Part shown: piece by piece, positions 1 to 64,000 of the stretch | How positions within the stretch are numbered: position 1 is the first letter of the stretch | Layout of the letters: every line of letters begins with the position of its first letter | Origin: Leptolyngbya sp. SIO1E4 | GTDB taxonomy: Bacteria; Cyanobacteriota; Cyanobacteriia; Phormidesmidales; Phormidesmidaceae | Assembly (NCBI GenBank): GCA_010672825.2 | Contig: JAAHFU020000001.1 | Location: forward strand, 496,001 to 560,000 | Length of the DNA stretch: 64,000 bases | Reading direction: 5' to 3' | Notes under the pieces: generated by a model | Seen by the model: the letters and a program-made list of their open reading frames with translations, nothing else | Databases searched by the model: none | What the model was told of the DNA's origin: nothing | Translations under genes and position numbers: made by a program

Positions 1-278
1 CCATAGCCAATGTAGTTGCCATAGCGATCTAAAAACAGATTCGCCATCGCTCCGTATACGAGCTGAATTCCACGCTCGGCAATGCTTTCCCAGTGAGCTG
101 CAGGCACCCCCTTGCCCGTAATGCGTCCCGTTACCGAAACAAACTGGTAGTAGATGTATTGAATACCCAGTTCATCAATTTTGGCCCGCACCTGCTTAAC
201 AAGCTCAGCCCTCTCTGGCTGGGCAACATAAGCTTCTAGGTGGGTCAGCGTTTCTGGTTTAGAAATAGCTACAGTCAC
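1..278 (-). CDS. Glutamine synthetase family protein, N-terminal part (runs off left edge)
   Basis: About 92 codons of a gene that continues beyond the window. Reading starts at a GTG (278-276) with GGAG about 8 bases upstream. The translation contains YIYYQFVSVTGR, GKGVPAAHWE and ANLFLDRYGNYIGYG, which match the N-terminal beta-grasp region of a glutamine synthetase-like family found in cyanobacteria and actinobacteria. It does not look like the N-terminus of canonical GlnA or of the long GlnN type. The catalytic barrel lies outside the window, so whether it makes glutamine or ligates glutamate to another amine cannot be judged. It stands alone here, with the next gene on its 5' side a tRNA. 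Confidence 0.7.
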   Translation of the reverse strand, partial: MTVAISKPETLTHLEAYVAQPERAELVKQVRAKIDELGIQYIYYQFVSVTGRITGKGVPAAHWESIAERGIQLVYGAMANLFLDRYGNYIGY

Positions 279-654
279 AAGGAGTCTCTCCAAATTGACG
301 ATCAGCGACCTTGGGAAGGACGGCGTGTCTTGTGGATAGTAAATCGGGACTGCCCTGAGGGCTCTGTAGCTGTAGATACCTAGCGTTTAATGACGGCCAA
401 TTAAGTCATGAAATTTAGAACAGATTGCGAAAGATTGCGGCTTTCCACCCAATTGCTGTAGAGAATTGCTGTGGAGAATGGACTATCCATGATGCGGCAC
501 CTTCGCTCACGCCCCACTCGGAGAAGTCTTTCCTAATGGACGCAGGATATCCAGAGGTGCGCGGGATTGCCTTTCACCCGAAAACCCAATCCATTGAAAA
601 ACTGGGGAGCTTAATTACCTATCCCAAGGTTTTCATGAAAGAGTCTACCTTTGA
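279..654. other. Intergenic region upstream of the glutamine synthetase-like gene
   Basis: 376 bases between the GTG start on the minus strand and the 3' end of tRNA-Gly. It must contain the promoter of the leftward gene. I see no convincing gene, terminator or repeat; the one open frame here runs into the tRNA and has no recognisable product. Confidence 0.5.
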
Positions 655-726
655 AGCGGGTAACGCGATTCGAACGCGCGACATTCACCTTGGCAAGGTG
701 ACGCTCTACCACTGAGCTATACCCGC
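655..726 (-). tRNA. tRNA-Gly (anticodon GCC)
   Basis: The minus strand folds as a cloverleaf: acceptor arm GCGGGTA paired with TACCCGC, D arm GCTC/GAGC, anticodon stem TCACC/GGTGA with loop TTGCCAA (anticodon GCC), and T arm GCGCG-TTCGAAT-CGCGT. The discriminator base is T. The 3' CCA is not encoded (TCAA follows), as is usual in cyanobacteria. GCC reads GGC and GGT glycine codons. Confidence 0.95.
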
Positions 727-818
727 AAACCGTCACTTCAGACTTTTGCTATTCTCCCAAATGAAAATGTGCTTGTCAACACTTTTCAAGTTGAAATAGC
801 AAAGTTGAAATGAAAGCT

Positions 819-1391
819 CTACATATCAGACATCGCAGTCTTAACCGATGACGAGGCTGGCAACGAGGTAGAAGCGCCACTCGGCAGACTATTCAGGGTC
901 TCCGCCGTGGGCATAACCTGAATCTGACTCATCAGGCTGGCCATCTCAAGCGCACTCATGGCATAATTCCAGCCCAGATTGCTCTTGATGCCAGCTCGTT
1001 CCAGCGCCTGCTGCATAGAATCTGTTGTGAGTACCCCAAACACAATCGGGACACCTGTTTGAAACCCGGCAGCGGCAACGCCTTTAGAAACCTCGGCAGC
1101 CACATAGTCAAAATGAGGCGTCTGCCCGCGAATCACAGCCCCTAAACAAATGATGGCGTTGTATCGCCGGGTCAACGCTAGCTGACGAGCCACCATCGGA
1201 ATCTCGAAACTACCAGGAACCCAAACGTAGTCTACCTGCTCACCTTGGGGGTTGATATCAACCCCGTGACGCTTAAGACAGTCTTGGCAACCTGCCAACA
1301 GCTTCTCAGTGACGAGGTCGTTGAAACGACCAATAACCAGGGCGAACCGAAAGGGTTCGCCTTGATGAAAATTCCCTTCAAAAACAGCCAT
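819..1391 (-). CDS. ribH: 6,7-dimethyl-8-ribityllumazine synthase
   Basis: Catalyses the penultimate step of riboflavin synthesis, condensing 5-amino-6-ribitylamino-uracil with 3,4-dihydroxy-2-butanone 4-phosphate. Family motifs are clear: [16 protein letters not shown] near residue 17, the substrate-binding [25 protein letters not shown] with the catalytic His, and [11 protein letters not shown]. The 190-residue product is longer than the usual 155-165 because of a Ser/Ala-rich C-terminal tail of about 30 residues that looks disordered. The common GxKxxNKG segment reads [11 protein letters not shown]. It lies 31 bases downstream of psbZ in the same direction, a pairing seen in other cyanobacteria, so the two are probably cotranscribed. 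Confidence 0.96.
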
Positions 1392-1422
1392 GAAATTCGA
1401 TTGCTATTGATTGCCTAAAAGG

Positions 1423-1611
1423 CTACACCACCAGGTAGTTAAGGCCACCTACCACCACGACCAAGACTCCCCAAGCAACAGAACCCAGAAGAATCAGGCG
1501 CTTTGACTGCTCCCAATTTTGCGGAGAAGCATAGGCCACAGGGACACCTACAATCATCGCAAAAGATAACAAAACCAGGAGAAACAGTGCCAATTGGAAA
1601 AGAATTACCAT
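1423..1611 (-). CDS. psbZ: Photosystem II reaction centre protein Z
   Basis: A 62-residue protein with two transmembrane helices (about residues 3-25 and 38-60) joined by the polar segment [12 protein letters not shown], which is diagnostic for PsbZ (Ycf9). PsbZ is a peripheral PSII core subunit next to CP43 and helps stabilise PSII-antenna contacts. The length is exactly that of the family. It is the first gene of a probable psbZ-ribH unit; the 224 bases upstream to the divergent gene at 1836 must carry both promoters. Confidence 0.96.
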
Positions 1612-1835
1612 TTTTTTAAGTCTCTTCTCTGAACACAGCTTTGCCAGTCACCAGAAACCCTACAGGCCATCTATGACTGACATTATTCTAGTAAGCTATC
1701 AGAAATGTGAGTGCTGTGGAAGTCTTGTCACAATCCCTACAAACGAAATGTGACTCTCAAGATAATTCGATAAGCTTCAAGTGAATGGTCAAGGGCAACC
1801 ATCGCTGTTGTTAAGGCAATCAGAGCAGGCGCGTC

Positions 1836-4583
1836 ATGGATTTGGTGCTGTGTCACACAACAGCTGACTTTGATACGCTGGGCGCAGCTGTCGGGTTGAC
1901 TCGTCTCTATCCGGGTGCGCGGGTGGTGCTGGCGGGGGGATTTCATCCGACCGTGCAAGGATTTTTGGCCCTGCATCGAGATGAATATCTGTTAATTGAG
2001 CGCCGTGCCGTGAATATGCAGGCGGTGCAGTCACTGGCAGTGGTAGATACACAGGCGCTGGAACGCTTAGGCCCCATTGCGTCTTGGGTCACTCAGGTGG
2101 CTGAGCAGGGCGGCGAGGTGGTTGTTTACGACCATCATCAGCAGGCAGACAGCACTATCCCAGCAACCGTCACCCATATTGATGAAGTAGGGGCAACCAC
2201 CACCCTCATTACGGAGGCATTAAAGGCTCAATCTATTCTGCTGACAATTGCAGAAGCCACCGTCATGGCGCTGGGCATTCATGTGGATACCGGCTCGTTG
2301 ACCTTTGCCTCATCCACGCCTAGGGATGCAGCGGCGCTGACTTGGTTAATGGAGCAGGGGGCCAGTCAGGCCGCAATCGCAGAATTTGTCGAACCCAATC
2401 TCTCGCCATCGCTGCAGGTGTTACTAGAGAGTGCAATTTCTCAATTCCAGCGAGAAAGTCGCACTGGGCATACCCTGGGTTGGGTCATGTTAGAAATGCC
2501 GCGCCATGTGCCTGGACTCTCTGGGTTAGCCGAACGGCTGATCTCGTTGATGGATGTTGATAGTTTGGTGCTGGCGGCCGGGTATTCCCTCAAAACTGTC
2601 AAGAAACTCGTGTTGATTGGGCGTGCCCGAGGACGAACCGCTGCCCAGGGCGATCGCCCTGGGGTGGACTTCAATCAGGTATTTACACCGCTGGGGGGCG
2701 GCGGGCACCCCACCGCCGCCTCAGTGACGCTCACGACCGAGACCCCGGCTGAGGTCTTTCACCAGGTTCTGAGTGCCGTGCGCGCGCAGATTCCCCCCGT
2801 TCCCGTCGCTCGGGACGTGATGTCTTCGCCTGTGCGCACTATTCGTCCCGACACCCTGATTACAGAGGCCCAGCGGATTTTGTTGCGATACGGCCATTCG
2901 GGGTTATCGGTGGTGGATAGTGAGGGGCAGTTAGTGGGTGTTATTTCCCGGCGAGACATTGACCTGGCCCTGCACCACGGGTTTGGCCATGCTCCGGTCA
3001 AGGGCTACATGACGACGCAGGTAAAAACGATCGCGCCCTCCACCTCTCTGCCAGACATTGAAGCGTTGATGGTCACCTATGACATTGGGCGCCTACCGGT
3101 CATTGAATCGGGCAATCTGGTGGGGGTAGTGACCCGCACCGATGTGCTGCGACAGTTGCATCAAGACCAACAAGGAAAAGCCGATCAGACCTCGGGACTC
3201 TCAGTACCGCTCGCCCGCCCGCCGCTGGCATCCCAGCTCTGGAGCACACTGCAACAGCGATTGACCCCAGCCCTGTGGGCCATGTTAGAAGACATGGCAG
3301 CGGTTGCCTTCGAGCAAGGCTGGCACCTTTATCTGGTAGGGGGTGCCGTTCGGGACTTGCTGCTGACTCCGGCTTCAGAACCGTTGGCACTTCAAGATGT
3401 GGATCTGGTCGTGGATAGTGCCTACCAAACCCTGGAGATGGGAGCGGGCGTAGTGCTGGCCCAGGCGGTTCAGGCAAAACACCCTGAAGCAGAGCTGCAG
3501 ATTTATGGGCGCTTCCAAACAGCGGCCTTGGTGTGGCATGAAGATCGAGTCCACAACCGAGCCCCGCTCATGGTGGATATTGCCACAGCCCGCACGGAGT
3601 TTTATCCCTACCCGGCTGCCAATCCCGAAGTCGAAGCCAGCTCCATTCGCCAAGACTTATATCGCCGAGACTTTACCATCAATGCCTTGGCTATCCGCCT
3701 GACTCAACCTCGTCCGGGGCAACTGTTGGATTTCTTTGGTGGCCTGCTAGATCTGCAACGGCGTCACGTCCGCGTGCTCCATGCCAACAGCTTTATTGAA
3801 GACCCCACACGGATCTATCGGGGGGTTCGCTTTGCCGTCCGCCTTGGGTTTACCCTAGAGCCGCAAACAGAGGAGTTTATTCGCCACGCCATTGAGAGTG
3901 GGGTTTACAAACGACTACAGGCCGAGATGGCTAAACTACCGGCCCTACAGACGCGTCTGAAAACAGAGCTGAAATATATCCTTGAAGCGTCTTATTGGGA
4001 GGCAGCGCTGACCTTGCTGAATCAGCTGGGGGCTCTGGTCTGCCTTCATCCAGCCTTGGTTTTAAGCGATCGCCTCTGGCAGCAACTGCGCCGCATCAGC
4101 CGCTGGCTGCAGCAGGTTGAGGGGCTCTCCGGGCTCACACCCTGGCAGATGCGGCTGGAACTGCTGATGACCGCCATTCCCCCAGAGGCCCGACAGACCA
4201 TCGCGGAGAACCTGCAGCTGCCGCTACGGAGTATTCAGCGTCTGGCGGGGTTAGCGGATGCTGAAGCCACGCTCTTAGCCGAGTTACCAGCGTGCGATCG
4301 CCCCAGCCAGTGCTTTCACCTCCTGCAGCAATACGATATTGAGACGCTGGTGCTGGTTAGTGTCCGATTTCCCCATCGCGGGGGCAATCGCATTTGGCGG
4401 TATTTAATGACCTGGGCCCATGTCAAAGCCCCCCTCACCGGCAACGATTTGCGACAATTGGGCTATCTGCCTGGGCCTGGGTATCGGGCCATGTTAGAGG
4501 CGCTGTTGTCCGCCACTTTGGACGGCGAAGTAACCGATAGAGCTGCAGCAGTTGCATTCATCGCTCAGAAATATCCCCTGTGA
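1836..4583 (+). CDS. DHH-CBS-tRNA nucleotidyltransferase (CCA/A-adding enzyme) fusion
   Basis: A 915-residue multidomain protein. Residues 1 to about 310 are a DHH/DHHA1 phosphoesterase-like module with VVYDHH at 97-101 and GGGGHPTAA near 288. Residues about 320-450 hold two CBS motifs (RDVMSSPVRTI and KGYMTTQVKTI). From about 490 is a class II nucleotidyltransferase head: LYLVGGAVRDLLL, the metal-binding DVDLVVD, RRDFTINALAIRL and EDPTRIYRGVRFA, then the helical neck/body. The same domain order is known in bacterial A-adding enzymes such as that of Aquifex. The likely role is 3'-CCA maturation or repair of tRNA; cyanobacteria can split CC- and A-addition between two enzymes, and which activity this one has cannot be read from sequence. 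CBS domains suggest adenine nucleotide sensing. Confidence 0.9.
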   Translation: MDLVLCHTTADFDTLGAAVGLTRLYPGARVVLAGGFHPTVQGFLALHRDEYLLIERRAVNMQAVQSLAVVDTQALERLGPIASWVTQVAEQGGEVVVYDHHQQADSTIPATVTHIDEVGATTTLITEALKAQSILLTIAEATVMALGIHVDTGSLTFASSTPRDAAALTWLMEQGASQAAIAEFVEPNLSPSLQVLLESAISQFQRESRTGHTLGWVMLEMPRHVPGLSGLAERLISLMDVDSLVLAAGYSLKTVKKLVLIGRARGRTAAQGDRPGVDFNQVFTPLGGGGHPTAASVTLTTETPAEVFHQVLSAVRAQIPPVPVARDVMSSPVRTIRPDTLITEAQRILLRYGHSGLSVVDSEGQLVGVISRRDIDLALHHGFGHAPVKGYMTTQVKTIAPSTSLPDIEALMVTYDIGRLPVIESGNLVGVVTRTDVLRQLHQDQQGKADQTSGLSVPLARPPLASQLWSTLQQRLTPALWAMLEDMAAVAFEQGWHLYLVGGAVRDLLLTPASEPLALQDVDLVVDSAYQTLEMGAGVVLAQAVQAKHPEAELQIYGRFQTAALVWHEDRVHNRAPLMVDIATARTEFYPYPAANPEVEASSIRQDLYRRDFTINALAIRLTQPRPGQLLDFFGGLLDLQRRHVRVLHANSFIEDPTRIYRGVRFAVRLGFTLEPQTEEFIRHAIESGVYKRLQAEMAKLPALQTRLKTELKYILEASYWEAALTLLNQLGALVCLHPALVLSDRLWQQLRRISRWLQQVEGLSGLTPWQMRLELLMTAIPPEARQTIAENLQLPLRSIQRLAGLADAEATLLAELPACDRPSQCFHLLQQYDIETLVLVSVRFPHRGGNRIWRYLMTWAHVKAPLTGNDLRQLGYLPGPGYRAMLEALLSATLDGEVTDRAAAVAFIAQKYPL

Positions 4584-4669
4584 GCTGCCAAATCGATTGA
4601 ATTAGGAGGGTGGGGATCAAAACCGTATCCTCAACATCTGCCATTAGAATCACAACAGGGTAGATTAGT

Positions 4670-6151
4670 ATGCTGACTACTGTACGTGACGGATTTGAAC
4701 CTATGTCGCTGTCTCCAGGGACTGCCCTGCAAAATGGCCACTACGTCATCGATGCGCTCTTAGAAGCCGCACCCAATGGAGCGCTGTATTGGGGAACCCA
4801 TGTCGTCACTGGGGCCCAGGTCTACATTCAGGTTCTCTCCTTCACCCAAACAGACGATGCTGCAGATCTTTCTGCCTTCATGACTCGCCTGCAAGGCGTG
4901 TCTGGGGATCCTCAATCACCGCTCCCTAGCCCCTTGCAACTCTTCCTTGAAGACGACCACACCCTGTATCTAGCGATGGAAACAACGGTCGGGCTGCCGT
5001 GGAGCCATATCTGTGGCACCCCCCATGCACCAATGCCACCGAAGCAAGCACTCGAAACCATCCGGCAGATCGCAAATGACGTTCTCTGGCTAGAAACGCA
5101 AGCCCTGCCAGGGATGGATTTATCCCCGAATCGGGTTTGGATCACGGCTAATCGCGATCGGCTGACCCTGACTGGGTTTTCCAAAGCACAGCTGTCGAAT
5201 GAGCAGGCGATAGAAACCGCCCCAGCAACCGTGCCCGCCTTAGCAAAATTGCTCTACAGCTTTCTCTCAGGGGAGTTACCCCCCCCCTCTGATGCCAATG
5301 CCTTAAAACAAGCACTGCAGGAACGCCTGCCCAATTTGAGTCCACTGATTGTGCAGGCTATCCATTCAGGGGTCTCCATCCCTAGCCCATCTACGGCAGG
5401 AACCGGGGATGGAGAAACCGTCCAGCAAACGCAAGATGCTCAGCAAGCACAAGACGCTGTACAGCAGTGGCTAGCAACCTTGCCTGATGCGCCCACTTCA
5501 ACCCTGGGGAACACCCAGCCCACCCAGGCTGCCATTCGTCAGCCTCACCCTCCCCAAGCCCAGCCTTGGCGTTGGGGAGTTTACCCGGCGCTGGGGGTGA
5601 CGGCCCTGGTAGCCGCGATCGGGGGAGGCACTTTGGGCGCCGCCTGGCGGCTGAATGCCGGCAGTTTGCCAGGGGCCATTCAATTTGACCCTGATCAGTC
5701 CTTTCCCTCCCAGGCTGGCTGGTCTGGCGACACCCCAGAGGCCGATTTCGAAAGCCCTTACGTGCCTGGAGGGGGGCTCAGAGAGCGCGATAGATGGGGC
5801 GTTTCCGAATGGGATGATGTCCAGTTTGAAGAAGAGCCCCTTCCCGAAACCCCTGAATGGTCTGAGGAGCCTGCATGGGCCGAGGAGGAAAATACCTCAG
5901 AGTGGGAAACCTTTGAAGAAGACCTGCAAGTGCAACCTGACCCCGAAGAGCCCGCCGAAACAGAACGAGAATTCCCCATGGATGAGGGGATCTTTGATGA
6001 GGTCACTGAACCCGAACCCTCGCCAAAAAACCCGATGGGAACGCCCTCTGAAGAGGGCAAAGTACTTTCAGATGCCGAGCCGGCCCCGGCCGAGGTACCC
6101 CAATGGGAGTTGATGCCCGCGCCAGTCCCCGAAGCAACCTCTGAAAGCTGA
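4670..6151 (+). CDS. Membrane-anchored pseudokinase-like protein with acidic C-terminus
   Basis: 493 residues. The first 220 or so resemble a Ser/Thr protein kinase fold: LQNGHYVIDALLEAAPNGALYWGTH resembles the N-lobe opening, and LSPNRVWITANRDRLTLTGFSKAQL lies where the catalytic loop and DFG would be. The HRD Asp, the glycine-rich loop and DFG are absent, so it is probably catalytically dead. One transmembrane helix follows (about residues 303-327), then a roughly 150-residue tail rich in Glu, Pro and Trp, probably extracytoplasmic. The gene follows the tRNA nucleotidyltransferase by 86 bases. The start codon is uncertain: MSLSPGTALQNGHY at residue 12 is an alternative. I do not recognise an assigned family. 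Confidence 0.6.
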   Translation: MLTTVRDGFEPMSLSPGTALQNGHYVIDALLEAAPNGALYWGTHVVTGAQVYIQVLSFTQTDDAADLSAFMTRLQGVSGDPQSPLPSPLQLFLEDDHTLYLAMETTVGLPWSHICGTPHAPMPPKQALETIRQIANDVLWLETQALPGMDLSPNRVWITANRDRLTLTGFSKAQLSNEQAIETAPATVPALAKLLYSFLSGELPPPSDANALKQALQERLPNLSPLIVQAIHSGVSIPSPSTAGTGDGETVQQTQDAQQAQDAVQQWLATLPDAPTSTLGNTQPTQAAIRQPHPPQAQPWRWGVYPALGVTALVAAIGGGTLGAAWRLNAGSLPGAIQFDPDQSFPSQAGWSGDTPEADFESPYVPGGGLRERDRWGVSEWDDVQFEEEPLPETPEWSEEPAWAEEENTSEWETFEEDLQVQPDPEEPAETEREFPMDEGIFDEVTEPEPSPKNPMGTPSEEGKVLSDAEPAPAEVPQWELMPAPVPEATSES

Positions 6152-6242
6152 CGAATCAGAGCTGACGAATGAAGATTATCTACAGTGACTTTGGATAAGG
6201 GCGTTATAATTCCTGATGGAAGGTGTAACAAAGTGTGACATT

Positions 6243-6572
6243 ATGAGCGACCCTATGGTGCATGCCTTTTTCGTTGGTCGAGCTTTAGCAGCCACCGTAG
6301 CTGAGCGATTTGAGCAGACGATGACGGAGGCACTCAGCAACTTAGGCAAGTTTGATGCAGAGCAGCGCGAAAACTTGAGGCAATTTGCAGATGAGGTTGT
6401 GGCTCGTGCTCAACAGCAAGAAGCCGAAGTCTCTCAAGACTATGCCGATTCTGGTTCGCCCTTGACTCAGACGGCTACGCCTCAAGATTTGCAAGCAACC
6501 ATTGACAATTTGCGCGCAGAAATTGCCCAGGTAAGGTCGTCCCTGCAACAGTACCGGGCATCTTTGAATTAA
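6243..6572 (+). CDS. DUF6825 family cyanobacterial/plastid protein
   Basis: About 109 residues from the ATG at 6243. It begins MSDPMVHAFFVGRALA, the usual opening of a family conserved across cyanobacteria, with SNLGKFDAEQRENLRQF as the signature and a C-terminal helix (LQATIDNLRAEIAQVRSSLQQY) likely to form a coiled coil. No function is established to my knowledge. An upstream in-frame ATG at 6216 would add nine residues (MEGVTKCDI) that do not fit the family start, so I use 6243. The next gene starts 75 bases later on the same strand. Confidence 0.8.
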   Translation: MSDPMVHAFFVGRALAATVAERFEQTMTEALSNLGKFDAEQRENLRQFADEVVARAQQQEAEVSQDYADSGSPLTQTATPQDLQATIDNLRAEIAQVRSSLQQYRASLN

Positions 6573-6647
6573 GCCTCCGCGATCGCTTGCCGCAAAAGCT
6601 TTAGGTTTGGCAGTTTGTTTCCCATAGCAGCTTGTCTAGGAGTTTGA

Positions 6648-8540
6648 GTGTCTGCTGTTTCCGACCATGCAACTTCGTCTACCCCGATGTCTGAGGATGA
6701 TTTGAACGGACATTCTGAGGTGCCATTGCGCTCATCTGCATCTTTGGCATTAGCAGATATTCAGGAGTCTGAAACTAGCCTCTCGGAAATAGCTGTGGGT
6801 GCAGAGACCTCCGCTGACTCCGACAGCAAACTATCGTTGGCGGCTTCCCAGACACCTGCAACGTTTGGCAATAAGTCTTACCGCTGGAATCGAAAACGCT
6901 ACTCGCGGACAAAGCGAACCTTAGATATTTGGTCATTTGTCTTTCAATTTCTGGGTGCTCGATGGCTCTATCGAAAAAAATGGAGCTATCGGGGTGAAGC
7001 AACCCCAGAGAAGATGGCAAAACGGCGTCGCAAACAAGCGATCTGGATTCGAGAAACTTTTCTAGAACTCGGCCCCACCTTCATTAAACTAGGCCAGCTG
7101 TTCTCAACCCGGGCAGATTTGTTTCCGACAGAGTACGTCGAAGAACTTTCTAAACTCCAGGATCGCGTTCCTGCCTTTAGTTATGAGCAGGTTGAGGAGA
7201 TTGTTGAGGCGGATCTTGGCAAATCAATTCCAGAACTTTATCGGACGTTTGACCCAATTCCTTTGGCCGCCGCTAGCTTAGGGCAAGTTCATCGGGCGCA
7301 GCTACACTCTGGCGAAGAAGTCGTGGTCAAAGTGCAGCGACCCGGGCTTAAGCGTCTATTCGAAATTGATCTTTCCATCCTACGCGGCATCGCTCAGTAT
7401 TTTCAGCGCCACCCTGAATGGGGCAAAGGACGAGACTGGCTAGGGATTTATGAGGAATGTTGCCGCATCCTGTGGCTAGAGATCGACTATCTCAACGAAG
7501 GCCGTAATGCCGACACGTTCCGACGCAACTTCCGAACCCAGGATTGGGTGCTGGTTCCTCGGGTCTTTTGGCGCTACGCTTCTCCTCGGGTTTTGACGCT
7601 GGAATATTTGCCGGGCATCAAAATCAGCCACTACGACACCCTTGAAGCAGCCGGTCTTGACCGTAAACGCTTAGCGCAGCTGGGGGCTAAGGCGTATCTG
7701 CATCAGCTTCTAGATGATGGATTTTTCCATGCTGACCCTCACCCAGGCAACATTGCAGTGAGCCCTGAAGGTGCGCTCATTTTTTATGACTTTGGCATGA
7801 TGGGGCAGGTACAGCCTGTGACCCGCGAGCGTCTTATGGTAACTTTCTTAGGAATCGCTCAACGGGATGCCGATTTGGTCGTCACTTCGTTGGTTGAATT
7901 GGGTGCCCTTGTCCCAGTTGAAGACATGGGGCCTGTCCGTCGATCCATCCAGTATATATTGGATAATTTGATGGATAAGCCTTTTGAAGAGCAATCTGTC
8001 GTCTTGATCAGCGATGATTTGTATGCGGTTGCTTACGATCAGCCGTTTCGATTCCCAGCGACGTTTACGTTTGTCATGCGAGCATTTTCGACGCTAGAGG
8101 GGGTTGGCAAAGGCTTGGATCCTGAGTTCAACTTTATGGAAGCTGCAAAGCCTTTTGCAACAAAACTTATGAGTAACAATAACTTCCCCAATTCGACAGA
8201 TTCGCTATTTGGAGAGCTTGGGCGGCAAGCAGCTCAGATGAGTACTACGGCATTGGGGCTTCCTCGTCGATTGGAGGATACACTAGAGAAGCTGGAACGG
8301 GGTGATATTCGGGTACGCGTTCGCTCGATTGAGACGGATCGTATTCTACGGCGCGTAAGCGGTGTCAACATGGCGACGAATTACACGCTTTTAGTCGGTG
8401 CCTTCGTTCTCTCAGCAACCATTTTGTTGGTCTATGATTACTTCTGGCTTGCGATCGCTGCGTTCACTGTGGCAGGCATTGCTGGTATCGCCCTAGTGCG
8501 CTTGATGCTGCAGCTAGGACGGGCCGACCGGCTACCTTAG
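6648..8540 (+). CDS. ABC1/UbiB (ADCK-like) atypical kinase, membrane-associated
   Basis: 630 residues from a GTG preceded by AGGAG at good spacing. Family landmarks in order: KLGQLFSTRADLFP (KxGQ motif), AAASLGQVHRA (Ala-rich nucleotide loop), VVVKVQRPG (ATP-binding Lys), LTLEYLPGIKI, FFHADPHPGNIAV (catalytic Asp/Asn region) and LIFYDFGMMGQV (DFG). The first 80 residues are a low-complexity Ser-rich extension. Two hydrophobic helices end the protein (about 580-625), as in UbiB. ABC1 proteins act as ATPases or kinases on lipid or quinone metabolism; cyanobacterial and plastid members affect prenylquinone and tocopherol metabolism and stress tolerance. The PP2C gene starts 18 bases downstream, so the two probably form an operon. 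Confidence 0.92.
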   Translation: MSAVSDHATSSTPMSEDDLNGHSEVPLRSSASLALADIQESETSLSEIAVGAETSADSDSKLSLAASQTPATFGNKSYRWNRKRYSRTKRTLDIWSFVFQFLGARWLYRKKWSYRGEATPEKMAKRRRKQAIWIRETFLELGPTFIKLGQLFSTRADLFPTEYVEELSKLQDRVPAFSYEQVEEIVEADLGKSIPELYRTFDPIPLAAASLGQVHRAQLHSGEEVVVKVQRPGLKRLFEIDLSILRGIAQYFQRHPEWGKGRDWLGIYEECCRILWLEIDYLNEGRNADTFRRNFRTQDWVLVPRVFWRYASPRVLTLEYLPGIKISHYDTLEAAGLDRKRLAQLGAKAYLHQLLDDGFFHADPHPGNIAVSPEGALIFYDFGMMGQVQPVTRERLMVTFLGIAQRDADLVVTSLVELGALVPVEDMGPVRRSIQYILDNLMDKPFEEQSVVLISDDLYAVAYDQPFRFPATFTFVMRAFSTLEGVGKGLDPEFNFMEAAKPFATKLMSNNNFPNSTDSLFGELGRQAAQMSTTALGLPRRLEDTLEKLERGDIRVRVRSIETDRILRRVSGVNMATNYTLLVGAFVLSATILLVYDYFWLAIAAFTVAGIAGIALVRLMLQLGRADRLP

Positions 8541-8558
8541 TAGGGGAAAGAAAGGTCG

Positions 8559-9341
8559 ATGCTTAGGCTACTGTTCTCTGGGATGACAGACCCAGGGCTC
8601 CTGCGTTCTAGCAATCAGGATAATTACTACATCGATCCTCAAGGGCGCTTTTTTGTCGTGGCCGATGGCATGGGGGGTCACGCGGGAGGGCAGGAAGCCA
8701 GCAGCCTGGCAACTAATGCGATTCGCAGCTATCTCGAAGAACAGTGGAATTCTGTGCTGCCGACTCAGGAAATGTTGCGCAAAGCTTTGCTGTTAGCAAA
8801 TCGCGCCATTATTGACGATCAGAAACAGCACCCAGAACGCGCTGATATGGGCACCACTGCGGTGGTTTTGACGTTTAGAAAACGCGATCAGCAACCCTGG
8901 TGTGCCCATGTTGGGGATTCTCGTTTATATCGGTTGCGCGGGCCAAAGATCACGCAAGTCACTGAAGATCATACTTGGATCGCCCGCGCCGTAAGAGATG
9001 GGGAACTCACAGCAGATCAGTCTCGAACTCACCCATGGCGGCATGTGCTGTCTCAGTGCTTGGGTCGCGAAGACATGAGCCGGATTGACATACAACCAGT
9101 CGAGGCACAAGTCGGCGATCGCTTTTTACTCTGTAGCGATGGGCTAACCGAAGAGCTATCGGACTCGATCATTGCATCTCACTTAAAGACGATTCGAGCT
9201 GCTGAAAATGTTGCTAAAGCCCTGATTCACTCTGCTAAACAGCAGGGCGGGCGAGACAACATTACCGTGATTATCGTGACGCTTTTGCCCGAAAAAGAAG
9301 AGCCAGATAACGGCGTTGAGACCGGTTTCGTTCTGCCTTAG
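8559..9341 (+). CDS. PP2C-family protein Ser/Thr phosphatase
   Basis: A single-domain 260-residue PPM phosphatase. Metal-binding and catalytic motifs are intact: RSSNQDNYY, VVADGMGGHAGG, CAHVGDSRLYRLR, LLCSDGLTEEL and GGRDNITVIIV. The length matches cyanobacterial stand-alone PP2Cs such as PphA, which dephosphorylates PII; orthology to PphA cannot be decided by eye. It starts 18 bases after the ABC1 kinase stop, with a GGGGAAAG purine stretch as ribosome-binding site, suggesting translational coupling of a kinase and a phosphatase. There is no signal peptide or membrane segment, so it is cytosolic. Confidence 0.94.
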   Translation: MLRLLFSGMTDPGLLRSSNQDNYYIDPQGRFFVVADGMGGHAGGQEASSLATNAIRSYLEEQWNSVLPTQEMLRKALLLANRAIIDDQKQHPERADMGTTAVVLTFRKRDQQPWCAHVGDSRLYRLRGPKITQVTEDHTWIARAVRDGELTADQSRTHPWRHVLSQCLGREDMSRIDIQPVEAQVGDRFLLCSDGLTEELSDSIIASHLKTIRAAENVAKALIHSAKQQGGRDNITVIIVTLLPEKEEPDNGVETGFVLP

Positions 9342-9389
9342 GGGTTATTTAGGAAGTCAGGTTCCCTCAAGTCTCAGCCTTCATCTGGT

Positions 9390-9485
9390 TACAGCGGTGT
9401 GCATTTGGATCAAGTACACCCTAGACCCCAAACCCTAGACCCCGCCTTCACCAAAACGTACTGGATTGACCTGAATAGGGCTATA
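9390..9485 (+). mobile_element. 96-bp TA-flanked MITE-like element, copy A
   Basis: Reads TA, CAGCGGTGTGCATTTGG, two CCCTAGACCC blocks, then GACCTGAATAGGGCTA, TA. Ends are short inverted repeats (yAGC...GCTA). It is nearly identical to copy B 54 bases away and recognisably the same as five other copies in the window. No coding capacity. Confidence 0.85.
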
Positions 9486-9516
9486 AGCTTGGCAGAAACC
9501 GGCTTCCTGGACACGT

Positions 9517-9710
9517 TATATTGCACCTGAAGTGCCAGTTACAGCGGTGTGCATTCGGATCAAGCACACCCTAGACCCCAAACCCTAGACCCTGCCTTCA
9601 CCAAAACGTACTGGATTGACCTGAATAGGGCTATAGGATGAACAGATTTCCTGGAATCCTTATGCAGCAGGGGTTTGATTTTTGCCTTCTGCTTTCTGCC
9701 TTTTGCCATA
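9517..9710 (+). repeat. Second dispersed repeat, copy 1 (interrupted)
   Basis: TATTGCACCTGAAGTGCCAGT, then copy B of the 96-bp element, then a block containing TTTCCTGGAATCCTTATGCAGCAGG and a pyrimidine tail of GCCTTCTGCTTTCTGCC units ending TTTTGCCATA. Without the insert the repeat is about 100 bases. Other copies are at 20498-20601 and 30011-30115 (inverted). Confidence 0.75.
9540..9635 (+). mobile_element. 96-bp TA-flanked MITE-like element, copy B (nested in second repeat)
   Basis: Same length and orientation as copy A with only a few substitutions. It interrupts the second dispersed repeat between AGT and GGATGAACAG. The undisturbed copy near 30086-30095 (minus strand) reads AGTTAGGACAATCAG at this point, so the host TA is duplicated on each side of the insert. 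Confidence 0.88.
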
Positions 9711-9892
9711 CCCATTGGACACAATCGGACTACGCTTCAAATTTCCTGAAGACTTGCCCCAACCTCCTGTCAACAGGGGGCATCCATTACAGAAGATGAA
9801 TAGCCCCCTTGTCGCCACCTCTTGTCGACAAGGGGGGATCTCTAAGCCATAGCGCCACTACAGAGAATGGGGATTAATTGTTTCGAGCACTC

Positions 9893-12016
9893 TTAAGCAA
9901 CCGCTACAGCAATTCGGCCTTCATGACGGCCATTGCGGAAGTAGTGCTCCATCCCGCTGGAGAACGCTCCTGTGCTGACGGCTGCCGCAACATCAGGATT
10001 ACAGTCTAGATAGACACTCTCATCAAATAATGGGCCTGGATCACGCCCTTCTCCTTGCCCAAAGGAGATGTAGTGATCAAATCCTGATTGAAAAGCGCCT
10101 GCGGCTACAGCCGCTGCCACATCAGTATTCTGCTGCAGATAGAAGGCCTCCTCATATAAGAGTGTAGAGAGCCTGCCCTCCGCTGCCCCAAATTCAATGT
10201 AATGATCGAAACCGCTCGCAAAGGTACCGTTACTGACAGCTGCGGCAATGTCGGGATTGTTGAGCAGATAGTCGTCGGGGTCAAATAGTTCGCTCGCGAC
10301 ACGATTTTCGATATGGCCAAACTGAAGGTAGTGCTCCAAACCGCTGCTGAAGGCACCACTATCTACCGCAGCTTGCACATCAGTATTGTTGGTTAGGTAA
10401 AGGGCTTCATCGTAGTAATAGCTAGGATCACGACCCTCGTCAATGCCAAAGTGCACAAAGTGCTCATAGCCATAAACGAAACCTCCGTTGGCAACTGCAG
10501 CAGCAATGTCTGGATTTTGACTGAGATAGTAAGTCTCATCAAATAAAGAGGCAATGCTTAGGCCCCCAATCTCCAGATCGAGAGGCAGCGGGCTGCGCCC
10601 TTCACTGGCTGCAAACTGGCTAAAGTGCTGGAAGCCACTGGTGAAAATGCCGCTATCAACCGCCGCCTTCACATCGGGGTTGCTCAACAGATAAACTTCC
10701 TCACTGTAGGCGGCATTATTCCCCTGGTAAGGGCGACCTTCGTCAATCTCCTCAAACCGGACAAACTGCTTGAACTGGAAAACCATCGGCCCACTGGAGG
10801 TCTTCCCAGAATTTGGATCCGTATTGATGATGTCATTGCCATTTGGATCAACAAGGCGACCGTTAAAGTCTTCCACTCTGACCCGGTGCTCATTCGTACT
10901 GTTGCCAGTAGAGGCACCGAATCCCCAAAAGATTAAGTCTTCTCCACCAAAGTCTGCATTGATGACATCTCTCGTAATGGAGTCGATGGGGTTGCCGTCA
11001 AACGTATAGCTGAGGGTATTGGTGTTGGCATTCCAACTGACGACCACTTCGTGGAACGCACCATCTTCAATGTTTGGGAGATTGGTGGCTTCGTTACCCG
11101 CTTTACCATGGTCTAACTCATCACTTTCAGGATCGAGGATGAAAGCCGTATGATCAGCGGCCGGATCATCTAAGTTCGAGTTTTGGAAGGTGTCAAACTC
11201 GATCGCGATCGAATTTTCTACCCCTGCAATACCCAGCCCTTCTCCAAAATCACCTTCTGCATTGGCCCCAGCCGGGTCGTTATGGAGAACAAAGCCGATA
11301 CCGTCAGCTCCGTTGTCATTGTTTCCGAAAAACAGCTCAAACGTAAAGTCCCAACTTAGGTTGAAATCAATCCGAGCAGTTGAAAAAGCGTCTCCACTCT
11401 GATCTTCTGCATCAGGCACCAGGAGAATTTCATCTTCATCCTGACGCTGAGCAGCACCATTGAGGGTGAAGATCTGATTCACATCAGGCAGATCTGCAAG
11501 CACGCTGCTGTAGCAAGCTGTGACCTCGGGGGTAATGGCCAGCTCTGCTGGCTGATCGTGGGTTGTCGCATCGAGGTGCCAATTACCCCCGAGGCCTGCG
11601 CTGCCAACTAGGGTTGTGGAGGCGGCAATGGAGGCCCCCGTCAGGGTATTGAGCTGAGTCATAAACTCTTCACCAGCATCCCCTGCAGCAACATTACAGC
11701 CATAGAGGAGGATATTTTTAGCGGCCCAAGATTTGACCTGTTGGGTATACCCTTTTAGAGTGCTAAGACTAAGTTCACTGTTTCCTAACTGGAGCGTTCC
11801 GGGAGCCCCGTGGGATACGATATGGAGCGATTGAGGCGGAACAACGGCTGTTTCAAACAGCTCAGCAATTTGTTCGACACCGTCTCGATTGGTATCTAAA
11901 ACGAAAACCTTTGCGCCTTCAAGAACGCCCTTAACTAAGGTTTGGTAGTCATCTACGTTAGCGTCAACCACAACCCACACGGGTTGCGTAGACTTACCAA
12001 CTAATTGAGTAAACAT
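9893..12016 (-). CDS. DUF4347 exoprotein with L-type lectin-like domain and six C-terminal repeats
   Basis: 707 residues in three parts. Residues 1-165 are DUF4347, with IVSHGAPG (His69) and LLYGCNVAAG (Cys107), an arrangement like the His/Cys dyad of caspase-like clan CD peptidases. Residues about 180-395 resemble an L-type lectin sandwich (FELFFGNNDNGADGIGFVLHND, SIAIEFDTFQN). The C-terminal part holds six tandem repeats of 42-54 residues of the form YLxxNPDVAAAVxxGxFxSGxxHYxxFGxxEGR. There is no Sec signal peptide, so export by a type I system is plausible but not shown. DUF4347 commonly opens very large cyanobacterial surface proteins; this is a compact one. It may bind glycans; peptidase or self-cleavage activity is inference only. 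Confidence 0.8.
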   Translation of the reverse strand: MFTQLVGKSTQPVWVVVDANVDDYQTLVKGVLEGAKVFVLDTNRDGVEQIAELFETAVVPPQSLHIVSHGAPGTLQLGNSELSLSTLKGYTQQVKSWAAKNILLYGCNVAAGDAGEEFMTQLNTLTGASIAASTTLVGSAGLGGNWHLDATTHDQPAELAITPEVTACYSSVLADLPDVNQIFTLNGAAQRQDEDEILLVPDAEDQSGDAFSTARIDFNLSWDFTFELFFGNNDNGADGIGFVLHNDPAGANAEGDFGEGLGIAGVENSIAIEFDTFQNSNLDDPAADHTAFILDPESDELDHGKAGNEATNLPNIEDGAFHEVVVSWNANTNTLSYTFDGNPIDSITRDVINADFGGEDLIFWGFGASTGNSTNEHRVRVEDFNGRLVDPNGNDIINTDPNSGKTSSGPMVFQFKQFVRFEEIDEGRPYQGNNAAYSEEVYLLSNPDVKAAVDSGIFTSGFQHFSQFAASEGRSPLPLDLEIGGLSIASLFDETYYLSQNPDIAAAVANGGFVYGYEHFVHFGIDEGRDPSYYYDEALYLTNNTDVQAAVDSGAFSSGLEHYLQFGHIENRVASELFDPDDYLLNNPDIAAAVSNGTFASGFDHYIEFGAAEGRLSTLLYEEAFYLQQNTDVAAAVAAGAFQSGFDHYISFGQGEGRDPGPLFDESVYLDCNPDVAAAVSTGAFSSGMEHYFRNGRHEGRIAVAVA

Positions 12017-12971
12017 GATCTAATTATCAACCTTAATTCAATAAAAACCCTTTCAGTAAAGCATTCCTGCACACCGAACATCTAGAATACATCAATTTTT
12101 TTGCCTTTAATAAATCACGCTTCACGGATGCTTTAAAAGTTAATGTTCTCTTCATCAACCCTTTAAAGTAAACCGTTTACTTCATTAATTCTTTAAGAGA
12201 GGAAAGTCTTTCAAGAGTATTCCTGAAATCCTTGTATCTTGAGAAGTTTTAGAGTTTCAGGAAAACGCTTGCTCTTAGGAAAACGATGTGCAGGTAATTC
12301 GATTGTCACATAACGCCGTAACAAGAGACGTTCACAACACGCCGGAAAAAGTACTTACGCTCACTCGATTTTTAGGATATTTTGTGAAGTAAGCTTTATA
12401 ACTCACGGGTAATTTTAAAGTGATTTAGCCATTGCTAGCCGGCTCTCTATTGATTGCGAGCAATCGCTCATTTCTCTTCAAGAAACCCTCAAAGATCCTT
12501 GCCTGAACTTCACACAAATCTTTGGCTGAACTTTATCTCCTGGAAGCGTTTAAAGAGTGCAGCAATGTCTCTAGATTACGGCAATGTAGCAAAAGGCAGA
12601 AGGATGAAAGCAGAAGGATGAATAGAAACGCTTGATGAGAGAGCGGTTGAGTTATCTGGACTGTCCTAATACAAATGCGGACTGCTATATCTCTGACTCT
12701 TCTGAATCAAGGTTGAGAAAACCATAGGCCGAATTGAAATGAGTTTTTTCAACTTGCCCACAGTTGACTTGCAGCCGGATGGACACCAGAGTCAAAGACT
12801 TCTTCGAACTGACAATCAGGAGGTGGTTGCTGGCCAACCCCCCTGTTCCCCATTTCCCTCAGCAAACGAGATGTCCTTGACCCAAATCAAAGGCTATTGG
12901 GGGTCAATTGAGCCGCTATTGCCAGCTCTAGCTATGTTCTAACAAGTGGCGGGCAAGCTTCAACCTCATCA
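12017..12971. other. Long AT-rich intergenic region upstream of the DUF4347 gene
   Basis: 955 bases with no supportable gene. The first 250 bases are AT-rich and carry several CTTTAAAG/AGTAAA-type words, including a palindrome listed separately. At 12587-12625 there is a short relic of the purine-rich tail of the second dispersed repeat (AGCAAAAGGCAGAAGGATGAA). An open frame at 12739-12942 lacks recognisable features. The region presumably holds the long leader and promoter of the minus-strand DUF4347 gene. Confidence 0.5.
12166..12182. promoter_or_regulatory. Palindrome AAGTAAAC-C-GTTTACTT
   Basis: Perfect 8-base arms around a central C, about 150 bases upstream of the DUF4347 start. Nearby are CCCTTTCAGTAAAG and CCCTTTAAAGTAAAC, partial repeats of the half-site. 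This looks like a binding site for a dimeric regulator, but no regulator can be named. Confidence 0.35.
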
Positions 12972-14318
12972 TTAAGACTCTGAGGCATCGAGGCGTCTTT
13001 GCCATTCCGCATCGAGTTTTTCTTGCTGCTCAAATTCTTGTTCGGTCAGGTCTTTTTCAGTGGTGTAGGCCAGGTCTTCTTTAGTGACCACTGTCTGGGC
13101 CGCAAACTGTTGAGCAAAGGCAACCTTTTCTTGAACCGCGGGGGCTGCTTCATTGAGGGCGATCGCCTGCTCTTGGCGAACTTCGTTACGGCTTGCAATC
13201 TGCTGATTTTTGCGTTTGATCCAGAAGTAACGAATTGCAGGAATCCCTAAAAATGCGGTGCCATAGGCCAACAGCAGCCAATAAATGCCGTTCACAAAGA
13301 CAACAAACCCACCCAGTTGTTGTACAAGCGCCTGATCTTGAAGTAAAACGCCTAAAATCAACGCCCCTACAAAGTTGACGATGCCCAGACCTGCTGCCAT
13401 CGTAATTTGCCCCGCCTTGGCTTGGCTAAAAGCCTGGAGGTTTTCTTTCAAATAGGCTGAAACAGGAGCCCGACCGCGATCGCGAGCAGTTACCTGCAAT
13501 TCAGGAAAATGGTAAATAATGTCGCCCTTAGGGCTGACTTCTGGAACGCCATTAAAGCGCGTTAAAACCGGCAAAATGTAGTCTTCGTCTTCTTTTGCCC
13601 ACCCTTCACCGATGTCATCCAAGTAGGGCGTCACCTGTTCTGCAGCGATCGCCCCGCCATGGTTTTGAATAACAGCCCCAATGGCCTGCCAGCGACGGTC
13701 TTCCAAATCGGCGTTAGGATCACCATCCCCAAATAAGAACGAAAAGACGGCTTCTAAAAAGTTCATGCCATCAGTGTTGTCAGCCCGGTTTCTTCGGGGT
13801 CGGGAAAGTTGATGGCGGCTGTGGCGGCTACTGTGGCGGCTACTGTGACCGTAATCATAGTGGAAAAGCCAGAAGAGATCGCCAATCCAGAAACGTGGAA
13901 TGAAAACCATGCCGCCGAAGCTCGGGCCGTCTCTGCGGTCATTATCCCCCTTAGAAGAGGTCGCAGCGATGATGAGGATAGCGATCGCAGCCACAACAAT
14001 CAAAATTGACAGCAGCAGCAACACCCCGAAGGAAATGCGAATGAGATAGAACAGAACTCCCCAGATACGAGACCAGGTTTCTTGCAGTCGAATGCGCCAG
14101 TACTTGTTGCGCAGAATGGCCCGGAAGTTGTTCGGGAACTCGTAGGCAATTTCACCAGCCTCAGACACCTGCAGGTGGGCCTGGGTATCCGCTGCTAGCG
14201 CGATTAGCCCTTGCTGAGCCAAATTGAGGTCAAGCCCTGTCTGCGTAGCAATGTCACCCACGGTAACGCGGTAGTCGAGGGACTCAACCGCTTTCATGAC
14301 GGCGGTGTTTTGGCTCAT
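12972..14318 (-). CDS. Conserved cyanobacterial membrane protein with two winged-helix-like segments
   Basis: 448 residues. The first 65 residues (YRVTVGDIATQTGLDLNLAQQGLIALAADT...YEFP) look like a small winged-helix module; a similar stretch recurs around 230-290 (GGAIAAEQVTPYLDD...VPEVSPKGDIIYHFP). Two hydrophobic helices lie near 95-120, and two more near 315-365. Between them is a basic His/Arg/Ser stretch (HSSRHSSRHSRH) at about 165-180. The C-terminus is a charged helical tail. I believe this type is widely conserved in cyanobacteria, but I know no function. It is separated from the upstream DUF389 gene by 217 bases containing a hairpin. Confidence 0.6.
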   Translation of the reverse strand: MSQNTAVMKAVESLDYRVTVGDIATQTGLDLNLAQQGLIALAADTQAHLQVSEAGEIAYEFPNNFRAILRNKYWRIRLQETWSRIWGVLFYLIRISFGVLLLLSILIVVAAIAILIIAATSSKGDNDRRDGPSFGGMVFIPRFWIGDLFWLFHYDYGHSSRHSSRHSRHQLSRPRRNRADNTDGMNFLEAVFSFLFGDGDPNADLEDRRWQAIGAVIQNHGGAIAAEQVTPYLDDIGEGWAKEDEDYILPVLTRFNGVPEVSPKGDIIYHFPELQVTARDRGRAPVSAYLKENLQAFSQAKAGQITMAAGLGIVNFVGALILGVLLQDQALVQQLGGFVVFVNGIYWLLLAYGTAFLGIPAIRYFWIKRKNQQIASRNEVRQEQAIALNEAAPAVQEKVAFAQQFAAQTVVTKEDLAYTTEKDLTEQEFEQQEKLDAEWQRRLDASES

Positions 14319-14390
14319 TCGTGCTCCTTAGCTGTTTCCAGTTGAGTGAGGTCGCGATCGCCTGGTTCTCCGACAAAAAGGGGAGATTCA

Positions 14391-14439
14391 GAGCCCTGAA
14401 TTCACTCGGGTTGCTGTAGAACCCCGTGAATCAGGGCTC
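14391..14439 (-). terminator. Stem-loop between the DUF389 gene and the downstream gene
   Basis: GAGCCCTGAATTCAC pairs with GTGAATCAGGGCTC (one bulged base), loop about 20 bases. On the minus strand it follows the DUF389 stop by about 95 bases, and a CCCCTTTTTG run follows about 8 bases later. It could terminate the DUF389 transcript or act as a leader structure of the next gene. Confidence 0.45.
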
Positions 14440-14535
14440 ATCTTTCAGTATAGGAATTTGCGTTTGAGAGAGGCCGAAACCCACCCGATTCGTTAAGTTG
14501 GGTTTTCCACACTTGGGCAGGGGCGTGGCCGGTCG

Positions 14536-15672
14536 TTAGTTATCTTGCCAGGTTGAGGGATTATCACCTGGATGACTCTCCCCCATAGAGCGGACAGGAG
14601 TATTGGTCACTTCATCTAGCTGCCCCACTTCAAAAATGAGCCGAAAGGGGCGTCCCATTTCCCGTTCTACAAACTGTTCTAAGAGGCCAACCTGCACTGG
14701 GGTGACGGGAGAATTGGCATATACGGTCAAGGTGACTTGCGGGGGAGACTGCAGCCAGTCAGTTTCCATAGAGACTAGCCGTAACTGTTGAAAGGTGATG
14801 GTTTTATCTAATAAAGCGCGCTGCAGGTTAGCTTCCAACCGATCTTGCCGAATCAGCTGATAGCTGGTGTATCCCAACGGAAAAAACAGGAGTGTCGTGA
14901 CGGCAAAGGTTAAGCCCAGTGGCCGCCGGGCTCGATTGAAGGGAGAGTAACCGGCCCCCCAAAAGGCCACCATGCAGGCCAGGGTAATGCCCATGAGGTT
15001 GGTTACATAGAGCAAGAGCGCTCCAAAGGCTTCTCGCAGCTCAAACTGAGCCAGCCATAGGCCAACCACGCACAAGGGCGGCATCAACGCTACTGCGATC
15101 GCAGTTCCAGCCAGGGAGTTCGACACTTTTGTTTCAATCTTGGCAAACCCTGCCAGGCCCCCTGCAGCAATTGCAATACCTAAATCTAAAAGGTTCGGCC
15201 GCGATCGGCTCCACACCTCACTGCCGTAGTCTGAGAGGTTGACAGAAATCCCTAAGAGCATGGAGATCGTGATCGCGAGCCCGGTACCAATACCGACGGC
15301 GCGAATACCCGCACGAATCAGGTCGCGATCCGCTTCCAAAATACCGAAGGAAAGCCCCCGAATGGGCAACATCAACGGGGCAATCAGCATGGCTCCAATG
15401 ATGACAGCAGTACTATTAGCCAGCAGCCCCAATGTGGCAATGATGCAGGACCCTAAGATCAAGATGATGAAATTGCGTTCAGCCGTGGATTCTTCCAGCA
15501 GGCTTTCAGCCAAGTACTTAAGCGCCTGAGGAGAAACGCGCCGCCCTGAAGAAAAGTACTTTTTCCAAAAATTTTGAATCCACTTCCAAAAATTTTGAAT
15601 CCACGCTCTCGGATCTAGCATCGCTCTCGGGTCTGGCATCGCATTGCACGCTTGGGAGGCACACGCCATCAA
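14536..15672 (-). CDS. DUF389 family membrane protein
   Basis: 378 residues. The core shows the DUF389 (TIGR00341) pattern: about six membrane helices with STAVIIGAMLIAPLMLPIRGLSFG near residue 88, GGLAGFAKIE, and AIAVALMPPLCVVGLW, then an extracytoplasmic or cytosolic C-terminal domain (TLTVYANSPVTPVQVGLLEQFV). Function of the family is not established. The N-terminus contains two short tandem duplications (DPRAMLDPRAW and WIQNFWKWIQNFWK) that are obvious in the DNA at 15567-15640, so the first 40 residues may be recent additions and the start may be misplaced. Confidence 0.85.
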   Translation of the reverse strand: MMACASQACNAMPDPRAMLDPRAWIQNFWKWIQNFWKKYFSSGRRVSPQALKYLAESLLEESTAERNFIILILGSCIIATLGLLANSTAVIIGAMLIAPLMLPIRGLSFGILEADRDLIRAGIRAVGIGTGLAITISMLLGISVNLSDYGSEVWSRSRPNLLDLGIAIAAGGLAGFAKIETKVSNSLAGTAIAVALMPPLCVVGLWLAQFELREAFGALLLYVTNLMGITLACMVAFWGAGYSPFNRARRPLGLTFAVTTLLFFPLGYTSYQLIRQDRLEANLQRALLDKTITFQQLRLVSMETDWLQSPPQVTLTVYANSPVTPVQVGLLEQFVEREMGRPFRLIFEVGQLDEVTNTPVRSMGESHPGDNPSTWQDN

Positions 15673-15783
15673 GTCTATGCACTATCAACAATCACGGTTA
15701 GTTCGCCGCACCTGTGGCAGCTTTATTGTAATGAGCCTGATATCGGCTGCCACGGCTAGCTCGCTACACTGAGTCTAAAACCT

Positions 15784-17085
15784 ATGGACTACGGGAAAAT
15801 GCGTTCCCTATGGGGTGGTGTGGGCAGACCGTTCTCTAGCGGTCATTGGAAAGGGGCAGCTGTCGCAGCTTGCCTGTTAGGATTGCCGGGCTGTGCCATC
15901 TGGCAACAGGACGACAGGGGGCCTCAGGATGTTGCCCTGGCGGAGGAAATTGTTGCCATCGATGCGATGACTGCCACAACCGCCCCCCTGGAAGATGAAC
16001 CGATTTATACAGGCACAACTCAGCCTTATCAGCAAGTTTCCCTGCGGGCACGAGTAGACGGCCAGGTGACCCTGTTAGCGGTCGATGTGGGCGATCAGGT
16101 GACGGGGGGAGATGCGATCGCGCGGTTAGATGGTGACCTGCTCACGGTGGAAGTCAACCAGGCGGCAGCTGAGTTTCAGGCTCGGCAGGCCGAAGTGGCC
16201 CAGGCACGGGCATCCGTCAGCGATGCTCAAACCGCCTTAGAAACCGCTCGGGTACAGCTCCAGCAAGCTCAAGCAGACGCTGATCGGCTCACACGGCTCG
16301 CTGCTGAGGGGGCGGTTTCGGTGCAGGAGGCAGAGCAGGCCCAGTTAGCGGTAGAAACGGGCCAGCAGGTATTGCGGTCAGCAGAAGAGCAAATTCGCAC
16401 CCGTCAGGAAGCCGTCAACGCCGCTGAGGGGCGCGTGAGTGCTCAGCAAGCGATCATTGACCAAGCCCAGGAGCGGTTGTCTTTTGCGATGGTGCGATCG
16501 CCCTTAACTGGGGTCGTACTGAACCGCTCAGTGGAAACGGGAGACTATGTAGAATCTGGGGATGAGCTGTTGCAGATTGGCAATTTGAGCCTGATTAAGG
16601 TGACCATTGAGGTTTCTGATCGCGAGTTATCTCGGGTGAGTTTGGGGCAGTCTGTGGAGATTCAGCTAGACGCGTTTCCCGATCAGGTTTTGCCTGGAAA
16701 AATCACACGCATTGCGCCCGCTGCTGATGCGGCCTCTCGCCTGATCCCGGCAGAGATTACGATCCCCAATGACACGGGGCAGGTGGGCAGTGGTCTGTTA
16801 GCTCGCGTTCGTTTGCAGTCTCCAGGGGGCGATCGTGTCACGATTCCGAGCAGCGCTTTGGAGCTGACGGAGGATGCCGCCAATCCTACCCTGTTTGTGG
16901 TGAATTCGTCAGAGGGGCAGGAGGCGACGGTGCAGGCCAGGGCTGTGACCGTAGGGCGGCAGGTGAAAGATCACGTCGAGATTCTTTCAGGGGTAAGCCC
17001 CGAGGAAATGTTTGTTGTGCGGAGCAGCGGCCCCCTGATTGATGGACAGACCGTGCGGCTCAGCATTTTGTCGGAAACGCCCTGA
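15784..17085 (+). CDS. RND efflux periplasmic adaptor (membrane fusion protein), probable lipoprotein
   Basis: 433 residues. An N-terminal hydrophobic segment ends in LLGLPGC (Cys36), a plausible lipobox. The biotinyl-lipoyl half motifs are RARVDGQVTLLAVDVGDQVTGGD near 75 and MVRSPLTGVVLNRSVETGDYV near 240, separated by a long Gln/Ala-rich alpha-helical hairpin (about 115-225). The beta-barrel and membrane-proximal domains follow. It bridges the inner-membrane pump encoded next to an outer-membrane TolC-type channel that is not in this window. The gap to the pump gene is 154 bases and includes a small GCCAT/ATGGC hairpin followed by a T run (17137-17163), which could attenuate readthrough. 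Confidence 0.93.
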   Translation: MDYGKMRSLWGGVGRPFSSGHWKGAAVAACLLGLPGCAIWQQDDRGPQDVALAEEIVAIDAMTATTAPLEDEPIYTGTTQPYQQVSLRARVDGQVTLLAVDVGDQVTGGDAIARLDGDLLTVEVNQAAAEFQARQAEVAQARASVSDAQTALETARVQLQQAQADADRLTRLAAEGAVSVQEAEQAQLAVETGQQVLRSAEEQIRTRQEAVNAAEGRVSAQQAIIDQAQERLSFAMVRSPLTGVVLNRSVETGDYVESGDELLQIGNLSLIKVTIEVSDRELSRVSLGQSVEIQLDAFPDQVLPGKITRIAPAADAASRLIPAEITIPNDTGQVGSGLLARVRLQSPGGDRVTIPSSALELTEDAANPTLFVVNSSEGQEATVQARAVTVGRQVKDHVEILSGVSPEEMFVVRSSGPLIDGQTVRLSILSETP

Positions 17086-17239
17086 AGGCACCAATGGTGA
17101 TCGACAGTCAATCACAATGGCAGAGAATTCTGCACAGCCATCAACCGACAATGGCAGTTTTTTTAAGTCAGCGATATCTGCTCCGTTTTCCACACCGCTT
17201 GGGATCACACTCTGAATCCTCTACTTCTGGTGACTCTTT

Positions 17240-20200
17240 ATGAGTGCTGTGACATCTTCAACCAGCATCAGTACCGTAGCGATTCGCCGTCACATTGGCG
17301 TTTTGGTGCTAGCCGTAGCCGTCATTGTGATGGGGATATTTTTCATCCCTCGGCTCCCAGTCGATTTGCTGCCGTCCATCACCTATCCCCGCATTGGCGT
17401 CCGGTTAGATGCCCCTGGGGTATCACCAGAAGTCGCGGTGGATGAAATTACTCGACCGCTGGAACAAGGTTTAGCTGCGACTGAAGGCGTCGTACAAATC
17501 TATTCTCAAACGCGGGAAGGGCGCATCAGCATCGACCTTTTTTTTGAGCCTGGCGGCGATATTAACCAGGCATTAAATGACGCCACAGCCGCGTTGAATC
17601 GGGCGCGGGATGGCTTGCCTGACACCGTTGGCGAGCCCCGACTCTTTAAGTTTGATCCGTCACAACTGCCGGTGTATGAGATGGCACTCACCTCCCAGTC
17701 TTTAGCGGGAAGTGACTTGCGCATCTTTGCTGATGAGGAGCTGGCACGCGAGTTAAATACTCTTCCAGGTGTGGCCAGTGTGGATGTCTCTGGCGGTGTC
17801 CAAGAAGAGATTCAGGTCAATATCGACCCCAATCGATTGCAGGGGCTGGGGCTGGGGCTGACGGATGTGTTAGCGGCACTGGCAGACCGGAACCAGGACA
17901 CTTCAGGGGGGCGCATCCGAGGGGAGACATCAGAAACGCTAACGCGCGTGGTTGGACGCTTTAGCCGCGCTGAAGACATTCGCGCCCTACAGTTTGAGGT
18001 CGGCGACCCAGCACGCCCCCAACAGGTCTATTTGCGGGACTTTGCTGAAGTGGTCGATGGCATAGAAGAACAGCGGGTATTTGTCTCACTGAATGGCGCA
18101 CCTGCAGTCAAAGTGAGCGTGCAAAAGCAACCCGATGCCAACACCGTTTCTGTCGTCAGGGCAGTTAAAAACCGCATTGCAGAATTAGAGGCGGGTGGCC
18201 TCATCCCTGATGACATGGTGAGGAGCGTCACGCTAGATGAGTCCGTCTTTATTCGAAATGCCATTCGCAATGTGGCGATAGCTGGACTCACCGGAGCATC
18301 TCTGGCGGCGATCGCGGTGTTGTTTTTCCTGGGGTCTTTGCGCCAGACCCTGATTATTACCCTGGCAATTCCGCTAGCGACGCTGACGGCGATTGTTTTA
18401 ATGGGGGTGTTTGGCCTTTCCCTCAATGTGTTTAGTTTGGGCGGCTTGGCCCTTGGCGTTGGCATTGTGGTAGACAATTCCATCGTGATGTTGGAGAACA
18501 TTGCCCAAGGAACTGAGCCCCCCTCACGCACCGGCAATGGCAATGGCAATGGCACCACCACTCCGCCGCCAAGAGACGACATCATCACCCAGGCAGAGCA
18601 GAGCAGTCGCCAGTTAGAGTCAGCCCTGCTGGCCTCAACCACCACGAACCTGGTGTCGGTTTTACCCTTTTTGCTCATTGGCGGGTTTATCTCCCTGCTG
18701 TTCAACGAGCTGATTTTGACCATTAGCTTTGCCGTGGCGGCATCTTTGGTGGTGGCATTAACCATTGTCCCCACGTCGGCGGCGCGCCTGTTAGCCTTGC
18801 CAATTTCCAGCGGCATCCAGAATTTTGGGCCGATTCGGCAGTTTGATCGACGGTTGAAGGGGTTAACGCATCAATACCAGCGACTCTTAAGCAGGGTTCT
18901 CAGTCGTCGGCTTGGGGTGATTGCGATCGCAGTTCTTGTCTTAGGCGGCAGCAGCCTTTGGATGGTGAGCCGCATTCCCCAAGAAATTTTGCCGCGCATT
19001 GATACTGGGCAGGCAAGGCTCTTTGCTCAATTTCCCCCCGGTACCACCCTGACAAATAATCGAAAAGTCATGGATGCCGTCGATGAACTGCTGTTATCCC
19101 AACCAGAAACGGAGTATGTGTTCACAACAGCAGGAGGGTTTCTGTTTGCCAGCATCACCAGCGCCAATGCCCTCCGCGGTTCGGGCACCATCACCCTGAA
19201 GCCAGGCACCCCAGTGGAAACGTTTGTCAGCCGCATCAGTCAGGCCTTTAACGACCTGAATTTGGTAGACATTCGCCTGCGGCTGTCGCCTGAATCTGTC
19301 AGGGGGTTGATTCTCAGTAACTCCCCAGTGCGAGGGGCTGACATTGATATCATCCTGCAAAGTGCCGATAACGCCGCTCTGCAACAGGCTGGGCGGCAAC
19401 TCCTGCAAGTTTTGGACGCACAGGCAACACTGGCCAGTTTTCGTCCTGATGCTGATCCGCCTCAGCCAGAAACTCAAATTCGCCCCGACTGGGAACGAGC
19501 GGCAGACTTGGGGTTATCGGCTCAGGCCATTGGTAACACAGTGCAAACGCTCATCGATGGGTCGGTGCCGACTCAGCTACAGCGGGGCGATCGCCTGGTT
19601 GATATTCGCGTCCAGCTGCCGGAAGACGCCCTCGATAACCCCACCCAACTGCGCCAACTTCCCCTCTATACGGCGGCAGGTCAGCGGGTGCGGTTAGGAG
19701 ATCTAGCCCAGGTAGAACTGGGCCGCGCCCCTGGTGAGATTCAGCGGATTAACCAGCGCGGCGTTTTCATTTTGGCCGGTAGCTTGAGTGAAGGCGCCAC
19801 CCTGGGGGAAGCCATTCAAGAGGTCGATCAAATCCTGGCAACCGTTGACCTCCCAGCCGGAGTGACGATTTTGCCCAGTTCTAGCGCCGAGACTAATCGA
19901 GCGATTCAGGCTGCTTTGGTGACGTTGGGAGGGTTAGCGACGTTTCTGGTATTCACCGTCATGGCAGTGCAGTACAACTCGTTAATCGACCCGCTGATTA
20001 TCATGCTGACGGTTCCGCTGGCATTAGCCGGTGGGATTTTGGGCCTATTCATCACGCAAACGGCGATCGGGGCGACGGTCATTGTTGGGGCGGTGCTGCT
20101 GGTCGGTATTGTAGTGAACAACGCCATCATCTTGGTGGAGTTAGCCAACCAAATTCATCAGGCCACTGGGTGCGATCGCACGACCGCTATCCTCAAAGCT

Positions 20201-20482
20201 GCCCCTCAGCGCCTGCGCCCTATTTTGATGACCACCGTCACCACGGTACTTGGCTTATTTCCTTTGGCCCTTGGCATCGGGGATGGCTCAGAATTCTTGC
20301 AGCCCATGGGTATCGTGGTCTTTTCGGGACTGTCCCTGGCAACGCTGCTCACCCTGTTCATGATTCCCTGCTTCTACACGCTCCTCCATGATCCCTGGGG
20401 CAGCGATGGTTTCAATTCCAAACTCAAACATATGGGACTGACGTATTGGCCTCCTAAATCTCCCAACTCCGGGGGACTTTGA
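17240..20482 (+). CDS. RND superfamily efflux pump (AcrB/HAE-1-like)
   Basis: 1080 residues, the usual size, with 12 predicted membrane helices in two repeats: one near residues 14-32, a bundle at 340-540, one near 560, and a final bundle at 890-1040. Two large periplasmic loops contain porter-domain motifs. In TM4 the proton-relay segment reads GIVVDNSIVMLEN, so the AcrB Asp pair is Asp-Asn, a variant common in many RND pumps. A Gly/Asn/Thr-rich linker (about residues 432-447) lies in a cytoplasmic loop. With the preceding adaptor it should export hydrophobic compounds using the proton gradient; the substrate cannot be predicted. Confidence 0.94.
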   Translation: MSAVTSSTSISTVAIRRHIGVLVLAVAVIVMGIFFIPRLPVDLLPSITYPRIGVRLDAPGVSPEVAVDEITRPLEQGLAATEGVVQIYSQTREGRISIDLFFEPGGDINQALNDATAALNRARDGLPDTVGEPRLFKFDPSQLPVYEMALTSQSLAGSDLRIFADEELARELNTLPGVASVDVSGGVQEEIQVNIDPNRLQGLGLGLTDVLAALADRNQDTSGGRIRGETSETLTRVVGRFSRAEDIRALQFEVGDPARPQQVYLRDFAEVVDGIEEQRVFVSLNGAPAVKVSVQKQPDANTVSVVRAVKNRIAELEAGGLIPDDMVRSVTLDESVFIRNAIRNVAIAGLTGASLAAIAVLFFLGSLRQTLIITLAIPLATLTAIVLMGVFGLSLNVFSLGGLALGVGIVVDNSIVMLENIAQGTEPPSRTGNGNGNGTTTPPPRDDIITQAEQSSRQLESALLASTTTNLVSVLPFLLIGGFISLLFNELILTISFAVAASLVVALTIVPTSAARLLALPISSGIQNFGPIRQFDRRLKGLTHQYQRLLSRVLSRRLGVIAIAVLVLGGSSLWMVSRIPQEILPRIDTGQARLFAQFPPGTTLTNNRKVMDAVDELLLSQPETEYVFTTAGGFLFASITSANALRGSGTITLKPGTPVETFVSRISQAFNDLNLVDIRLRLSPESVRGLILSNSPVRGADIDIILQSADNAALQQAGRQLLQVLDAQATLASFRPDADPPQPETQIRPDWERAADLGLSAQAIGNTVQTLIDGSVPTQLQRGDRLVDIRVQLPEDALDNPTQLRQLPLYTAAGQRVRLGDLAQVELGRAPGEIQRINQRGVFILAGSLSEGATLGEAIQEVDQILATVDLPAGVTILPSSSAETNRAIQAALVTLGGLATFLVFTVMAVQYNSLIDPLIIMLTVPLALAGGILGLFITQTAIGATVIVGAVLLVGIVVNNAIILVELANQIHQATGCDRTTAILKAAPQRLRPILMTTVTTVLGLFPLALGIGDGSEFLQPMGIVVFSGLSLATLLTLFMIPCFYTLLHDPWGSDGFNSKLKHMGLTYWPPKSPNSGGL

Positions 20483-20497
20483 GCCAACTGCACACTG

Positions 20498-20601
20498 CTA
20501 TTGCATCTGAAGTGCTAGTCAGAACAATCGGATTTCCTGGAATCCTTATGCAGCCAGGGTTTGCTTTCTGCCTTCTGCTTTTTGCCTTCTGCCTTTTGCT
20601 A
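20498..20601 (+). repeat. Second dispersed repeat, copy 2 (uninterrupted)
   Basis: TATTGCATCTGAAGTGCTAGTCAG, then TTTCCTGGAATCCTTATGCAGCC, then pyrimidine-rich GCCTTCTGCTTTTTGCCTT units ending TTTTGCTATA. It matches copy 1 on both sides of the 96-bp insert there, with the junction dinucleotide CA in place of TA. Confidence 0.75.
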
Positions 20602-20635
20602 TATTGCCAAGCGTGGACACAGCCAGGGACTTGCT

Positions 20636-20753
20636 TATAGCAGTTTGCATGTGGATAAAGCACACCTTGCATGTGGATAAAGCACACCCTAGACCCCATG
20701 CCCTAGACCCGGTCTTGACCCAGATGTCCTGGACTCAACTGAACAAGGCTATA
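20636..20753 (+). mobile_element. TA-flanked MITE-like element, copy C (with internal duplication)
   Basis: Begins TA-TAGCAGTTTGCATGTGG and ends GAACAAGGCTA-TA. It is 118 bases because TTGCATGTGGATAAAGCACACC occurs twice in tandem; without that it would match the 96-base size. It lies between the RND pump and panB stop codons. Confidence 0.82.
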
Positions 20754-20767
20754 GTTGATGTCAACCA

Positions 20768-21571
20768 CTACTTCAATGCCCAGTTGTAAGAATGGTCGGC
20801 GCTAGGGTAAATGCCACTCCGGACTTCTTCAGCAAAGAGCCCTGCTGCTGCGGTGATACTTTCCTCCAACTGCGCATAGCGCTTGACAAACCTGGGAGAG
20901 TGACCGGTATGAAGACCCAGCATGTCAGCTGAGACAAGAACCTGACCATCGCAGTCAGGGCCAGCTCCGATGCCAATGGTAGGAACCTTCAGGGCAGCTG
21001 TCACCTCCCTGGCGACGACGCTGGGAATCGCCTCTAGAAGCATCGCGAAAACACCCGCGCTCTCCAATGCCAGCGCATCTTGAACCAGCGTTTCAGCCGC
21101 AGCCGTTGTCCTAGCCTGAACCTTGTTTCCGCCCAGCTGATGATAAGCCTGCGGGGTCAGGCCCAAGTGCCCCATCACCGGAATCCCCACTTTGGTGAGG
21201 TGCCTGACGAGTTCGTCATGCCGACCTTCTAGCTTTACAGCCTGAACACCGGCCTCCTTCATCAGCCTTCCAGCGTTTTGAATGCCCTCCCCAATCGTGT
21301 GATAAGACCCGAAGGGAAGATCACCCAAGACCAGTGCCCGCCGTGTAGCACGAACCACGATTTCACAGTGATACACCATCGCGTTCATGGTGACCGGAAT
21401 CGTCGTGTCATGGCCTTGCACAAAAATGCCTAATGTATCCCCAACCAGGAGCAATGGAATCCCCGCTTTGTCTAAGGCGGCAGCGGTCGGATAATCGTAC
21501 GCCGTCAGCATCGCGAACCGTTCCTTGCGAGCTTTGTAAGACCATACGTCCTGAATGGTGATGCGGGTCAT
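20768..21571 (-). CDS. panB: 3-methyl-2-oxobutanoate hydroxymethyltransferase
   Basis: First enzyme of the pantothenate branch: transfers a hydroxymethyl group from 5,10-methylene-THF to alpha-ketoisovalerate. Motifs: MLTAYDYPTAAALDKAGIPLLLVGDTLG, LVLGDLPFGSYH, VKLEGR, VMGHLGLTPQ and TIGIGAGPDCDGQVLV. At 267 residues it matches the family. It is the last gene of a minus-strand run cruP-sirB1-panB, 48 bases after sirB1, though no metabolic link to those genes is known. Confidence 0.96.
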   Translation of the reverse strand: MTRITIQDVWSYKARKERFAMLTAYDYPTAAALDKAGIPLLLVGDTLGIFVQGHDTTIPVTMNAMVYHCEIVVRATRRALVLGDLPFGSYHTIGEGIQNAGRLMKEAGVQAVKLEGRHDELVRHLTKVGIPVMGHLGLTPQAYHQLGGNKVQARTTAAAETLVQDALALESAGVFAMLLEAIPSVVAREVTAALKVPTIGIGAGPDCDGQVLVSADMLGLHTGHSPRFVKRYAQLEESITAAAGLFAEEVRSGIYPSADHSYNWALK

Positions 21572-21619
21572 CAGTATGAGAACCTCAAGTGTGGAAAGTC
21601 AAGCCTAATCTGGGGATGA

Positions 21620-22450
21620 TCACTCCTGCAGGGTTTGGTTGATTTGGCTAATTACCTGCTGAATTTCAAACGAATCTTGGGCATCAGGATGGTTGAGTAA
21701 GTAATACTTGAGATCTTCTCGGGCTTCGCCCAATTTTCCTTGGCGATAGTAGAGTAGTCCCCGATCGCGCCGTTCTAGCAAAGAGTCGGGCAGCAAAAGC
21801 AAAATGCGATCAATCACCGCAAAGGCGCGAGAAATATCTTGCTGTTGCAAATAAATCACTTTTAGATTCATCAAGATGCGCGCCAGGAAAGCACGCGGCC
21901 CAATGGGGTCTAAATGCCCCGTATGCAAACGGGCGGTTTGTCCGTAAACCGTTTTGATGCGATCGCGACAGTCTTCCTCGAACATAATTTCGCCCTTGTG
22001 GAAGGCATCGACGAAAATGGCCATTTCTTCCACAGTGGGCCGCACCAAAAAGTGTCCGGGCATCCCCACCCCCGCCATCGGGAAACCAATGCGCCGCGCC
22101 AATTCTAAGTACACCAGTGAGAGGGTAATGGGAATACCCGTTCGTCGGTCGAGCACCTGGTTCAAAAAGCTGTTGCGGGGGTCGTAATAGTCCTGACTGT
22201 TCCCCGCAAACCCTTGCGACTCAAAGAGGTATTCATTAATTGCCCGAATGGTTTTCAGGGGGTAGGCTTCCTCCGGTAGGCGATCGCGCAGCTGCAGCGC
22301 CATCGTATCTAGCTGGTGCAGGTAGGCCTGACTATCCAGATCAGGATATTCTTCCTGGGCAATGTAGAGGGCAGCAGCGGCTAAATTGATCGCGTCGTCG
22401 GGCTGCTGAATTTCTTGGCAAAAGCGATCGCGGGCTAAAGACTGGCTCAT
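21620..22450 (-). CDS. SirB1 family protein (transglutaminase-like plus TPR)
   Basis: 277 residues from the ATG at 22450. The N-terminal two thirds are a SirB1/transglutaminase-like domain (FLNQVLDRRTGIPITLSLVYLELARRIGFPMAGVGMPGHFLVRP); the C-terminal third has TPR-like helices (AFAVIDRILLLLPDSLLERRDRGLLYYRQGKLGEAREDLKYYL). Bacterial SirB1 proteins have no firmly established biochemistry. The start sits 2 bases after the cruP stop, with the GAAGGA ribosome-binding site inside the end of cruP, pointing to translational coupling; a longer reading from 22501 would overlap cruP and is less likely. Confidence 0.88.
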   Translation of the reverse strand: MSQSLARDRFCQEIQQPDDAINLAAAALYIAQEEYPDLDSQAYLHQLDTMALQLRDRLPEEAYPLKTIRAINEYLFESQGFAGNSQDYYDPRNSFLNQVLDRRTGIPITLSLVYLELARRIGFPMAGVGMPGHFLVRPTVEEMAIFVDAFHKGEIMFEEDCRDRIKTVYGQTARLHTGHLDPIGPRAFLARILMNLKVIYLQQQDISRAFAVIDRILLLLPDSLLERRDRGLLYYRQGKLGEAREDLKYYLLNHPDAQDSFEIQQVISQINQTLQE

Positions 22451-22452
22451 GG

Positions 22453-24015
22453 CTATCCTTCGTAGTCGCTGCCGGTTCCGTACCGTAATGCATCCACCCA
22501 ACGATAGTACCGATACCGCTGCTTTTCCGATAGTTGCTTCATCCAGGGCGCCACTGCTTGGGCAAGGGGATACATCGCCGTATAGCCCGCTAGGGCACTG
22601 TAGTGAGGCAGCCAGCGGGCGATCGCCCCCACACCGACTTGAGGCAACAATTTAGCGACCAATGCCGGATGTTTAACAGACGTACTCAGCAGCGTTTTTG
22701 CCAGGGCCGGAAACTGCACAACGTCCTGCAGAAATGGCTTGAGGGTAGCGTCTCCCAGAGCCGCCATATCCCCAAAGATGGTGCCTAAGGTGTGATTGAT
22801 GTGATCGGGGGGAAGCGATTGATTAACCCCCACTCGCATGGCTTCTTGAAACAGCCAGGTGACCGACAAATTAGGTTGGTAAGGCTGCAGCCAACTCAGT
22901 TCCCGCGCCGTCAAACAATCCTGCCGCAAGGCGTCATCGATGCCTGCGGTTAATCGAGACAAATGGCGAATCATCGCCCCGAAGCCGCCAAAGCTGAGCG
23001 GCGACTGACTGCCACTGCTGTCTCCCACCGGCAACATGCGCCCCCAAGGGTACGGCAAGGGGCTATGGCGATAGCAGGGGAAAAAGCCAAACAAGGCCCG
23101 TTTCACCGCCAGATCTGAGAGATCTACCCCCTGATAGTCCGGCAACAAAGCCCAATAGTCATCAAACAACGTTTCCAAACTGAGGCGATCGGGGTGCGCA
23201 TCCAAATAGGTAAAGAGATAGGTGGTACGACCATCCCGCGCAGGAAACGCCTCCCAAAAGTACTGACACTGATTACGTACCGGCGTGAAAGACACAATTA
23301 AGTCGCCCGTTTCATTCTGTTGAAACCCGTCAGCACAGGTACCAACCACCAGACAAACCCCATCTGGTTTACTCCCTTCACGGGCCTGCTGTAACAGCGG
23401 TGAAAAATGCCCCATAGCATCAATCAGCAGCCGGGTCGTGAAGCGAGTTTCTGCCGTTTCAACACAGACCCCATTGGGGTGCACGATCGCCCCTTGAAAG
23501 GCAGTCTGCTCGACCAATGTCCCCCCAGCCGCCAGGAAAGTTTGCTTGAGGGTTTCCAGTAAATAAACCGGGTCAACCCCAATATTCAACACGTCACGAA
23601 CCCAAAGCGGGTCGCTATCCCCAAATTGAATGCGCGCGGGATTATATTCAGTGGCGATCGCGGTTTCCAACTCGGCCTGATCAAGCAGGCCCAACTCCAC
23701 CAAATTATTTAACTCGTTGCGAGAGATATTCCATTCTTGGTCGCGCCCCCGTAACCTTCCCCGCTCTAAAACCGCCACACGCCAACCCCGCTGGGCCAGG
23801 GTCGCGCCGATCATAATCCCCAGGGTGCCTCCACAGATCACGACATCCCAATCAACGGTGGAAAGTGCCTCAGATGCCGTCGTTACAGCGGTAGGCGAGG
23901 TTAAGTTGCCTTGACGCAGGCGCTGCCAGCGATCGTCTACAGCCTTCAACCCCTGGAGACTTTGGGGTAAATGGGATAGCCAATGGGCCGTCTGTCGAGT
24001 GTTTACCGAAACCAT
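22453..24015 (-). CDS. cruP: CruP-type lycopene cyclase paralogue (FAD-dependent)
   Basis: About 520 residues. A Rossmann FAD motif DVVICGGTLGIMIGATLAQRGWRVAVLERG lies near residue 57, followed by GRDQEWNISRNEL, which I recognise from CruP proteins of cyanobacteria and plants (At2g32640). Further motifs: LLIDAMGHFSP and MLPVGDSSGSQSPLSFGGFGAM. CruP is related to the CruA lycopene cyclase but is reported to limit accumulation of 5,7-fused carotene epoxides and oxidative damage instead of being the main cyclase. I chose ATG 24015; a TTG two codons upstream also opens the frame. First gene of the cruP-sirB1-panB run. Confidence 0.85.
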   Translation of the reverse strand: MVSVNTRQTAHWLSHLPQSLQGLKAVDDRWQRLRQGNLTSPTAVTTASEALSTVDWDVVICGGTLGIMIGATLAQRGWRVAVLERGRLRGRDQEWNISRNELNNLVELGLLDQAELETAIATEYNPARIQFGDSDPLWVRDVLNIGVDPVYLLETLKQTFLAAGGTLVEQTAFQGAIVHPNGVCVETAETRFTTRLLIDAMGHFSPLLQQAREGSKPDGVCLVVGTCADGFQQNETGDLIVSFTPVRNQCQYFWEAFPARDGRTTYLFTYLDAHPDRLSLETLFDDYWALLPDYQGVDLSDLAVKRALFGFFPCYRHSPLPYPWGRMLPVGDSSGSQSPLSFGGFGAMIRHLSRLTAGIDDALRQDCLTARELSWLQPYQPNLSVTWLFQEAMRVGVNQSLPPDHINHTLGTIFGDMAALGDATLKPFLQDVVQFPALAKTLLSTSVKHPALVAKLLPQVGVGAIARWLPHYSALAGYTAMYPLAQAVAPWMKQLSEKQRYRYYRWVDALRYGTGSDYEG

Positions 24016-24143
24016 ATGCAAATTTACGAAGAAATAAAATCAGCAATTTATCTGAGGCCAACGCAAGAAAATTAAGAAAAAGTTAGGGAATCCAAGCCAT
24101 TTCTGAAATGTCACGAAAAAGGCCATTGTTCTAGGAAGACGCT

Positions 24144-24353
24144 ATGGCAAAGCCATCTCATCAGAAGACGCTGCGTAAAAATCCATTTTGGGCTTATCGT
24201 GATCCGATCTCAGGACAGTGGATAACGCTCATGCCGGACGCTCAGGGTCAAGAGTCAGCCACACAGTCGACCCTCACACCCCCAACTCAGCAACCCCAAA
24301 CTCAAGATAAACTCCGCACAGATTCTGGTCAGTCCGATATTTCTGCCCCATAA
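24144..24353 (+). CDS. Small conserved cyanobacterial protein
   Basis: 69 residues with a basic N-terminus (KPSHQKTLRKNPFWAYRDPISGQWITLMP) followed by a Gln/Thr/Pro-rich, probably disordered tail. The NPFWAYRDP...W core looks like a conserved cyanobacterial small-protein motif, but I know no function. It lies divergent from cruP (128 bases) and 59 bases before the peroxiredoxin gene on the same strand. A reading frame this short with a plausible codon pattern and a GGAAGACGCT leader is likely real. Confidence 0.55.
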   Translation: MAKPSHQKTLRKNPFWAYRDPISGQWITLMPDAQGQESATQSTLTPPTQQPQTQDKLRTDSGQSDISAP

Positions 24354-24412
24354 CCTGCCAAGATGCCTGCATAGATCCTAAACTTTTGTTAAGCGTTTAG
24401 GAACCTTTGAGG

Positions 24413-24970
24413 ATGAAATTATCTCGTCGTAGCTGGTTTATGCGGCTGTTTGCCTGGGGGTTAGCCCTTTTAGCCTGGAGTGCGGCAGCGCCTACCGCTC
24501 AGGCTCTGGGAGGCCCACAGCCTGCCATTGGCGAACCAGCCCCTACCTTTAGCCTACCGACCAATTCTGGGGATGGAGAAATCTCCCTGAGTGACTATCA
24601 AGGCCACTGGGTTGTGCTTTACTTCTATCCCCAAGACTTTACGTCTGGCTGCACCTTAGAAGCAAAACGGTTTCAGCAAAGCCTGGATGATTACCAAGCC
24701 TTAAATGCTCAGATCATCGGGGTGAGTGCCGATGATGTAGCCTCCCACGAAAGTTTTTGCGACGCTGAGGGGCTAGTGTTCCCACTGCTGTCCGATGAAA
24801 CCGGACAGGTCAGTCGTGCCTACGGTTCCTGGCTGACAGGTCGTTCCTTACGCCACACCTATCTGATTGATCCAGACGGTATTCTCCGCGAACGCTTCCT
24901 GGGTGTCCGCCCTGCCATCCACAGCCAAGAGGTTTTGATGACCTTAGAAGACTTGCAGAAGACTGTTTAG
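24413..24970 (+). CDS. Exported PrxQ/BCP-type peroxiredoxin
   Basis: About 185 residues. An N-terminal signal peptide (SRRSWFMRLFAWGLALLAWSAAAPTAQALGG; Arg pair and AQA-L cleavage site) precedes an AhpC-TSA/BCP domain starting IGEPAPTFSLPT. The peroxidatic Cys is in YPQDFTSGCTLEAKRF. The position five residues later, the resolving Cys in typical PrxQ, is Lys here; another Cys lies about 39 residues downstream (HESFCDAEG). The product should reduce peroxides in the lumen or periplasm using a thioredoxin-like donor. The ATG at 24413 is preferred over the TTG at 24407, with AGGA 10 bases upstream. Confidence 0.9.
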   Translation: MKLSRRSWFMRLFAWGLALLAWSAAAPTAQALGGPQPAIGEPAPTFSLPTNSGDGEISLSDYQGHWVVLYFYPQDFTSGCTLEAKRFQQSLDDYQALNAQIIGVSADDVASHESFCDAEGLVFPLLSDETGQVSRAYGSWLTGRSLRHTYLIDPDGILRERFLGVRPAIHSQEVLMTLEDLQKTV

Positions 24971-25137
24971 CCATCAATCTCCAGACATCAATACTCCTGC
25001 CGAAGCAGGATTCGATCGCAACATTTACCGGGGTGAGTTTTGATCACACTGTATTGGCCATGCGAGCGTTACTCCATTGCCCCCTTCAGTTCGTAGAATT
25101 GGATTAGTCGCTAATAAACTGAGGATTAATTAACCAT

Positions 25138-25377
25138 ATGCAAACCTTGGCGCTGACCAACGACAACGTAGAAACCGTTTTAGATGAGATGCGACCTTAT
25201 CTCATGGCAGACGGTGGCAATGTTGAACTTGTAGAAATCGATGGCCCGGTGGTGCGTCTGCGCCTCCAGGGGGCTTGCGGCTCTTGCCCTAGCTCCACCA
25301 TGACCTTGCGCATGGGGATTGAGCGACGCCTCCGTGAGTTTATTCCCGAAATCGCTGAAGTTGAGCAGGTTGTCTAG
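25138..25377 (+). CDS. nfu: NifU-like C-terminal domain (Nfu) Fe-S scaffold
   Basis: 79 residues, the short cyanobacterial/plastid-type Nfu (CnfU). [24 protein letters not shown] and [23 protein letters not shown] with the CxxC cluster-binding pair are diagnostic. It carries a transient [2Fe-2S] or [4Fe-4S] cluster to apoproteins, including photosystem I partners in phototrophs. Single gene with a strong terminator downstream. Confidence 0.96.
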
Positions 25378-25407
25378 CTCAGCTAACAAACACTGATTTG
25401 ACAACTG

Positions 25408-25444
25408 GGAAAGAGGCTCGATCGCACGGATTGGGCCTCTTTCC
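25408..25444 (+). terminator. Stem-loop after nfu
   Basis: GGAAAGAGGC (25408-25417) pairs perfectly with GCCTCTTTCC (25435-25444) over a 17-base loop, 31 bases after the nfu stop. The T-rich side of the stem supplies a weak U tract. Confidence 0.7.
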
Positions 25445-25610
25445 TTATGGAGAATATAGAGAATCACGAAATACCAGAATTGTTTCGGCAGGCGGGCACT
25501 GCCCACCGTCCCTCAGATAAGCGCCATTCAACATTAGGGATGCTGGGACGTTTCGGCAGTCGCGATTACAGTTAGGCTGGTATCCTTGACAATTGGCAAA
25601 GGCAGAATAG

Positions 25611-26933
<1,323 letters not shown>

Positions 26934-26964
26934 CGAGGTTTAAAAGGGCTGCGAGTATGGTTAT

Positions 26965-26981
26965 CGCGAAGTAGCTTCGCG
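26965..26981 (+). terminator. Short hairpin after serS
   Basis: CGCGAAG-TAG-CTTCGCG, a perfect 7-base stem with a 3-base loop, 32 bases after the serS stop. A CTTTTTTAG run follows about 18 bases later. Possible weak terminator. Confidence 0.4.
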
Positions 26982-27137
26982 GCATTAAGAGAGCTGCAAG
27001 CTTTTTTAGGGAAGGGGGTTTATTGTGCCTTCTGCCCTTTGATATATGAGCTTGCAGCGGTTCCAGTCAACTAATTTTGTCTTGACGAGGCCTAAATCAA
27101 TCGCAACTCTCCCATGAGAGAAAGATTAGAAAGATAC

Positions 27138-27153
27138 AATACATAAATGTATT
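27138..27153. promoter_or_regulatory. Palindrome AATACAT-AA-ATGTATT upstream of rseP
   Basis: Perfect 7-base arms with a 2-base spacer, ending 20 bases before the rseP ATG and overlapping a TACAAT word at 27135-27140 that could be a -10 element. It could be an operator over the promoter; no regulator is identified. Confidence 0.3.
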
Positions 27154-27173
27154 TGTTTTAGCACTGAGAGTTT

Positions 27174-28265
27174 ATGTCCGTTCTGGCTGCGATTTCTGTT
27201 ATCGCCCTCTTAATCTTCGTCCACGAAGCCGGCCATTTTCTTGCGGCTCGTTTGCAGGGAATTCATGTCAATCGGTTTTCCATTGGCTTCGGCCCAATTC
27301 TGTGGAAATATCAGGGACCGCAGACTGAATATGCTTTGCGAGCAATTCCTTTGGGGGGATTTGTAGGATTTCCCGATGATGATCCAGAAAGTGACATTCC
27401 TCCGCGCGATCCGAATCTTTTGAAGAATCGCCCTGTGTTAGATCGGGCGATCGTTATCAGCGCCGGGGTTGTCGCCAATCTGTTGTTTGCCTATTTAGTC
27501 TTTGTGGTGCAATTTGCCTCGGTCGGGGTACCTCAGAGTTTCATCCCAGAGCCGGGCATCTTGGTACCTCAGATTCTCTCAGATAGTTCTCCAGCTGCCG
27601 CAGGAGGGCTGCGGTCTGGAGATGTCATTATCTCTGCTAATGGCGTCGATTTTGACCAAGAAGACAGTAGCGTTGAATCCCTGGTTACGCTCATTCAAAA
27701 CAGCGCTAATCAACCCATCAACTTCACGGTTCAGCGACAAAATAGAACGCTTGATCTGACTGTCACCCCCGACGTCGGCGGTGACGGTAAACCCGTAATT
27801 GGTGTGCAGCTACAGCGTAATGGTGTGTTGGACTATCGACGTGCCGACAATGTTTTGGAGGTTTTTTCCCTGGCAGCTCAAGAATTTCAGAGCATGTTGC
27901 TGCAGACGGTGCAGGGCTTTGCCATGTTAATCACCAACTTCTCTCAGATGGCAGGGCAGGTGGCTGGCCCCGTCAAAATCGTCGAGCAAGGGGCAGGGTT
28001 GGCAGAATCCAACCTGGCTAGCCTATTTCCCTTCACAGCGATTATCAGCATTAACCTGGCTATCATTAACATCCTGCCTTTGCCTGCCCTGGATGGCGGC
28101 CAATTAGCCTTCTTGCTGGTAGAAGCGCTGAGAGGTCGGCCCTTACCCGAGCGTTTACAAGAGAACGTGATGCAGACGGGGTTAGTGTTGCTGCTGGGTC
28201 TTGGGGTCTTCCTGATTGTGCGAGACACCTCACAGTTAAAAATCTTTCAGAATTTACTTCAGTGA
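27174..28265 (+). CDS. rseP: RseP/S2P-type intramembrane metalloprotease
   Basis: 363 residues. The zinc site HEAGH is at residues 17-21 inside the first membrane helix, and the second motif NILPLPALDGG lies in a C-terminal helix. A PDZ domain occupies about 110-200 (AAGGLRSGDVIISANGV). These are the features of site-2 proteases that cleave membrane-bound anti-sigma factors or signal-peptide remnants; the substrate here is unknown. The TGA stop overlaps the GTG start of nth (GTGA), so the two are translationally coupled. Confidence 0.95.
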   Translation: MSVLAAISVIALLIFVHEAGHFLAARLQGIHVNRFSIGFGPILWKYQGPQTEYALRAIPLGGFVGFPDDDPESDIPPRDPNLLKNRPVLDRAIVISAGVVANLLFAYLVFVVQFASVGVPQSFIPEPGILVPQILSDSSPAAAGGLRSGDVIISANGVDFDQEDSSVESLVTLIQNSANQPINFTVQRQNRTLDLTVTPDVGGDGKPVIGVQLQRNGVLDYRRADNVLEVFSLAAQEFQSMLLQTVQGFAMLITNFSQMAGQVAGPVKIVEQGAGLAESNLASLFPFTAIISINLAIINILPLPALDGGQLAFLLVEALRGRPLPERLQENVMQTGLVLLLGLGVFLIVRDTSQLKIFQNLLQ

Positions 28266-28930
28266 GCCCTCAACGCAAACTACCTGCCAAAAAGCAGCGA
28301 GCCCTAGAGGTGATGGCTCGCCTTAAGCAGCTGTACCCTGATGCTACCTGCTCCCTTGATTACGAGACGCCAGTACAGCTGTTAGTGGCAACTATTTTGT
28401 CTGCCCAATGCACAGATGAGCGGGTCAACAAGGTCACCCCGGCACTATTTGCCCGCTTTCCTGATGCGGATGCAATGGCAGATGCAGATCTGGCAGAAAT
28501 TGAGTCGCTGGTAAAGTCCACGGGGTTCTACCGCAACAAGGCCAAGAATATTCAAGGAGCTTGCTACAAAATCGTGACGGAATTTGGTGGCAGCGTCCCC
28601 CAAACGATGGAAGACCTCGTCAGTTTACCGGGGGTAGCGCGAAAAACGGCCAATGTGGTGATGGCTCATGCCTTTGGCATTAATGCAGGGGTGACTGTAG
28701 ACACCCACGTGAAGCGTCTCAGCAATCGCTTAGGCTTTACAAAGCATAGTGATCCGCGAAAAATTGAACCCGATCTTATGAAGCTTTTGCCCCAGTCAGA
28801 CTGGGAAAATTGGTCAATCCGGCTGATTTATCACGGGCGAGCCGTTTGCAATGCTCGCAACCCGGCCTGCGATCGCTGTCAGCTAGTGGATCTCTGCCCC
28901 TCCGCCAAGGTTTCCACCGCAGTATCTTGA
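28262..28930 (+). CDS. nth: Endonuclease III
   Basis: Base-excision repair glycosylase/AP lyase for oxidised pyrimidines. 222 residues. The helix-hairpin-helix LPGVARKTANVV carries the catalytic Lys, VDTHVKRLSNRLG the catalytic Asp, and CNARNPACDRCQLVDLC binds the [4Fe-4S] cluster (C-x6-C-x2-C-x5-C). It begins with a GTG that overlaps the rseP stop by four bases. Confidence 0.97.
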   Translation: MSPQRKLPAKKQRALEVMARLKQLYPDATCSLDYETPVQLLVATILSAQCTDERVNKVTPALFARFPDADAMADADLAEIESLVKSTGFYRNKAKNIQGACYKIVTEFGGSVPQTMEDLVSLPGVARKTANVVMAHAFGINAGVTVDTHVKRLSNRLGFTKHSDPRKIEPDLMKLLPQSDWENWSIRLIYHGRAVCNARNPACDRCQLVDLCPSAKVSTAVS

Positions 28931-29251
28931 GCTGCCAGTTTATGGCTATTCTGTCGATTCACAATGGTCTTCAGCTGCTGAACTGGGTCAGAATAATGGC
29001 AAAAGACCAGACAAAGATCATCAAAGTAAGAATGGCTGGTACAGCGGGCATCGCTAATATCACCTCATGTCTTGAGTGCTCGATGGAGATCGTAGCTTGG
29101 TTCTCCCCTTCATAAAGTTCGGTTAACCATTGAGCATATCCCTCCATGCATATCAGAGTTTTCTATCCCTAGAGGGTAAACATTTCGTTTTGTTTTGTTA
29201 CATTGGTTAACGAAACGACGGTTCTAGTTCACCACACACAGGAGGTCTGTA
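28931..29251. other. Intergenic region upstream of HCP
   Basis: 321 bases. It contains the HCP promoter and leader. A 39-codon frame (28997-29116, MAKDQTKIIKVRM...) has no ribosome-binding site or recognisable motif and I do not call it. An inverted repeat near the HCP start is listed separately. Confidence 0.5.
29181..29217. promoter_or_regulatory. Inverted repeat in the HCP promoter region
   Basis: CATTTCGTT (29181-29189) and AACGAAACG (29209-29217) match as inverted half-sites in 8 of 9 positions, 28 bases centre to centre, ending 34 bases before the HCP ATG. Possible operator or leader stem. Confidence 0.3.
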
Positions 29252-29740
29252 ATGACCTACACCGTATCTGCGACTAAAAGTACGACTCTGACTGCTGTTC
29301 CAACCACGATCGCTGCATTCAAAAGCCTGGCTACCGATGATCAGTTGGGTTTATTGTGGACGCTTTACAAAAACATGGGTCGTGCAATTACCCCTGCTGC
29401 TCCTGGTGCAGCCCGTTTACAGTTTGCTGAAGGGCTGCTTCAGCAAGTGCAGGCCATGTCTCAGCAAGCCCAACTGCAGTTCATGCGGGACTTGGTCAAC
29501 AAAAAGAATACGTCTGAAACCCGCGCCTATGGCGTACTCACAAACAATACCAAGCTAGCGTTCTGGTACCAGCTTGCTGTCCTGATGGACGAGGGCAAGG
29601 TAATTCCAGTTCCTTCCTATTACAAAATGTCTGCCGCAGCAGTTGAGGTGTTTGGCCGCATCTCCAAGCTGGAGTTTGGTCAGCAAATCACGATCATGCG
29701 TCAATCAGTGGTTGACATGGGGGTTGATCCTCTGGCGTAG
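29252..29740 (+). CDS. Helical carotenoid protein (OCP N-terminal domain homologue)
   Basis: 162 residues, all helical. It aligns along its whole length with the N-terminal domain of the orange carotenoid protein: ATDDQLGLLWTLYKNMG, ITPAAPGAARLQFAE, NNTKLAFWYQLAVLMDEGKV and GQQITIMRQSVVDMG. OCP carotenoid-contacting residues Trp41, Tyr44 and Trp110 and the interdomain Arg155 all have identical counterparts. HCPs bind ketocarotenoids; depending on clade they quench singlet oxygen or the phycobilisome. A strong AGGAGG lies six bases before the ATG, suggesting high expression. The CTDH gene is 374 bases downstream on the same strand. Confidence 0.95.
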   Translation: MTYTVSATKSTTLTAVPTTIAAFKSLATDDQLGLLWTLYKNMGRAITPAAPGAARLQFAEGLLQQVQAMSQQAQLQFMRDLVNKKNTSETRAYGVLTNNTKLAFWYQLAVLMDEGKVIPVPSYYKMSAAAVEVFGRISKLEFGQQITIMRQSVVDMGVDPLA

Positions 29741-29768
29741 AGGTTAACTCTATCGCGTGCTTTTGCAG

Positions 29769-29795
29769 GAGGCGCACCCCCGTGCGCCTCTTTTT
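29769..29795 (+). terminator. Rho-independent terminator after HCP
   Basis: GAGGCGCAC (29769-29777), loop CCCC, GTGCGCCTC (29782-29790), then TTTTT. It lies 28 bases after the HCP stop and should separate HCP from CTDH transcription. Confidence 0.93.
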
Positions 29796-29933
29796 CATGG
29801 GGGGGTTGGTTAAGGCTATCGGCTTTACTGCCATAGCGCTGGTCATTTTGATTAGGCCGCCGAGTGTCGCTGTGATATTGGGTACAGCAGTCAAAATGGC
29901 TCACAGTCTTGTCCTAAGCAAACTGGAGGCTGC

Positions 29934-30014
29934 CATAGCAGTATGCAACCCGATAAAGCACACCCCAACGCCTATCTTGATCAAAAACTGAACCTAACTG
30001 AGTAAGGCTCCATA
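29934..30014 (+). mobile_element. TA-flanked MITE-like element, copy D (decayed)
   Basis: CATAGCAGTATGCAACCCGATAAAGCACACCCC is followed by a diverged, shortened centre and ends AACTGAGTAAGGCTCCATA. The two CCCTAGACCC blocks are lost. Recognisable only by comparison with copies C, E and G. Confidence 0.55.
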
Positions 30015-30115
30015 GCAAAAGGCAGAAAGCAGAAAGCAGAAGGCAGAAATCAAAACCTTGCTGCATAAGGATTCCAGGGAATCTGATTGTCCTAACTCGC
30101 ATCTCAGGTGCAATA
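30011..30115 (-). repeat. Second dispersed repeat, copy 3 (inverted)
   Basis: Read on the minus strand: TATTGCACCTGAGATGCGAG, TTAGGACAATCAGATT, CCTGGAATCCTTATGCAGC, then the GCCTTCTGCTTTCTGCC tail ending TTTTGCTATGG. Its TATTGC end coincides with the A of the CTDH start codon. It preserves the uninterrupted AGTTAGGAC site used by copy B of the 96-bp element in copy 1. Confidence 0.78.
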
Positions 30116-30531
30116 TGACACTAACGTTTGAACCCACAGCCCTTGAAAAACAAGCGGCGCTGTTTCAACAGGAGCCCACCGTTGAGCGTTATTTTCAGAC
30201 CTTTAATCAGGGGGATTTTCTAGCCACTGCCGGGCTCTTTTCTGAAGCTGGGCAGCTACTACCGCCGTTCGAAGAGCCCATTGTTGGTCGAGACGCTATT
30301 CATACCTATCTCAAACATGAAGCGGATGGGATGGAGGCAACGCCAAAAGAACTGTTAGTAGAGCTGCTAACGGGCGATCGCAAACAGGTCACGGTTAAGG
30401 GCAGTGTAAAGGCGATCATATTTAAAGTGAACGCTGCCTGGCTCTTTACCCTGAATGCTCAGGGCAAAATTGACCAGGTTCAGGTAAAACTTTTGGCCTC
30501 TCTCCAAGAGTTGCTGACGCTAAGACCTTAA
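30115..30531 (+). CDS. CTDH, OCP C-terminal domain homologue (NTF2 fold)
   Basis: 138 residues. TVERYFQTFNQGDFLATAGLFSE, LLPPFEEPIVGRDAI and NAAWLFTLNAQGKID...VKLLASLQELL align with the OCP C-terminal domain. The Tyr and Trp that hydrogen-bond the carotenoid keto group in OCP (Tyr201, Trp288) have counterparts in VERYF and NAAWLF. The protein has no cysteine at all, so it belongs with the Cys-less CTDHs and cannot form the disulphide-linked dimers of the Cys type. CTDHs carry carotenoid and can load HCPs. The ATG at 30115 is used; an upstream in-frame ATG (30058) lies inside a repeat. Confidence 0.92.
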   Translation: MTLTFEPTALEKQAALFQQEPTVERYFQTFNQGDFLATAGLFSEAGQLLPPFEEPIVGRDAIHTYLKHEADGMEATPKELLVELLTGDRKQVTVKGSVKAIIFKVNAAWLFTLNAQGKIDQVQVKLLASLQELLTLRP

Positions 30532-30660
30532 GAATCTTCCGTTCAACAAGCAGCCAGCAGACAGCGTTACAGCTAATGGTTATTCGTTACTTGTCAGCGA
30601 TAACTCCGACCAACCGATAACGCCTTGCTCGCTCATCTAAGCTGCTGCCCATCGCCAAAG

Positions 30661-31179
30661 CTAGGCAGCTTTGACAACGGTGGGCTTTTCCCAAGAAAGG
30701 GAGAGGGACTGACGACCCAGGTCTTCATGATGAGGGGCACAGAGCCAATCTGGATGAGCCGTCATTAGCAAAGATTCCAGAGTTTCCTGGTCGAAAACGT
30801 GAGAGGCCGGGAAACCATTCACGTCACCTTCAACGATGAAGCAATTCTTAGAGACGCATTTCACAACCAGCACGGTATGGATGGCCGTTGGTAACTGGAT
30901 GGAATCTCCTGCCCCCATGCTTCTGAAAGCCAAAATAAATTCCCGAAATGCTGCGAATTCATCTGTGCTGAACCCAGGCAACGTTACTGGCATGGCCTCA
31001 TCTCCATTAGCGGAGAACCAGTAACGACGAAGGGGATCAATCCCAATCAACCAAGCTTGCTCATCATCTAGCCGGTAGCGCGGAACCAAGGGAAAAAACT
31101 TGGACATGGGTTCGCTCAATAAAGCACGTACCTTAACAGGATCATTTAGATACACGGATATCTCAACGAGTCGCAACAA
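30661..31179 (-). CDS. Conserved hypothetical protein
   Basis: 172 residues, soluble, no signal peptide or membrane helix. It begins at a TTG (MLRLVEISVYLNDPVKVRALLSEP); the next in-frame ATG (31107) would remove 24 residues. Distinct stretches are YRLDDEQAWLIGIDPLRRYWFS and FVEGDVNGFPASHVFD-like text near the C-terminus. I do not recognise a family. It is convergent with the CTDH gene (129 bases between stops) and precedes uvrC on the same strand only loosely, so no context clue is available. Confidence 0.6.
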   Translation of the reverse strand: MLRLVEISVYLNDPVKVRALLSEPMSKFFPLVPRYRLDDEQAWLIGIDPLRRYWFSANGDEAMPVTLPGFSTDEFAAFREFILAFRSMGAGDSIQLPTAIHTVLVVKCVSKNCFIVEGDVNGFPASHVFDQETLESLLMTAHPDWLCAPHHEDLGRQSLSLSWEKPTVVKAA

Positions 31180-31291
31180 AAGTTAAGGTGCGATGATGTC
31201 TCCTATAAAGAATTATCAACAAACGTTTTAGGCCAATGTTCAGACGCGTGATTAGAGACGCCTGTTCTAGAAATTCTGGTCAGTTGTTTCT

Positions 31292-33256
31292 TTATCCCAA
31301 TGCGTTGACAGACGCTGTTTCAGAAACATTGGGTTCGTTGGCGCTGGCTTCATTAGCGCTAGCTTCATTAGCGCTGGGATGAAAGTAGTCATAGATTTGC
31401 TGCGCCAGTCGAGGGCCAATGCCAGGCACCGTGGCCAGCTGATCGAGGGAGGCTTCGCGAATGTAGTCGATAGAGCGAAACGCAGCTAACAATTCTTTTT
31501 GACGATGTTGTCCCAAACCAGGAATGTCTGACAAACGAGAGCGGCGCATGCGATCGCTGCGTTTCTTACGGTGAAAGCTTACGGCAAAGCGGTGTGCCTC
31601 GTCGCGCAGGCGGCGTAGAAGTTGCACGCCGGGTTGCTCTGCTTCCGTCTTGAGCGGCAGTGACTCACCTGGCAAAAAGATCTCCTCTCGTTTCTTAGCC
31701 AAACTCACCACGTGCAGTTCTGAGAGTAAGTTCATTTCCCGCAATACTTCTACGACTGCTGAGAGTTGCCCTTTACCGCCATCAATCATGACCACATCGG
31801 GCCAGTCAGGATTACCCACGCGAGGCTTGTTTGGATCAGCTGCATACCGCCGAAAACGGCGACGAATCACCTCTGCCATGCTGGCAAAATCATCGGAGTG
31901 ACCAGCCCGTACCTCCGGGTTTTTGATCTTGTAATGGCGATAATGCTGCTTGGCGGGCATGCCATCAACAAACACCACTTGGGAGGCAACGGCATCCGAC
32001 CCCTGGATATGGGAAATGTCATAGCCTTCAATGCGCTTGGGCAAATCTGGCAGATCGAGAATTTCTGCTAGATCCTGTAGGGCTAATGCCGTGCGATCGG
32101 CCACCTTTTGGGTGCGCACGAGTTCATACTGGGCGTTGCGCTCCACCATATCGATGAGCTCTGCTTTGGTCTGGCGTTGAGGCATTTCAATCGCCACCTT
32201 GCGCCACCGTCGGCCTGTCAAATACTCGGCCAGAATGTCGCCATCTGGAAGCTCATGCTGCACTAGAATTTCTGCTGGAATTTCTATCGGCTCAACGGTT
32301 TGATAGTGCTCTTCTAACACGCGCTGGAGAATTTGCCCCGAGGTGCCAGCTTGCGCATCGGCGTTAAAGCCCAGCCGCCCAACCAGTCGCCCAGCCCGAA
32401 TCTGAAAGAGTTGGATGCAGGCAAATTGGTCATCACTGGCCAGGGCGATCGCATCCCGCGAAACCGTGTCGTCGGGCAGCGCGACCTTTTGATTGGCACA
32501 CAGCCGCTCCAACCCTCGAATCTGATCTCGCAATCGGGCTGCCTGCTCAAATTTCAGCGCCTCAGCAGCTTTTTCCATATGCTGCGTCAATATATCCACA
32601 AGTTCTGTCGTGCGCCCCTGAAAAACCATCGCGACCCGCTGCAAGGTCTTGTGATACGCCTCCGAGGAAATGAGCTGCTGGCAGACACCCGGGCACCGCC
32701 CAATGTCGTAGTTCAGACAGGGGCGATCTTTGAACAGCGGTTGGGGACGCTGTCGCAGCGGAAAAATGCGTTTGACCAAACTCAAGGTGCTGCGGAGTAA
32801 TCCAGCATCGACGTAGGGGCCGTAGTATCGATCTTTGAGGTTTTTCCGGCGCTTACGAGTGACAAAAATGCGAGGATACGCTTCAGACCAGGTAATACAG
32901 AGATACGGATATTTTTTGTCGTCTTTCAGCAGAACATTAAAGTGGGGCTGGTGCTGCTTAATCAGATTGGCTTCTAGAGCCAGCGCCTCGGCTTCGGTAT
33001 CGGTGACGATGAACTCAATTTCGACGACCTGCATCACCATCACAGCGGTGCGAGGCATGTGGCGATGGGTATCCCGAAAGTAAGAGCGAACCCGGTTCCG
33101 CAGCTTTTTAGATTTACCAATGTAAAGAATTTGATCCCGAGCATCTTTCATGAAGTAGACACCGGGCTCTAAGGGAAGCTCTTTTAGACGGGCTTCGAGG
33201 CGATCCGGATCTTTGAGCAGAGGAGTCGGCGCTTCAGAGAACACGATAGGCTGCAA
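31292..33256 (-). CDS. uvrC: UvrABC system protein C
   Basis: Makes the dual incisions in nucleotide excision repair. 654 residues. GIY-YIG nuclease at about 28-105 ([30 protein letters not shown]), Cys-rich segment ([14 protein letters not shown]), UVR motif ([22 protein letters not shown]), RNase H-like C-terminal nuclease ([30 protein letters not shown]), and a helix-hairpin-helix ([19 protein letters not shown]). After the HhH the protein ends in an unusual [15 protein letters not shown] tail encoded by a short tandem repeat (31330-31380). Confidence 0.96.
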
Positions 33257-33629
33257 TTAGGCGGGAGCTTGCTTTATAAAGCATAGCGAGAATAGTCAGA
33301 GATGCAGCGTGATCAGGAGAATGCCGTCGGATAGTGACTCTCCCAAAGTTTGGGCGCGACCCCGAGATGCCGTCACCGATATCACCTGTTGTCGAGGATG
33401 CCTGGGATAAAGCATCAACCGTTTCCTCAGAAGGTGACCAGAAAGCTGAAGTAGATGCCGCACCTACAGTCTCACAATGATTTCTCTGATTCTCATGTTG
33501 GTTTATTGCGAATTCCCCCAATGCTTTCAATAGCGAGTCAGAATAGATAGATAAGCAGGATTGTCTGCAGCGCTCCAATCCTCGGCGGAGGTATTTGTTG
33601 CAAGAGGAATCCTGCATCTTCTTAAGACC
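33257..33629. other. Intergenic region upstream of uvrC
   Basis: 373 bases between the uvrC start and the small coiled-coil gene. An open frame on the minus strand (33234-33635) overlaps the uvrC start and has no motif; I do not support it. The region must carry divergent promoters. Confidence 0.45.
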
Positions 33630-33791
33630 ATGCAAGCCTTAATTAAGGAGCAAGATCTGCTCCAACAAAATCAGTCTCTACGTGAAGAAAACCAAGCACT
33701 TCGAGACGAAAATACCCACCTCAGAGCGGAGATTGCGCAGCTCAAACGCGTTATCTATCGACTACAGATAATGGTTAGACGCTACTCGTAG
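33630..33791 (+). CDS. Small coiled-coil protein
   Basis: 53 residues from ATG 33630: a single amphipathic helix with heptad leucines (QSLREENQALRDENTHLRAEIAQLKRVIYRL) and a basic end (RLQIMVRRYS). It looks like a leucine-zipper-type peptide that would dimerise. A longer reading from 33561 adds 23 residues without similarity to anything known to me. Function unknown; no clear ribosome-binding site. Confidence 0.45.
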   Translation: MQALIKEQDLLQQNQSLREENQALRDENTHLRAEIAQLKRVIYRLQIMVRRYS

Positions 33792-33910
33792 TTCCATTAC
33801 CTCTGTGTTTTAATCATTCGCGCAGGTTGGGTAACAAGAAGTAAGCTCCAGCCTCAATACGGGCTTTTTTGAACATCACTATCGGCCCGAATAGAGGCTG
33901 TTGAACGTTC

Positions 33911-35110
33911 TTAATCCTCCGGCAGTTTGTATTGACTTACAATGCGCTTCGCGAATTCAGGGACGTGATCATCCAGTATTTCAGGATGATGACGCTTCAC
34001 GTATAGGTAGTTGCGAGTAAAGTGAGAGTCAATGGAAAAGCGGGCATACTCCATGCCTTTAGGGCCAAGGCGCTCAATCACAACCCCCATGAGCTTGGCC
34101 GCCCACATTGGCAGCGTCACCCCCTTGTCGTAGGCAGGAATGCTCTGCTGAACAGCGGCTTTGCGATCGCCTTCAGACATCACCGGTTGCGTATCGAGCT
34201 GATCCATCACCAGTTCCAGCATTTCTTGACCGAGATCGTTGCGGACGGTAATCCACTGCCAGCCAAAAGGGGCTCCCATATAGCCCACCACAATGTCAGC
34301 AAGGCCATTCACATAGTCAAAGCAGCTCATGCAAGAAGGAGCAAAAACATCCTTGAGCTGATTAGTCTTCAGACCAAAGAACGGCACCGTTTCAACCGAG
34401 CCATCTTCATGCTTGAAGTGAACTCGGAAGTCTTGCATAAACTCATAGTGGACAACGGTTTCCGGCGACCGGCTCGTGGTTTCTAAGAACTTTTGTAATC
34501 CGGCTCGGGTGACGTTATCTACACAGGGGGTACCCAGCACATAGAGTTTTTCTAACCCCATTTGTTTTTCAACGGCTCGCAGCGCCTGGATCTGGCAGCC
34601 TACTCCAATGACTAGCAGCCGTTTCATCCCCGACTGCTCCACCTGTTCTAGAACCGACAGGTTAGGAGAAAGGGTCGGCTTATTGACCCGAGCGGCGAGA
34701 ATCTCTTCAGGGGTGGTGGCGAGAACCGGTTTGGGCTGAAAGCGATCTTCCTCTGTGTTTTGGACACAGACGACCCCCTCTACTTTGCCTTGGGTCAGCA
34801 TTGCGATCGCAATCGAACTGACAATCCCTGTCCACTGGGCGCCTTCAATGGGCTGCTGCTTGCGCGCCGCCATCATCGACTGGTGGACGCCAAAATACTG
34901 TTCAGTCTGATTATTTAAATCGCGATCGCGACCGTGGGTTTGAGTTTCTAATTCAGGAAATTGCTGATTGAGAAACGCACAGGCTTCTTTAACGTAATGG
35001 ATGTAGTAGGTGTCGCAGAGACCACACTCACTGCACAATTCTTTGGCGGGGCGGCGGGCACCTGGACGAAGTGCCTTAGCTTTTTGGTGGGGAGGCTGAG
35101 CCAGCGTCAT
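33911..35110 (-). CDS. bciB: Ferredoxin-type 3,8-divinyl (proto)chlorophyllide reductase (BciB/FrhB-like)
   Basis: About 399 residues of the F420-hydrogenase beta-subunit superfamily. Cluster ligands are visible in LCSECGLCDTYYIHYVKEAC near the N-terminus and APSCMSCFDYVNGLADI near residue 280; the flavin region includes VIGVGCQIQALR and LGTPCVDN. Cyanobacterial members (slr1923 type) reduce the 8-vinyl group during chlorophyll synthesis; the related plant enzyme is 7-hydroxymethyl-chlorophyll a reductase, so that activity is the alternative. Start taken at ATG 35110 (MTLAQPPHQK); an upstream ATG at 35155 adds 15 residues unlike the family. Confidence 0.9.
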   Translation of the reverse strand: MTLAQPPHQKAKALRPGARRPAKELCSECGLCDTYYIHYVKEACAFLNQQFPELETQTHGRDRDLNNQTEQYFGVHQSMMAARKQQPIEGAQWTGIVSSIAIAMLTQGKVEGVVCVQNTEEDRFQPKPVLATTPEEILAARVNKPTLSPNLSVLEQVEQSGMKRLLVIGVGCQIQALRAVEKQMGLEKLYVLGTPCVDNVTRAGLQKFLETTSRSPETVVHYEFMQDFRVHFKHEDGSVETVPFFGLKTNQLKDVFAPSCMSCFDYVNGLADIVVGYMGAPFGWQWITVRNDLGQEMLELVMDQLDTQPVMSEGDRKAAVQQSIPAYDKGVTLPMWAAKLMGVVIERLGPKGMEYARFSIDSHFTRNYLYVKRHHPEILDDHVPEFAKRIVSQYKLPED

Positions 35111-35512
35111 TGTTAAAGAGTTTTGCAATGTAACCTTACAATCACCATACCGCAAGGGTTTTACCGTTCCGATTTCGATAACTAAATGTAACGAAATGCT
35201 GCGACTTTAGATTGCAGAATTCGTAAGGCTACTGGCAATCTAGACTATGCTTATTTCTATCGGTTGCTCTTACAGGAACAGAGCTTGCTGAGGGTGTGAG
35301 ATTGGGAGTCTTGGGAGCTGCCCGTGCAGTTTCTTTGTTGCTAAGTTCCCTGCGAGTATTCAGGACGTTTGAGTTGCTGTATGGGGTTTGCAGCTCATAG
35401 GGTTTGGCCCTCACCTATCGCAACTAGGTAGGGGGTTAACGATGGGGTATTTCCCTTTCTAAGCCTGTTGAGTTGTGCTCTTTTTGGGGTCGTTACCTGA
35501 CTGCGCTGCTGA
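35111..35512. other. Divergent intergenic region
   Basis: 402 bases between the bciB start (minus) and the kinase start (plus), so it holds both promoters. I see no repeat copy and no supportable gene; one 61-codon minus-strand frame lacks any feature of a real gene. Confidence 0.5.
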
Positions 35513-37558
35513 ATGATTTGCTGTCTCAATCCTTATTGTCCTCAGCCCATGAACCGCGATACGGCAAAGGTTTGCCAAAGCTGCGGAACTCCCCTCGTGG
35601 CAATGTTGCGAGGGCGTTACCAGCCCCTTAAGCTAATTGGCCGAGGCGGATTTGGACGCACATATCTGGCGTTGGATAGCGATCGCCTCAATGCCCCTTG
35701 TGTGGTTAAGCAGTTTGCGCCCCAAACGCAAGGAACAAAATCCTTCCACAAGGCAGTGGCGCTTTTTAACCAGGAAGCAGTACGGCTCCATGATCTGGGA
35801 GAACACATTCAGATTCCCGCTTTACTGGCCTACTTTGAACACGACCATTACCTGTATTTGGTTCAGCAATTTATTGACGGCAAAACCCTCCTCCAAGAGA
35901 TGGCAGAGCAGGGGCCAATGAGTGAAGCCGCCATTCGTCGGCTACTCCATGATCTGTTGCCTGTGCTGGACTTTATCCATCAACACAGTGTGGTTCATCG
36001 AGATATTACACCCACTAATCTCATTCGCCGTGAGACAGATCGTCGCCTGTTCTTGATTGACTTTGGCATTGCTAAGCAGTTTGGGGAGGCGTTGTCTCCA
36101 GAACCCGGTACCCGCATCGGCACTGAAGGATATGCCCCCATTGAGCAGATTCGCGGTGGGCAGGCGTACCCCTGCAGCGATTTGTATAGCCTGGGAACCA
36201 CCTGCCTACATCTGCTGACGGGCTACAAACCAGAGCAGCTCTATGACCCACTGGTAGGACAGTGGCGCTGGCGCGAGGTATTGGCTAAACAAAACCGTAC
36301 CATTGGCAATGAGTTAGGACACATCCTCGATCGCCTAGTACTAGATGCAGTGGGCGATCGCTTTCAAGCGGCTCAAGCAGTCATAGAAGCCCTCAGACAT
36401 TTGCCAAATCTGCAAGGCAATGTCCCTGGCTGGGTTCGGCAACACCCTACCGGTAAACTTTCAGAAACATCCGTTGCCCTCCAGAGTGTGCCACCCCAGC
36501 AAGCGGTAAACGCTCAAGTACCACCCACATCCCCTCCTTCTAGCCCCCCAAATATCATGTCATCATCTCCCTTTATCCCCCCCCTATCATCCCCGTCTGG
36601 CCCTTCAAAGCCACCGTCATCGCCGCCTTCTATCCCACCGTTGTCGGCGCCATCCGGCCCCTCTCCCCGAGGCGGTTGGCAATGTGTACGAACCTTAACA
36701 GGGCACAAATCCTGGGTTACGGCAGTGACCTTTAATCCCCGGACAGCCACCTTGGTCAGTGGCAGTTTAGACGACAGCCTCAAAATCTGGAACCTGCAAA
36801 CAGGCAGTCCCCTGTTCACATTGAATGGGCATCCCCGCGGCGTTAACGACGTGGCCATCAGTGGCAAAGGCCAAGTGCTGGTGAGCTGCGGTGATGACAG
36901 CACGGCCAAAATCTGGAATTTGAGTGCTGGCAGCCACTTACACACACTCAAAGGTCATATGCGAGCTGTGACCAGCGTCGCGATTGGTCATAAAGGTTGT
37001 GTTGTAGCCAGCGGGAGCCAAGACAAGGTCATCCATTTGTGGAAGCTCGATAAAGGGACGCTGATTCGAACCTTGCTAGGCTCCCCTGCAGCCATCAGGG
37101 CGGTAGCCATAACCCCTGATGAAACGAGTCTGATCGGTGGTGGGTTAGATAACAAAATTCGACTTTGGGACTTAAAAACCGGAGAAATGGTACGGATTTT
37201 CTCTGGGCACTTGAACCCCATTAATGATGTGGCAGTGAGCCGAGATGGGCTATTTATGGCCAGCGCGAGTAAAGACAAAACCATCCGTCTCTGGAGTCTG
37301 GCCACGGGGGACATCATTCACTGTTTGACAGGGCATACCCAAGAAGTGAATTCTGTCGAGATCGCCCGCGATAACCGCACCATTGTCAGCGGGAGCAATG
37401 ACGGCACTGTGGCGGTCTGGGATGCCAAAACGGGCGTCCAGGTACATCGCCTGACCGGCCACGCTAACACCGTGACCGCGATCGCGCTACACCGCAGCGG
37501 GCGTCTCATTGCCAGTGCCAGTGCTGACAAAACCATCCGCATCTGGAAAGCCCTGTAA
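35513..37558 (+). CDS. Ser/Thr protein kinase with N-terminal zinc ribbon and seven WD40 repeats
   Basis: 681 residues. A Cys4 zinc ribbon opens the protein (CLNPYC...CQSCG, residues 4-25). The kinase domain (about 33-295) is complete: GRGGFGRTYLA, VVKQF (Lys), VVHRDITPTNLI (catalytic Asp/Asn), LIDFGIAKQF and GTEGYAPIEQ, with the Asp-Ile-Thr catalytic loop typical of cyanobacterial kinases. A Pro/Ser-rich linker (about 330-385) leads to seven WD40 repeats (about 390-680), each with the GH...IW or LW pattern, giving one complete propeller. It should be a cytosolic signalling kinase whose propeller recruits partners or substrates. Neither ligand nor target can be predicted; no membrane helix is present. 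Confidence 0.95.
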   Translation: MICCLNPYCPQPMNRDTAKVCQSCGTPLVAMLRGRYQPLKLIGRGGFGRTYLALDSDRLNAPCVVKQFAPQTQGTKSFHKAVALFNQEAVRLHDLGEHIQIPALLAYFEHDHYLYLVQQFIDGKTLLQEMAEQGPMSEAAIRRLLHDLLPVLDFIHQHSVVHRDITPTNLIRRETDRRLFLIDFGIAKQFGEALSPEPGTRIGTEGYAPIEQIRGGQAYPCSDLYSLGTTCLHLLTGYKPEQLYDPLVGQWRWREVLAKQNRTIGNELGHILDRLVLDAVGDRFQAAQAVIEALRHLPNLQGNVPGWVRQHPTGKLSETSVALQSVPPQQAVNAQVPPTSPPSSPPNIMSSSPFIPPLSSPSGPSKPPSSPPSIPPLSAPSGPSPRGGWQCVRTLTGHKSWVTAVTFNPRTATLVSGSLDDSLKIWNLQTGSPLFTLNGHPRGVNDVAISGKGQVLVSCGDDSTAKIWNLSAGSHLHTLKGHMRAVTSVAIGHKGCVVASGSQDKVIHLWKLDKGTLIRTLLGSPAAIRAVAITPDETSLIGGGLDNKIRLWDLKTGEMVRIFSGHLNPINDVAVSRDGLFMASASKDKTIRLWSLATGDIIHCLTGHTQEVNSVEIARDNRTIVSGSNDGTVAVWDAKTGVQVHRLTGHANTVTAIALHRSGRLIASASADKTIRIWKAL

Positions 37559-37652
37559 TGGCTGGAAATTTCACCACGTACCCGGGTAAAAATAAACCCT
37601 TTACAATTTCTTTGGGTGTCTCCCTAGTAAACCCCTATTTCTACTGAATGCA

Positions 37653-38573
37653 ATGGACTTTGCGCCTGCGTTGCCAACATTTTTCGTCACCCTCCGAGAA
37701 GGCGTTGAAGCTGCTCTTGTGGTGGGCATTGTGCTCGCTTGCCTGGGCAAAGCCCAGCAGAGCCATCTCAACCGCTGGGTTTATTTAGGTATCTTGGCAG
37801 GCCTCTTAGGGAGCCTGCTGACAGGCATTATCATTTTCAATAGTGTGGCTCAGGTGAAGCAGGGATTCCCGACTCTAGAGCCCATTATTGAGCCGTTGTT
37901 TGATAGCTTGTTCTGCGCGATCGCGATCATTATGCTGAGCTGGATGCTGTTGTGGATGACGCGCCAATCGCGATCGCTTAAAGCAGACATCGAAGGCTCC
38001 ATTACAGCAGCCCTCACCGAGGCTGACGCTGCTGGCATCACCATTTTTAGTCTGGTGTGCATTGCTGTGCTGCGAGAAGGTATCGAAACGGTTCTCTTTA
38101 TCTTCACCAGCGTTCAGCAGAGCGGGGTGGCGGCAGTGGGGGCAGCAGCTGGCCTCCTGGGTGCCACACTGATTGGCTTTGCCATCTTTAAGTGGGGCGT
38201 TCGCATCAATCTTCGGATCTTTTTCCAGGTGATGGGGGTTTTGCTGCTGCTGATTATCGGTGGCTTGGTGGTTTCCTTCTTCCGCAACCTCGATGCGACC
38301 CTTTATGCCGTCAACAGTTTTGATCCTGTCAATGCCGATCTCTGCATTTCCCAAATGTCTTGCCTGCTGGGGCCACTGGTGTGGGATACCCATGCGCACC
38401 TACCCGACAAACAGTTCCCCGGTATTTTGTTGAAGACGCTGCTGGGCTACCGCGATCGCATATACGCAGGGCAGATCATTGCCTATGTGCTGTTTATCGT
38501 GACAGTTGGCGGCACCTACTTTCGTAGCCTTAACCCACCAGCACAGCAACCCCAGGGTTCTGCTCAGAGTTAA
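37653..38573 (+). CDS. FTR1-family iron permease
   Basis: 306 residues and about seven membrane helices. The two iron-translocation motifs are TLREGVEAALVVGI (residues 13-26) and VLREGIETVLFIF (about 140). The family imports Fe(III) after oxidation or as EfeU-like systems; in cyanobacteria a stand-alone FTR1 homologue may also transport iron across internal membranes. No EfeO/EfeB genes are nearby. It follows the WD40 kinase by 94 bases but a functional link is only conjecture. Confidence 0.92.
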   Translation: MDFAPALPTFFVTLREGVEAALVVGIVLACLGKAQQSHLNRWVYLGILAGLLGSLLTGIIIFNSVAQVKQGFPTLEPIIEPLFDSLFCAIAIIMLSWMLLWMTRQSRSLKADIEGSITAALTEADAAGITIFSLVCIAVLREGIETVLFIFTSVQQSGVAAVGAAAGLLGATLIGFAIFKWGVRINLRIFFQVMGVLLLLIIGGLVVSFFRNLDATLYAVNSFDPVNADLCISQMSCLLGPLVWDTHAHLPDKQFPGILLKTLLGYRDRIYAGQIIAYVLFIVTVGGTYFRSLNPPAQQPQGSAQS

Positions 38574-38975
38574 ATAATCCATTGAAAGAGTTCCTGAACT
38601 GGCAACCTTCGGCTATCAGTTGTTTGCTATCAGTTCTGCAGCGCCACTCGGGAGCATCAGTATCGTCCCGATTGTGTCAAAGCTGCCAGAGAATTAATGA
38701 CGAGCGGCTTGTCGTCCATAGCGGTATGCAGGCTAATCAAGCACACCCTAGACCCCAAACTCTAGACCCTGTCTTGACCCGGATGTACTGGACTCACCTG
38801 AACAAGGCTATATATTCCTGACTTCATACAAAGGAATGAGGGTTTCGTGACAACGCGAGATGGCTGTTTCAGCTATTCTCTGACGAAAGTCACAAAATCA
38901 GGAATGATTCTGGCTTCAACCCGTCTTCCCCGTCCCTGTACTCCTTTCAATTTAATTTTTTTATTGCCTTAAATA
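38574..38975. other. Intergenic region with a MITE-like copy
   Basis: 402 bases between FTR1 and the AEC transporter. It contains copy E of the 96-bp element; an open frame at 38582-38821 reads through the element and is not a gene. The last 100 bases are AT-rich and probably carry the transporter promoter. Confidence 0.6.
38717..38812 (+). mobile_element. 96-bp TA-flanked MITE-like element, copy E
   Basis: CA-TAGCGGTATGCAGGCTAATCAAG at the left, CCCTAGACCCCAAACTCTAGACCC in the centre and GAACAAGGCTA-TA at the right; 96 bases including flanks, almost identical to copy G. Confidence 0.85.
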
Positions 38976-39872
38976 ATGGCTGTTTTATTGCCTGCGATCG
39001 CGCCTGTTGCCTTAATTGTGTTCGTGGGATTTATCGCCGGGCGCACCCTGGGGTTAGACCAGCCCACCCTGTCTCGGCTCAGCCTCTATGTGCTGCTGCC
39101 TGCACTTATTGCCACCAGTGTTTACAACATCACGCTCCCGGCCAGTAGAGCAATGATGTTAGCGCTGGGGTTTGTGCTCACCTCAGCCACCTTAGCCCTA
39201 TTGGTTTACGGTGGCTGTCGGGTTTTGAAGGTCACACCCTTACTGCGTAAAACCCTTTTGGCAACCACCCTGTTTGCCAATACCGGTAATTTGGGTCTGC
39301 CCTTCATTACTTTCTCTTTAGGAGAATCTGGACTAGAGCGAGCCATTGTTTACCTGGTTGCCAGCAGCATTCTCTTGGCGACCGTCGGGCCGATTCTCCT
39401 CAGGGGCGAAGGGCTCCAAGTCGGTCTCCGAATTACCCTACGGCTTCCCGTCTTCTGGGCTATGGTGGCGGGGCTTTCTTTGCAATTTCTAGCCATTAGG
39501 CTGCCCCTGCGGCTAGATGACGGATTGGCATTGCTCGGCGGGGCGGCGATTCCGGTGGCACTGGTGACTCTGGGGATGCAGCTGGCGCAAACGTCCTTTC
39601 ATTTGAGTCAGACAGTTCTGGTAGCAGCCGGGTTGCGTCTACTGCTGGCCCCTATGGTTGCCTTCACGATTGGAACAGGATTAGGACTCCAAGGGCAGGA
39701 TTTACAGGTGTTGGTCTTGCAAGGGGCCATGCCCACAGCAGTGAATACGTTTATCTGGGTCACAGAGTTTGGAGGGGATGCTGACTTAGTTGCCAGGGCG
39801 ATCGTGCTATCAACACTTCTAAGTGCGGTGACGCTACCGACCTTGCTTTGGGGATTACTGGTATTCAGCTAA
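38976..39872 (+). CDS. AEC (auxin efflux carrier) family transporter
   Basis: 298 residues with about ten hydrophobic helices. Family patterns: FVGFIAGRTLGLDQPTLSRLSLYVLLPALI, TLFANTGNLGLPFITFSLGE, and MPTAVNTFIWVTEFGGD near the C-terminus. AEC proteins are secondary carriers for organic acids and similar solutes; the substrate is unknown. It starts with ATG 38976 in a short AT-rich leader and stands alone. Confidence 0.9.
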   Translation: MAVLLPAIAPVALIVFVGFIAGRTLGLDQPTLSRLSLYVLLPALIATSVYNITLPASRAMMLALGFVLTSATLALLVYGGCRVLKVTPLLRKTLLATTLFANTGNLGLPFITFSLGESGLERAIVYLVASSILLATVGPILLRGEGLQVGLRITLRLPVFWAMVAGLSLQFLAIRLPLRLDDGLALLGGAAIPVALVTLGMQLAQTSFHLSQTVLVAAGLRLLLAPMVAFTIGTGLGLQGQDLQVLVLQGAMPTAVNTFIWVTEFGGDADLVARAIVLSTLLSAVTLPTLLWGLLVFS

Positions 39873-40204
39873 GGTAGAGTGAGGGGGCGATCGTCGCCTC
39901 ACTCATCTCTTCTCCAACGCCATTCCAAACCTCGAGTAGAGGAATGGAAGCGTGGGGCGCTAATTGAATCCACCTGGAATCCTAAACGTTCGGAAGTTAC
40001 GACTGCCTTAATTGGGCTGCCCACTTTCACGTTGCGGTCATAACACTTTACAATTAGCAATGCTGCCAATTTTGATGTCGTGGGCATGTTCTGAACAGTT
40101 CACGCGCGTCTGGGGTTCCATTTATGGAGGCAGTACAGATTCCCTCTGAGTAATTCTTGAAGGTGGTCATCAACGGTTTGTCGCACTGAAAATAGAGAGC
40201 AGCT
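39873..40204. other. Leader region upstream of the second EF-G gene
   Basis: 332 bases. No gene or repeat copy is visible. Presumably contains the EF-G promoter and untranslated leader. Confidence 0.45.
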
Positions 40205-42292
40205 ATGAAAAAAGACCTTTCGCGCTATCGCAATATCGGCATTTTTGCCCACGTAGATGCCGGTAAAACCACCACAACCGAACGAATTTTGAAGCTCACT
40301 GGCAAGATCCATAAGATCGGTGAGGTTCATGAAGGTGCGGCAACCACCGATTTTATGGAGCAAGAACAAGAGCGCGGTATTACGATTCAATCTGCCGCGA
40401 CGTCCTGTTTCTGGAACGACCACCAGCTCAACATCATTGACACCCCTGGTCACGTTGACTTCACCATTGAGGTGTATCGCTCCCTGAAGGTACTAGATGG
40501 CGGTATTGGCGTATTTTGTGGGTCAGGCGGGGTAGAACCTCAGTCTGAAACTAACTGGCGCTATGCCAACGACTCCAAAGTGGCCCGCATCATCTACGTC
40601 AACAAGCTCGACCGTATTGGGGCTGACTTTTTCCGTGTGGTGAAGCAGGTTGACAACGTTTTGGCTGCTAAACCCCTGGTGATGGTGCTGCCAATTGGTA
40701 CCGAAAGCGATTTTGTCGGCGTTGTCGACCTCCTGACTGAAAAAGCCTGGATCTGGGATGACTCGGGTGATCCCATGAATTATGAAACTCAAGATGTCCC
40801 CGATGACCTGAAAGATCAGGTTGCAGAATACCGTGAGGCCCTGATTGAAGCAGCTGTCGAGCAAGACGAAGAGGCACTCATGAAGTACCTGGAGGGCGAA
40901 GAAGTCACCATTGACGAACTTAAGCAGTGCATTCGGAAGGGGACTCGGGAGCTAGCCTTCTTCCCGACTTACTGTGGTTCGTCCTTTAAAAACAAGGGTG
41001 TGCAGTTAGTATTGGATGCCGTGGTAGACTACCTGCCCGCACCTGATGAAGTGCCACCTCAGCCAGAAGTTGACCTGGAAGGCAATGAGACGGGGCAAGT
41101 TGCCTATGTTGATCCTGAGAAACCTTTGCGGGCTTTGGCCTTCAAAATCATGGATGATCGTTTTGGGGCCCTGACCTTTACCCGCATCTATTCTGGTGTC
41201 ATCAACAAGGGTGATAACGTACTCGATACCGCAACGGGCAAAAGCGAGCGAATTGGTCGCATTGTTGAAATGCACGCCAACGATCGCCAAGAAGTAGATT
41301 CAGCCCAGGCTGGAGACATTGTGGCGTTGGTAGGGCTCAAAAATGTGCAGACGGGGCACACCCTCTGCGACCTGAAGAATCCTGCGACCCTAGAACCCAT
41401 GGTGTTCCCTGAACCGGTTATCTCAGTTGCCGTTCAGCCTAAAAAGAAAGGCGACAACGAGAAAATGGGGGTTGCCATCAGCAAGATGGTGCAGGAGGAT
41501 CCCTCCTTCTATGTGGAAACCGACCAGGAAACCGGTGAAACCATCCTGAAAGGAATGGGTGAACTCCACCTGGATATTAAGGTAGACATCCTGAAGCGGA
41601 CCTATGGTGTGGAAGTCGAAGTGGGTAAACCTCAGGTAGCTTACCGTGAGTCAGTCACCAAGCGCCTGGAAGACAGTTACACCCACAAGAAGCAGTCTGG
41701 TGGTTCTGGTCAGTACGGCAAGATCGATTACGTTATTGAGCCTGGTGAAGCCGGTACTGGCTTCCAGTTTGAGTCCAAGGTGACGGGGGGTAACGTCCCT
41801 CGGGAATTCTGGCCTGCAGTACAAAAGGGCTTTGAAACCAGTGTCGATAAAGGGCCAATGGCAGGTTTCCCAGTAGTCGACCTGAAGGTAACTCTGACTG
41901 ACGGCGCCTATCACCCAGTAGACTCTTCTGCGATCGCTTTCGAAATTGCCGCTAGGGCTGCCTATCGTCAGTCTCTACCTAAGGCCGGGATGCAACTGTT
42001 AGAGCCCATTATGAAAGTGGATGTTTTCACCCCTGATGACTACATGGGGGATGTCATTGGTGACCTGAACCGTCGTCGCGGCATGATTTTGGGTCAAGAA
42101 TCTGGCCCCACTGGGGTGCGCATTAAAGCTGAAGCCCCCTTGAGCGAGATGTTCGGCTACATCGGCGATCTGCGTACCATGACCTCCGGTCGGGGACAGT
42201 TCTCCATGACCTTCTCTCACTACTCCCCTTGCCCCAGCAATGTGGCAGAGGTTGTGATTAAAGAGGCTAAGGATCGGGCAGCTGCTTCCTAG
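40205..42292 (+). CDS. Elongation factor G, second paralogue
   Basis: 695 residues. GTPase motifs are intact: [35 protein letters not shown] (switch region), [13 protein letters not shown]. Domains II-V follow, with the loop [16 protein letters not shown] and the C-terminal [22 protein letters not shown]. The N-terminus [14 protein letters not shown] and the [10 protein letters not shown] text match the cyanobacterial EF-G paralogue represented by Synechocystis sll1098, and differ from the str-operon EF-G (ITITAAA). Genes rpsL, rpsG and tuf are absent nearby, in line with a paralogue. It probably acts in translocation or ribosome rescue; redox-sensitive cysteines have been described in cyanobacterial EF-Gs. 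Confidence 0.92.
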
Positions 42293-42348
42293 GATTTTAG
42301 GTCCCTAAATCCTAGGCGCTACTCAAAAGTGCCCCATAGGTGTTTGCC

Positions 42349-42389
42349 ATATTTCCGTCGGGAGAACTTCTCCCGACGGAAATATTTTT
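42349..42389 (+). terminator. Strong terminator after the EF-G gene
   Basis: ATATTTCCGTCGGGAGAA (42349-42366) and its exact complement TTCTCCCGACGGAAATAT (42368-42385) form an 18-base perfect inverted repeat around one base, followed by TTTTT. A second, weaker hairpin (CCTAGGATTTTAGG/CCTAAATCCTAGG, about 42289-42315) precedes it just after the stop codon. Confidence 0.93.
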
Positions 42390-42540
42390 AAATTCTGTTT
42401 GGGTTCTTAGCCGACTTACATATGCCAAATTACTCTTTTGGAGAAAAATATAAGGATGGACAAAAAACGGCCAAGGATTTATTCTCCAGCGACTTTGACA
42501 AAAGAGGGATATGATCGGATACAAGCTATGAATCCGTAAT

Positions 42541-43413
42541 GTGACAGCACCTGCGCCCCAAACAGATTCCATCGATTCCCTCTCTGGTTTATCCCATCTA
42601 GATCCAGGTTGGGAGCATATTCGGGTGCGGCACCTTCAGAATCCTTCAGGAGAAGGCCCTTATTATTGCGAAAACCACACGGTGTTTGTGTCTTTGGCTC
42701 CCCGTCCGGTTTACTATTTGCAAGTACAGGATGGCAAAACCCATACTGGGCTACATCGGAAGGGTGACCTGTTGATCACCCCGGCAAACACGCCCCTTTT
42801 TACGCGGTGGGAGGGAGATGAAGATTGCTTACAAATTCAACTCACGACTGAGTTTTTGCAAAACGTTGCTCAGGAAACCTTAGAACAGGATGGCGATCGC
42901 CTTGCACTCGTCCCAACCTTTCAAACCCGTGATGTTCAGATAGATGCGATCGCAACGCTGCTCCTCACTGAGTATCAACAAAACCCATCTGGAAATCGGC
43001 TTTATGTAGATTCCCTCGCCAATATTTTGGCCGTGAATTTACTGCGACAATATGCAACAACTCAACCGCAGTTGCCGATTTATGAAGGGGGCTTATCCCA
43101 ACGTCAAGTGATGCAAGTTTTGGACTACATTGAGACCCATTTAGACCAAGAGATTAAACTCAATAATTTGGCTCAACTGCTTGACATGAGTCAATTCCAC
43201 TTCAGTCGTCTCTTCAAACAATCCCTGGGTCTCTCGCCTTATCAATACCTGCTGCAGCAACGGGTAGAACGTGCTAAGCAGCTATTGAAACAAACCGATC
43301 AGCCGATTATGGAGATTGCTTTTGAGTGCGGATTTAATAGCCACAGCCATCTCACTAAGCAGTTTCGCCAATTGACGGGCATGACACCGAAGGCATACCG
43401 GGCGGGTCAATAG
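42541..43413 (+). CDS. AraC-family transcriptional regulator
   Basis: 290 residues from a GTG; the nearby ATG at 42539 is followed directly by TGA. The N-terminal 170 residues resemble a cupin-like ligand domain (PRPVYYLQVQDGKTHTGLHRKGDLLITPANTP). The C-terminal 100 residues hold two helix-turn-helix motifs: LNNLAQLLDMSQFHFSRLFKQSLG and IMEIAFECGFNSHSHLTKQFRQLTGMTPKAYR. Ligand and targets are unknown; it could regulate itself or the accessory segment downstream, but no operator was found. Confidence 0.94.
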   Translation: MTAPAPQTDSIDSLSGLSHLDPGWEHIRVRHLQNPSGEGPYYCENHTVFVSLAPRPVYYLQVQDGKTHTGLHRKGDLLITPANTPLFTRWEGDEDCLQIQLTTEFLQNVAQETLEQDGDRLALVPTFQTRDVQIDAIATLLLTEYQQNPSGNRLYVDSLANILAVNLLRQYATTQPQLPIYEGGLSQRQVMQVLDYIETHLDQEIKLNNLAQLLDMSQFHFSRLFKQSLGLSPYQYLLQQRVERAKQLLKQTDQPIMEIAFECGFNSHSHLTKQFRQLTGMTPKAYRAGQ

Positions 43414-43489
43414 AAACATTATTTTCCAGACCTAGCCGTCAAAACCTACAGCTACCTTACGGGCAAAGATGACGTTCGAGGAATATTTA

Positions 43490-43555
43490 TGAGTCTCAGT
43501 TTGTTGGCCATGTATGGTACGGCAAGCTATCTTGTAATAGGCTTAGTGGCTTAAG
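43490..43555 (+). CDS. Possible 21-residue hydrophobic small protein
   Basis: ATG preceded by GAGGAATATTT; encodes one possible membrane helix. It does not match PetN, PetL, Psb30 or other small photosynthetic subunits I can recall. It might be a cassette-borne or residual open frame upstream of the attC-like site. Confidence 0.2.
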
Positions 43556-43608
43556 TTCAGCTGAACAGAAAACTTCATATTTATGCATTTCTAACGTTCT
43601 CCTGCTAT

Positions 43609-43699
43609 GCCTAACCTGCGCATGCATTCAGATGCTCGACCAACGCTCCTGCTGCTGCAATTTATTTTCTGCTCGCACCGATGATGTTCAACGTTAGGC
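43609..43699 (+). other. attC-like integron recombination site
   Basis: R'' GCCTAAC (43609-43615), 5-base spacer CTGCG, L'' CATGCATT, a variable centre of about 51 bases, L' GATGATG, 6-base spacer TTCAAC, and R' GTTAGGC (43693-43699). R'' and R' are exact complements and fit the RYYYAAC/GTTRRRY consensus. L'' pairs with L' as CAT-CAT with one extra G, the extrahelical base that orients attC sites. The cassette gene begins 27 bases after R', a typical distance. No integrase gene is in the window. Confidence 0.72.
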
Positions 43700-43725
43700 A
43701 TTAAAGCGATACGAATCAGAGGCTT

Positions 43726-44343
43726 ATGGAAAACGTAGAGAAGCAAAAGAGTTCTGTCCGACAGCGCGCAGATGAAATAAAAGGGTATAGGTGCAAAAAT
43801 TTAATTGCTGTGATTGAAAATCCACGCGATATCAAGAACATTGGCACCATAATCAGAAACGTCAACGCTTTAGGGGTAGAAAAGGCTTACATTGTAGACC
43901 CAAGGAAAGCCTTACCTGACGATTGGCAAGAAATGCGAGAGACGAGGTCGCTTTCAAGAACCTCCGTATCTGCAATTAAATGGAGCTTTGTCAAAAGATT
44001 CGACAGTACTGAAGCGTGCATTGAACACCTAGAACGAAACCGTTTTGTGTCCATCGTCACCTCTCCACATCGAAAGGGAATAAAAAACGTCGTTCTAGAT
44101 GAGGCTGACTACACCACCTACACTAAGCTGGCGGTATGGTTCGGTAATGAAGCTAGGGGCATAAGTGACCTTGCCGTCGAGCATAGCGATATGTGCGTGA
44201 GCATTCCAATGTTTGGCATGATCGAGAGTCTTAATCTGGGTACCACGTCGGGAATCGTCTTGTACGAAGTTACGAAGCAGCGCCGTGCATATCAGCGTAA
44301 ATATCGGTGGAGAAACAATCGAGGCTTGAAGGTTGATGCCTAA
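43726..44343 (+). CDS. SpoU/TrmH-family RNA 2'-O-methyltransferase, probable integron cassette gene
   Basis: 205 residues. SPOUT motifs 1-3: NIGTIIRNVNALGVEKAYIVD, AVWFGNEARGISDL and VSIPMFGMIESLNLGTTSGIVLYE. These form the knotted SAM-binding site of enzymes that methylate ribose in tRNA or rRNA. It is a single SPOUT domain with no RNA-binding N-terminal extension of the RlmB type, closer to TrmH/TrmL. The gene lies right after an attC-like site and its stop codon TAA is inside GCCTAAC, exactly where cassette genes usually end. Its base composition looks more AT-rich than neighbouring core genes. Most likely laterally acquired; RNA target unknown. Confidence 0.88.
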   Translation: MENVEKQKSSVRQRADEIKGYRCKNLIAVIENPRDIKNIGTIIRNVNALGVEKAYIVDPRKALPDDWQEMRETRSLSRTSVSAIKWSFVKRFDSTEACIEHLERNRFVSIVTSPHRKGIKNVVLDEADYTTYTKLAVWFGNEARGISDLAVEHSDMCVSIPMFGMIESLNLGTTSGIVLYEVTKQRRAYQRKYRWRNNRGLKVDA

Positions 44344-44382
44344 CTATTACAAATACACCGACTCATTTACAACTACTTAGGT
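44338..44382 (+). other. Possible decayed second attC-like site
   Basis: GCCTAAC (44338-44344) overlaps the SpoU gene stop codon. CTTAGGT (44376-44382) is one base from a GTTRRRY right-hand site, and between them CAAAT and ATTTA are partly complementary at the L positions. At 45 bases it is shorter than functional attC sites, so it may be truncated or coincidental. Confidence 0.3.
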
Positions 44383-44780
44383 TCTGAATCTCAGGTGTTT
44401 TGATTCCTTAGATTTATTTTCATCCCTACCCAAAAAATGCTCTGTAAATTTAGTTCCTGAAGAAGAAATTCAGCAACTAAAACTGTTATTCCAGTCGTTG
44501 CTGCAAGAACTAGGAAAGCTTATTCACCTGGGATTGCAGCGGCACTGAATGATCGATACTGGTTTGTTCAGAGAAGCAGCTAGACTCTTAAAATCAAAGA
44601 TGCAGGCTGTCGCACGACTCTACCATTGGGCTGACTAACATCCTCAACGGAGAGATACTTTTAGACGCTCCTAAAGATGGACTGACGTTAACTCTAGCTG
44701 CTTATAGGATGAAACAGCTTAGTCAAGCTACTTACAATGGAGAGCCAGAGTAATTGCACATAATTTAGTTGTGATTTTTA
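44344..44780. pseudogene. Gene-poor segment with possible coding relics
   Basis: 437 bases without a complete gene. Two short stretches read like coding fragments: PEEEIQQLKLLFQSLLQELGKLIHLGLQRH (about 44457-44549), and LNGEILLDAPKDGLTLTLAAYRMKQ (44645-44750) ending in a stop. They are in different frames and match no family I know. This looks like decayed accessory DNA downstream of the cassette. Confidence 0.3.
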
Positions 44781-45629
44781 ATGGTGCTAACTATTCGTCG
44801 GCTAAGGTTTGCAGATATTGATCAGGTAGACCAAGTACTCATCGCTACCTTTCAGGAGAGCAGTTTTAAGGATGAGTTAGCATTCTGCCTGAAGCTACAA
44901 CCTGATGGCTGGTTGGTAGCCCAGAAAGACCACTCAATAATTGGCATGGTAGGAGCAGTAAATTATGGTTCTGTTGCCCAAGTTGGTTTAATGGCTGTTC
45001 ACCCAGCATACCAAGGACAAGGAATTGGGCGTACTCTATTAGGGAGTTTGCTCAAAAAACTCGATCAACAGGGTTGTTCAAGCATTCGTTTAGAGGCCAG
45101 TGCTGCTGGAGTTAGCCTTTACTCTAAATTTGGGTTTGAGAAATATGAAGCAACCTGGGTTTTTACACATTTTCGGTGTGATTTAACATTGCCTATTTCT
45201 CATCAAGTTGTTCCATTGCGGCTGCATCATCTTCCTGCGCTCTCTGCCTTCGATACGCCTATTTTTGGCGATAATCGCCAAATACTTTTCAACCTGCTGT
45301 TGCGGGAATTTAGCGATCGCGCCTTTATTACCTATGATCAGAAGGGAGAAATCGTCGGTTATCTTTTCGCTCAATCTAATCTCATTGGCCCCTGGGTAGC
45401 TACTACGTCTAAAGCGGCTGAAAGACTTTTAGCTGCAGCTCTATCTCTGCCCTTCAGTACGTCACCAATTGTAATAACTCCAGGTGATAATCCATCCGTT
45501 AGACAATTATTAGGGTTCTATGGATTTAGACCTCCTCAATTTGCCAGTCATCGTCATATGATTCGAGGGGAGGTTGCCTTAAATCAGCGTCAAAACATTT
45601 ACGGGTTAGCTCACTTTTCACTCGGGTAG
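44781..45629 (+). CDS. GNAT N-acetyltransferase with second acetyltransferase-like domain
   Basis: 282 residues. The N-terminal GNAT domain shows the acetyl-CoA motif VGLMAVHPAYQGQGIGRTLLGSLL (about residues 72-95) and SLYSKFGFEKYEATW. The C-terminal half (about 140-280) resembles the degenerate acetyltransferase domain found in a class of two-domain GNATs (VITPGDNPSVRQLLGFYGFRP). The acceptor substrate is unknown. The gene sits in the AT-richer accessory segment and begins with ATG 44781. Confidence 0.88.
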   Translation: MVLTIRRLRFADIDQVDQVLIATFQESSFKDELAFCLKLQPDGWLVAQKDHSIIGMVGAVNYGSVAQVGLMAVHPAYQGQGIGRTLLGSLLKKLDQQGCSSIRLEASAAGVSLYSKFGFEKYEATWVFTHFRCDLTLPISHQVVPLRLHHLPALSAFDTPIFGDNRQILFNLLLREFSDRAFITYDQKGEIVGYLFAQSNLIGPWVATTSKAAERLLAAALSLPFSTSPIVITPGDNPSVRQLLGFYGFRPPQFASHRHMIRGEVALNQRQNIYGLAHFSLG

Positions 45630-45680
45630 AAACTGAGAAACGGCAACTTGCCAGCATGTTTTCATAGATGCAGCCCGACC

Positions 45681-45714
45681 ACTGTATGCACCAGATTACT
45701 GTATGCACCAGATT
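45681..45714 (+). repeat. Tandem 17-base duplication
   Basis: ACTGTATGCACCAGATT occurs twice head to tail, downstream of the GNAT gene. Nothing else is seen in 45630-45925 except an AT-rich leader for the next gene. Confidence 0.85.
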
Positions 45715-45925
45715 AATAAACACCCCTTGTATTGAGTTCGAGGTTGTCCGAGGTGCCCTTATAAAAACTTAGCAGCACTAGAGATTATCAAGCTATTTGA
45801 TAGCGTTAATTTACCGTTACTATCTGCTGTATAACTATTACGATGTAGCGGACAGAAGATATCATTGCGCTTTGCTGCCTCAGCTCGGATTACCATGATA
45901 GGAGACTCTATCGGGGACATTCAAG

Positions 45926-46240
45926 ATGAACCGAAGGCTTGCTGAGTACCGTCAAAAAAGTCGAGCAACTGCTGTGATTTGGAGCTGTGCTGTGGGCATG
46001 TTCGCCCTCTGTATTCCTTTAACGGCAGTTGCGAACAGTGGCGTGATACTTCCCCTTCTCGTCATTCTTGGGGCGAGTGGTGGAACAGCCGCAGTCTGGT
46101 TTTCGTCTGACAAGCCCCGAAAAGCAGATGCGATGGCTATCAAAGCCTTAGAAGACCGAGTAATGAATCTAGAGACGATTTACACTAGCCTTCCAGAGGG
46201 TGATCAATCTCTGCAGCTATTGGAAAGAGATAGGCGTTAA
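45926..46240 (+). CDS. Small two-helix membrane protein
   Basis: 104 residues: a basic N-terminus (NRRLAEYRQKSR), two hydrophobic helices (about 16-36 and 40-59, the latter Gly-rich), and a cytosolic helix likely to form a coiled coil (AMAIKALEDRVMNLETIY). This resembles small cyanobacterial membrane proteins without known function. ATG 45926 has a purine-rich leader. Convergent with the TIGR03032 gene. Confidence 0.6.
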   Translation: MNRRLAEYRQKSRATAVIWSCAVGMFALCIPLTAVANSGVILPLLVILGASGGTAAVWFSSDKPRKADAMAIKALEDRVMNLETIYTSLPEGDQSLQLLERDRR

Positions 46241-46413
46241 GAGCATGGTCAAGGATGGCAGGGGCTTTACTTTTCCTAGCCATTGCCACCCGTTGCCCTT
46301 GCAAATACTCATGCTGGATAGGGCTCACCCGCTCACTCTCTAAAGACTCTTCTGGTGTGAAGTAAGCGTGGCTTCTATTCAGTGTCATTGTCCTTTTTGG
46401 CACGTCGTTTGCA

Positions 46414-47853
46414 TCATTGTTGCTGCAGGGTTCGTAAGTTGTTGTGGGCTGGGGCAAAGTTGGGGTTGAGGGCGATCGCGCGTTCAAAGTGCCACTGTGC
46501 TTTCTCTTGGTGGCCTAAATTTAGATAAGCAACCCCCAGGCTGTTGTGGGCTTCCCCATGGTCAGACCGTTCCTCGATCACCTGGGTTAGTTGCTCAATT
46601 CCTGCCTGCCACTGCTGTAAGTCCACCAGAATGACGCCAAGTTGGTAGCGGGCAGTTATCTGTTGAGGATTTAAATCCAGTCCCTGTTGATAGTGTTGCG
46701 CGGCAACTTCCAGCTGACCTAATTGGTGAGCTTGCTGCGCTGCTTGAAAGCATTGTTCCGCTTCCGATAGGGGAACTTCAGAAAGTTCGACTTCTGCTAA
46801 GGCTTCATCGGGCAGCACATAAGAGGTCTTCAAGAACTCATTCTCGTTGACAAACAGCTCAGGAAATCGCATCCCAGGGAGAACCTGCACCGCAAAAATT
46901 TCCTGTACCGCATCCTCAAACTTAAGAAATGCCAGGGTTTCGCCCGTCTCAATATTGATGACCCACACCCCACAAATACGTTCTGTCAACCGCTCTGTTA
47001 GGGGGATGCCGCTGAACACCGCCGATTCTCTTACCTGTGATAGGCCGACAAACGCCAAAGGCCCATAAAAATCGAGTCCTCGGGTAAAACCAGGTAACTG
47101 CAGGAGGGGGTTTACCTGGCCAGTTGCCAAATCCACCGTTGATAGGTTGCCGTTTCCAGATTCCAAGACCCAAAGCTGATCGCGATACCAACGAGGGGAA
47201 TGGGGCATCGATAACCCCTGCGCCAGGATGTCATTTGTTGTGACATCCATCAAGACACCCCCGTGGGCCTTATGCGATCGCCAGCCGCCAGCCGTGTCAG
47301 TGGTGCCGAGGGCGGTTACGTACTTGGGTTTACCCTCCACCAATTCCAACCCATTGAGATGACAGCGATCGTCAGGCGCATAGGCACTGGCAAAGGGAGG
47401 TCGCCAGCGGGGGACAAAACTGTGATCAAGATCCTGCGTACAGAGACACGAAAATCGCGTGTTTACAAACCAAAGCCCCTCATTGCCCCAAGCCATTTCG
47501 TGAATATCAATATCCCCGGTGACGTGGATATTGCGGGGGAGAAAACAGGCATCGTGTTTGCCCGCAGGGTCGAGTTTGGGGGCCGCAGCAGGCACATTGC
47601 GAAATTCCCAGATATACGAACTCGTACCGATCGCCATCTTGCCAGTACCATCAACGGCTAACCCCATGGGCTTTTGGAGTATCCGAAAATGGGTGTTTAG
47701 CGTTGCTCCATCGGCGCGAACCAGCACGATTTTTCCCGCCTGATAGGTAGAGACGGCAAGGGATATTCCCAGCTGGTTGAGTAGTTCTGGGAAATTGGTT
47801 GTGTGGATGCTGCGAAGTGGTTCCAGGGTGGCTGGAGCTGGGAAAGAAACCAT
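46414..47853 (-). CDS. TIGR03032 family protein with C-terminal TPR repeats
   Basis: 479 residues. The first 345 match the TIGR03032 family: VSTYQAGKIVLVRADGATLNTHFR, MGLAVDGTGKMAIGTSSYIWEFRN, HEMAWGNEGLWFVNTRFSCL, and AGGWRSHKAHGGVLMDV. The family is thought to form a beta-propeller; function is not established. The last 120 residues are three or more TPRs (AAQHYQQGLDLNPQQITARYQLGVILVDLQQWQAGIEQL and similar). In other bacteria such proteins are often linked to TPR or glycan-processing proteins, but nothing here confirms it. No signal peptide is visible. Confidence 0.88.
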   Translation of the reverse strand: MVSFPAPATLEPLRSIHTTNFPELLNQLGISLAVSTYQAGKIVLVRADGATLNTHFRILQKPMGLAVDGTGKMAIGTSSYIWEFRNVPAAAPKLDPAGKHDACFLPRNIHVTGDIDIHEMAWGNEGLWFVNTRFSCLCTQDLDHSFVPRWRPPFASAYAPDDRCHLNGLELVEGKPKYVTALGTTDTAGGWRSHKAHGGVLMDVTTNDILAQGLSMPHSPRWYRDQLWVLESGNGNLSTVDLATGQVNPLLQLPGFTRGLDFYGPLAFVGLSQVRESAVFSGIPLTERLTERICGVWVINIETGETLAFLKFEDAVQEIFAVQVLPGMRFPELFVNENEFLKTSYVLPDEALAEVELSEVPLSEAEQCFQAAQQAHQLGQLEVAAQHYQQGLDLNPQQITARYQLGVILVDLQQWQAGIEQLTQVIEERSDHGEAHNSLGVAYLNLGHQEKAQWHFERAIALNPNFAPAHNNLRTLQQQ

Positions 47854-47955
47854 TGCTCTTTTTTGAGTTGAGCCGTGCTAGTCACCTGGTTTCTGCAATC
47901 CCTAACCAGATCACGGCTGGGCTTTGAGAGAAACCGGGTGTCGAGTGGGGGCACG

Positions 47956-48264
47956 CTAAGCGGCTTCGCTCAGCAGGGAATCGAGCCCGCCCCGGCGATC
48001 TAGCGCATAGAGGTCATCACACCCCCCAATATGCTGATCGTTGATAAAAATCTGCGGCACGGTTTTACGACCATTGGCCCGGGCTGCCATGCGCACTCGG
48101 GCACCCCCATTTCCGTCAATTTTGTATTCCGTGTATTGCACCCCTTTCCACCACAGCAGCAGCTTGGCTCGAATGCAATAGGGACAAGTTTGCCAGGTGT
48201 AGATTTCTACGTTGGCGTGAACATTCTCTGTCGGGCGCTTTAGTAGATTTTTTAAAAACATCAT
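47956..48264 (-). CDS. grxC: Glutaredoxin 3 (GrxC-like)
   Basis: About 102 residues. The redox site is WQTCPYCIRAKLLL, and the glutathione-binding segments TVPQIFINDQHIGGCDDL are present. The first 20 residues (MMFLKNLLKRPTENVHAN) are an extension often seen in cyanobacterial Grx3-like proteins. I set the start at ATG 48264 (an adjacent ATG at 48261 is equivalent); the open frame extends to 48303 with a hydrophobic stretch that does not fit the family. Confidence 0.9.
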   Translation of the reverse strand: MMFLKNLLKRPTENVHANVEIYTWQTCPYCIRAKLLLWWKGVQYTEYKIDGNGGARVRMAARANGRKTVPQIFINDQHIGGCDDLYALDRRGGLDSLLSEAA

Positions 48265-48358
48265 CAGTAACAGAATGAGAGTCGTTAGGAATGGCTTGGG
48301 CAAGCTGTGCCCATCCTACAACTGGGATACCACACTTTTAGGGGCTTGGCTTTTTCAA

Positions 48359-48431
48359 TCCAGGGTGCAGGAATCGAACCTGCCTAAGGCGAATTATGAG
48401 TTCGCTGCCTAATCCGCTCGGCCAACCCTGG
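48359..48431 (-). tRNA. tRNA with CAU anticodon, probably tRNA-Ile2 (lysidine type)
   Basis: Minus-strand cloverleaf: acceptor CCAGGGT/ACCCTGG, D arm GCC/GGC, anticodon stem GCGAA/TTCGC with loop CTCATAA, variable CTTAG, T arm GCAGG-TTCGATT-CCTGC, discriminator A. The C1-G72 pair argues against initiator tRNA. The AACTCATAATT anticodon arm and the GCCGAGCGG D arm resemble plastid trnI-CAU, whose C34 becomes lysidine so that AUA is read. Elongator tRNA-Met is the alternative. Confidence 0.85.
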
Positions 48432-48587
48432 TGAGTAACCACAATTCTAGCGGACAACTTTAGTCAGGAATCGAAAGTGGTTATTTATTGATAGGGAATG
48501 GGGGAAAAGGGAATGGGAAATAGGGCATTGGGTTCCTGCGTCTATCCCACTATCTACTTCCTCAAGCCTACTACTCCCTCATGTCTC

Positions 48588-51296
48588 CTAGCGCCAGCTG
48601 CCGACCAACACGTAAGGAGCCCAGTATCGGGGGCGACCTGGATATTGTTCCATAAGGGTTACTTGCGCCTGCCGCAGGGCTTCGGCACGGCTGATGCCGG
48701 GTTTGCCCAGGTTTGCATATAGGGTTTCAGCAAAGAGTACGCTGGCGGTATCGTCTACGCTCCAGAGGGTGGCGATGGTGCTTCTGGCTCCAGCTTGTAC
48801 GGTGGCGCCGGCGATGCCGAGCACTTCGCGGCTGTCTCCGGTTGCGGTTTTGCAGGCGCTGAGGATGAGCATTTCTAGATGGGTCGCTGCCTGGCGACGG
48901 CTTTCAAACACCTGACCCAACGTGTCGATATCGATACGACCATCGGCGGCCAAAATGAACGTGTTTTGGCGATCGCTGCCGAACTGGCCATGGGTGGCCA
49001 GGTGAACGATGGTGTAATCTGTCTCGCTGAGTTGGCGATTGAGGGCTTCACGGGTGAAGGCTTGATCCTTCAGCAGGGTTGTGGATAGGTTCGTGGCTGC
49101 GATCGTGTCGAGTTCAACATTGACGTTGGGCAATGGCCCATAGGTGCGAGCTTCCGCTGCAGGGGGATGGGTGAGGCTGGCGGCTAAGACCTGCAGCTGG
49201 TCTTGGGGGGGCAAGGTCTGAGGATCTCGCACTTCTAAGCCCAGGATCAGCGATAGGGCATATTTTTCAACCAGAAAACCTTCGCCATCATGGAGGGTAG
49301 CCATGGGGATCAAGCGCAGGTCACCATCCAGAACAAAAATCAGCGTTTTGATGGCGTCTGGGGATAACAGACCCTGGTCAGCCGCGGGCTTCAGCAACCA
49401 GTTATACAGCTGTTCTCCATAGGGTTGGGCGTCTACGCCGCTGGTGAGCGCAGTCCGAAATTGCCGCAGGGTGGTATCCACCGTTTGGCGGGAGGCAGGC
49501 GCCGCATAGTGTAAAAGATCATCTTGCTGGGGGAGCTTCAGCACCAGCTCCAGGCGATCTTTCAGAAGAATGGCGTACACCACGGCAGCGGTGGTGTCTT
49601 TCTCATTCACCACCTGATCAATGCTGACGGTTTTTTCAATACAGGCCGCCTGAAAGAAGTTTTCTAATTCCGCCACCTGCAGCGCTTCCATGACATCCCG
49701 AGCTTGCCGTAGCCGAGCCTGATTCTGGTCTCTATTGGCGCTAACTTGGGCTTTGTTCTGGGCACTGGCTCGCGCTTCGGTTTGCAGGTCGGGGACGGAT
49801 GCTAATAACAGTTCGACTAACTCGCGATAGACAGGTTCTACGCTTTTGCGGAAGGAGAATTGCACATCGGCATTGGCGGTTACCAGGTCGCTGCGAAGAC
49901 CCTTCAGAGTTTCAAAGGCATTCGTGTAGGCGGCGATCGCGTCATCCGACTGGGCTTGCGTTTTGAGGATGCGCCCCAGCTGCCACTGCCAGCGGTAGCT
50001 AATGTCATCGGCCCGAATCGGTTGGGCCAGAGCCAGGGCCCGGCGGGAAAGTTCCTCGGCGGCGTCCCATTGGCCGGTTTGCTCATAAATGTGGCCCAGG
50101 GTGCCCAGAACTAACGACTGACTCCGCACATCGCCCAGGGCCTCTGCTTGGGCTTGAGCCGGGACGAGGAGTTCAGCCACCTCTGCCCAACGAGGAATGG
50201 CGCGATCGCGCTGCTGTTTAAGGGCAATCAAATTCTCGGCCAGTCCGGTGTAGCCATAGATGGTGGTGCGACTGGGGGGGAGTTGAGACAGCCGTTCCTG
50301 AATGGTGGGATAAAAGGCGACGGCCTGCTCCCACTGGGCCACCACCGGATGGGTGAGTAATCGCATCAAGTTAAGGCGAGCCTGGATGCCCAGTTCCCCC
50401 TCTGCCAGATCCACCACTTGTTGGTAGTAGCGGAGGCTGGCCTGAGCGTGTCTTTGCGCCAGTTCGCGGCCTTTGCGTTCAAAGGTGGTGTTGAATTTTC
50501 CCTGCTCCAGGTTCCCAAGGCTGAGGGTGGCTGCAGCCATTAATGAATTGTTTTTTAATCCTTGCCCGATCGCGAGGCTGGTCTGTAATGCATCTCCAGC
50601 TCGGGCTAAATGCCCTGTAGCCCGGAGGCTATCTCCCAACTGCCGTAGAATAGTTGCTTTCATCGCCGAGTCGGGTTCGTCAGCCAGGTCGTCGGCCAAA
50701 TCTTCCAGGGTGCGAAAGACTTGCTGGAAAAGCCCTTGGGCCTGCAGGGCCTGAGCCTGATGCAGACGACTGAGGGCCTGCCGTTGCGTATCACCTAACT
50801 GGGTGTAGAGTTCAGCGGTTTGTTTCCAGGTTGTGAGGGCGGCGTCAGATTCCCCCCGAGCAAAGTAGAGTTGTCCTTGCACGTCTAACATTTGGGCCTG
50901 GACGCCCTGGGGCACGGCCTGACTTTCCAGGCGTCCCCAGGCTTGGGTGAGGGCATCCTCGGCTCCCGTCCAGTTTCCCAATTGCTGATAGATCAGCGAG
51001 AGATTGCTCAGGGCGATCGCCGCTCTGAGGGTGTCCCCCTGGGTTCGGTACTGTTGCTGGGCTTGCTGTAGCAACGTTGCAGCGGCTTGATATTGCCCCT
51101 GGTCGTAGGCCACTTGGGCCTGTTGTTCTGGGTTTGCCTCAGCTTGGGCCAACTGAACCGGTGACTGGGTGGTTGACCAAGTCGCTGTTGGCGTGGCGGC
51201 TGGGAGATGGGCGATCGCGGGACGTCCTGTTGTCACACACAGGATCAAAGCCAACAGCCCTAGGAGCCAGTATCGAAATTGCTTGAATCTGCCCAT
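48588..51296 (-). CDS. Exported TPR-CHAT protein (caspase-like peptidase)
   Basis: 902 residues. A signal peptide (FRYWLLGLLALILCVTTGRPAIAH, cleaved near residue 30) is followed by about 500 residues of TPR-like helices. The C-terminal third is a CHAT domain with the His of VHLATHGQF (His769) and the Cys of MLILSACKTATG (Cys815), so the caspase-like dyad is intact; it ends in the usual APYVLVGSWR. A secreted location is deduced from the signal peptide. It is the last gene of a minus-strand set with TpsB (33 bases upstream) and TpsA, an association seen in other cyanobacteria. It may process the secreted TpsA or act in envelope signalling; the substrate is unknown. Confidence 0.92.
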   Translation of the reverse strand: MGRFKQFRYWLLGLLALILCVTTGRPAIAHLPAATPTATWSTTQSPVQLAQAEANPEQQAQVAYDQGQYQAAATLLQQAQQQYRTQGDTLRAAIALSNLSLIYQQLGNWTGAEDALTQAWGRLESQAVPQGVQAQMLDVQGQLYFARGESDAALTTWKQTAELYTQLGDTQRQALSRLHQAQALQAQGLFQQVFRTLEDLADDLADEPDSAMKATILRQLGDSLRATGHLARAGDALQTSLAIGQGLKNNSLMAAATLSLGNLEQGKFNTTFERKGRELAQRHAQASLRYYQQVVDLAEGELGIQARLNLMRLLTHPVVAQWEQAVAFYPTIQERLSQLPPSRTTIYGYTGLAENLIALKQQRDRAIPRWAEVAELLVPAQAQAEALGDVRSQSLVLGTLGHIYEQTGQWDAAEELSRRALALAQPIRADDISYRWQWQLGRILKTQAQSDDAIAAYTNAFETLKGLRSDLVTANADVQFSFRKSVEPVYRELVELLLASVPDLQTEARASAQNKAQVSANRDQNQARLRQARDVMEALQVAELENFFQAACIEKTVSIDQVVNEKDTTAAVVYAILLKDRLELVLKLPQQDDLLHYAAPASRQTVDTTLRQFRTALTSGVDAQPYGEQLYNWLLKPAADQGLLSPDAIKTLIFVLDGDLRLIPMATLHDGEGFLVEKYALSLILGLEVRDPQTLPPQDQLQVLAASLTHPPAAEARTYGPLPNVNVELDTIAATNLSTTLLKDQAFTREALNRQLSETDYTIVHLATHGQFGSDRQNTFILAADGRIDIDTLGQVFESRRQAATHLEMLILSACKTATGDSREVLGIAGATVQAGARSTIATLWSVDDTASVLFAETLYANLGKPGISRAEALRQAQVTLMEQYPGRPRYWAPYVLVGSWR

Positions 51297-51329
51297 GGGT
51301 CCCTATAAATTCCCTGCAAATAATTTTTT

Positions 51330-53255
51330 CTAAAAGAATGAATAGCCCAGGGAGAAGTAAATTCCCTGTTCTTGGAGCGTATCGTTATCGCCATCGGTGC
51401 TGATGAGCGGGATGCCAAAATCTGCCCTGACGTCTAAATTTTCCACCTGTAGCAGTAGCCCGGTGCCGATGCTTAATAGGCTGTTGGGGTCAGGGTCGGC
51501 TTCTTGGGTATTCCACCCCACGCCGCCTTCAATGAAGGGGGTCACTTGCAAAAGGCCGTCGCTGTTGCGATCGCGCCAAATTGGCAGCCGCACCTCTAAA
51601 GAAAGATTGGCCCCGTTATCGGTTAGCACTTCATCCTGGCTATAGCCCCGCACTGTAGCCTGGCCGCCCAAGCCGTAGCGCTCCAACGTTAGCAGCGGAT
51701 CAGGGGTGAGCTGTATGCTCCCCCGCAGCAACAAGGGGGTGTCTGGCCCCAACAACTGCACCCATTGCCCCTGCCCCAACCAGGAAAAGAACTGACTATC
51801 GGGAATATCGCCGCTGTTGACGGTGGAGCCCAGGGCATCTAACCCCAGGTTGAATTGCGATCGTAGGGCAATCACCTGCTTCGGGCTACGCTGGCTCCAT
51901 TCTTGGAAAAATCGCAGCGCCGTCACCGCAATGCGACCCTCATCATTGGCCCCGGCTGACAGAGGAAAGCCACCTATGTCGGCAATGCCCAGAAAAGTCT
52001 GGGTGCCCTGGCGAGAGGCGATCAGCCCCAGGGCCAGTTCTTGGGTGGGGGTTTGGATTACAGGCTGCCGCAGGGTGAGTTCCGCCACCGTGGCGTTGGA
52101 GGTCACCTCCAATATCTCAAAGGGAGATTCCAATACTTCGCTGCCGGTGTATCCCAAGGAGAAGGATAGGGTGCCGTTGTAGGGGTTGATGGGCAGGGTA
52201 TAGGCAAAATCCACGTCCTGACTGCCTGAGGTAATGTTGTAGCCCAGGGTCAGGCCATCGCCAAGGCCCGTGAGGTTGCGCTCAGTCAATTGGATTTGGT
52301 TGCGGATGCTGCCCACGCTGGGGTTGCGGTTGTTATCGAGGGTGTAGCGCGCGCTAAAGCTGGTAGCTTCGGTAACGGAAACCACCAGCAGGTTGGTGCC
52401 GGGGCGGGTGCCTGCTTGCAAATCGGCGGAAATATTATCAATTAAGGGATCCAGCCGCAGGAGCTGCAGTCGTTCTAGCAGGCGATCTACCTGCAGAGGT
52501 GCCCCTGTTCCTAGATTGATGCGGCTACTGACATAGCCGGGTAGGAGTCGCTGCGTACCCTCTATCACAATCTCTTCTACACCGCCTTCCACCACTTGGA
52601 TTTGGACGACACTGTCTTGAATGGCTTGGGGCGGAATAATCGCACCAGAGGTAATGTATCCGTTGTCCAAATACAGCTGGCTGATGGCATCCCGCACCGC
52701 CCGTACCTCGGTAAAGGTAATCGGGCGATCCACATAGTCAGTCGTGATGGTTTCAAAGTCAGCCTCAGAAAACACCGTGCTGCCCACTACCTCAAACCGC
52801 TGAATAACGATGGTCGCGTCGTCGCCGGGAAGGTTGGTGTCAGGAAGCGAGGGTGGGGTAATGTCGGGGCCCAGCAGTTCTTCAGGGGTGGGGAGGACAG
52901 GAAGCGGGGCCTCTTCAGGCAGGGGATCGAGACTCGGAGAAGCACCGTCGGTGTCGGGAAGGTTAGTTTGGGCCAGAACAGCAGGCGGTTGGGGGGTGAG
53001 TTCTAGTGGCCCCAATGGTGAATGCTCTGGTGTTTCTATTGAGGGCGGTGTGACCGCTGGCCAGCTCTCCAAGAATGAGGACACTGGCGGGGTAACTGCA
53101 GACGGTAAGGGTTTTTGAGCAGGGGCAGCGGCCCTGGCTGCAGACCCACTGAAACTTGGGGTAAAGGGACTTAACAGAAGCAGTAACCCGCCGATCGCGG
53201 AGCCGGTTATCGGCAAGTTGAGAGGGTTAACACCATGACAATGGGATTGAAGCAT
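51330..53255 (-). CDS. ShlB/FhaC-type two-partner secretion transporter (TpsB)
   Basis: 641 residues. Signal peptide (LPITGSAIGGLLLLLSPFTPSFSGSAARA), a Pro-rich linker of about 100 residues, POTRA domains (IVIQRFEVVGSTVFSEADFETI..., VVQIQVVEGGVEEIVIEGTQRLLPGYVSSRI), then an Omp85-type beta barrel of about 380 residues with the conserved RGYSQDEVLTDNGANLSLEVRLP near 545. It ends GIYFSLGYSFF, an aromatic outer-membrane signature. It should export the TpsA protein encoded immediately upstream across the outer membrane. Confidence 0.94.
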   Translation of the reverse strand: MLQSHCHGVNPLNLPITGSAIGGLLLLLSPFTPSFSGSAARAAAPAQKPLPSAVTPPVSSFLESWPAVTPPSIETPEHSPLGPLELTPQPPAVLAQTNLPDTDGASPSLDPLPEEAPLPVLPTPEELLGPDITPPSLPDTNLPGDDATIVIQRFEVVGSTVFSEADFETITTDYVDRPITFTEVRAVRDAISQLYLDNGYITSGAIIPPQAIQDSVVQIQVVEGGVEEIVIEGTQRLLPGYVSSRINLGTGAPLQVDRLLERLQLLRLDPLIDNISADLQAGTRPGTNLLVVSVTEATSFSARYTLDNNRNPSVGSIRNQIQLTERNLTGLGDGLTLGYNITSGSQDVDFAYTLPINPYNGTLSFSLGYTGSEVLESPFEILEVTSNATVAELTLRQPVIQTPTQELALGLIASRQGTQTFLGIADIGGFPLSAGANDEGRIAVTALRFFQEWSQRSPKQVIALRSQFNLGLDALGSTVNSGDIPDSQFFSWLGQGQWVQLLGPDTPLLLRGSIQLTPDPLLTLERYGLGGQATVRGYSQDEVLTDNGANLSLEVRLPIWRDRNSDGLLQVTPFIEGGVGWNTQEADPDPNSLLSIGTGLLLQVENLDVRADFGIPLISTDGDNDTLQEQGIYFSLGYSFF

Positions 53256-53297
53256 TTAAGAATAAAGGTGTGAGTAAGTATAGAGAGTTGGACTTCA

Positions 53298-53397
53298 TAT
53301 AGCCTTGTTTGTGCACTTGAATCCAGTGCATCTGAGCCAACACAGGGTCTAGGGTTTGGGGTCTAAGGTGTGCTTTACCCGAATGCACACCGCTATA
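53298..53397 (-). mobile_element. TA-flanked MITE-like element, copy F
   Basis: On the minus strand: TA-TAGCGGTGTGCATTCGGGTAAAG ... CCCCAAACCCTAGACCC ... AACAAGGCTA-TA, 100 bases with flanks. It occupies most of the 137-base gap between tpsA and tpsB, and its left end supplies the tpsA stop codon (53395-53393). Confidence 0.85.
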
Positions 53398-56300
53398 AGG
53401 ATTCGGGTTGGACGGTAGCTGCACATAGCCCAGCAGGCGGGAGGCCGGAGTGCTGGGGAGAGGTAGACTCAACGATGGCCACGAAGTAGACATTCCCCTC
53501 AGCATCAACCACCATGTCCTGGGCTTCGACTAAGGTGCCTTCAGTCTCTGGTACAGGGGGTGGGCTGACAGCAGCAGTTGAGGTGTCGCCATCGTAGGTA
53601 ACCCAGGGAATGTCAATGCCCGCAGCAGTGCCCAGGTCACTGGGGCTCGGGGGCAAGCCGCCACGACCGGTGATAACAAATTCACTTGGGTTATCGGTAT
53701 TGCCCAGGCCACAGCCCGCGACAATTTGGTTGGTGCGGTCTGCTAAATCAACCGGGAGTTCAGTGAGCCCTCGAGCTGGGTCAACATCTAGGGTATTCAG
53801 AACAATCTCTCCTTGCAAGCCAAAGGCTGAACTGGCGCTGAGGTCATTGCTCTGGTTGGCTCGCAGTTGGGCAGTTGTGAAGCCATTGGGTTCGGTAAAA
53901 CCAAAAATGTTGATGGCTTCCACCTCAATGCGCCCACCATTGCCGCCTACGGCATTGGCAATGATGTCGTTGTTTTCATTGGGGCCAGCGATCAAAAAGT
54001 CTGTGGAGATGGTCACATTACCACCGTCTCCTCCATTGGGATTGGTGGACTCGGCGTTAATGAAGCTACCTTCCCGCAGGATGATTGCATCCCTGCTTCT
54101 TAAGTTGACGTTGCCCCCCCCGGGTAGTGACTCACTGGTGGCAGACAGTACGACGCCGTCATCAAACAGCAGGTCAGTGCCTAGGATATTGAGGTCACCG
54201 GCCAGCCCGCTATTGGCGCCGATTGCACCAACGGTCAGCTCGCCCTGTCCTTGAATGGTCAGGGGGCCGTCGTTTTGTACGGTGAAGCTGCCACCTCGGC
54301 CACTGCCGGTTGTCGCGGCGGCCACTCGTCCCCCATTGGCAAAGCTCAGCTGAGCGGTATTGATCCGAATGTCGCCGCCCGCGCCAGCTCCGCGGGTCGA
54401 GGCCGACAGTTGAGTGCCGTCAATGGCCACTTGGGCCGCGTTGATGTCTAAATCACCGGCTCGCCCATTGCCTTCGGTGTCGGCGGTAATGGTACCGGTG
54501 CCTTCAATGGCGAGGGCATTGGGTGCATTAAATGTCAGGTTGCCGCCCCTGGCTTCGCTAGAGGTGGTAGCAGAAATCTCGGTGCCTGCCCCCAAGTTGA
54601 TGCGGGGGGTATTGACCGCGATGCTGCCTCCCTCACCTTCGGCGTTAGTGCTCGCAAAAATACCGCTGCCCGCGCCTTGAATCGTCAGGCTACGATCCGC
54701 ATTGACCCGAATGTCACCACCTGATCCGGTACCGCTGGTTGAGGCCGATAGTCGAGTGCCGTCAATCACGATTTGGGTTGCGTTGACATCCAAATCACCG
54801 GCTCGTCCGCCGCTTTCAGTATCTGCGGTAATGGTCCCGGTGCCTTCAATGGTGAGAGCATTGGGCGCATTAAACGCCAGGTTGCCGCCCCTGGCTTCGC
54901 TAGAGGTGGTAGCAGCGATCGCGGTTCCTGCCTCCAAGTTGATGCGGGGGGTATTCACCGTGATGCTACCCCCCGCACCTTCAGCATTAGTGCTGGCAAA
55001 AATACCGCTGCCCGCACCTTGAATCGTCAGGCCGCGACCCGCTTCAACTTCAATATTTCCGGCAGCACCCGTGCTGGTTGTATTGCTATTGATTGCGCTA
55101 TTAATCAGCGTGATATTGCCAGGACTCGCTGTTGTGATGTTTCCTGCAGCGCCAGGCCCGTTGGCATTGCCAAGAATTTGGACGGTGTCGAAGGTTAGGT
55201 TGCCCAGACTGGTGATGTTGGTGTTGCCAGATGGGCCAAATCCATCTGTACTCAGGGTAATAAACTCAGTAGGGGAAATTGGGTTTCGAATACTGATAGT
55301 GCCACTGGTCGTCAAGTCTACGTTCCGGGCAGTTAAATCGCCAGTACCTTGAATTTGCACATCACCAGAAATGCCGTCTGAAGAGAGCGTTTGCACATCC
55401 AGACCGGATATCACTTCCCTCGCGACTAGTGTGACCTGTCCCCCATTTCCGGAGATCTTCCCGTCTGTCTCGGCCACCGCAAAAGCAAAGACATTGGCAT
55501 TCGTTTGAATACTCCCGTCAGGGTTAACGACAACCACGGCACCGGCACTACCTTGAATGTTGCCGTTAGGGGCACTGAGGACAATTGCTCCCCCATCCCC
55601 AGCGTTACCATCACTGGAAAACGATGACGAGGCTAAGTCTTGATCAACGGTAATGTTGCCAGAGGCGGAAGCAATCTCAATATTTCCCCCATCCCCCGCA
55701 TTTCCTGAGACTGGAATAAACGAAGTCCCTGGAGGAGAGTTTACGATTGAATCGGCAAATGAGCCTGAAAACAGAGAGCTGCGGATTGCAACGTCACCTG
55801 AAATGGACGTGAGCGAAATATTGCCACCATTGCCAGCATCCCCTGAAACGGAACTTGACATGTAGCCTGAGTTAGGCGGGGCGTTACTATAGGACTCAAT
55901 CGAGAATGAGCCTGAGAATGAATCCAAGGTGTTATTTGCTGTGATATCGCCTGATATGGAAGAAATAGAGATATTTCCCCCATTACCAGCATTCCCTGAG
56001 ACAGAGCTTGCATTCTGAACTAAAGATGAACGCGCTCTTGAAGCCGAATTTGATAGTACCTGTCCATTCAGAGTGATATCACCTGAAGTGGAAGCGATCG
56101 CAATATCCCCACCATTACCAGCATCCCCTGTTACCGTAGTTTCCCTTGAATTTGATGTCGAGCTTGAGGCCAAACGATTGTCGATGGTAATGCTGCCCGA
56201 GGTAGAGGATATTGAAATGTCTCCCCCATCCCCCGCATCTCCTGAGGAGGATTGAATCGATCCATTCGATAACGAACGCGTATCCAGAAAATCCTTAAGT

Positions 56301-57916
56301 GTGATGTTCCCGGAAGTGGAAGCAATGGAAACGTTGCCACCATTGCCAGCATCCCCCGAATCTGCCAACGGATCTGGAGTTGAAAATGAAACCGCACTCA
56401 AATAGTTATTGAGGGTGATATTCCCTGAAGTTGAGGTGATCGAAATATTTCCCCCATTTCCGGCATCCCCTGAGTTGGCTTCCGACTGCGATCGCGAATT
56501 CAACCTCCCATTAGTTGTGATGTCCCCTGAGATAGAGGAAATGGAAATGTCTCCGCCATTCCCGGCATCGCCTGCCGGTGACGTTGCAAACGCAAGGATA
56601 TCACCCGCAATGGAGATATTGCTATCAGCTACGAGGATAATTGGCCCCCCGTCACCACCACTGCTATCAGAGGTATCAATACCACCCACCACAATGCTGC
56701 CCGGTGGTTGCCCTGCTACCGTACCAGCTGTAAAACTCGTGTTCAGGTCACCAACGTTGGTTTGAGGTACATTGGCCGCACCCACTGAATCAACCCCAGC
56801 ACGCAAAATCACAGCCGAGCTGCTGTTGAGTAAAGCAGCATCAGGATCGGTGGCGGGTACCCCGATATCTGGGCCAGTGATGCGAATATTGCCTGCCTGA
56901 ATACTGCCGGTCGCCTCGACCTTCAATGCCACTCCGGTGTAGTCACCAAACACCACATCGCCATCCGCGAAAATAATCGGGTCGTAGAAACTGACAATGT
57001 TGCCAGGGCCACCCGCTAGATTTAGAAACTGCAAACTCCCGCCACTGTCAAAATGAGCATCCCCAGAAATCACCCCATCACTGATGAGGGTGAGGTCGCC
57101 CCCACTGACGAAAGGTGTTTGTTCCAGGTGCTGCAGCGTCCAAATATCAACCCCTTGATTGCCCTGAATGGTTAAATCGCCTCCAGTCCTGGCCACAAAA
57201 GCGTCTGTCGCCGTATCCCGAATTGTGACGGTGTCTTGAGCCTGCAGCATCAAATCTTGACCCGCTAGCACCTGGCCTTCCAAATACAGGTCATTTCCCA
57301 GAAGCGTCAAGTCTTGACCTGCCTCCAAAATTCCAGTGCTGGTGATATCTCCTTGGGGTGGGTCATTAAACTGCACCCCCAACGGCACGCTTACACTCAA
57401 CAGCTCATTCCCCGTTGGCATAGCGCTAAACTCACTGCCATCGGCAAAGGTAAAGCTGTTGGCGGTACTGGTGATAAAAGAACCGCTGACATCTAGCCGG
57501 GCATTGGGGCCAAAGATCACCCCATTGGGATTTAGCAAGAACAGGTTGGCAGCACCGTCAACGCCCAGCAGGCCATCGATATTCGAGACATTGCTGCCGG
57601 TTACCCGACTGAGGATATTTTCGATGCCGATGGGGTTTGCAAAATATACTGACTGCCCCGTGTTGACATTGAAATCGGCAAAGCTGTGAAAGAGATTCGC
57701 CCCTCGGGTGGCCCCCCCTTCAATCAGGTCAGCCGGTAGCCCTTGCACGGTAGCTTCTGGGGTGACGATGGAGCTTTCTGCCCCCAGGCTATTGTCTGGA
57801 ATTAATTGGGCAACCCCTGGAACAGGAAACAAAGCACTATAGCCCAATAGCGTGATTGAACCCCCTACCACCCCAGTTAGAACGCTGGCGGTACGTCTGC
57901 TGTCCCATTCCTTCAT
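53393..57916 (-). CDS. Filamentous haemagglutinin-type secreted protein (TpsA)
   Basis: 1507 residues. Signal peptide (residues 1-35) and an N-terminal TPS domain (about 40-240) with ADLIEGGATRGANLFHSFADFNV, SNIDGLLGVDGAANLFLLNPNGVIFGPNARLDVSGSF. The middle (about 470-860) has eight or nine repeats of 30-55 residues built on SGDAGNGGNISISSTSGNITL. Further on is a 114-residue tandem duplication (TPRINLEAGT...SEARGGNL...DGTRLSAST). The fold is expected to be a long right-handed beta-helix displayed at the surface. The last 40 residues carry VVDAEGNVYFVAIVE, PPAGLCAATVQPESL, a C-terminal end shared by many cyanobacterial TpsA proteins. Stop codon lies in a mobile repeat. Confidence 0.93.
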   Translation of the reverse strand: MKEWDSRRTASVLTGVVGGSITLLGYSALFPVPGVAQLIPDNSLGAESSIVTPEATVQGLPADLIEGGATRGANLFHSFADFNVNTGQSVYFANPIGIENILSRVTGSNVSNIDGLLGVDGAANLFLLNPNGVIFGPNARLDVSGSFITSTANSFTFADGSEFSAMPTGNELLSVSVPLGVQFNDPPQGDITSTGILEAGQDLTLLGNDLYLEGQVLAGQDLMLQAQDTVTIRDTATDAFVARTGGDLTIQGNQGVDIWTLQHLEQTPFVSGGDLTLISDGVISGDAHFDSGGSLQFLNLAGGPGNIVSFYDPIIFADGDVVFGDYTGVALKVEATGSIQAGNIRITGPDIGVPATDPDAALLNSSSAVILRAGVDSVGAANVPQTNVGDLNTSFTAGTVAGQPPGSIVVGGIDTSDSSGGDGGPIILVADSNISIAGDILAFATSPAGDAGNGGDISISSISGDITTNGRLNSRSQSEANSGDAGNGGNISITSTSGNITLNNYLSAVSFSTPDPLADSGDAGNGGNVSIASTSGNITLKDFLDTRSLSNGSIQSSSGDAGDGGDISISSTSGSITIDNRLASSSTSNSRETTVTGDAGNGGDIAIASTSGDITLNGQVLSNSASRARSSLVQNASSVSGNAGNGGNISISSISGDITANNTLDSFSGSFSIESYSNAPPNSGYMSSSVSGDAGNGGNISLTSISGDVAIRSSLFSGSFADSIVNSPPGTSFIPVSGNAGDGGNIEIASASGNITVDQDLASSSFSSDGNAGDGGAIVLSAPNGNIQGSAGAVVVVNPDGSIQTNANVFAFAVAETDGKISGNGGQVTLVAREVISGLDVQTLSSDGISGDVQIQGTGDLTARNVDLTTSGTISIRNPISPTEFITLSTDGFGPSGNTNITSLGNLTFDTVQILGNANGPGAAGNITTASPGNITLINSAINSNTTSTGAAGNIEVEAGRGLTIQGAGSGIFASTNAEGAGGSITVNTPRINLEAGTAIAATTSSEARGGNLAFNAPNALTIEGTGTITADTESGGRAGDLDVNATQIVIDGTRLSASTSGTGSGGDIRVNADRSLTIQGAGSGIFASTNAEGEGGSIAVNTPRINLGAGTEISATTSSEARGGNLTFNAPNALAIEGTGTITADTEGNGRAGDLDINAAQVAIDGTQLSASTRGAGAGGDIRINTAQLSFANGGRVAAATTGSGRGGSFTVQNDGPLTIQGQGELTVGAIGANSGLAGDLNILGTDLLFDDGVVLSATSESLPGGGNVNLRSRDAIILREGSFINAESTNPNGGDGGNVTISTDFLIAGPNENNDIIANAVGGNGGRIEVEAINIFGFTEPNGFTTAQLRANQSNDLSASSAFGLQGEIVLNTLDVDPARGLTELPVDLADRTNQIVAGCGLGNTDNPSEFVITGRGGLPPSPSDLGTAAGIDIPWVTYDGDTSTAAVSPPPVPETEGTLVEAQDMVVDAEGNVYFVAIVESTSPQHSGLPPAGLCAATVQPESL
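54430..55040 (-). repeat. 342-bp internal tandem duplication within tpsA
   Basis: AAAAATACCGCTGCCCGC at 54656 and 54998, and GAGGTGGTAGCAG at about 54560 and 54905, mark two near-identical in-frame units of 342 bases (114 codons). Differences are scattered substitutions, mostly synonymous-looking. Confidence 0.8.
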
Positions 57917-58524
57917 GCCCTAGTCGCCTCAAAGCATATGCGTCAAGAAAAATTGTTTTAGCACCCTTGCGGATTCTATCCGAAGATTTTCCAAGTCGTC
58001 GGAGAATTACAGCGCCAGCACACAGCAAATTCACCGAAACTTCTCGTAATTTTCATCTAAGGCGATTCCAAGAAGACTATACCCATCTCGTTGGGCAGGT
58101 TTAGCTAGAACCCCATGCACGTAACCGATAGAGGGGTGAAAAACCTGCCAGTACCGACATTTTGTTAGCGAGAAATCGTCTATAGCGGTATGCAGGCTAA
58201 TCAAGCACACCCTAGACCCCAAACCCTAGACCCTGTCTTGACCCGGATGTACTGGACTCAACTGAACAAGGCTATAAGTCTGTTGGATGGGGCGGTCGTT
58301 GAATGGTTGTGCAGCTCCGTAGCTTAAGAAAGCCAAAGATCTTTGAAATAGGGTTGCGGAATTTACCCAATATTCATGTAAGTGAACTTACCCAAAACTC
58401 AGTTAGATTTTTTGGTCTGAGGGGTGAAGACTGAGTTAGGTTTTAACCATTTTTCACCCGAGTTTTCCTGTAGAGAGCTGTAAAACTGTTCTGAGCTGCT
58501 GAACTTGCGCAAGATCTATTCACG
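57917..58524. other. Divergent intergenic region between tpsA and the TIR-CHASE2 gene
   Basis: 608 bases with promoters for both sides. It contains copy G of the 96-bp element. In 58370-58470 TTACCCAA occurs twice and ACTCAGTTAGATTTT/ACTGAGTTAGGTTTT is a near direct repeat, with GGGGTGAA and TTCACCC as inverted words; these might be regulator sites. No gene seen. Confidence 0.55.
58181..58276 (+). mobile_element. 96-bp TA-flanked MITE-like element, copy G
   Basis: TA-TAGCGGTATGCAGGCTAATCAAG ... GAACAAGGCTA-TA, exactly 96 bases with both TA flanks present. Nearly the same sequence as copy E 20 kb away, so one of the younger copies. Confidence 0.88.
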
Positions 58525-61500
58525 ATGAACCTATTTCAAGACGCCTTCATTTCCTATGGTCGGGCTGACAGCCGCGACTTTGCCGCTAAGCTTAATCAGC
58601 GGCTGACTGAAGAAGGGTTAGAAGTTTGGTTCGATTTTGATGACATCCCCCTGGGGGTGGACTATCAAAAACAAATTGATGACGGTATTGATAAGGCTGA
58701 TAACATCCTCTTTGTTATTTCGCCCCATTCCGTCAACTCTCCGTACTGCGGTTTGGAAGTGGATCTGGCCATCAAGCGCGGCAAGCGCATTATTCCTTTG
58801 CTGCACGTTGAGGAAATTAGCCACGATACCTGGCAGCACCGTAACCCCCACGGCACGGCGGCTGACTGGGAAGCCTACAAAGCGGCTGGCAAACATTCCA
58901 GCTTTCCCAACATGCATCCTGTGATTAGTAAAATCAACTGGGTGTATTTTCGGGAAGGCATTGATGACTTTGAGCAGTCTTTACAGAGCCTCTTAGAGCT
59001 CTTTAAGCGAGATCAGCTCTATGTTCATCAACATACAATTCTTCTGAATCAAGCTCTGAAGTGGAAGCAAGACAATCGGCTAGCACAGGATCTGTTGGTG
59101 GAAGCGCCTTTGAAAAAGGCAGAAGCCTGGTTGCAGACTCGTTTTCGAGACCGACAGCCACCCTGCACCCCGACTAAACTGCATTGCCAATTCATTACAG
59201 AAAGCCTCAAGAATGCTAATGATGGCATGACTGAGGTTTTCTTGAGCCATGCTGAAGAAGATCGAGATACCCTGGAGGCCATTTACGAATCCTTGACTCG
59301 GGCGGGCTTGACCGTTTGGACTAGCTGGCAAGACATCCAAACCGGGGCGGATTTTCAAGCAGCCATTGAGCACGGTATTGAAGCTGCCGATAACCTCATT
59401 TACCTGATCTCACCGGATTCGTTGCGATCGCCCTGGTGTCAGCGGGAAATTGCCTATGGGCGATCGCTCAATAAGCGGATTATTCCCATTCTGATTAAGC
59501 CGATTGATCTAGAAAACATCCCTGAAGATTTGCAAAAACTTCAGTTTATTAACCTGACCGATAATCAACAGGCGGTAGATTATCTCTCGGATGAACAAGA
59601 CTTGCTCAACGTTCTGAATCAAGATGCGGCTTACTACCGAGCCCACAAATTATTGCTGGTAAAAGCACTCAAATGGGAACGACAACTCCGTAATCCTAGT
59701 ATTTTGCTCCGGGGATATGCCCTCCGCCTCACCGAAGCCTGGCTCAAGGTGGCTCACAAGCATGCCTCCCACCGTCCCTTGGCGATCCAAGAAGAATTTG
59801 TTCAAGAAAGTCTGAACCAACCGTCAGATGTCCGGCTGAATGTGTTTGTGGCCAGTGATTCCAAGGATTTAGAATTTGCCAGAAAGCTCAACGAAACCTT
59901 GCAAATTCAAGGAGAACAAACCTGGTTCGAGCCGGATAAAACCGCCCTGGGGTCAGATTATGCAACCGAGATGAAAGAGGGGATTGAAAGGGCAGAAAAC
60001 TTTATCTTTGTGGTTTCCCATGAGGCGCTAGCGGACACAACCCTGTTGGAAGGATTACAGATTGCCCAGAGTCTTTCCAAACGAATTATTGCCGTTTCTT
60101 ATCAAACCCTAGAGCAATCGGAAGTTCCCTCCACCCTGGCGCAAAGTCCCTGGGTCGACTTCAATACTGGGGAAGATTTCATGAGCAGCTTTGGGACGCT
60201 GTATCGCATCCTGAAAAGCCATCCTCAGCACATTCAAGCCCATACCCGGCTGTTGATCCGAGCCTTAGCCTGGGAGCAGGCAGACCGAGATGACAGTGCC
60301 CTGCTGCGGGGCAAGGAACTCACTCGGGCAGAGCAGTGGCTCAAACAGGCGCAAACCCAAACGCCAAAACCCTCCGACCTGCAGTTGGCGTATCTAACCA
60401 GTAGCCGTGAGCTGTCTTTTCGCAAGGTGAAGCCCCGATCGGTGGTGGGGCTGAGCGTGGGGACAACCTTATTGGTGTTGGTGGCTCGCATCCTCGGGCT
60501 GCTGCAGGGCTTTGAACTGTTCGCTTATGATCACCTGCTTCGGCAGCGCCCTGCCGAAGCCCCAGACGATCGCTTTTTAATGGTCACCGTTGACGACAAG
60601 AGCGGTTCTTTTGTGCGAGAGGGCTTGATTGAAGGTCGGTATGAACCCAGCATTGGCACCATTCCCGATGATGCTCTTGACCAAGCGCTGACGGTGTTGA
60701 CCGATAACCAAGCACGGCTCATTGGCCTAGACTTTTATCGAGATTTTCCGGCCAGTGAGCGTTTGGCCGCAACCTTGGAGGACACCGACAATTTAGTCAC
60801 CGTTTGCAAGGCCAGCTACGAAGGCAGCGGGGTTCACAAAGCGCCAGAAATTCCGATCGAGCAGGTTGGCTTCAGCGATTTAGTGCCAGATCCCTCTGAT
60901 GGCACCACCTATGTCCGTCGCCATTACCTCATGCAGGGAGCCGATCCCGAATTTTGCGAGACCTCAACCTCTCTGAGTCTGTCTTTGGCAAACCGCTATC
61001 TAGAACAGGAAGGCGTTACTTTCAGCAACCCTGAGAAACCGGAGGGCGGGTTCAGCAGTAACAGCCTTCAATTGGGGGAATTGACGGTGCCAAACCTCAA
61101 CTTGCTGCGCGGCCCCTACTATCCCTCCGGACTAGACCTGACCCTGTTTGACGGCTATCAAACGCTGGTGAACTTTAGAGCCGCCCCCCACCCAGAAACC
61201 GGCAAAAAAGACCCCAATCACTTTGCCGCTGTTGTTTCCTTAGAAGACATCTTGACCGGAGCCGTCTCTCAAGAACTGATTGAAAACCGTATTGTCCTGA
61301 TTGGCTATACCGATTATGCCGATCGCAACGCCGACTATTGGGAAACCCCCCACGGCGAGATGCCTGGAGTCTTTGTGCAAGGGCAAATGGCCAGTCAATT
61401 GATTAGCGCCGTCCTAGACGAGCGATCGCTGGTTCGCTGGTGGCCCTTTGGTCAAGAAGTGCTGTGGATTTTTGCCTGGGCTGTTGCAGGCGGCGTCATT

Positions 61501-61689
61501 GTTCGCCAGGTCATGCGCCTACCCCGCCTCGCCGCCGCTACCACCCTCGGCATCGGCATCCTGTACGGCAGTTGCTTCGCCGCCATGGTCTACGGCACCC
61601 TCTGGATTCCCCTAGTGCCCCCCCTCGCCACCTTCGCCCTCACCGCCGGAAGCGTCGCGACCCTCAACTACCGACTGCGAAAACCGTAG
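58525..61689 (+). CDS. Triple-TIR CHASE2 membrane receptor
   Basis: 1054 residues. Three TIR domains in a row: 1 (about 4-125, FQDAFISYGRADSRDFA, SPYCGLEVDLA), 2 (about 234-350, TEVFLSHAEEDRDT, SPWCQREIAYG), 3 (about 437-550, LNVFVASDSKDLEF). The first two keep the Glu in the SPxCxxE motif that is catalytic in TIR NAD hydrolases; the third has lost that motif. Helical linkers follow each TIR (WKQDNRLAQDLLVEAPLKKAEAWL and similar). A membrane helix (about 638-658) leads to a CHASE2 sensor domain (about 663-950), then three membrane helices (about 971-1048). Topology: cytosolic TIRs, extracytoplasmic CHASE2. TIR-TIR contacts or NADase output controlled by an external signal is inferred. Confidence 0.9.
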   Translation: MNLFQDAFISYGRADSRDFAAKLNQRLTEEGLEVWFDFDDIPLGVDYQKQIDDGIDKADNILFVISPHSVNSPYCGLEVDLAIKRGKRIIPLLHVEEISHDTWQHRNPHGTAADWEAYKAAGKHSSFPNMHPVISKINWVYFREGIDDFEQSLQSLLELFKRDQLYVHQHTILLNQALKWKQDNRLAQDLLVEAPLKKAEAWLQTRFRDRQPPCTPTKLHCQFITESLKNANDGMTEVFLSHAEEDRDTLEAIYESLTRAGLTVWTSWQDIQTGADFQAAIEHGIEAADNLIYLISPDSLRSPWCQREIAYGRSLNKRIIPILIKPIDLENIPEDLQKLQFINLTDNQQAVDYLSDEQDLLNVLNQDAAYYRAHKLLLVKALKWERQLRNPSILLRGYALRLTEAWLKVAHKHASHRPLAIQEEFVQESLNQPSDVRLNVFVASDSKDLEFARKLNETLQIQGEQTWFEPDKTALGSDYATEMKEGIERAENFIFVVSHEALADTTLLEGLQIAQSLSKRIIAVSYQTLEQSEVPSTLAQSPWVDFNTGEDFMSSFGTLYRILKSHPQHIQAHTRLLIRALAWEQADRDDSALLRGKELTRAEQWLKQAQTQTPKPSDLQLAYLTSSRELSFRKVKPRSVVGLSVGTTLLVLVARILGLLQGFELFAYDHLLRQRPAEAPDDRFLMVTVDDKSGSFVREGLIEGRYEPSIGTIPDDALDQALTVLTDNQARLIGLDFYRDFPASERLAATLEDTDNLVTVCKASYEGSGVHKAPEIPIEQVGFSDLVPDPSDGTTYVRRHYLMQGADPEFCETSTSLSLSLANRYLEQEGVTFSNPEKPEGGFSSNSLQLGELTVPNLNLLRGPYYPSGLDLTLFDGYQTLVNFRAAPHPETGKKDPNHFAAVVSLEDILTGAVSQELIENRIVLIGYTDYADRNADYWETPHGEMPGVFVQGQMASQLISAVLDERSLVRWWPFGQEVLWIFAWAVAGGVIVRQVMRLPRLAAATTLGIGILYGSCFAAMVYGTLWIPLVPPLATFALTAGSVATLNYRLRKP

Positions 61690-61845
61690 GCAGAAGCCAG
61701 AAAGCAGAAGCCAGAAGCCAGAAAGCAGAAGCACAACTCAAAACTCAAAACTCAAAACTCGAAACTCATAACACCTCCCCTATTCCCTTAACCCCCTCCC
61801 CCCTATTCCCCTAACCCCCTCTCCCCCCTCACCCGTTCACAGGAG
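61690..61845. repeat. Low-complexity purine and pyrimidine repeats
   Basis: AGAAGCCAGAAAGCAGAAGCC-type units, then ACTCAAA repeated four times, then CCCCTATTCCC/CCCCTCTCCCC runs, filling most of the gap between the TIR-CHASE2 and DUF928 genes. This is simple-sequence expansion; the units are irregular and have no spacers, so it is not a CRISPR array. Confidence 0.8.
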
Positions 61846-61852
61846 TTCCACC

Positions 61853-62788
61853 ATGACCCAACTACATTTCAACTCAAAAACTTATTGGCGCGTTTTTCGA
61901 AGCGGTGTGTTAGCTTTCGCGATCGCCTCTCCGCTAACCTTGACCGTGACACCCCCAGCTGAGGCGGGCTTAATCGACAGCGTGCGGCGTATTTTGAGCG
62001 GTGATACGGGTAGTCGGGCATCGGGCCGGAGTCGGGGTGGGGCCACCCGAGATGAAATGTGCACCGTTGGTCAAAGGGCTCCTGAGGCTGCAGAAAACCC
62101 TGAAACCAGCAGCTCACAGCTGGTTGTCCTGATCCCAGATGCGCTGCAAAAAACCACCCAGGCAAATCCTGAACTCTTTTTATATGTGCCGTTTGGCCGC
62201 AGCGCCCAAAACATGACGCTGGTGTTTGAGTTGGCCACGAAAGAGACCGCCACTTCCCGGCAAGTGATTGCTGGCCCGATGAATCTTCCTTTACCGGCTG
62301 AACCTGGTTTAGTCCGATTTCAATTGCCGCCTGAAACGCCACTCGCGATCGGAGAAACATATGAATGGACTTTTCGCCTCGTTTGCCAGGAAACCCAGCC
62401 AACCCCTGATCCAGATCTGACTGCAGCTCTTCCTGTTGCAGGCATTGGGAGTGGCCCCATTGATATCCACGAGATTCAAATTCCAGCCCTCAACGGCGTT
62501 GCTGACGGGTCGAATAAAGCGACTTTGCCTGCGATAAGCGTGCGTCAAGAGGTGTTTGGTAACATTCAGCGGGTTGATGCTGAGGAAACCGCCAAGCTAA
62601 ATGCAGCACTGATGAATAGCGACCCTAACACCCGCTACGAAACGTACTTAGATTACGATGTCTGGCTCGATATGGTGTCGGCCCTAGCCGCAGCTGGTCC
62701 CTCATCAGATTGGGCAGACCTGCTGGCAGCATTTGATTTAGGAGATATCGAAGACCCAACCCCCTACACTCTCTCCCCTAGCTTCTAA
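61853..62788 (+). CDS. DUF928 family exported protein
   Basis: 311 residues. A signal peptide (VLAFAIASPLTLTVTPPAEAG, AEA cleavage near residue 39) precedes a DUF928 domain of about 200 residues: LVVLIPDALQKTTQANPELFLYVPFG, VRFQLPPETPLAIGETYEWTFRLVC, and YLDYDVWLDMVSALA. The function is unknown. In cyanobacteria DUF928 genes often sit beside CHASE2, CHAT and two-partner secretion genes, as here. A strong AGGAG lies eight bases before the ATG. It is likely periplasmic and may belong to the same pathway as the CHASE2 receptor. Confidence 0.9.
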   Translation: MTQLHFNSKTYWRVFRSGVLAFAIASPLTLTVTPPAEAGLIDSVRRILSGDTGSRASGRSRGGATRDEMCTVGQRAPEAAENPETSSSQLVVLIPDALQKTTQANPELFLYVPFGRSAQNMTLVFELATKETATSRQVIAGPMNLPLPAEPGLVRFQLPPETPLAIGETYEWTFRLVCQETQPTPDPDLTAALPVAGIGSGPIDIHEIQIPALNGVADGSNKATLPAISVRQEVFGNIQRVDAEETAKLNAALMNSDPNTRYETYLDYDVWLDMVSALAAAGPSSDWADLLAAFDLGDIEDPTPYTLSPSF

Positions 62789-62790
62789 CG

Positions 62791-63264
62791 TTAGTGGCCT
62801 TGGGTTTCAGTCTCAGGCAGCAGCATTTCAGACAAAATAACCTTCAGCGTAAAGGGACAGGTTGAGGGAAAAGTTCTTAGATCAAGTCCTGTTTCAGCGG
62901 CGGCCAGCTTACAGGCGTTGGCATAACAGCGTTCCCGTTCAGCCTCTAAATAAGGCTGGAGGCTGGGGCTATCCTCTAGCAAATCTTGAATCCTGAGTCG
63001 TTGTTCAATGATGGTGCTGCGCCAGCTATTGCTGCGGTGCTCTGGTTGGTATTTCCATTTCAGTAAATGCATAAGCAGCACTTCTAATCGACTTTTGAGT
63101 GCCCGCTTGTCAGAACGCCCCAAGCTTTCGATCTCCTCTGCCAGATTATCGATGTCTAAATCTTGCCAGCGACCCTGTCTCAGAGCGGTTGCCATTGCCC
63201 GAGTCCAATCATAAAAGTCTGTTTCGTAGAGGTTGGAAACCGGTTGAAACTGGGGGGATGCCAT
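62791..63264 (-). CDS. DUF29 family protein
   Basis: 157 residues from ATG 63264 (GAGGG upstream). NLYETDFYDWTRAMATALRQGRWQDLDIDNLAEEIESLGRSDKRALKSRLEVLLMHLLKWKYQPEHRSNSW is the DUF29 signature. The family is very abundant in cyanobacteria, helical, and of unknown function. A longer frame to 63318 exists, but the family begins near YETDFYDWT, so the shorter start is adequate. Its stop is 2 bases from the DUF928 stop (convergent). Confidence 0.9.
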   Translation of the reverse strand: MASPQFQPVSNLYETDFYDWTRAMATALRQGRWQDLDIDNLAEEIESLGRSDKRALKSRLEVLLMHLLKWKYQPEHRSNSWRSTIIEQRLRIQDLLEDSPSLQPYLEAERERCYANACKLAAAETGLDLRTFPSTCPFTLKVILSEMLLPETETQGH

Positions 63265-63283
63265 CGGGATTGACCCTCGCAGA

Positions 63284-64000
63284 ATGAGGTTAGTCGCTGC
63301 TTGCCCAAATCCTAGCACTCTGTACGGCGAGGCATTTGGGCCAAAACCTGAGTGGAAGAAGCTAGCGAAATGTTTACAGGAAAGGGACTTTCAACGCAGT
63401 CGCGAATACAGTGGAAGCAACTTTTTTCAGATCCTGTTTACCTGCCTGCCTGTGCCCAAGTCAGCGGACTATCGCCAACGTCTAGCGCTGATTAATCGGC
63501 TGTCGTCGCTACCTGCGACCCAGCTAGATGCTGTCATTCTTGCACTCAAGCCAACCCAGGGGCTCATTCCCCCAGTAACAGCAAAGCCAGGAGACCGCGC
63601 CTCTGCCTTGTTTGAATGGGCCGAAAGCCCGATTGGGTGTGGGCTAGAAAAGCTAGAGCACGTTCTTGAAGAAGTGCTGGCGGCGGCTCAAGCCAACCCT
63701 GGTCAGTCAACATCGGAGGAGACTGCAGCGAATCGTCGGGATGCCCACATTAGGGGATCCGTAGACAACTCCAACGTAGTATCGGGGGATGGCAACCGTA
63801 TTGAAATCAACTATTACGGACTGCCAGAAACCAAACCCAAGCCCACCCGCAAAGACCGCAACGAACAGCTCCTGATCGATGCGGTGTGGGCAGAGGTCGC
63901 AGACCGCCTGCGGCAGTCCCTGCACAACGCCATTTTGATTCATTTGGATATGGCAGAGCAGCGCAGCCAGGTCAGCCGCCCCTGGGACAGCCAGCTTCGC
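63284..64000 (+). CDS. STAND-type protein N-terminus with effector-associated-like domain (runs off right edge)
   Basis: 239 codons open to the edge of the window, starting ATG 63284 (MRLVAACPNPSTLYGEAFG). Residues about 20-60 are helical and basic. Residues about 62-132 (YRQRLALINRLSSLPATQLDAVILALKPTQGLIPPVTA...RASALFEWAESPIGCGLEKLEHVLEEVL) resemble the N-terminal adaptor domains (effector-associated type) of cyanobacterial NACHT, NB-ARC, WD40 and pentapeptide proteins. GSVDNSNVVSGDGNRIEINYYG is the linker commonly found after such domains, and RLRQSLHNAILIHLDMAEQ begins the segment preceding the NTPase. The ATPase core and effector are outside the window. Start uncertain because no ribosome-binding site is clear. 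Confidence 0.6.
   Translation, partial: MRLVAACPNPSTLYGEAFGPKPEWKKLAKCLQERDFQRSREYSGSNFFQILFTCLPVPKSADYRQRLALINRLSSLPATQLDAVILALKPTQGLIPPVTAKPGDRASALFEWAESPIGCGLEKLEHVLEEVLAAAQANPGQSTSEETAANRRDAHIRGSVDNSNVVSGDGNRIEINYYGLPETKPKPTRKDRNEQLLIDAVWAEVADRLRQSLHNAILIHLDMAEQRSQVSRPWDSQLR

Follow-up and report, generated by a model that had tools for sequence, protein, structure and literature searches.

A conserved multi-TIR-CHASE2 receptor of filamentous cyanobacteria and its genomic neighbourhood

To our knowledge, the known TIR systems of bacteria sense intracellular events (phage products, nucleic acids, cyclic nucleotides). A gene in the DNA analysed here, a window of 64,000 nucleotides from Leptolyngbya sp. 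SIO1E4, raises the question of whether bacterial TIR domains can also be placed under a sensor that faces outwards. An initial annotation had read this gene as encoding a membrane receptor with three TIR-like domains, a membrane helix, a CHASE2 sensor and three C-terminal membrane helices. We put the probability at roughly 0.5 that its product is an inner-membrane CHASE2 receptor that switches the NAD chemistry of its first two TIR domains (TIR-A and TIR-B) in response to an envelope or exoprotein cue.

Architecture, topology and distribution

The open reading frame (58525-61689, plus strand) runs through 1054 codons without interruption. In the 1054-aa protein, Pfam detects TIR_2 in three stretches, far above the cut-off (E 3.3e-69 in all), and CHASE2 at residues 648-990 (E 5e-49); these are the only families that exceed the cut-off. 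An AlphaFold2 model built on an alignment of 53 sequences (mean pLDDT 87) contains three TIR folds with a helical segment behind each of them, and after these a transmembrane helix, the CHASE2 domain and three further transmembrane helices. Thus, Pfam and the model both bear out the domain order of the initial annotation. The helical segment of about 60 aa, which the initial annotation had not noted, is repeated after every TIR in the secondary structure of the model. The pTM is only 0.59, so the placement of the domains relative to each other in the model is unreliable. The gene, the sensor and the membrane helices are located as follows:

58525..61689, plus strand: multi-TIR-CHASE2 receptor gene, 1054 aa (ORF calling, Pfam, AlphaFold2 model)
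60433..60492, plus strand: first transmembrane helix, residues 637-656 (AlphaFold2 model)
60466..61494, plus strand: CHASE2 domain (Pfam 648-990), predicted periplasmic (Pfam; domain model pLDDT 90.6)
61447..61680, plus strand: three C-terminal transmembrane helices, residues 975-995, 999-1022 and 1031-1052 (AlphaFold2 model)

According to Pfam and the models, CHASE2 is flanked by one N-terminal and three C-terminal membrane helices, as in CHASE2 receptors. Basic residues lie at three sites, namely before the first helix, in the VRQVMRLPR loop between helices 2 and 3 and in the C-terminal RLRKP. This pattern fits a predicted topology with the TIRs inside and CHASE2 outside, and supports the earlier proposal of a transmembrane receptor with cytoplasmic TIRs. 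Near the gene, we found no RNA elements and no sigma-70-type promoters, and the promoter count was lower than in shuffles, a result that carries no information.

A search for this architecture across cyanobacteria, as the initial annotation had suggested, yielded about 45 multi-TIR-CHASE2 proteins with three to five TIRs, all from filamentous cyanobacteria. The protein is found at full length in about a dozen of 59 related genomes. A scan with one genome per species added many more, all from cyanobacteria (Leptolyngbyaceae, Nostocaceae, Calotrichaceae, Coleofasciculaceae, Oscillatoriales and others); the sample was drawn by conserved peptide patterns and from relatives of this genome, so that other phyla are hardly covered. 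Local profiles count 37 proteins with three TIRs, eight with five and one with four, plus one split gene, before the removal of a few duplicate loci. They also detect 42 proteins in which the same three TIRs are followed by WD40 repeats, and four such tri-TIR-WD40 paralogues are present in this genome. We reject carriage by a phage or mobile element, as viral_contigs yielded no relative.

That the gene is a chance fusion or an assembly chimera can practically be dismissed. We found nothing in favour of such an artefact, and a chance fusion is ruled out by full-length orthologues, which come from isolates as well as MAGs, represent several families, keep the domain order and are 45-73% identical. 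In an alignment of six, the identity is 46-73%. The architecture is real and conserved. We class it both among the CHASE2 receptors, here with TIRs as the output, and with TIR signalling, here under an outside sensor. We found no description of it in the literature searched, with subscription papers and domain databases lying outside the search. One paper names both CHASE2 and the TIR domain, but mentions CHASE2 in another context, together with caspase (PMC8195603).

TIR units and their candidate catalytic glutamates

The three TIR units, their helical segments and the residues at the catalytic glutamate column are located as follows:

58534..58809, plus strand: TIR-A core, residues 4-95, with the fold extending to about residue 161 (Pfam, local profile; VIA)
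58756..58758, plus strand: E78, TIR-A residue proposed as catalytic Glu and conserved in all family members (alignment)
58969..59217, plus strand: helical segment after TIR-A, residues 149-231 (model secondary structure)
59227..59499, plus strand: TIR-B, residues 235-325 (Pfam, local profile, VIA)
59446..59448, plus strand: E308, candidate catalytic Glu of TIR-B (alignment)
59626..59814, plus strand: helical segment after TIR-B, residues 368-430 (model)
59833..60105, plus strand: TIR-C, residues 437-527, degenerate (Pfam, local profile, VIA)
60052..60054, plus strand: G510, at the catalytic-Glu column of TIR-C (alignment)

In the model, the TIR folds lie at residues of about 5-160, 236-365 and 438-565. 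Compared as the model ranges 4-161, 235-368 and 433-569, all three match solved TIRs in VIA-align with Z 15.8-20.9 and an rmsd of mostly 1.6-2.5 A, among a match set that includes SARM1, SPARTA TIR-APAZ, AbTir, TLRs and MyD88. For instance, TIR-A matches the SARM1 TIR with Z 18.5, TIR-B reaches a Z of up to 20.9 and TIR-C (range 435-567) one of 18.7. The comparison with solved TIRs, including NADases, thus identifies all three N-terminal domains as TIR folds and rules out the flavodoxin-like fold. The nearest solved sequence to TIR-B is Cat1, a CRISPR-associated TIR (E 1.6e-13).

The NADase-type glutamate of helix alpha-C (in the CxxE motif) is present in TIR-A (E78) and TIR-B (E308) and absent from TIR-C (G510). 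E78 aligns with the glutamate of the SARM1 KEI motif, E642, and with the AbTIR-type glutamate. Among the CHASE2 forms, the column holds a glutamate in 46/46 TIR-A, 44/46 TIR-B and 25/46 TIR-C units, compared to 42/42, 40/42 and 39/42 among the WD40 forms. The difference between the two forms in TIR-C has a Fisher p of 4e-5, uncorrected for kinship. Where TIR-C lacks the glutamate, its BB-loop region is 0.36 identical to the WD40 consensus, compared to 0.53 for the rest. The candidate NADase glutamates that the initial annotation had pointed out in TIR-A and TIR-B are thus supported as residues under strong conservation. Its view of the third TIR as degenerate holds for the 1054-aa protein. As a family-wide rule it is ruled out, since 25 of the 46 CHASE2 forms keep the residue and the erosion is therefore lineage-specific. 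In the 1054-aa protein, the eroded TIR-C may act as a scaffold or cap beside the membrane, with TIR-A and TIR-B as the units that would process NAD.

This fold and this glutamate position are shared with the TIR NAD hydrolases SARM1, AbTIR, SPARTA TIR-APAZ and Cat1. Unlike these, the TIR-CHASE2 proteins have three TIRs on one chain under a transmembrane sensor, and their NADase activity is a candidate one. In the alignment, the same glutamate also occurs in the TLR2 and TLR15 TIRs. As these are scaffolds, the motif would be required for catalysis without being enough for it, and conservation is no proof of catalysis. The TIRs might therefore form a binding platform without enzymatic activity, onto which a CHASE2 signal recruits other TIR proteins of the cell by TIR-TIR contacts, similar to TLR and MyD88. 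The folds match TLR, TRR-2 and MyD88 as well as NADases, TIR-C has been retained despite its degeneration, and potential partners are numerous, with 35 TIR_2 matches in this genome. We nevertheless consider such a platform unlikely. The glutamate is found in 88/88 TIR-A units and is nearly invariant in TIR-B while it decays in TIR-C, which is the pattern expected if TIR-A and TIR-B are enzymes; the association with SLOG and DUF4231 genes described below also speaks against a platform.

The CHASE2 sensor, its origin and its neighbourhood

CHASE2 receptors usually carry their output C-terminally of the membrane helices. Such an output is absent here, as the TIRs are N-terminal and the chain ends after the last helix. 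This genome also encodes four CHAT-CHASE2 proteins and one kinase-CHASE2 protein with an N-terminal output; the layout is thus a known CHASE2 sub-layout. The initial annotation is correct in general that the usual fusion partners of CHASE2 are kinases or cyclases, but the nearest relative here is CHAT-CHASE2. When the CHASE2 model was compared to solved structures, no clear match emerged and nothing exceeded a Z of 6.8.

The CHASE2 domains of 43 TIR-CHASE2 proteins fall on one side of a branch with a support of 93, adjoining CHAT-CHASE2. As they form one clade that is sister to CHAT-CHASE2, the TIRs apparently replaced CHAT. In a tree of 290 TIR units, every unit clusters with its own type, in one group each for TIR-A (support 0.97), TIR-B (1.00) and TIR-C (0.86). 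This grouping holds for the CHASE2 and the WD40 architectures and for the five-TIR forms, whose order is A-B-A-B-C. We thus conclude that the TIR module is one old unit of fixed order. A TIR-A/B tree in which the CHASE2 forms are held together is rejected (AU p 0.00035), and well-supported branches force at least six label changes. A single TIR-CHASE2 lineage for all domains is thereby rejected for the TIR part and kept for CHASE2. The plain reading of these trees, which are quick ones, is a single replacement of CHAT by a TIR module, followed by exchange of this module with TIR-WD40 paralogues.

The apparent exchange partners, the tri-TIR-TM-WD40 proteins, share the A-B-C module, the helical segments and the single membrane helix, but have WD40 propellers in place of CHASE2. 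The CHAT-CHASE2 receptors of cyanobacteria share the sensor and the N-terminal output, whereas their output is CHAT (caspase-like) and not three TIRs. Both served as comparisons for the genes that surround the TIR-CHASE2 gene, which include the following:

48588..51296, minus strand: CHAT-TPR protein with a signal-peptide-like start (gene mapping)
51330..53255, minus strand: ShlB/FhaC-type outer-membrane transporter, TpsB (Pfam, gene mapping)
53393..57916, minus strand: TPS (two-partner secretion) exoprotein, divergent neighbour, part of a conserved block (Pfam, gene mapping)
61853..62788, plus strand: DUF928 protein with a signal-peptide-like start, directly downstream (Pfam, gene mapping)

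The full set of CHAT-TPR, ShlB, TPS and DUF928 genes is thus present at this locus. We mapped the genes around 45 TIR-CHASE2 loci and used 39 TIR-WD40 loci as a control. At least one block gene occurs at 40/45 TIR-CHASE2 loci compared to 2/39 TIR-WD40 loci (p 1e-15, uncorrected for kinship), and at least two kinds of block gene at 34/45 compared to 2/39; at the other five TIR-CHASE2 loci, the block is absent from the stretch examined. The block is therefore tied to the sensor and not to the TIRs. At 32/45 TIR-CHASE2 loci and at none of the 39 TIR-WD40 loci, the receptor gene is directly followed by a DUF928 gene in the same orientation. As DUF928 is common in these genomes, with ten copies in this one, it is the adjacency that counts and not the presence. 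Among the four CHAT-CHASE2 loci in this genome, two have TPS genes nearby and all show a CHAT-TPR match, which CHAT alone can give.

A related arrangement is found under the species code NOSP7, which we take to be Nostoc punctiforme. It consists of a five-gene array with a CHASE2 sensor, a DUF928 gene and two WD40 genes (PMC5587647). Furthermore, in a cAMP system of Sinorhizobium meliloti, the CHASE2 cyclases CyaD1, CyaD2 and CyaK sense the plant protein uL2 via the outer-membrane beta-barrel NsrA, a parallel in receptor, barrel and protein signal (PMC13001267). Their output is an adenylate/guanylate cyclase, unlike that of TIR-CHASE2. We know of no report of NsrA as a TPS transporter.

In the receptor reading that we favour, the periplasmic CHASE2 domain would sense an envelope cue, most likely one handled by the neighbouring TPS exoprotein, ShlB barrel, DUF928 protein and exported CHAT-TPR protein. 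A change in CHASE2 would pass via the helix at residues 637-656 and rearrange the cytoplasmic row of TIRs, and TIR-A and TIR-B would then act on NAD. The outcome may be NAD depletion or an NAD-derived messenger. The same neighbourhood could instead reflect a housekeeping regulator of envelope or adhesin, in which CHASE2 would keep track of two-partner secretion and the TIRs would adjust how the exoprotein is expressed or secreted, with no role in defence or cell death. This would agree with the strong tie to the TPS/ShlB/DUF928/CHAT-TPR block and with the closest CHASE2 relatives, which carry CHAT and in two of four cases here adjoin TPS genes. We rate it as rather doubtful, as TIR and CHAT are typical effector domains in conflict systems (PMC7159879, PMC8195603) and the family is also tied to SLOG and DUF4231.

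Association with LSDAT and DUF4231, and possible outputs

The SLOG family in question is LSDAT, which is named after TRPM channels. Compared to the PDB, the LSDAT protein is similar in sequence to TRPM2 (E 8e-9), which is an ADP-ribose-gated channel. A gene for LSDAT_prok and/or DUF4231-lysozyme adjoins 10/45 TIR-CHASE2 loci and 6/39 TIR-WD40 loci. Beside TIR-CHASE2 genes, such neighbours occur in Nostocales and in Leptolyngbya/Adonisia with differing gene orders. Across the 59 genomes, LSDAT is present in 20/21 genomes with multi-TIR proteins compared to 8/38 without (size-adjusted p 4e-6), and DUF4231 in 21/21 compared to 12/38 (size-adjusted p 3e-6), while a NiFe-hydrogenase control gives a size-adjusted p of 0.11; as the genomes are related, these p-values are too small. 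Neither LSDAT nor DUF4231 adjoins the gene of the 1054-aa protein. The sole LSDAT gene of this genome adjoins another gene, which encodes a single-TIR WD40 protein, and its link to the 1054-aa protein is thus by family only.

The association lends indirect support to a messenger. Where they are present, the TRPM2-like SLOG protein would be the likely reader and the membrane protein DUF4231 the likely effector. Alternatively, the TIRs may simply deplete NAD+ and thereby kill or arrest the cell in an abortive response without any messenger. LSDAT and DUF4231 would then be no more than frequent companions of large genomes with many conflict genes. NAD-depleting TIR effectors are well established in bacteria, and the lack of an LSDAT neighbour at this gene would fit. 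Plain depletion nonetheless seems somewhat improbable to us: the LSDAT association remains strong after adjustment for genome size whereas the hydrogenase control does not, and in two cyanobacterial groups LSDAT and DUF4231 genes lie physically beside TIR loci.

Extended to the whole family, the messenger idea would have CHASE2 sense a TPS-exported protein, which may be a kin, non-kin or damage signal, and the TIRs produce an NAD-derived messenger that acts through the TRPM2-like SLOG protein on a membrane effector. This would amount to a bacterial TIR immunity triggered by an extracellular signal, in which both the sensor (CHASE2 or WD40) and the output (TIR or CHAT) can be swapped. We offer this chain tentatively and think it unlikely to hold as a whole. 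The link to the TRPM2-like SLOG leads to the specific prediction that the TIRs make an ADP-ribose derivative, which LSDAT would recognise. If an outside-facing sensor is coupled to TIRs next to an operon for a secreted protein, filamentous bacteria would have TIR signalling at their cell surface, which could be relevant to kin recognition or to contact-dependent death.

Signalling from TIR to SLOG is known from Thoeris, and TIR-SLATT neighbourhoods have also been described (PMC9503650). By association only, the TIR-CHASE2 family resembles Thoeris (a ThsB TIR and a SLOG-bearing ThsA) in combining a TIR with a SLOG-family reader. However, the SLOG here is LSDAT (TRPM type), is paired with DUF4231 and is often not adjacent, and the TIR is part of a membrane receptor. 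Beside the TIR-CHASE2 gene, no ThsA (SLOG with a SIR2 or a membrane/Macro part) was recognised. The locus is not a Thoeris system, nor is it a Toll-like receptor by descent. The likeness to Toll-like receptors appears to lie in the layout of outside sensor, membrane helix and inside TIR, without common descent of the whole: the TIR-CHASE2 proteins have no leucine-rich repeats, their TIRs are N-terminal and in tandem, and they have four membrane helices.

CHASE2 and TIR proteins of the genome and its relatives

The 8.2 Mb genome of Leptolyngbya sp. SIO1E4 encodes 20 CHASE2 proteins and yields 35 TIR_2 matches, which are both very large repertoires for one genome. The CHASE2 region of the receptor under study (58525-61689) gave a confident structure model (pLDDT 90.6), for which we found no clear match among the solved structures compared. 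One relative, Dolichospermum sp. UHCC 0259, has its TIR-CHASE2 gene divided between two ORFs (L148:4096-7382, plus strand); either this copy is broken or the sequence contains an error. Three loci encode tri-TIR proteins of about 540-850 aa:

L154:7595-10138, tri-TIR protein
L160:7935-10328, tri-TIR protein
L164:8001-9623, tri-TIR protein

Neither CHASE2 nor WD40 was found in these proteins; they may represent additional sensor types, or else be truncated.

LSDAT genes beside TIR genes

We observed that a gene set adjoining TIR-CHASE2 recurs, complete or partial, at eight loci (L105, L106, L109, L121, L130, L131, L133 and L163). Its members are LSDAT (TRPM-type SLOG), a fusion of DUF4231 with a phage-lysozyme domain, and two further proteins, one of 111 aa and one, unknown, of ~410 aa:

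L105:3427-7867, plus strand, the set in Anabaena lutea FACHB-196

DUF4231 is a predicted membrane effector, and a phage-lysozyme domain is an odd fusion partner for such a protein.

The sole LSDAT gene of the Leptolyngbya genome lies elsewhere, with a single-TIR WD40 gene directly downstream:

L186:9258-10016, minus strand, LSDAT
L186:5982-9188, minus strand, single-TIR WD40

Together these genes are a candidate compact TIR-SLOG pair. The N-terminus of the single-TIR WD40 protein reads as a winged-helix-like stretch.

Neighbouring genes of the receptor

48588-51296, minus strand, CHAT-TPR protein
62791-63318, minus strand, DUF29, adjoining the NACHT gene
63284 to past the window end (L055:2285-4672), plus strand, NACHT NTPase, 795 aa

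Because the CHAT-TPR protein starts with a signal-peptide-like sequence, we suggest that this caspase-like protein is exported to the periplasm. The NACHT NTPase carries an extended series of hydrophobic repeats (GGLIVGLIGG type) and is possibly a STAND-type conflict protein.
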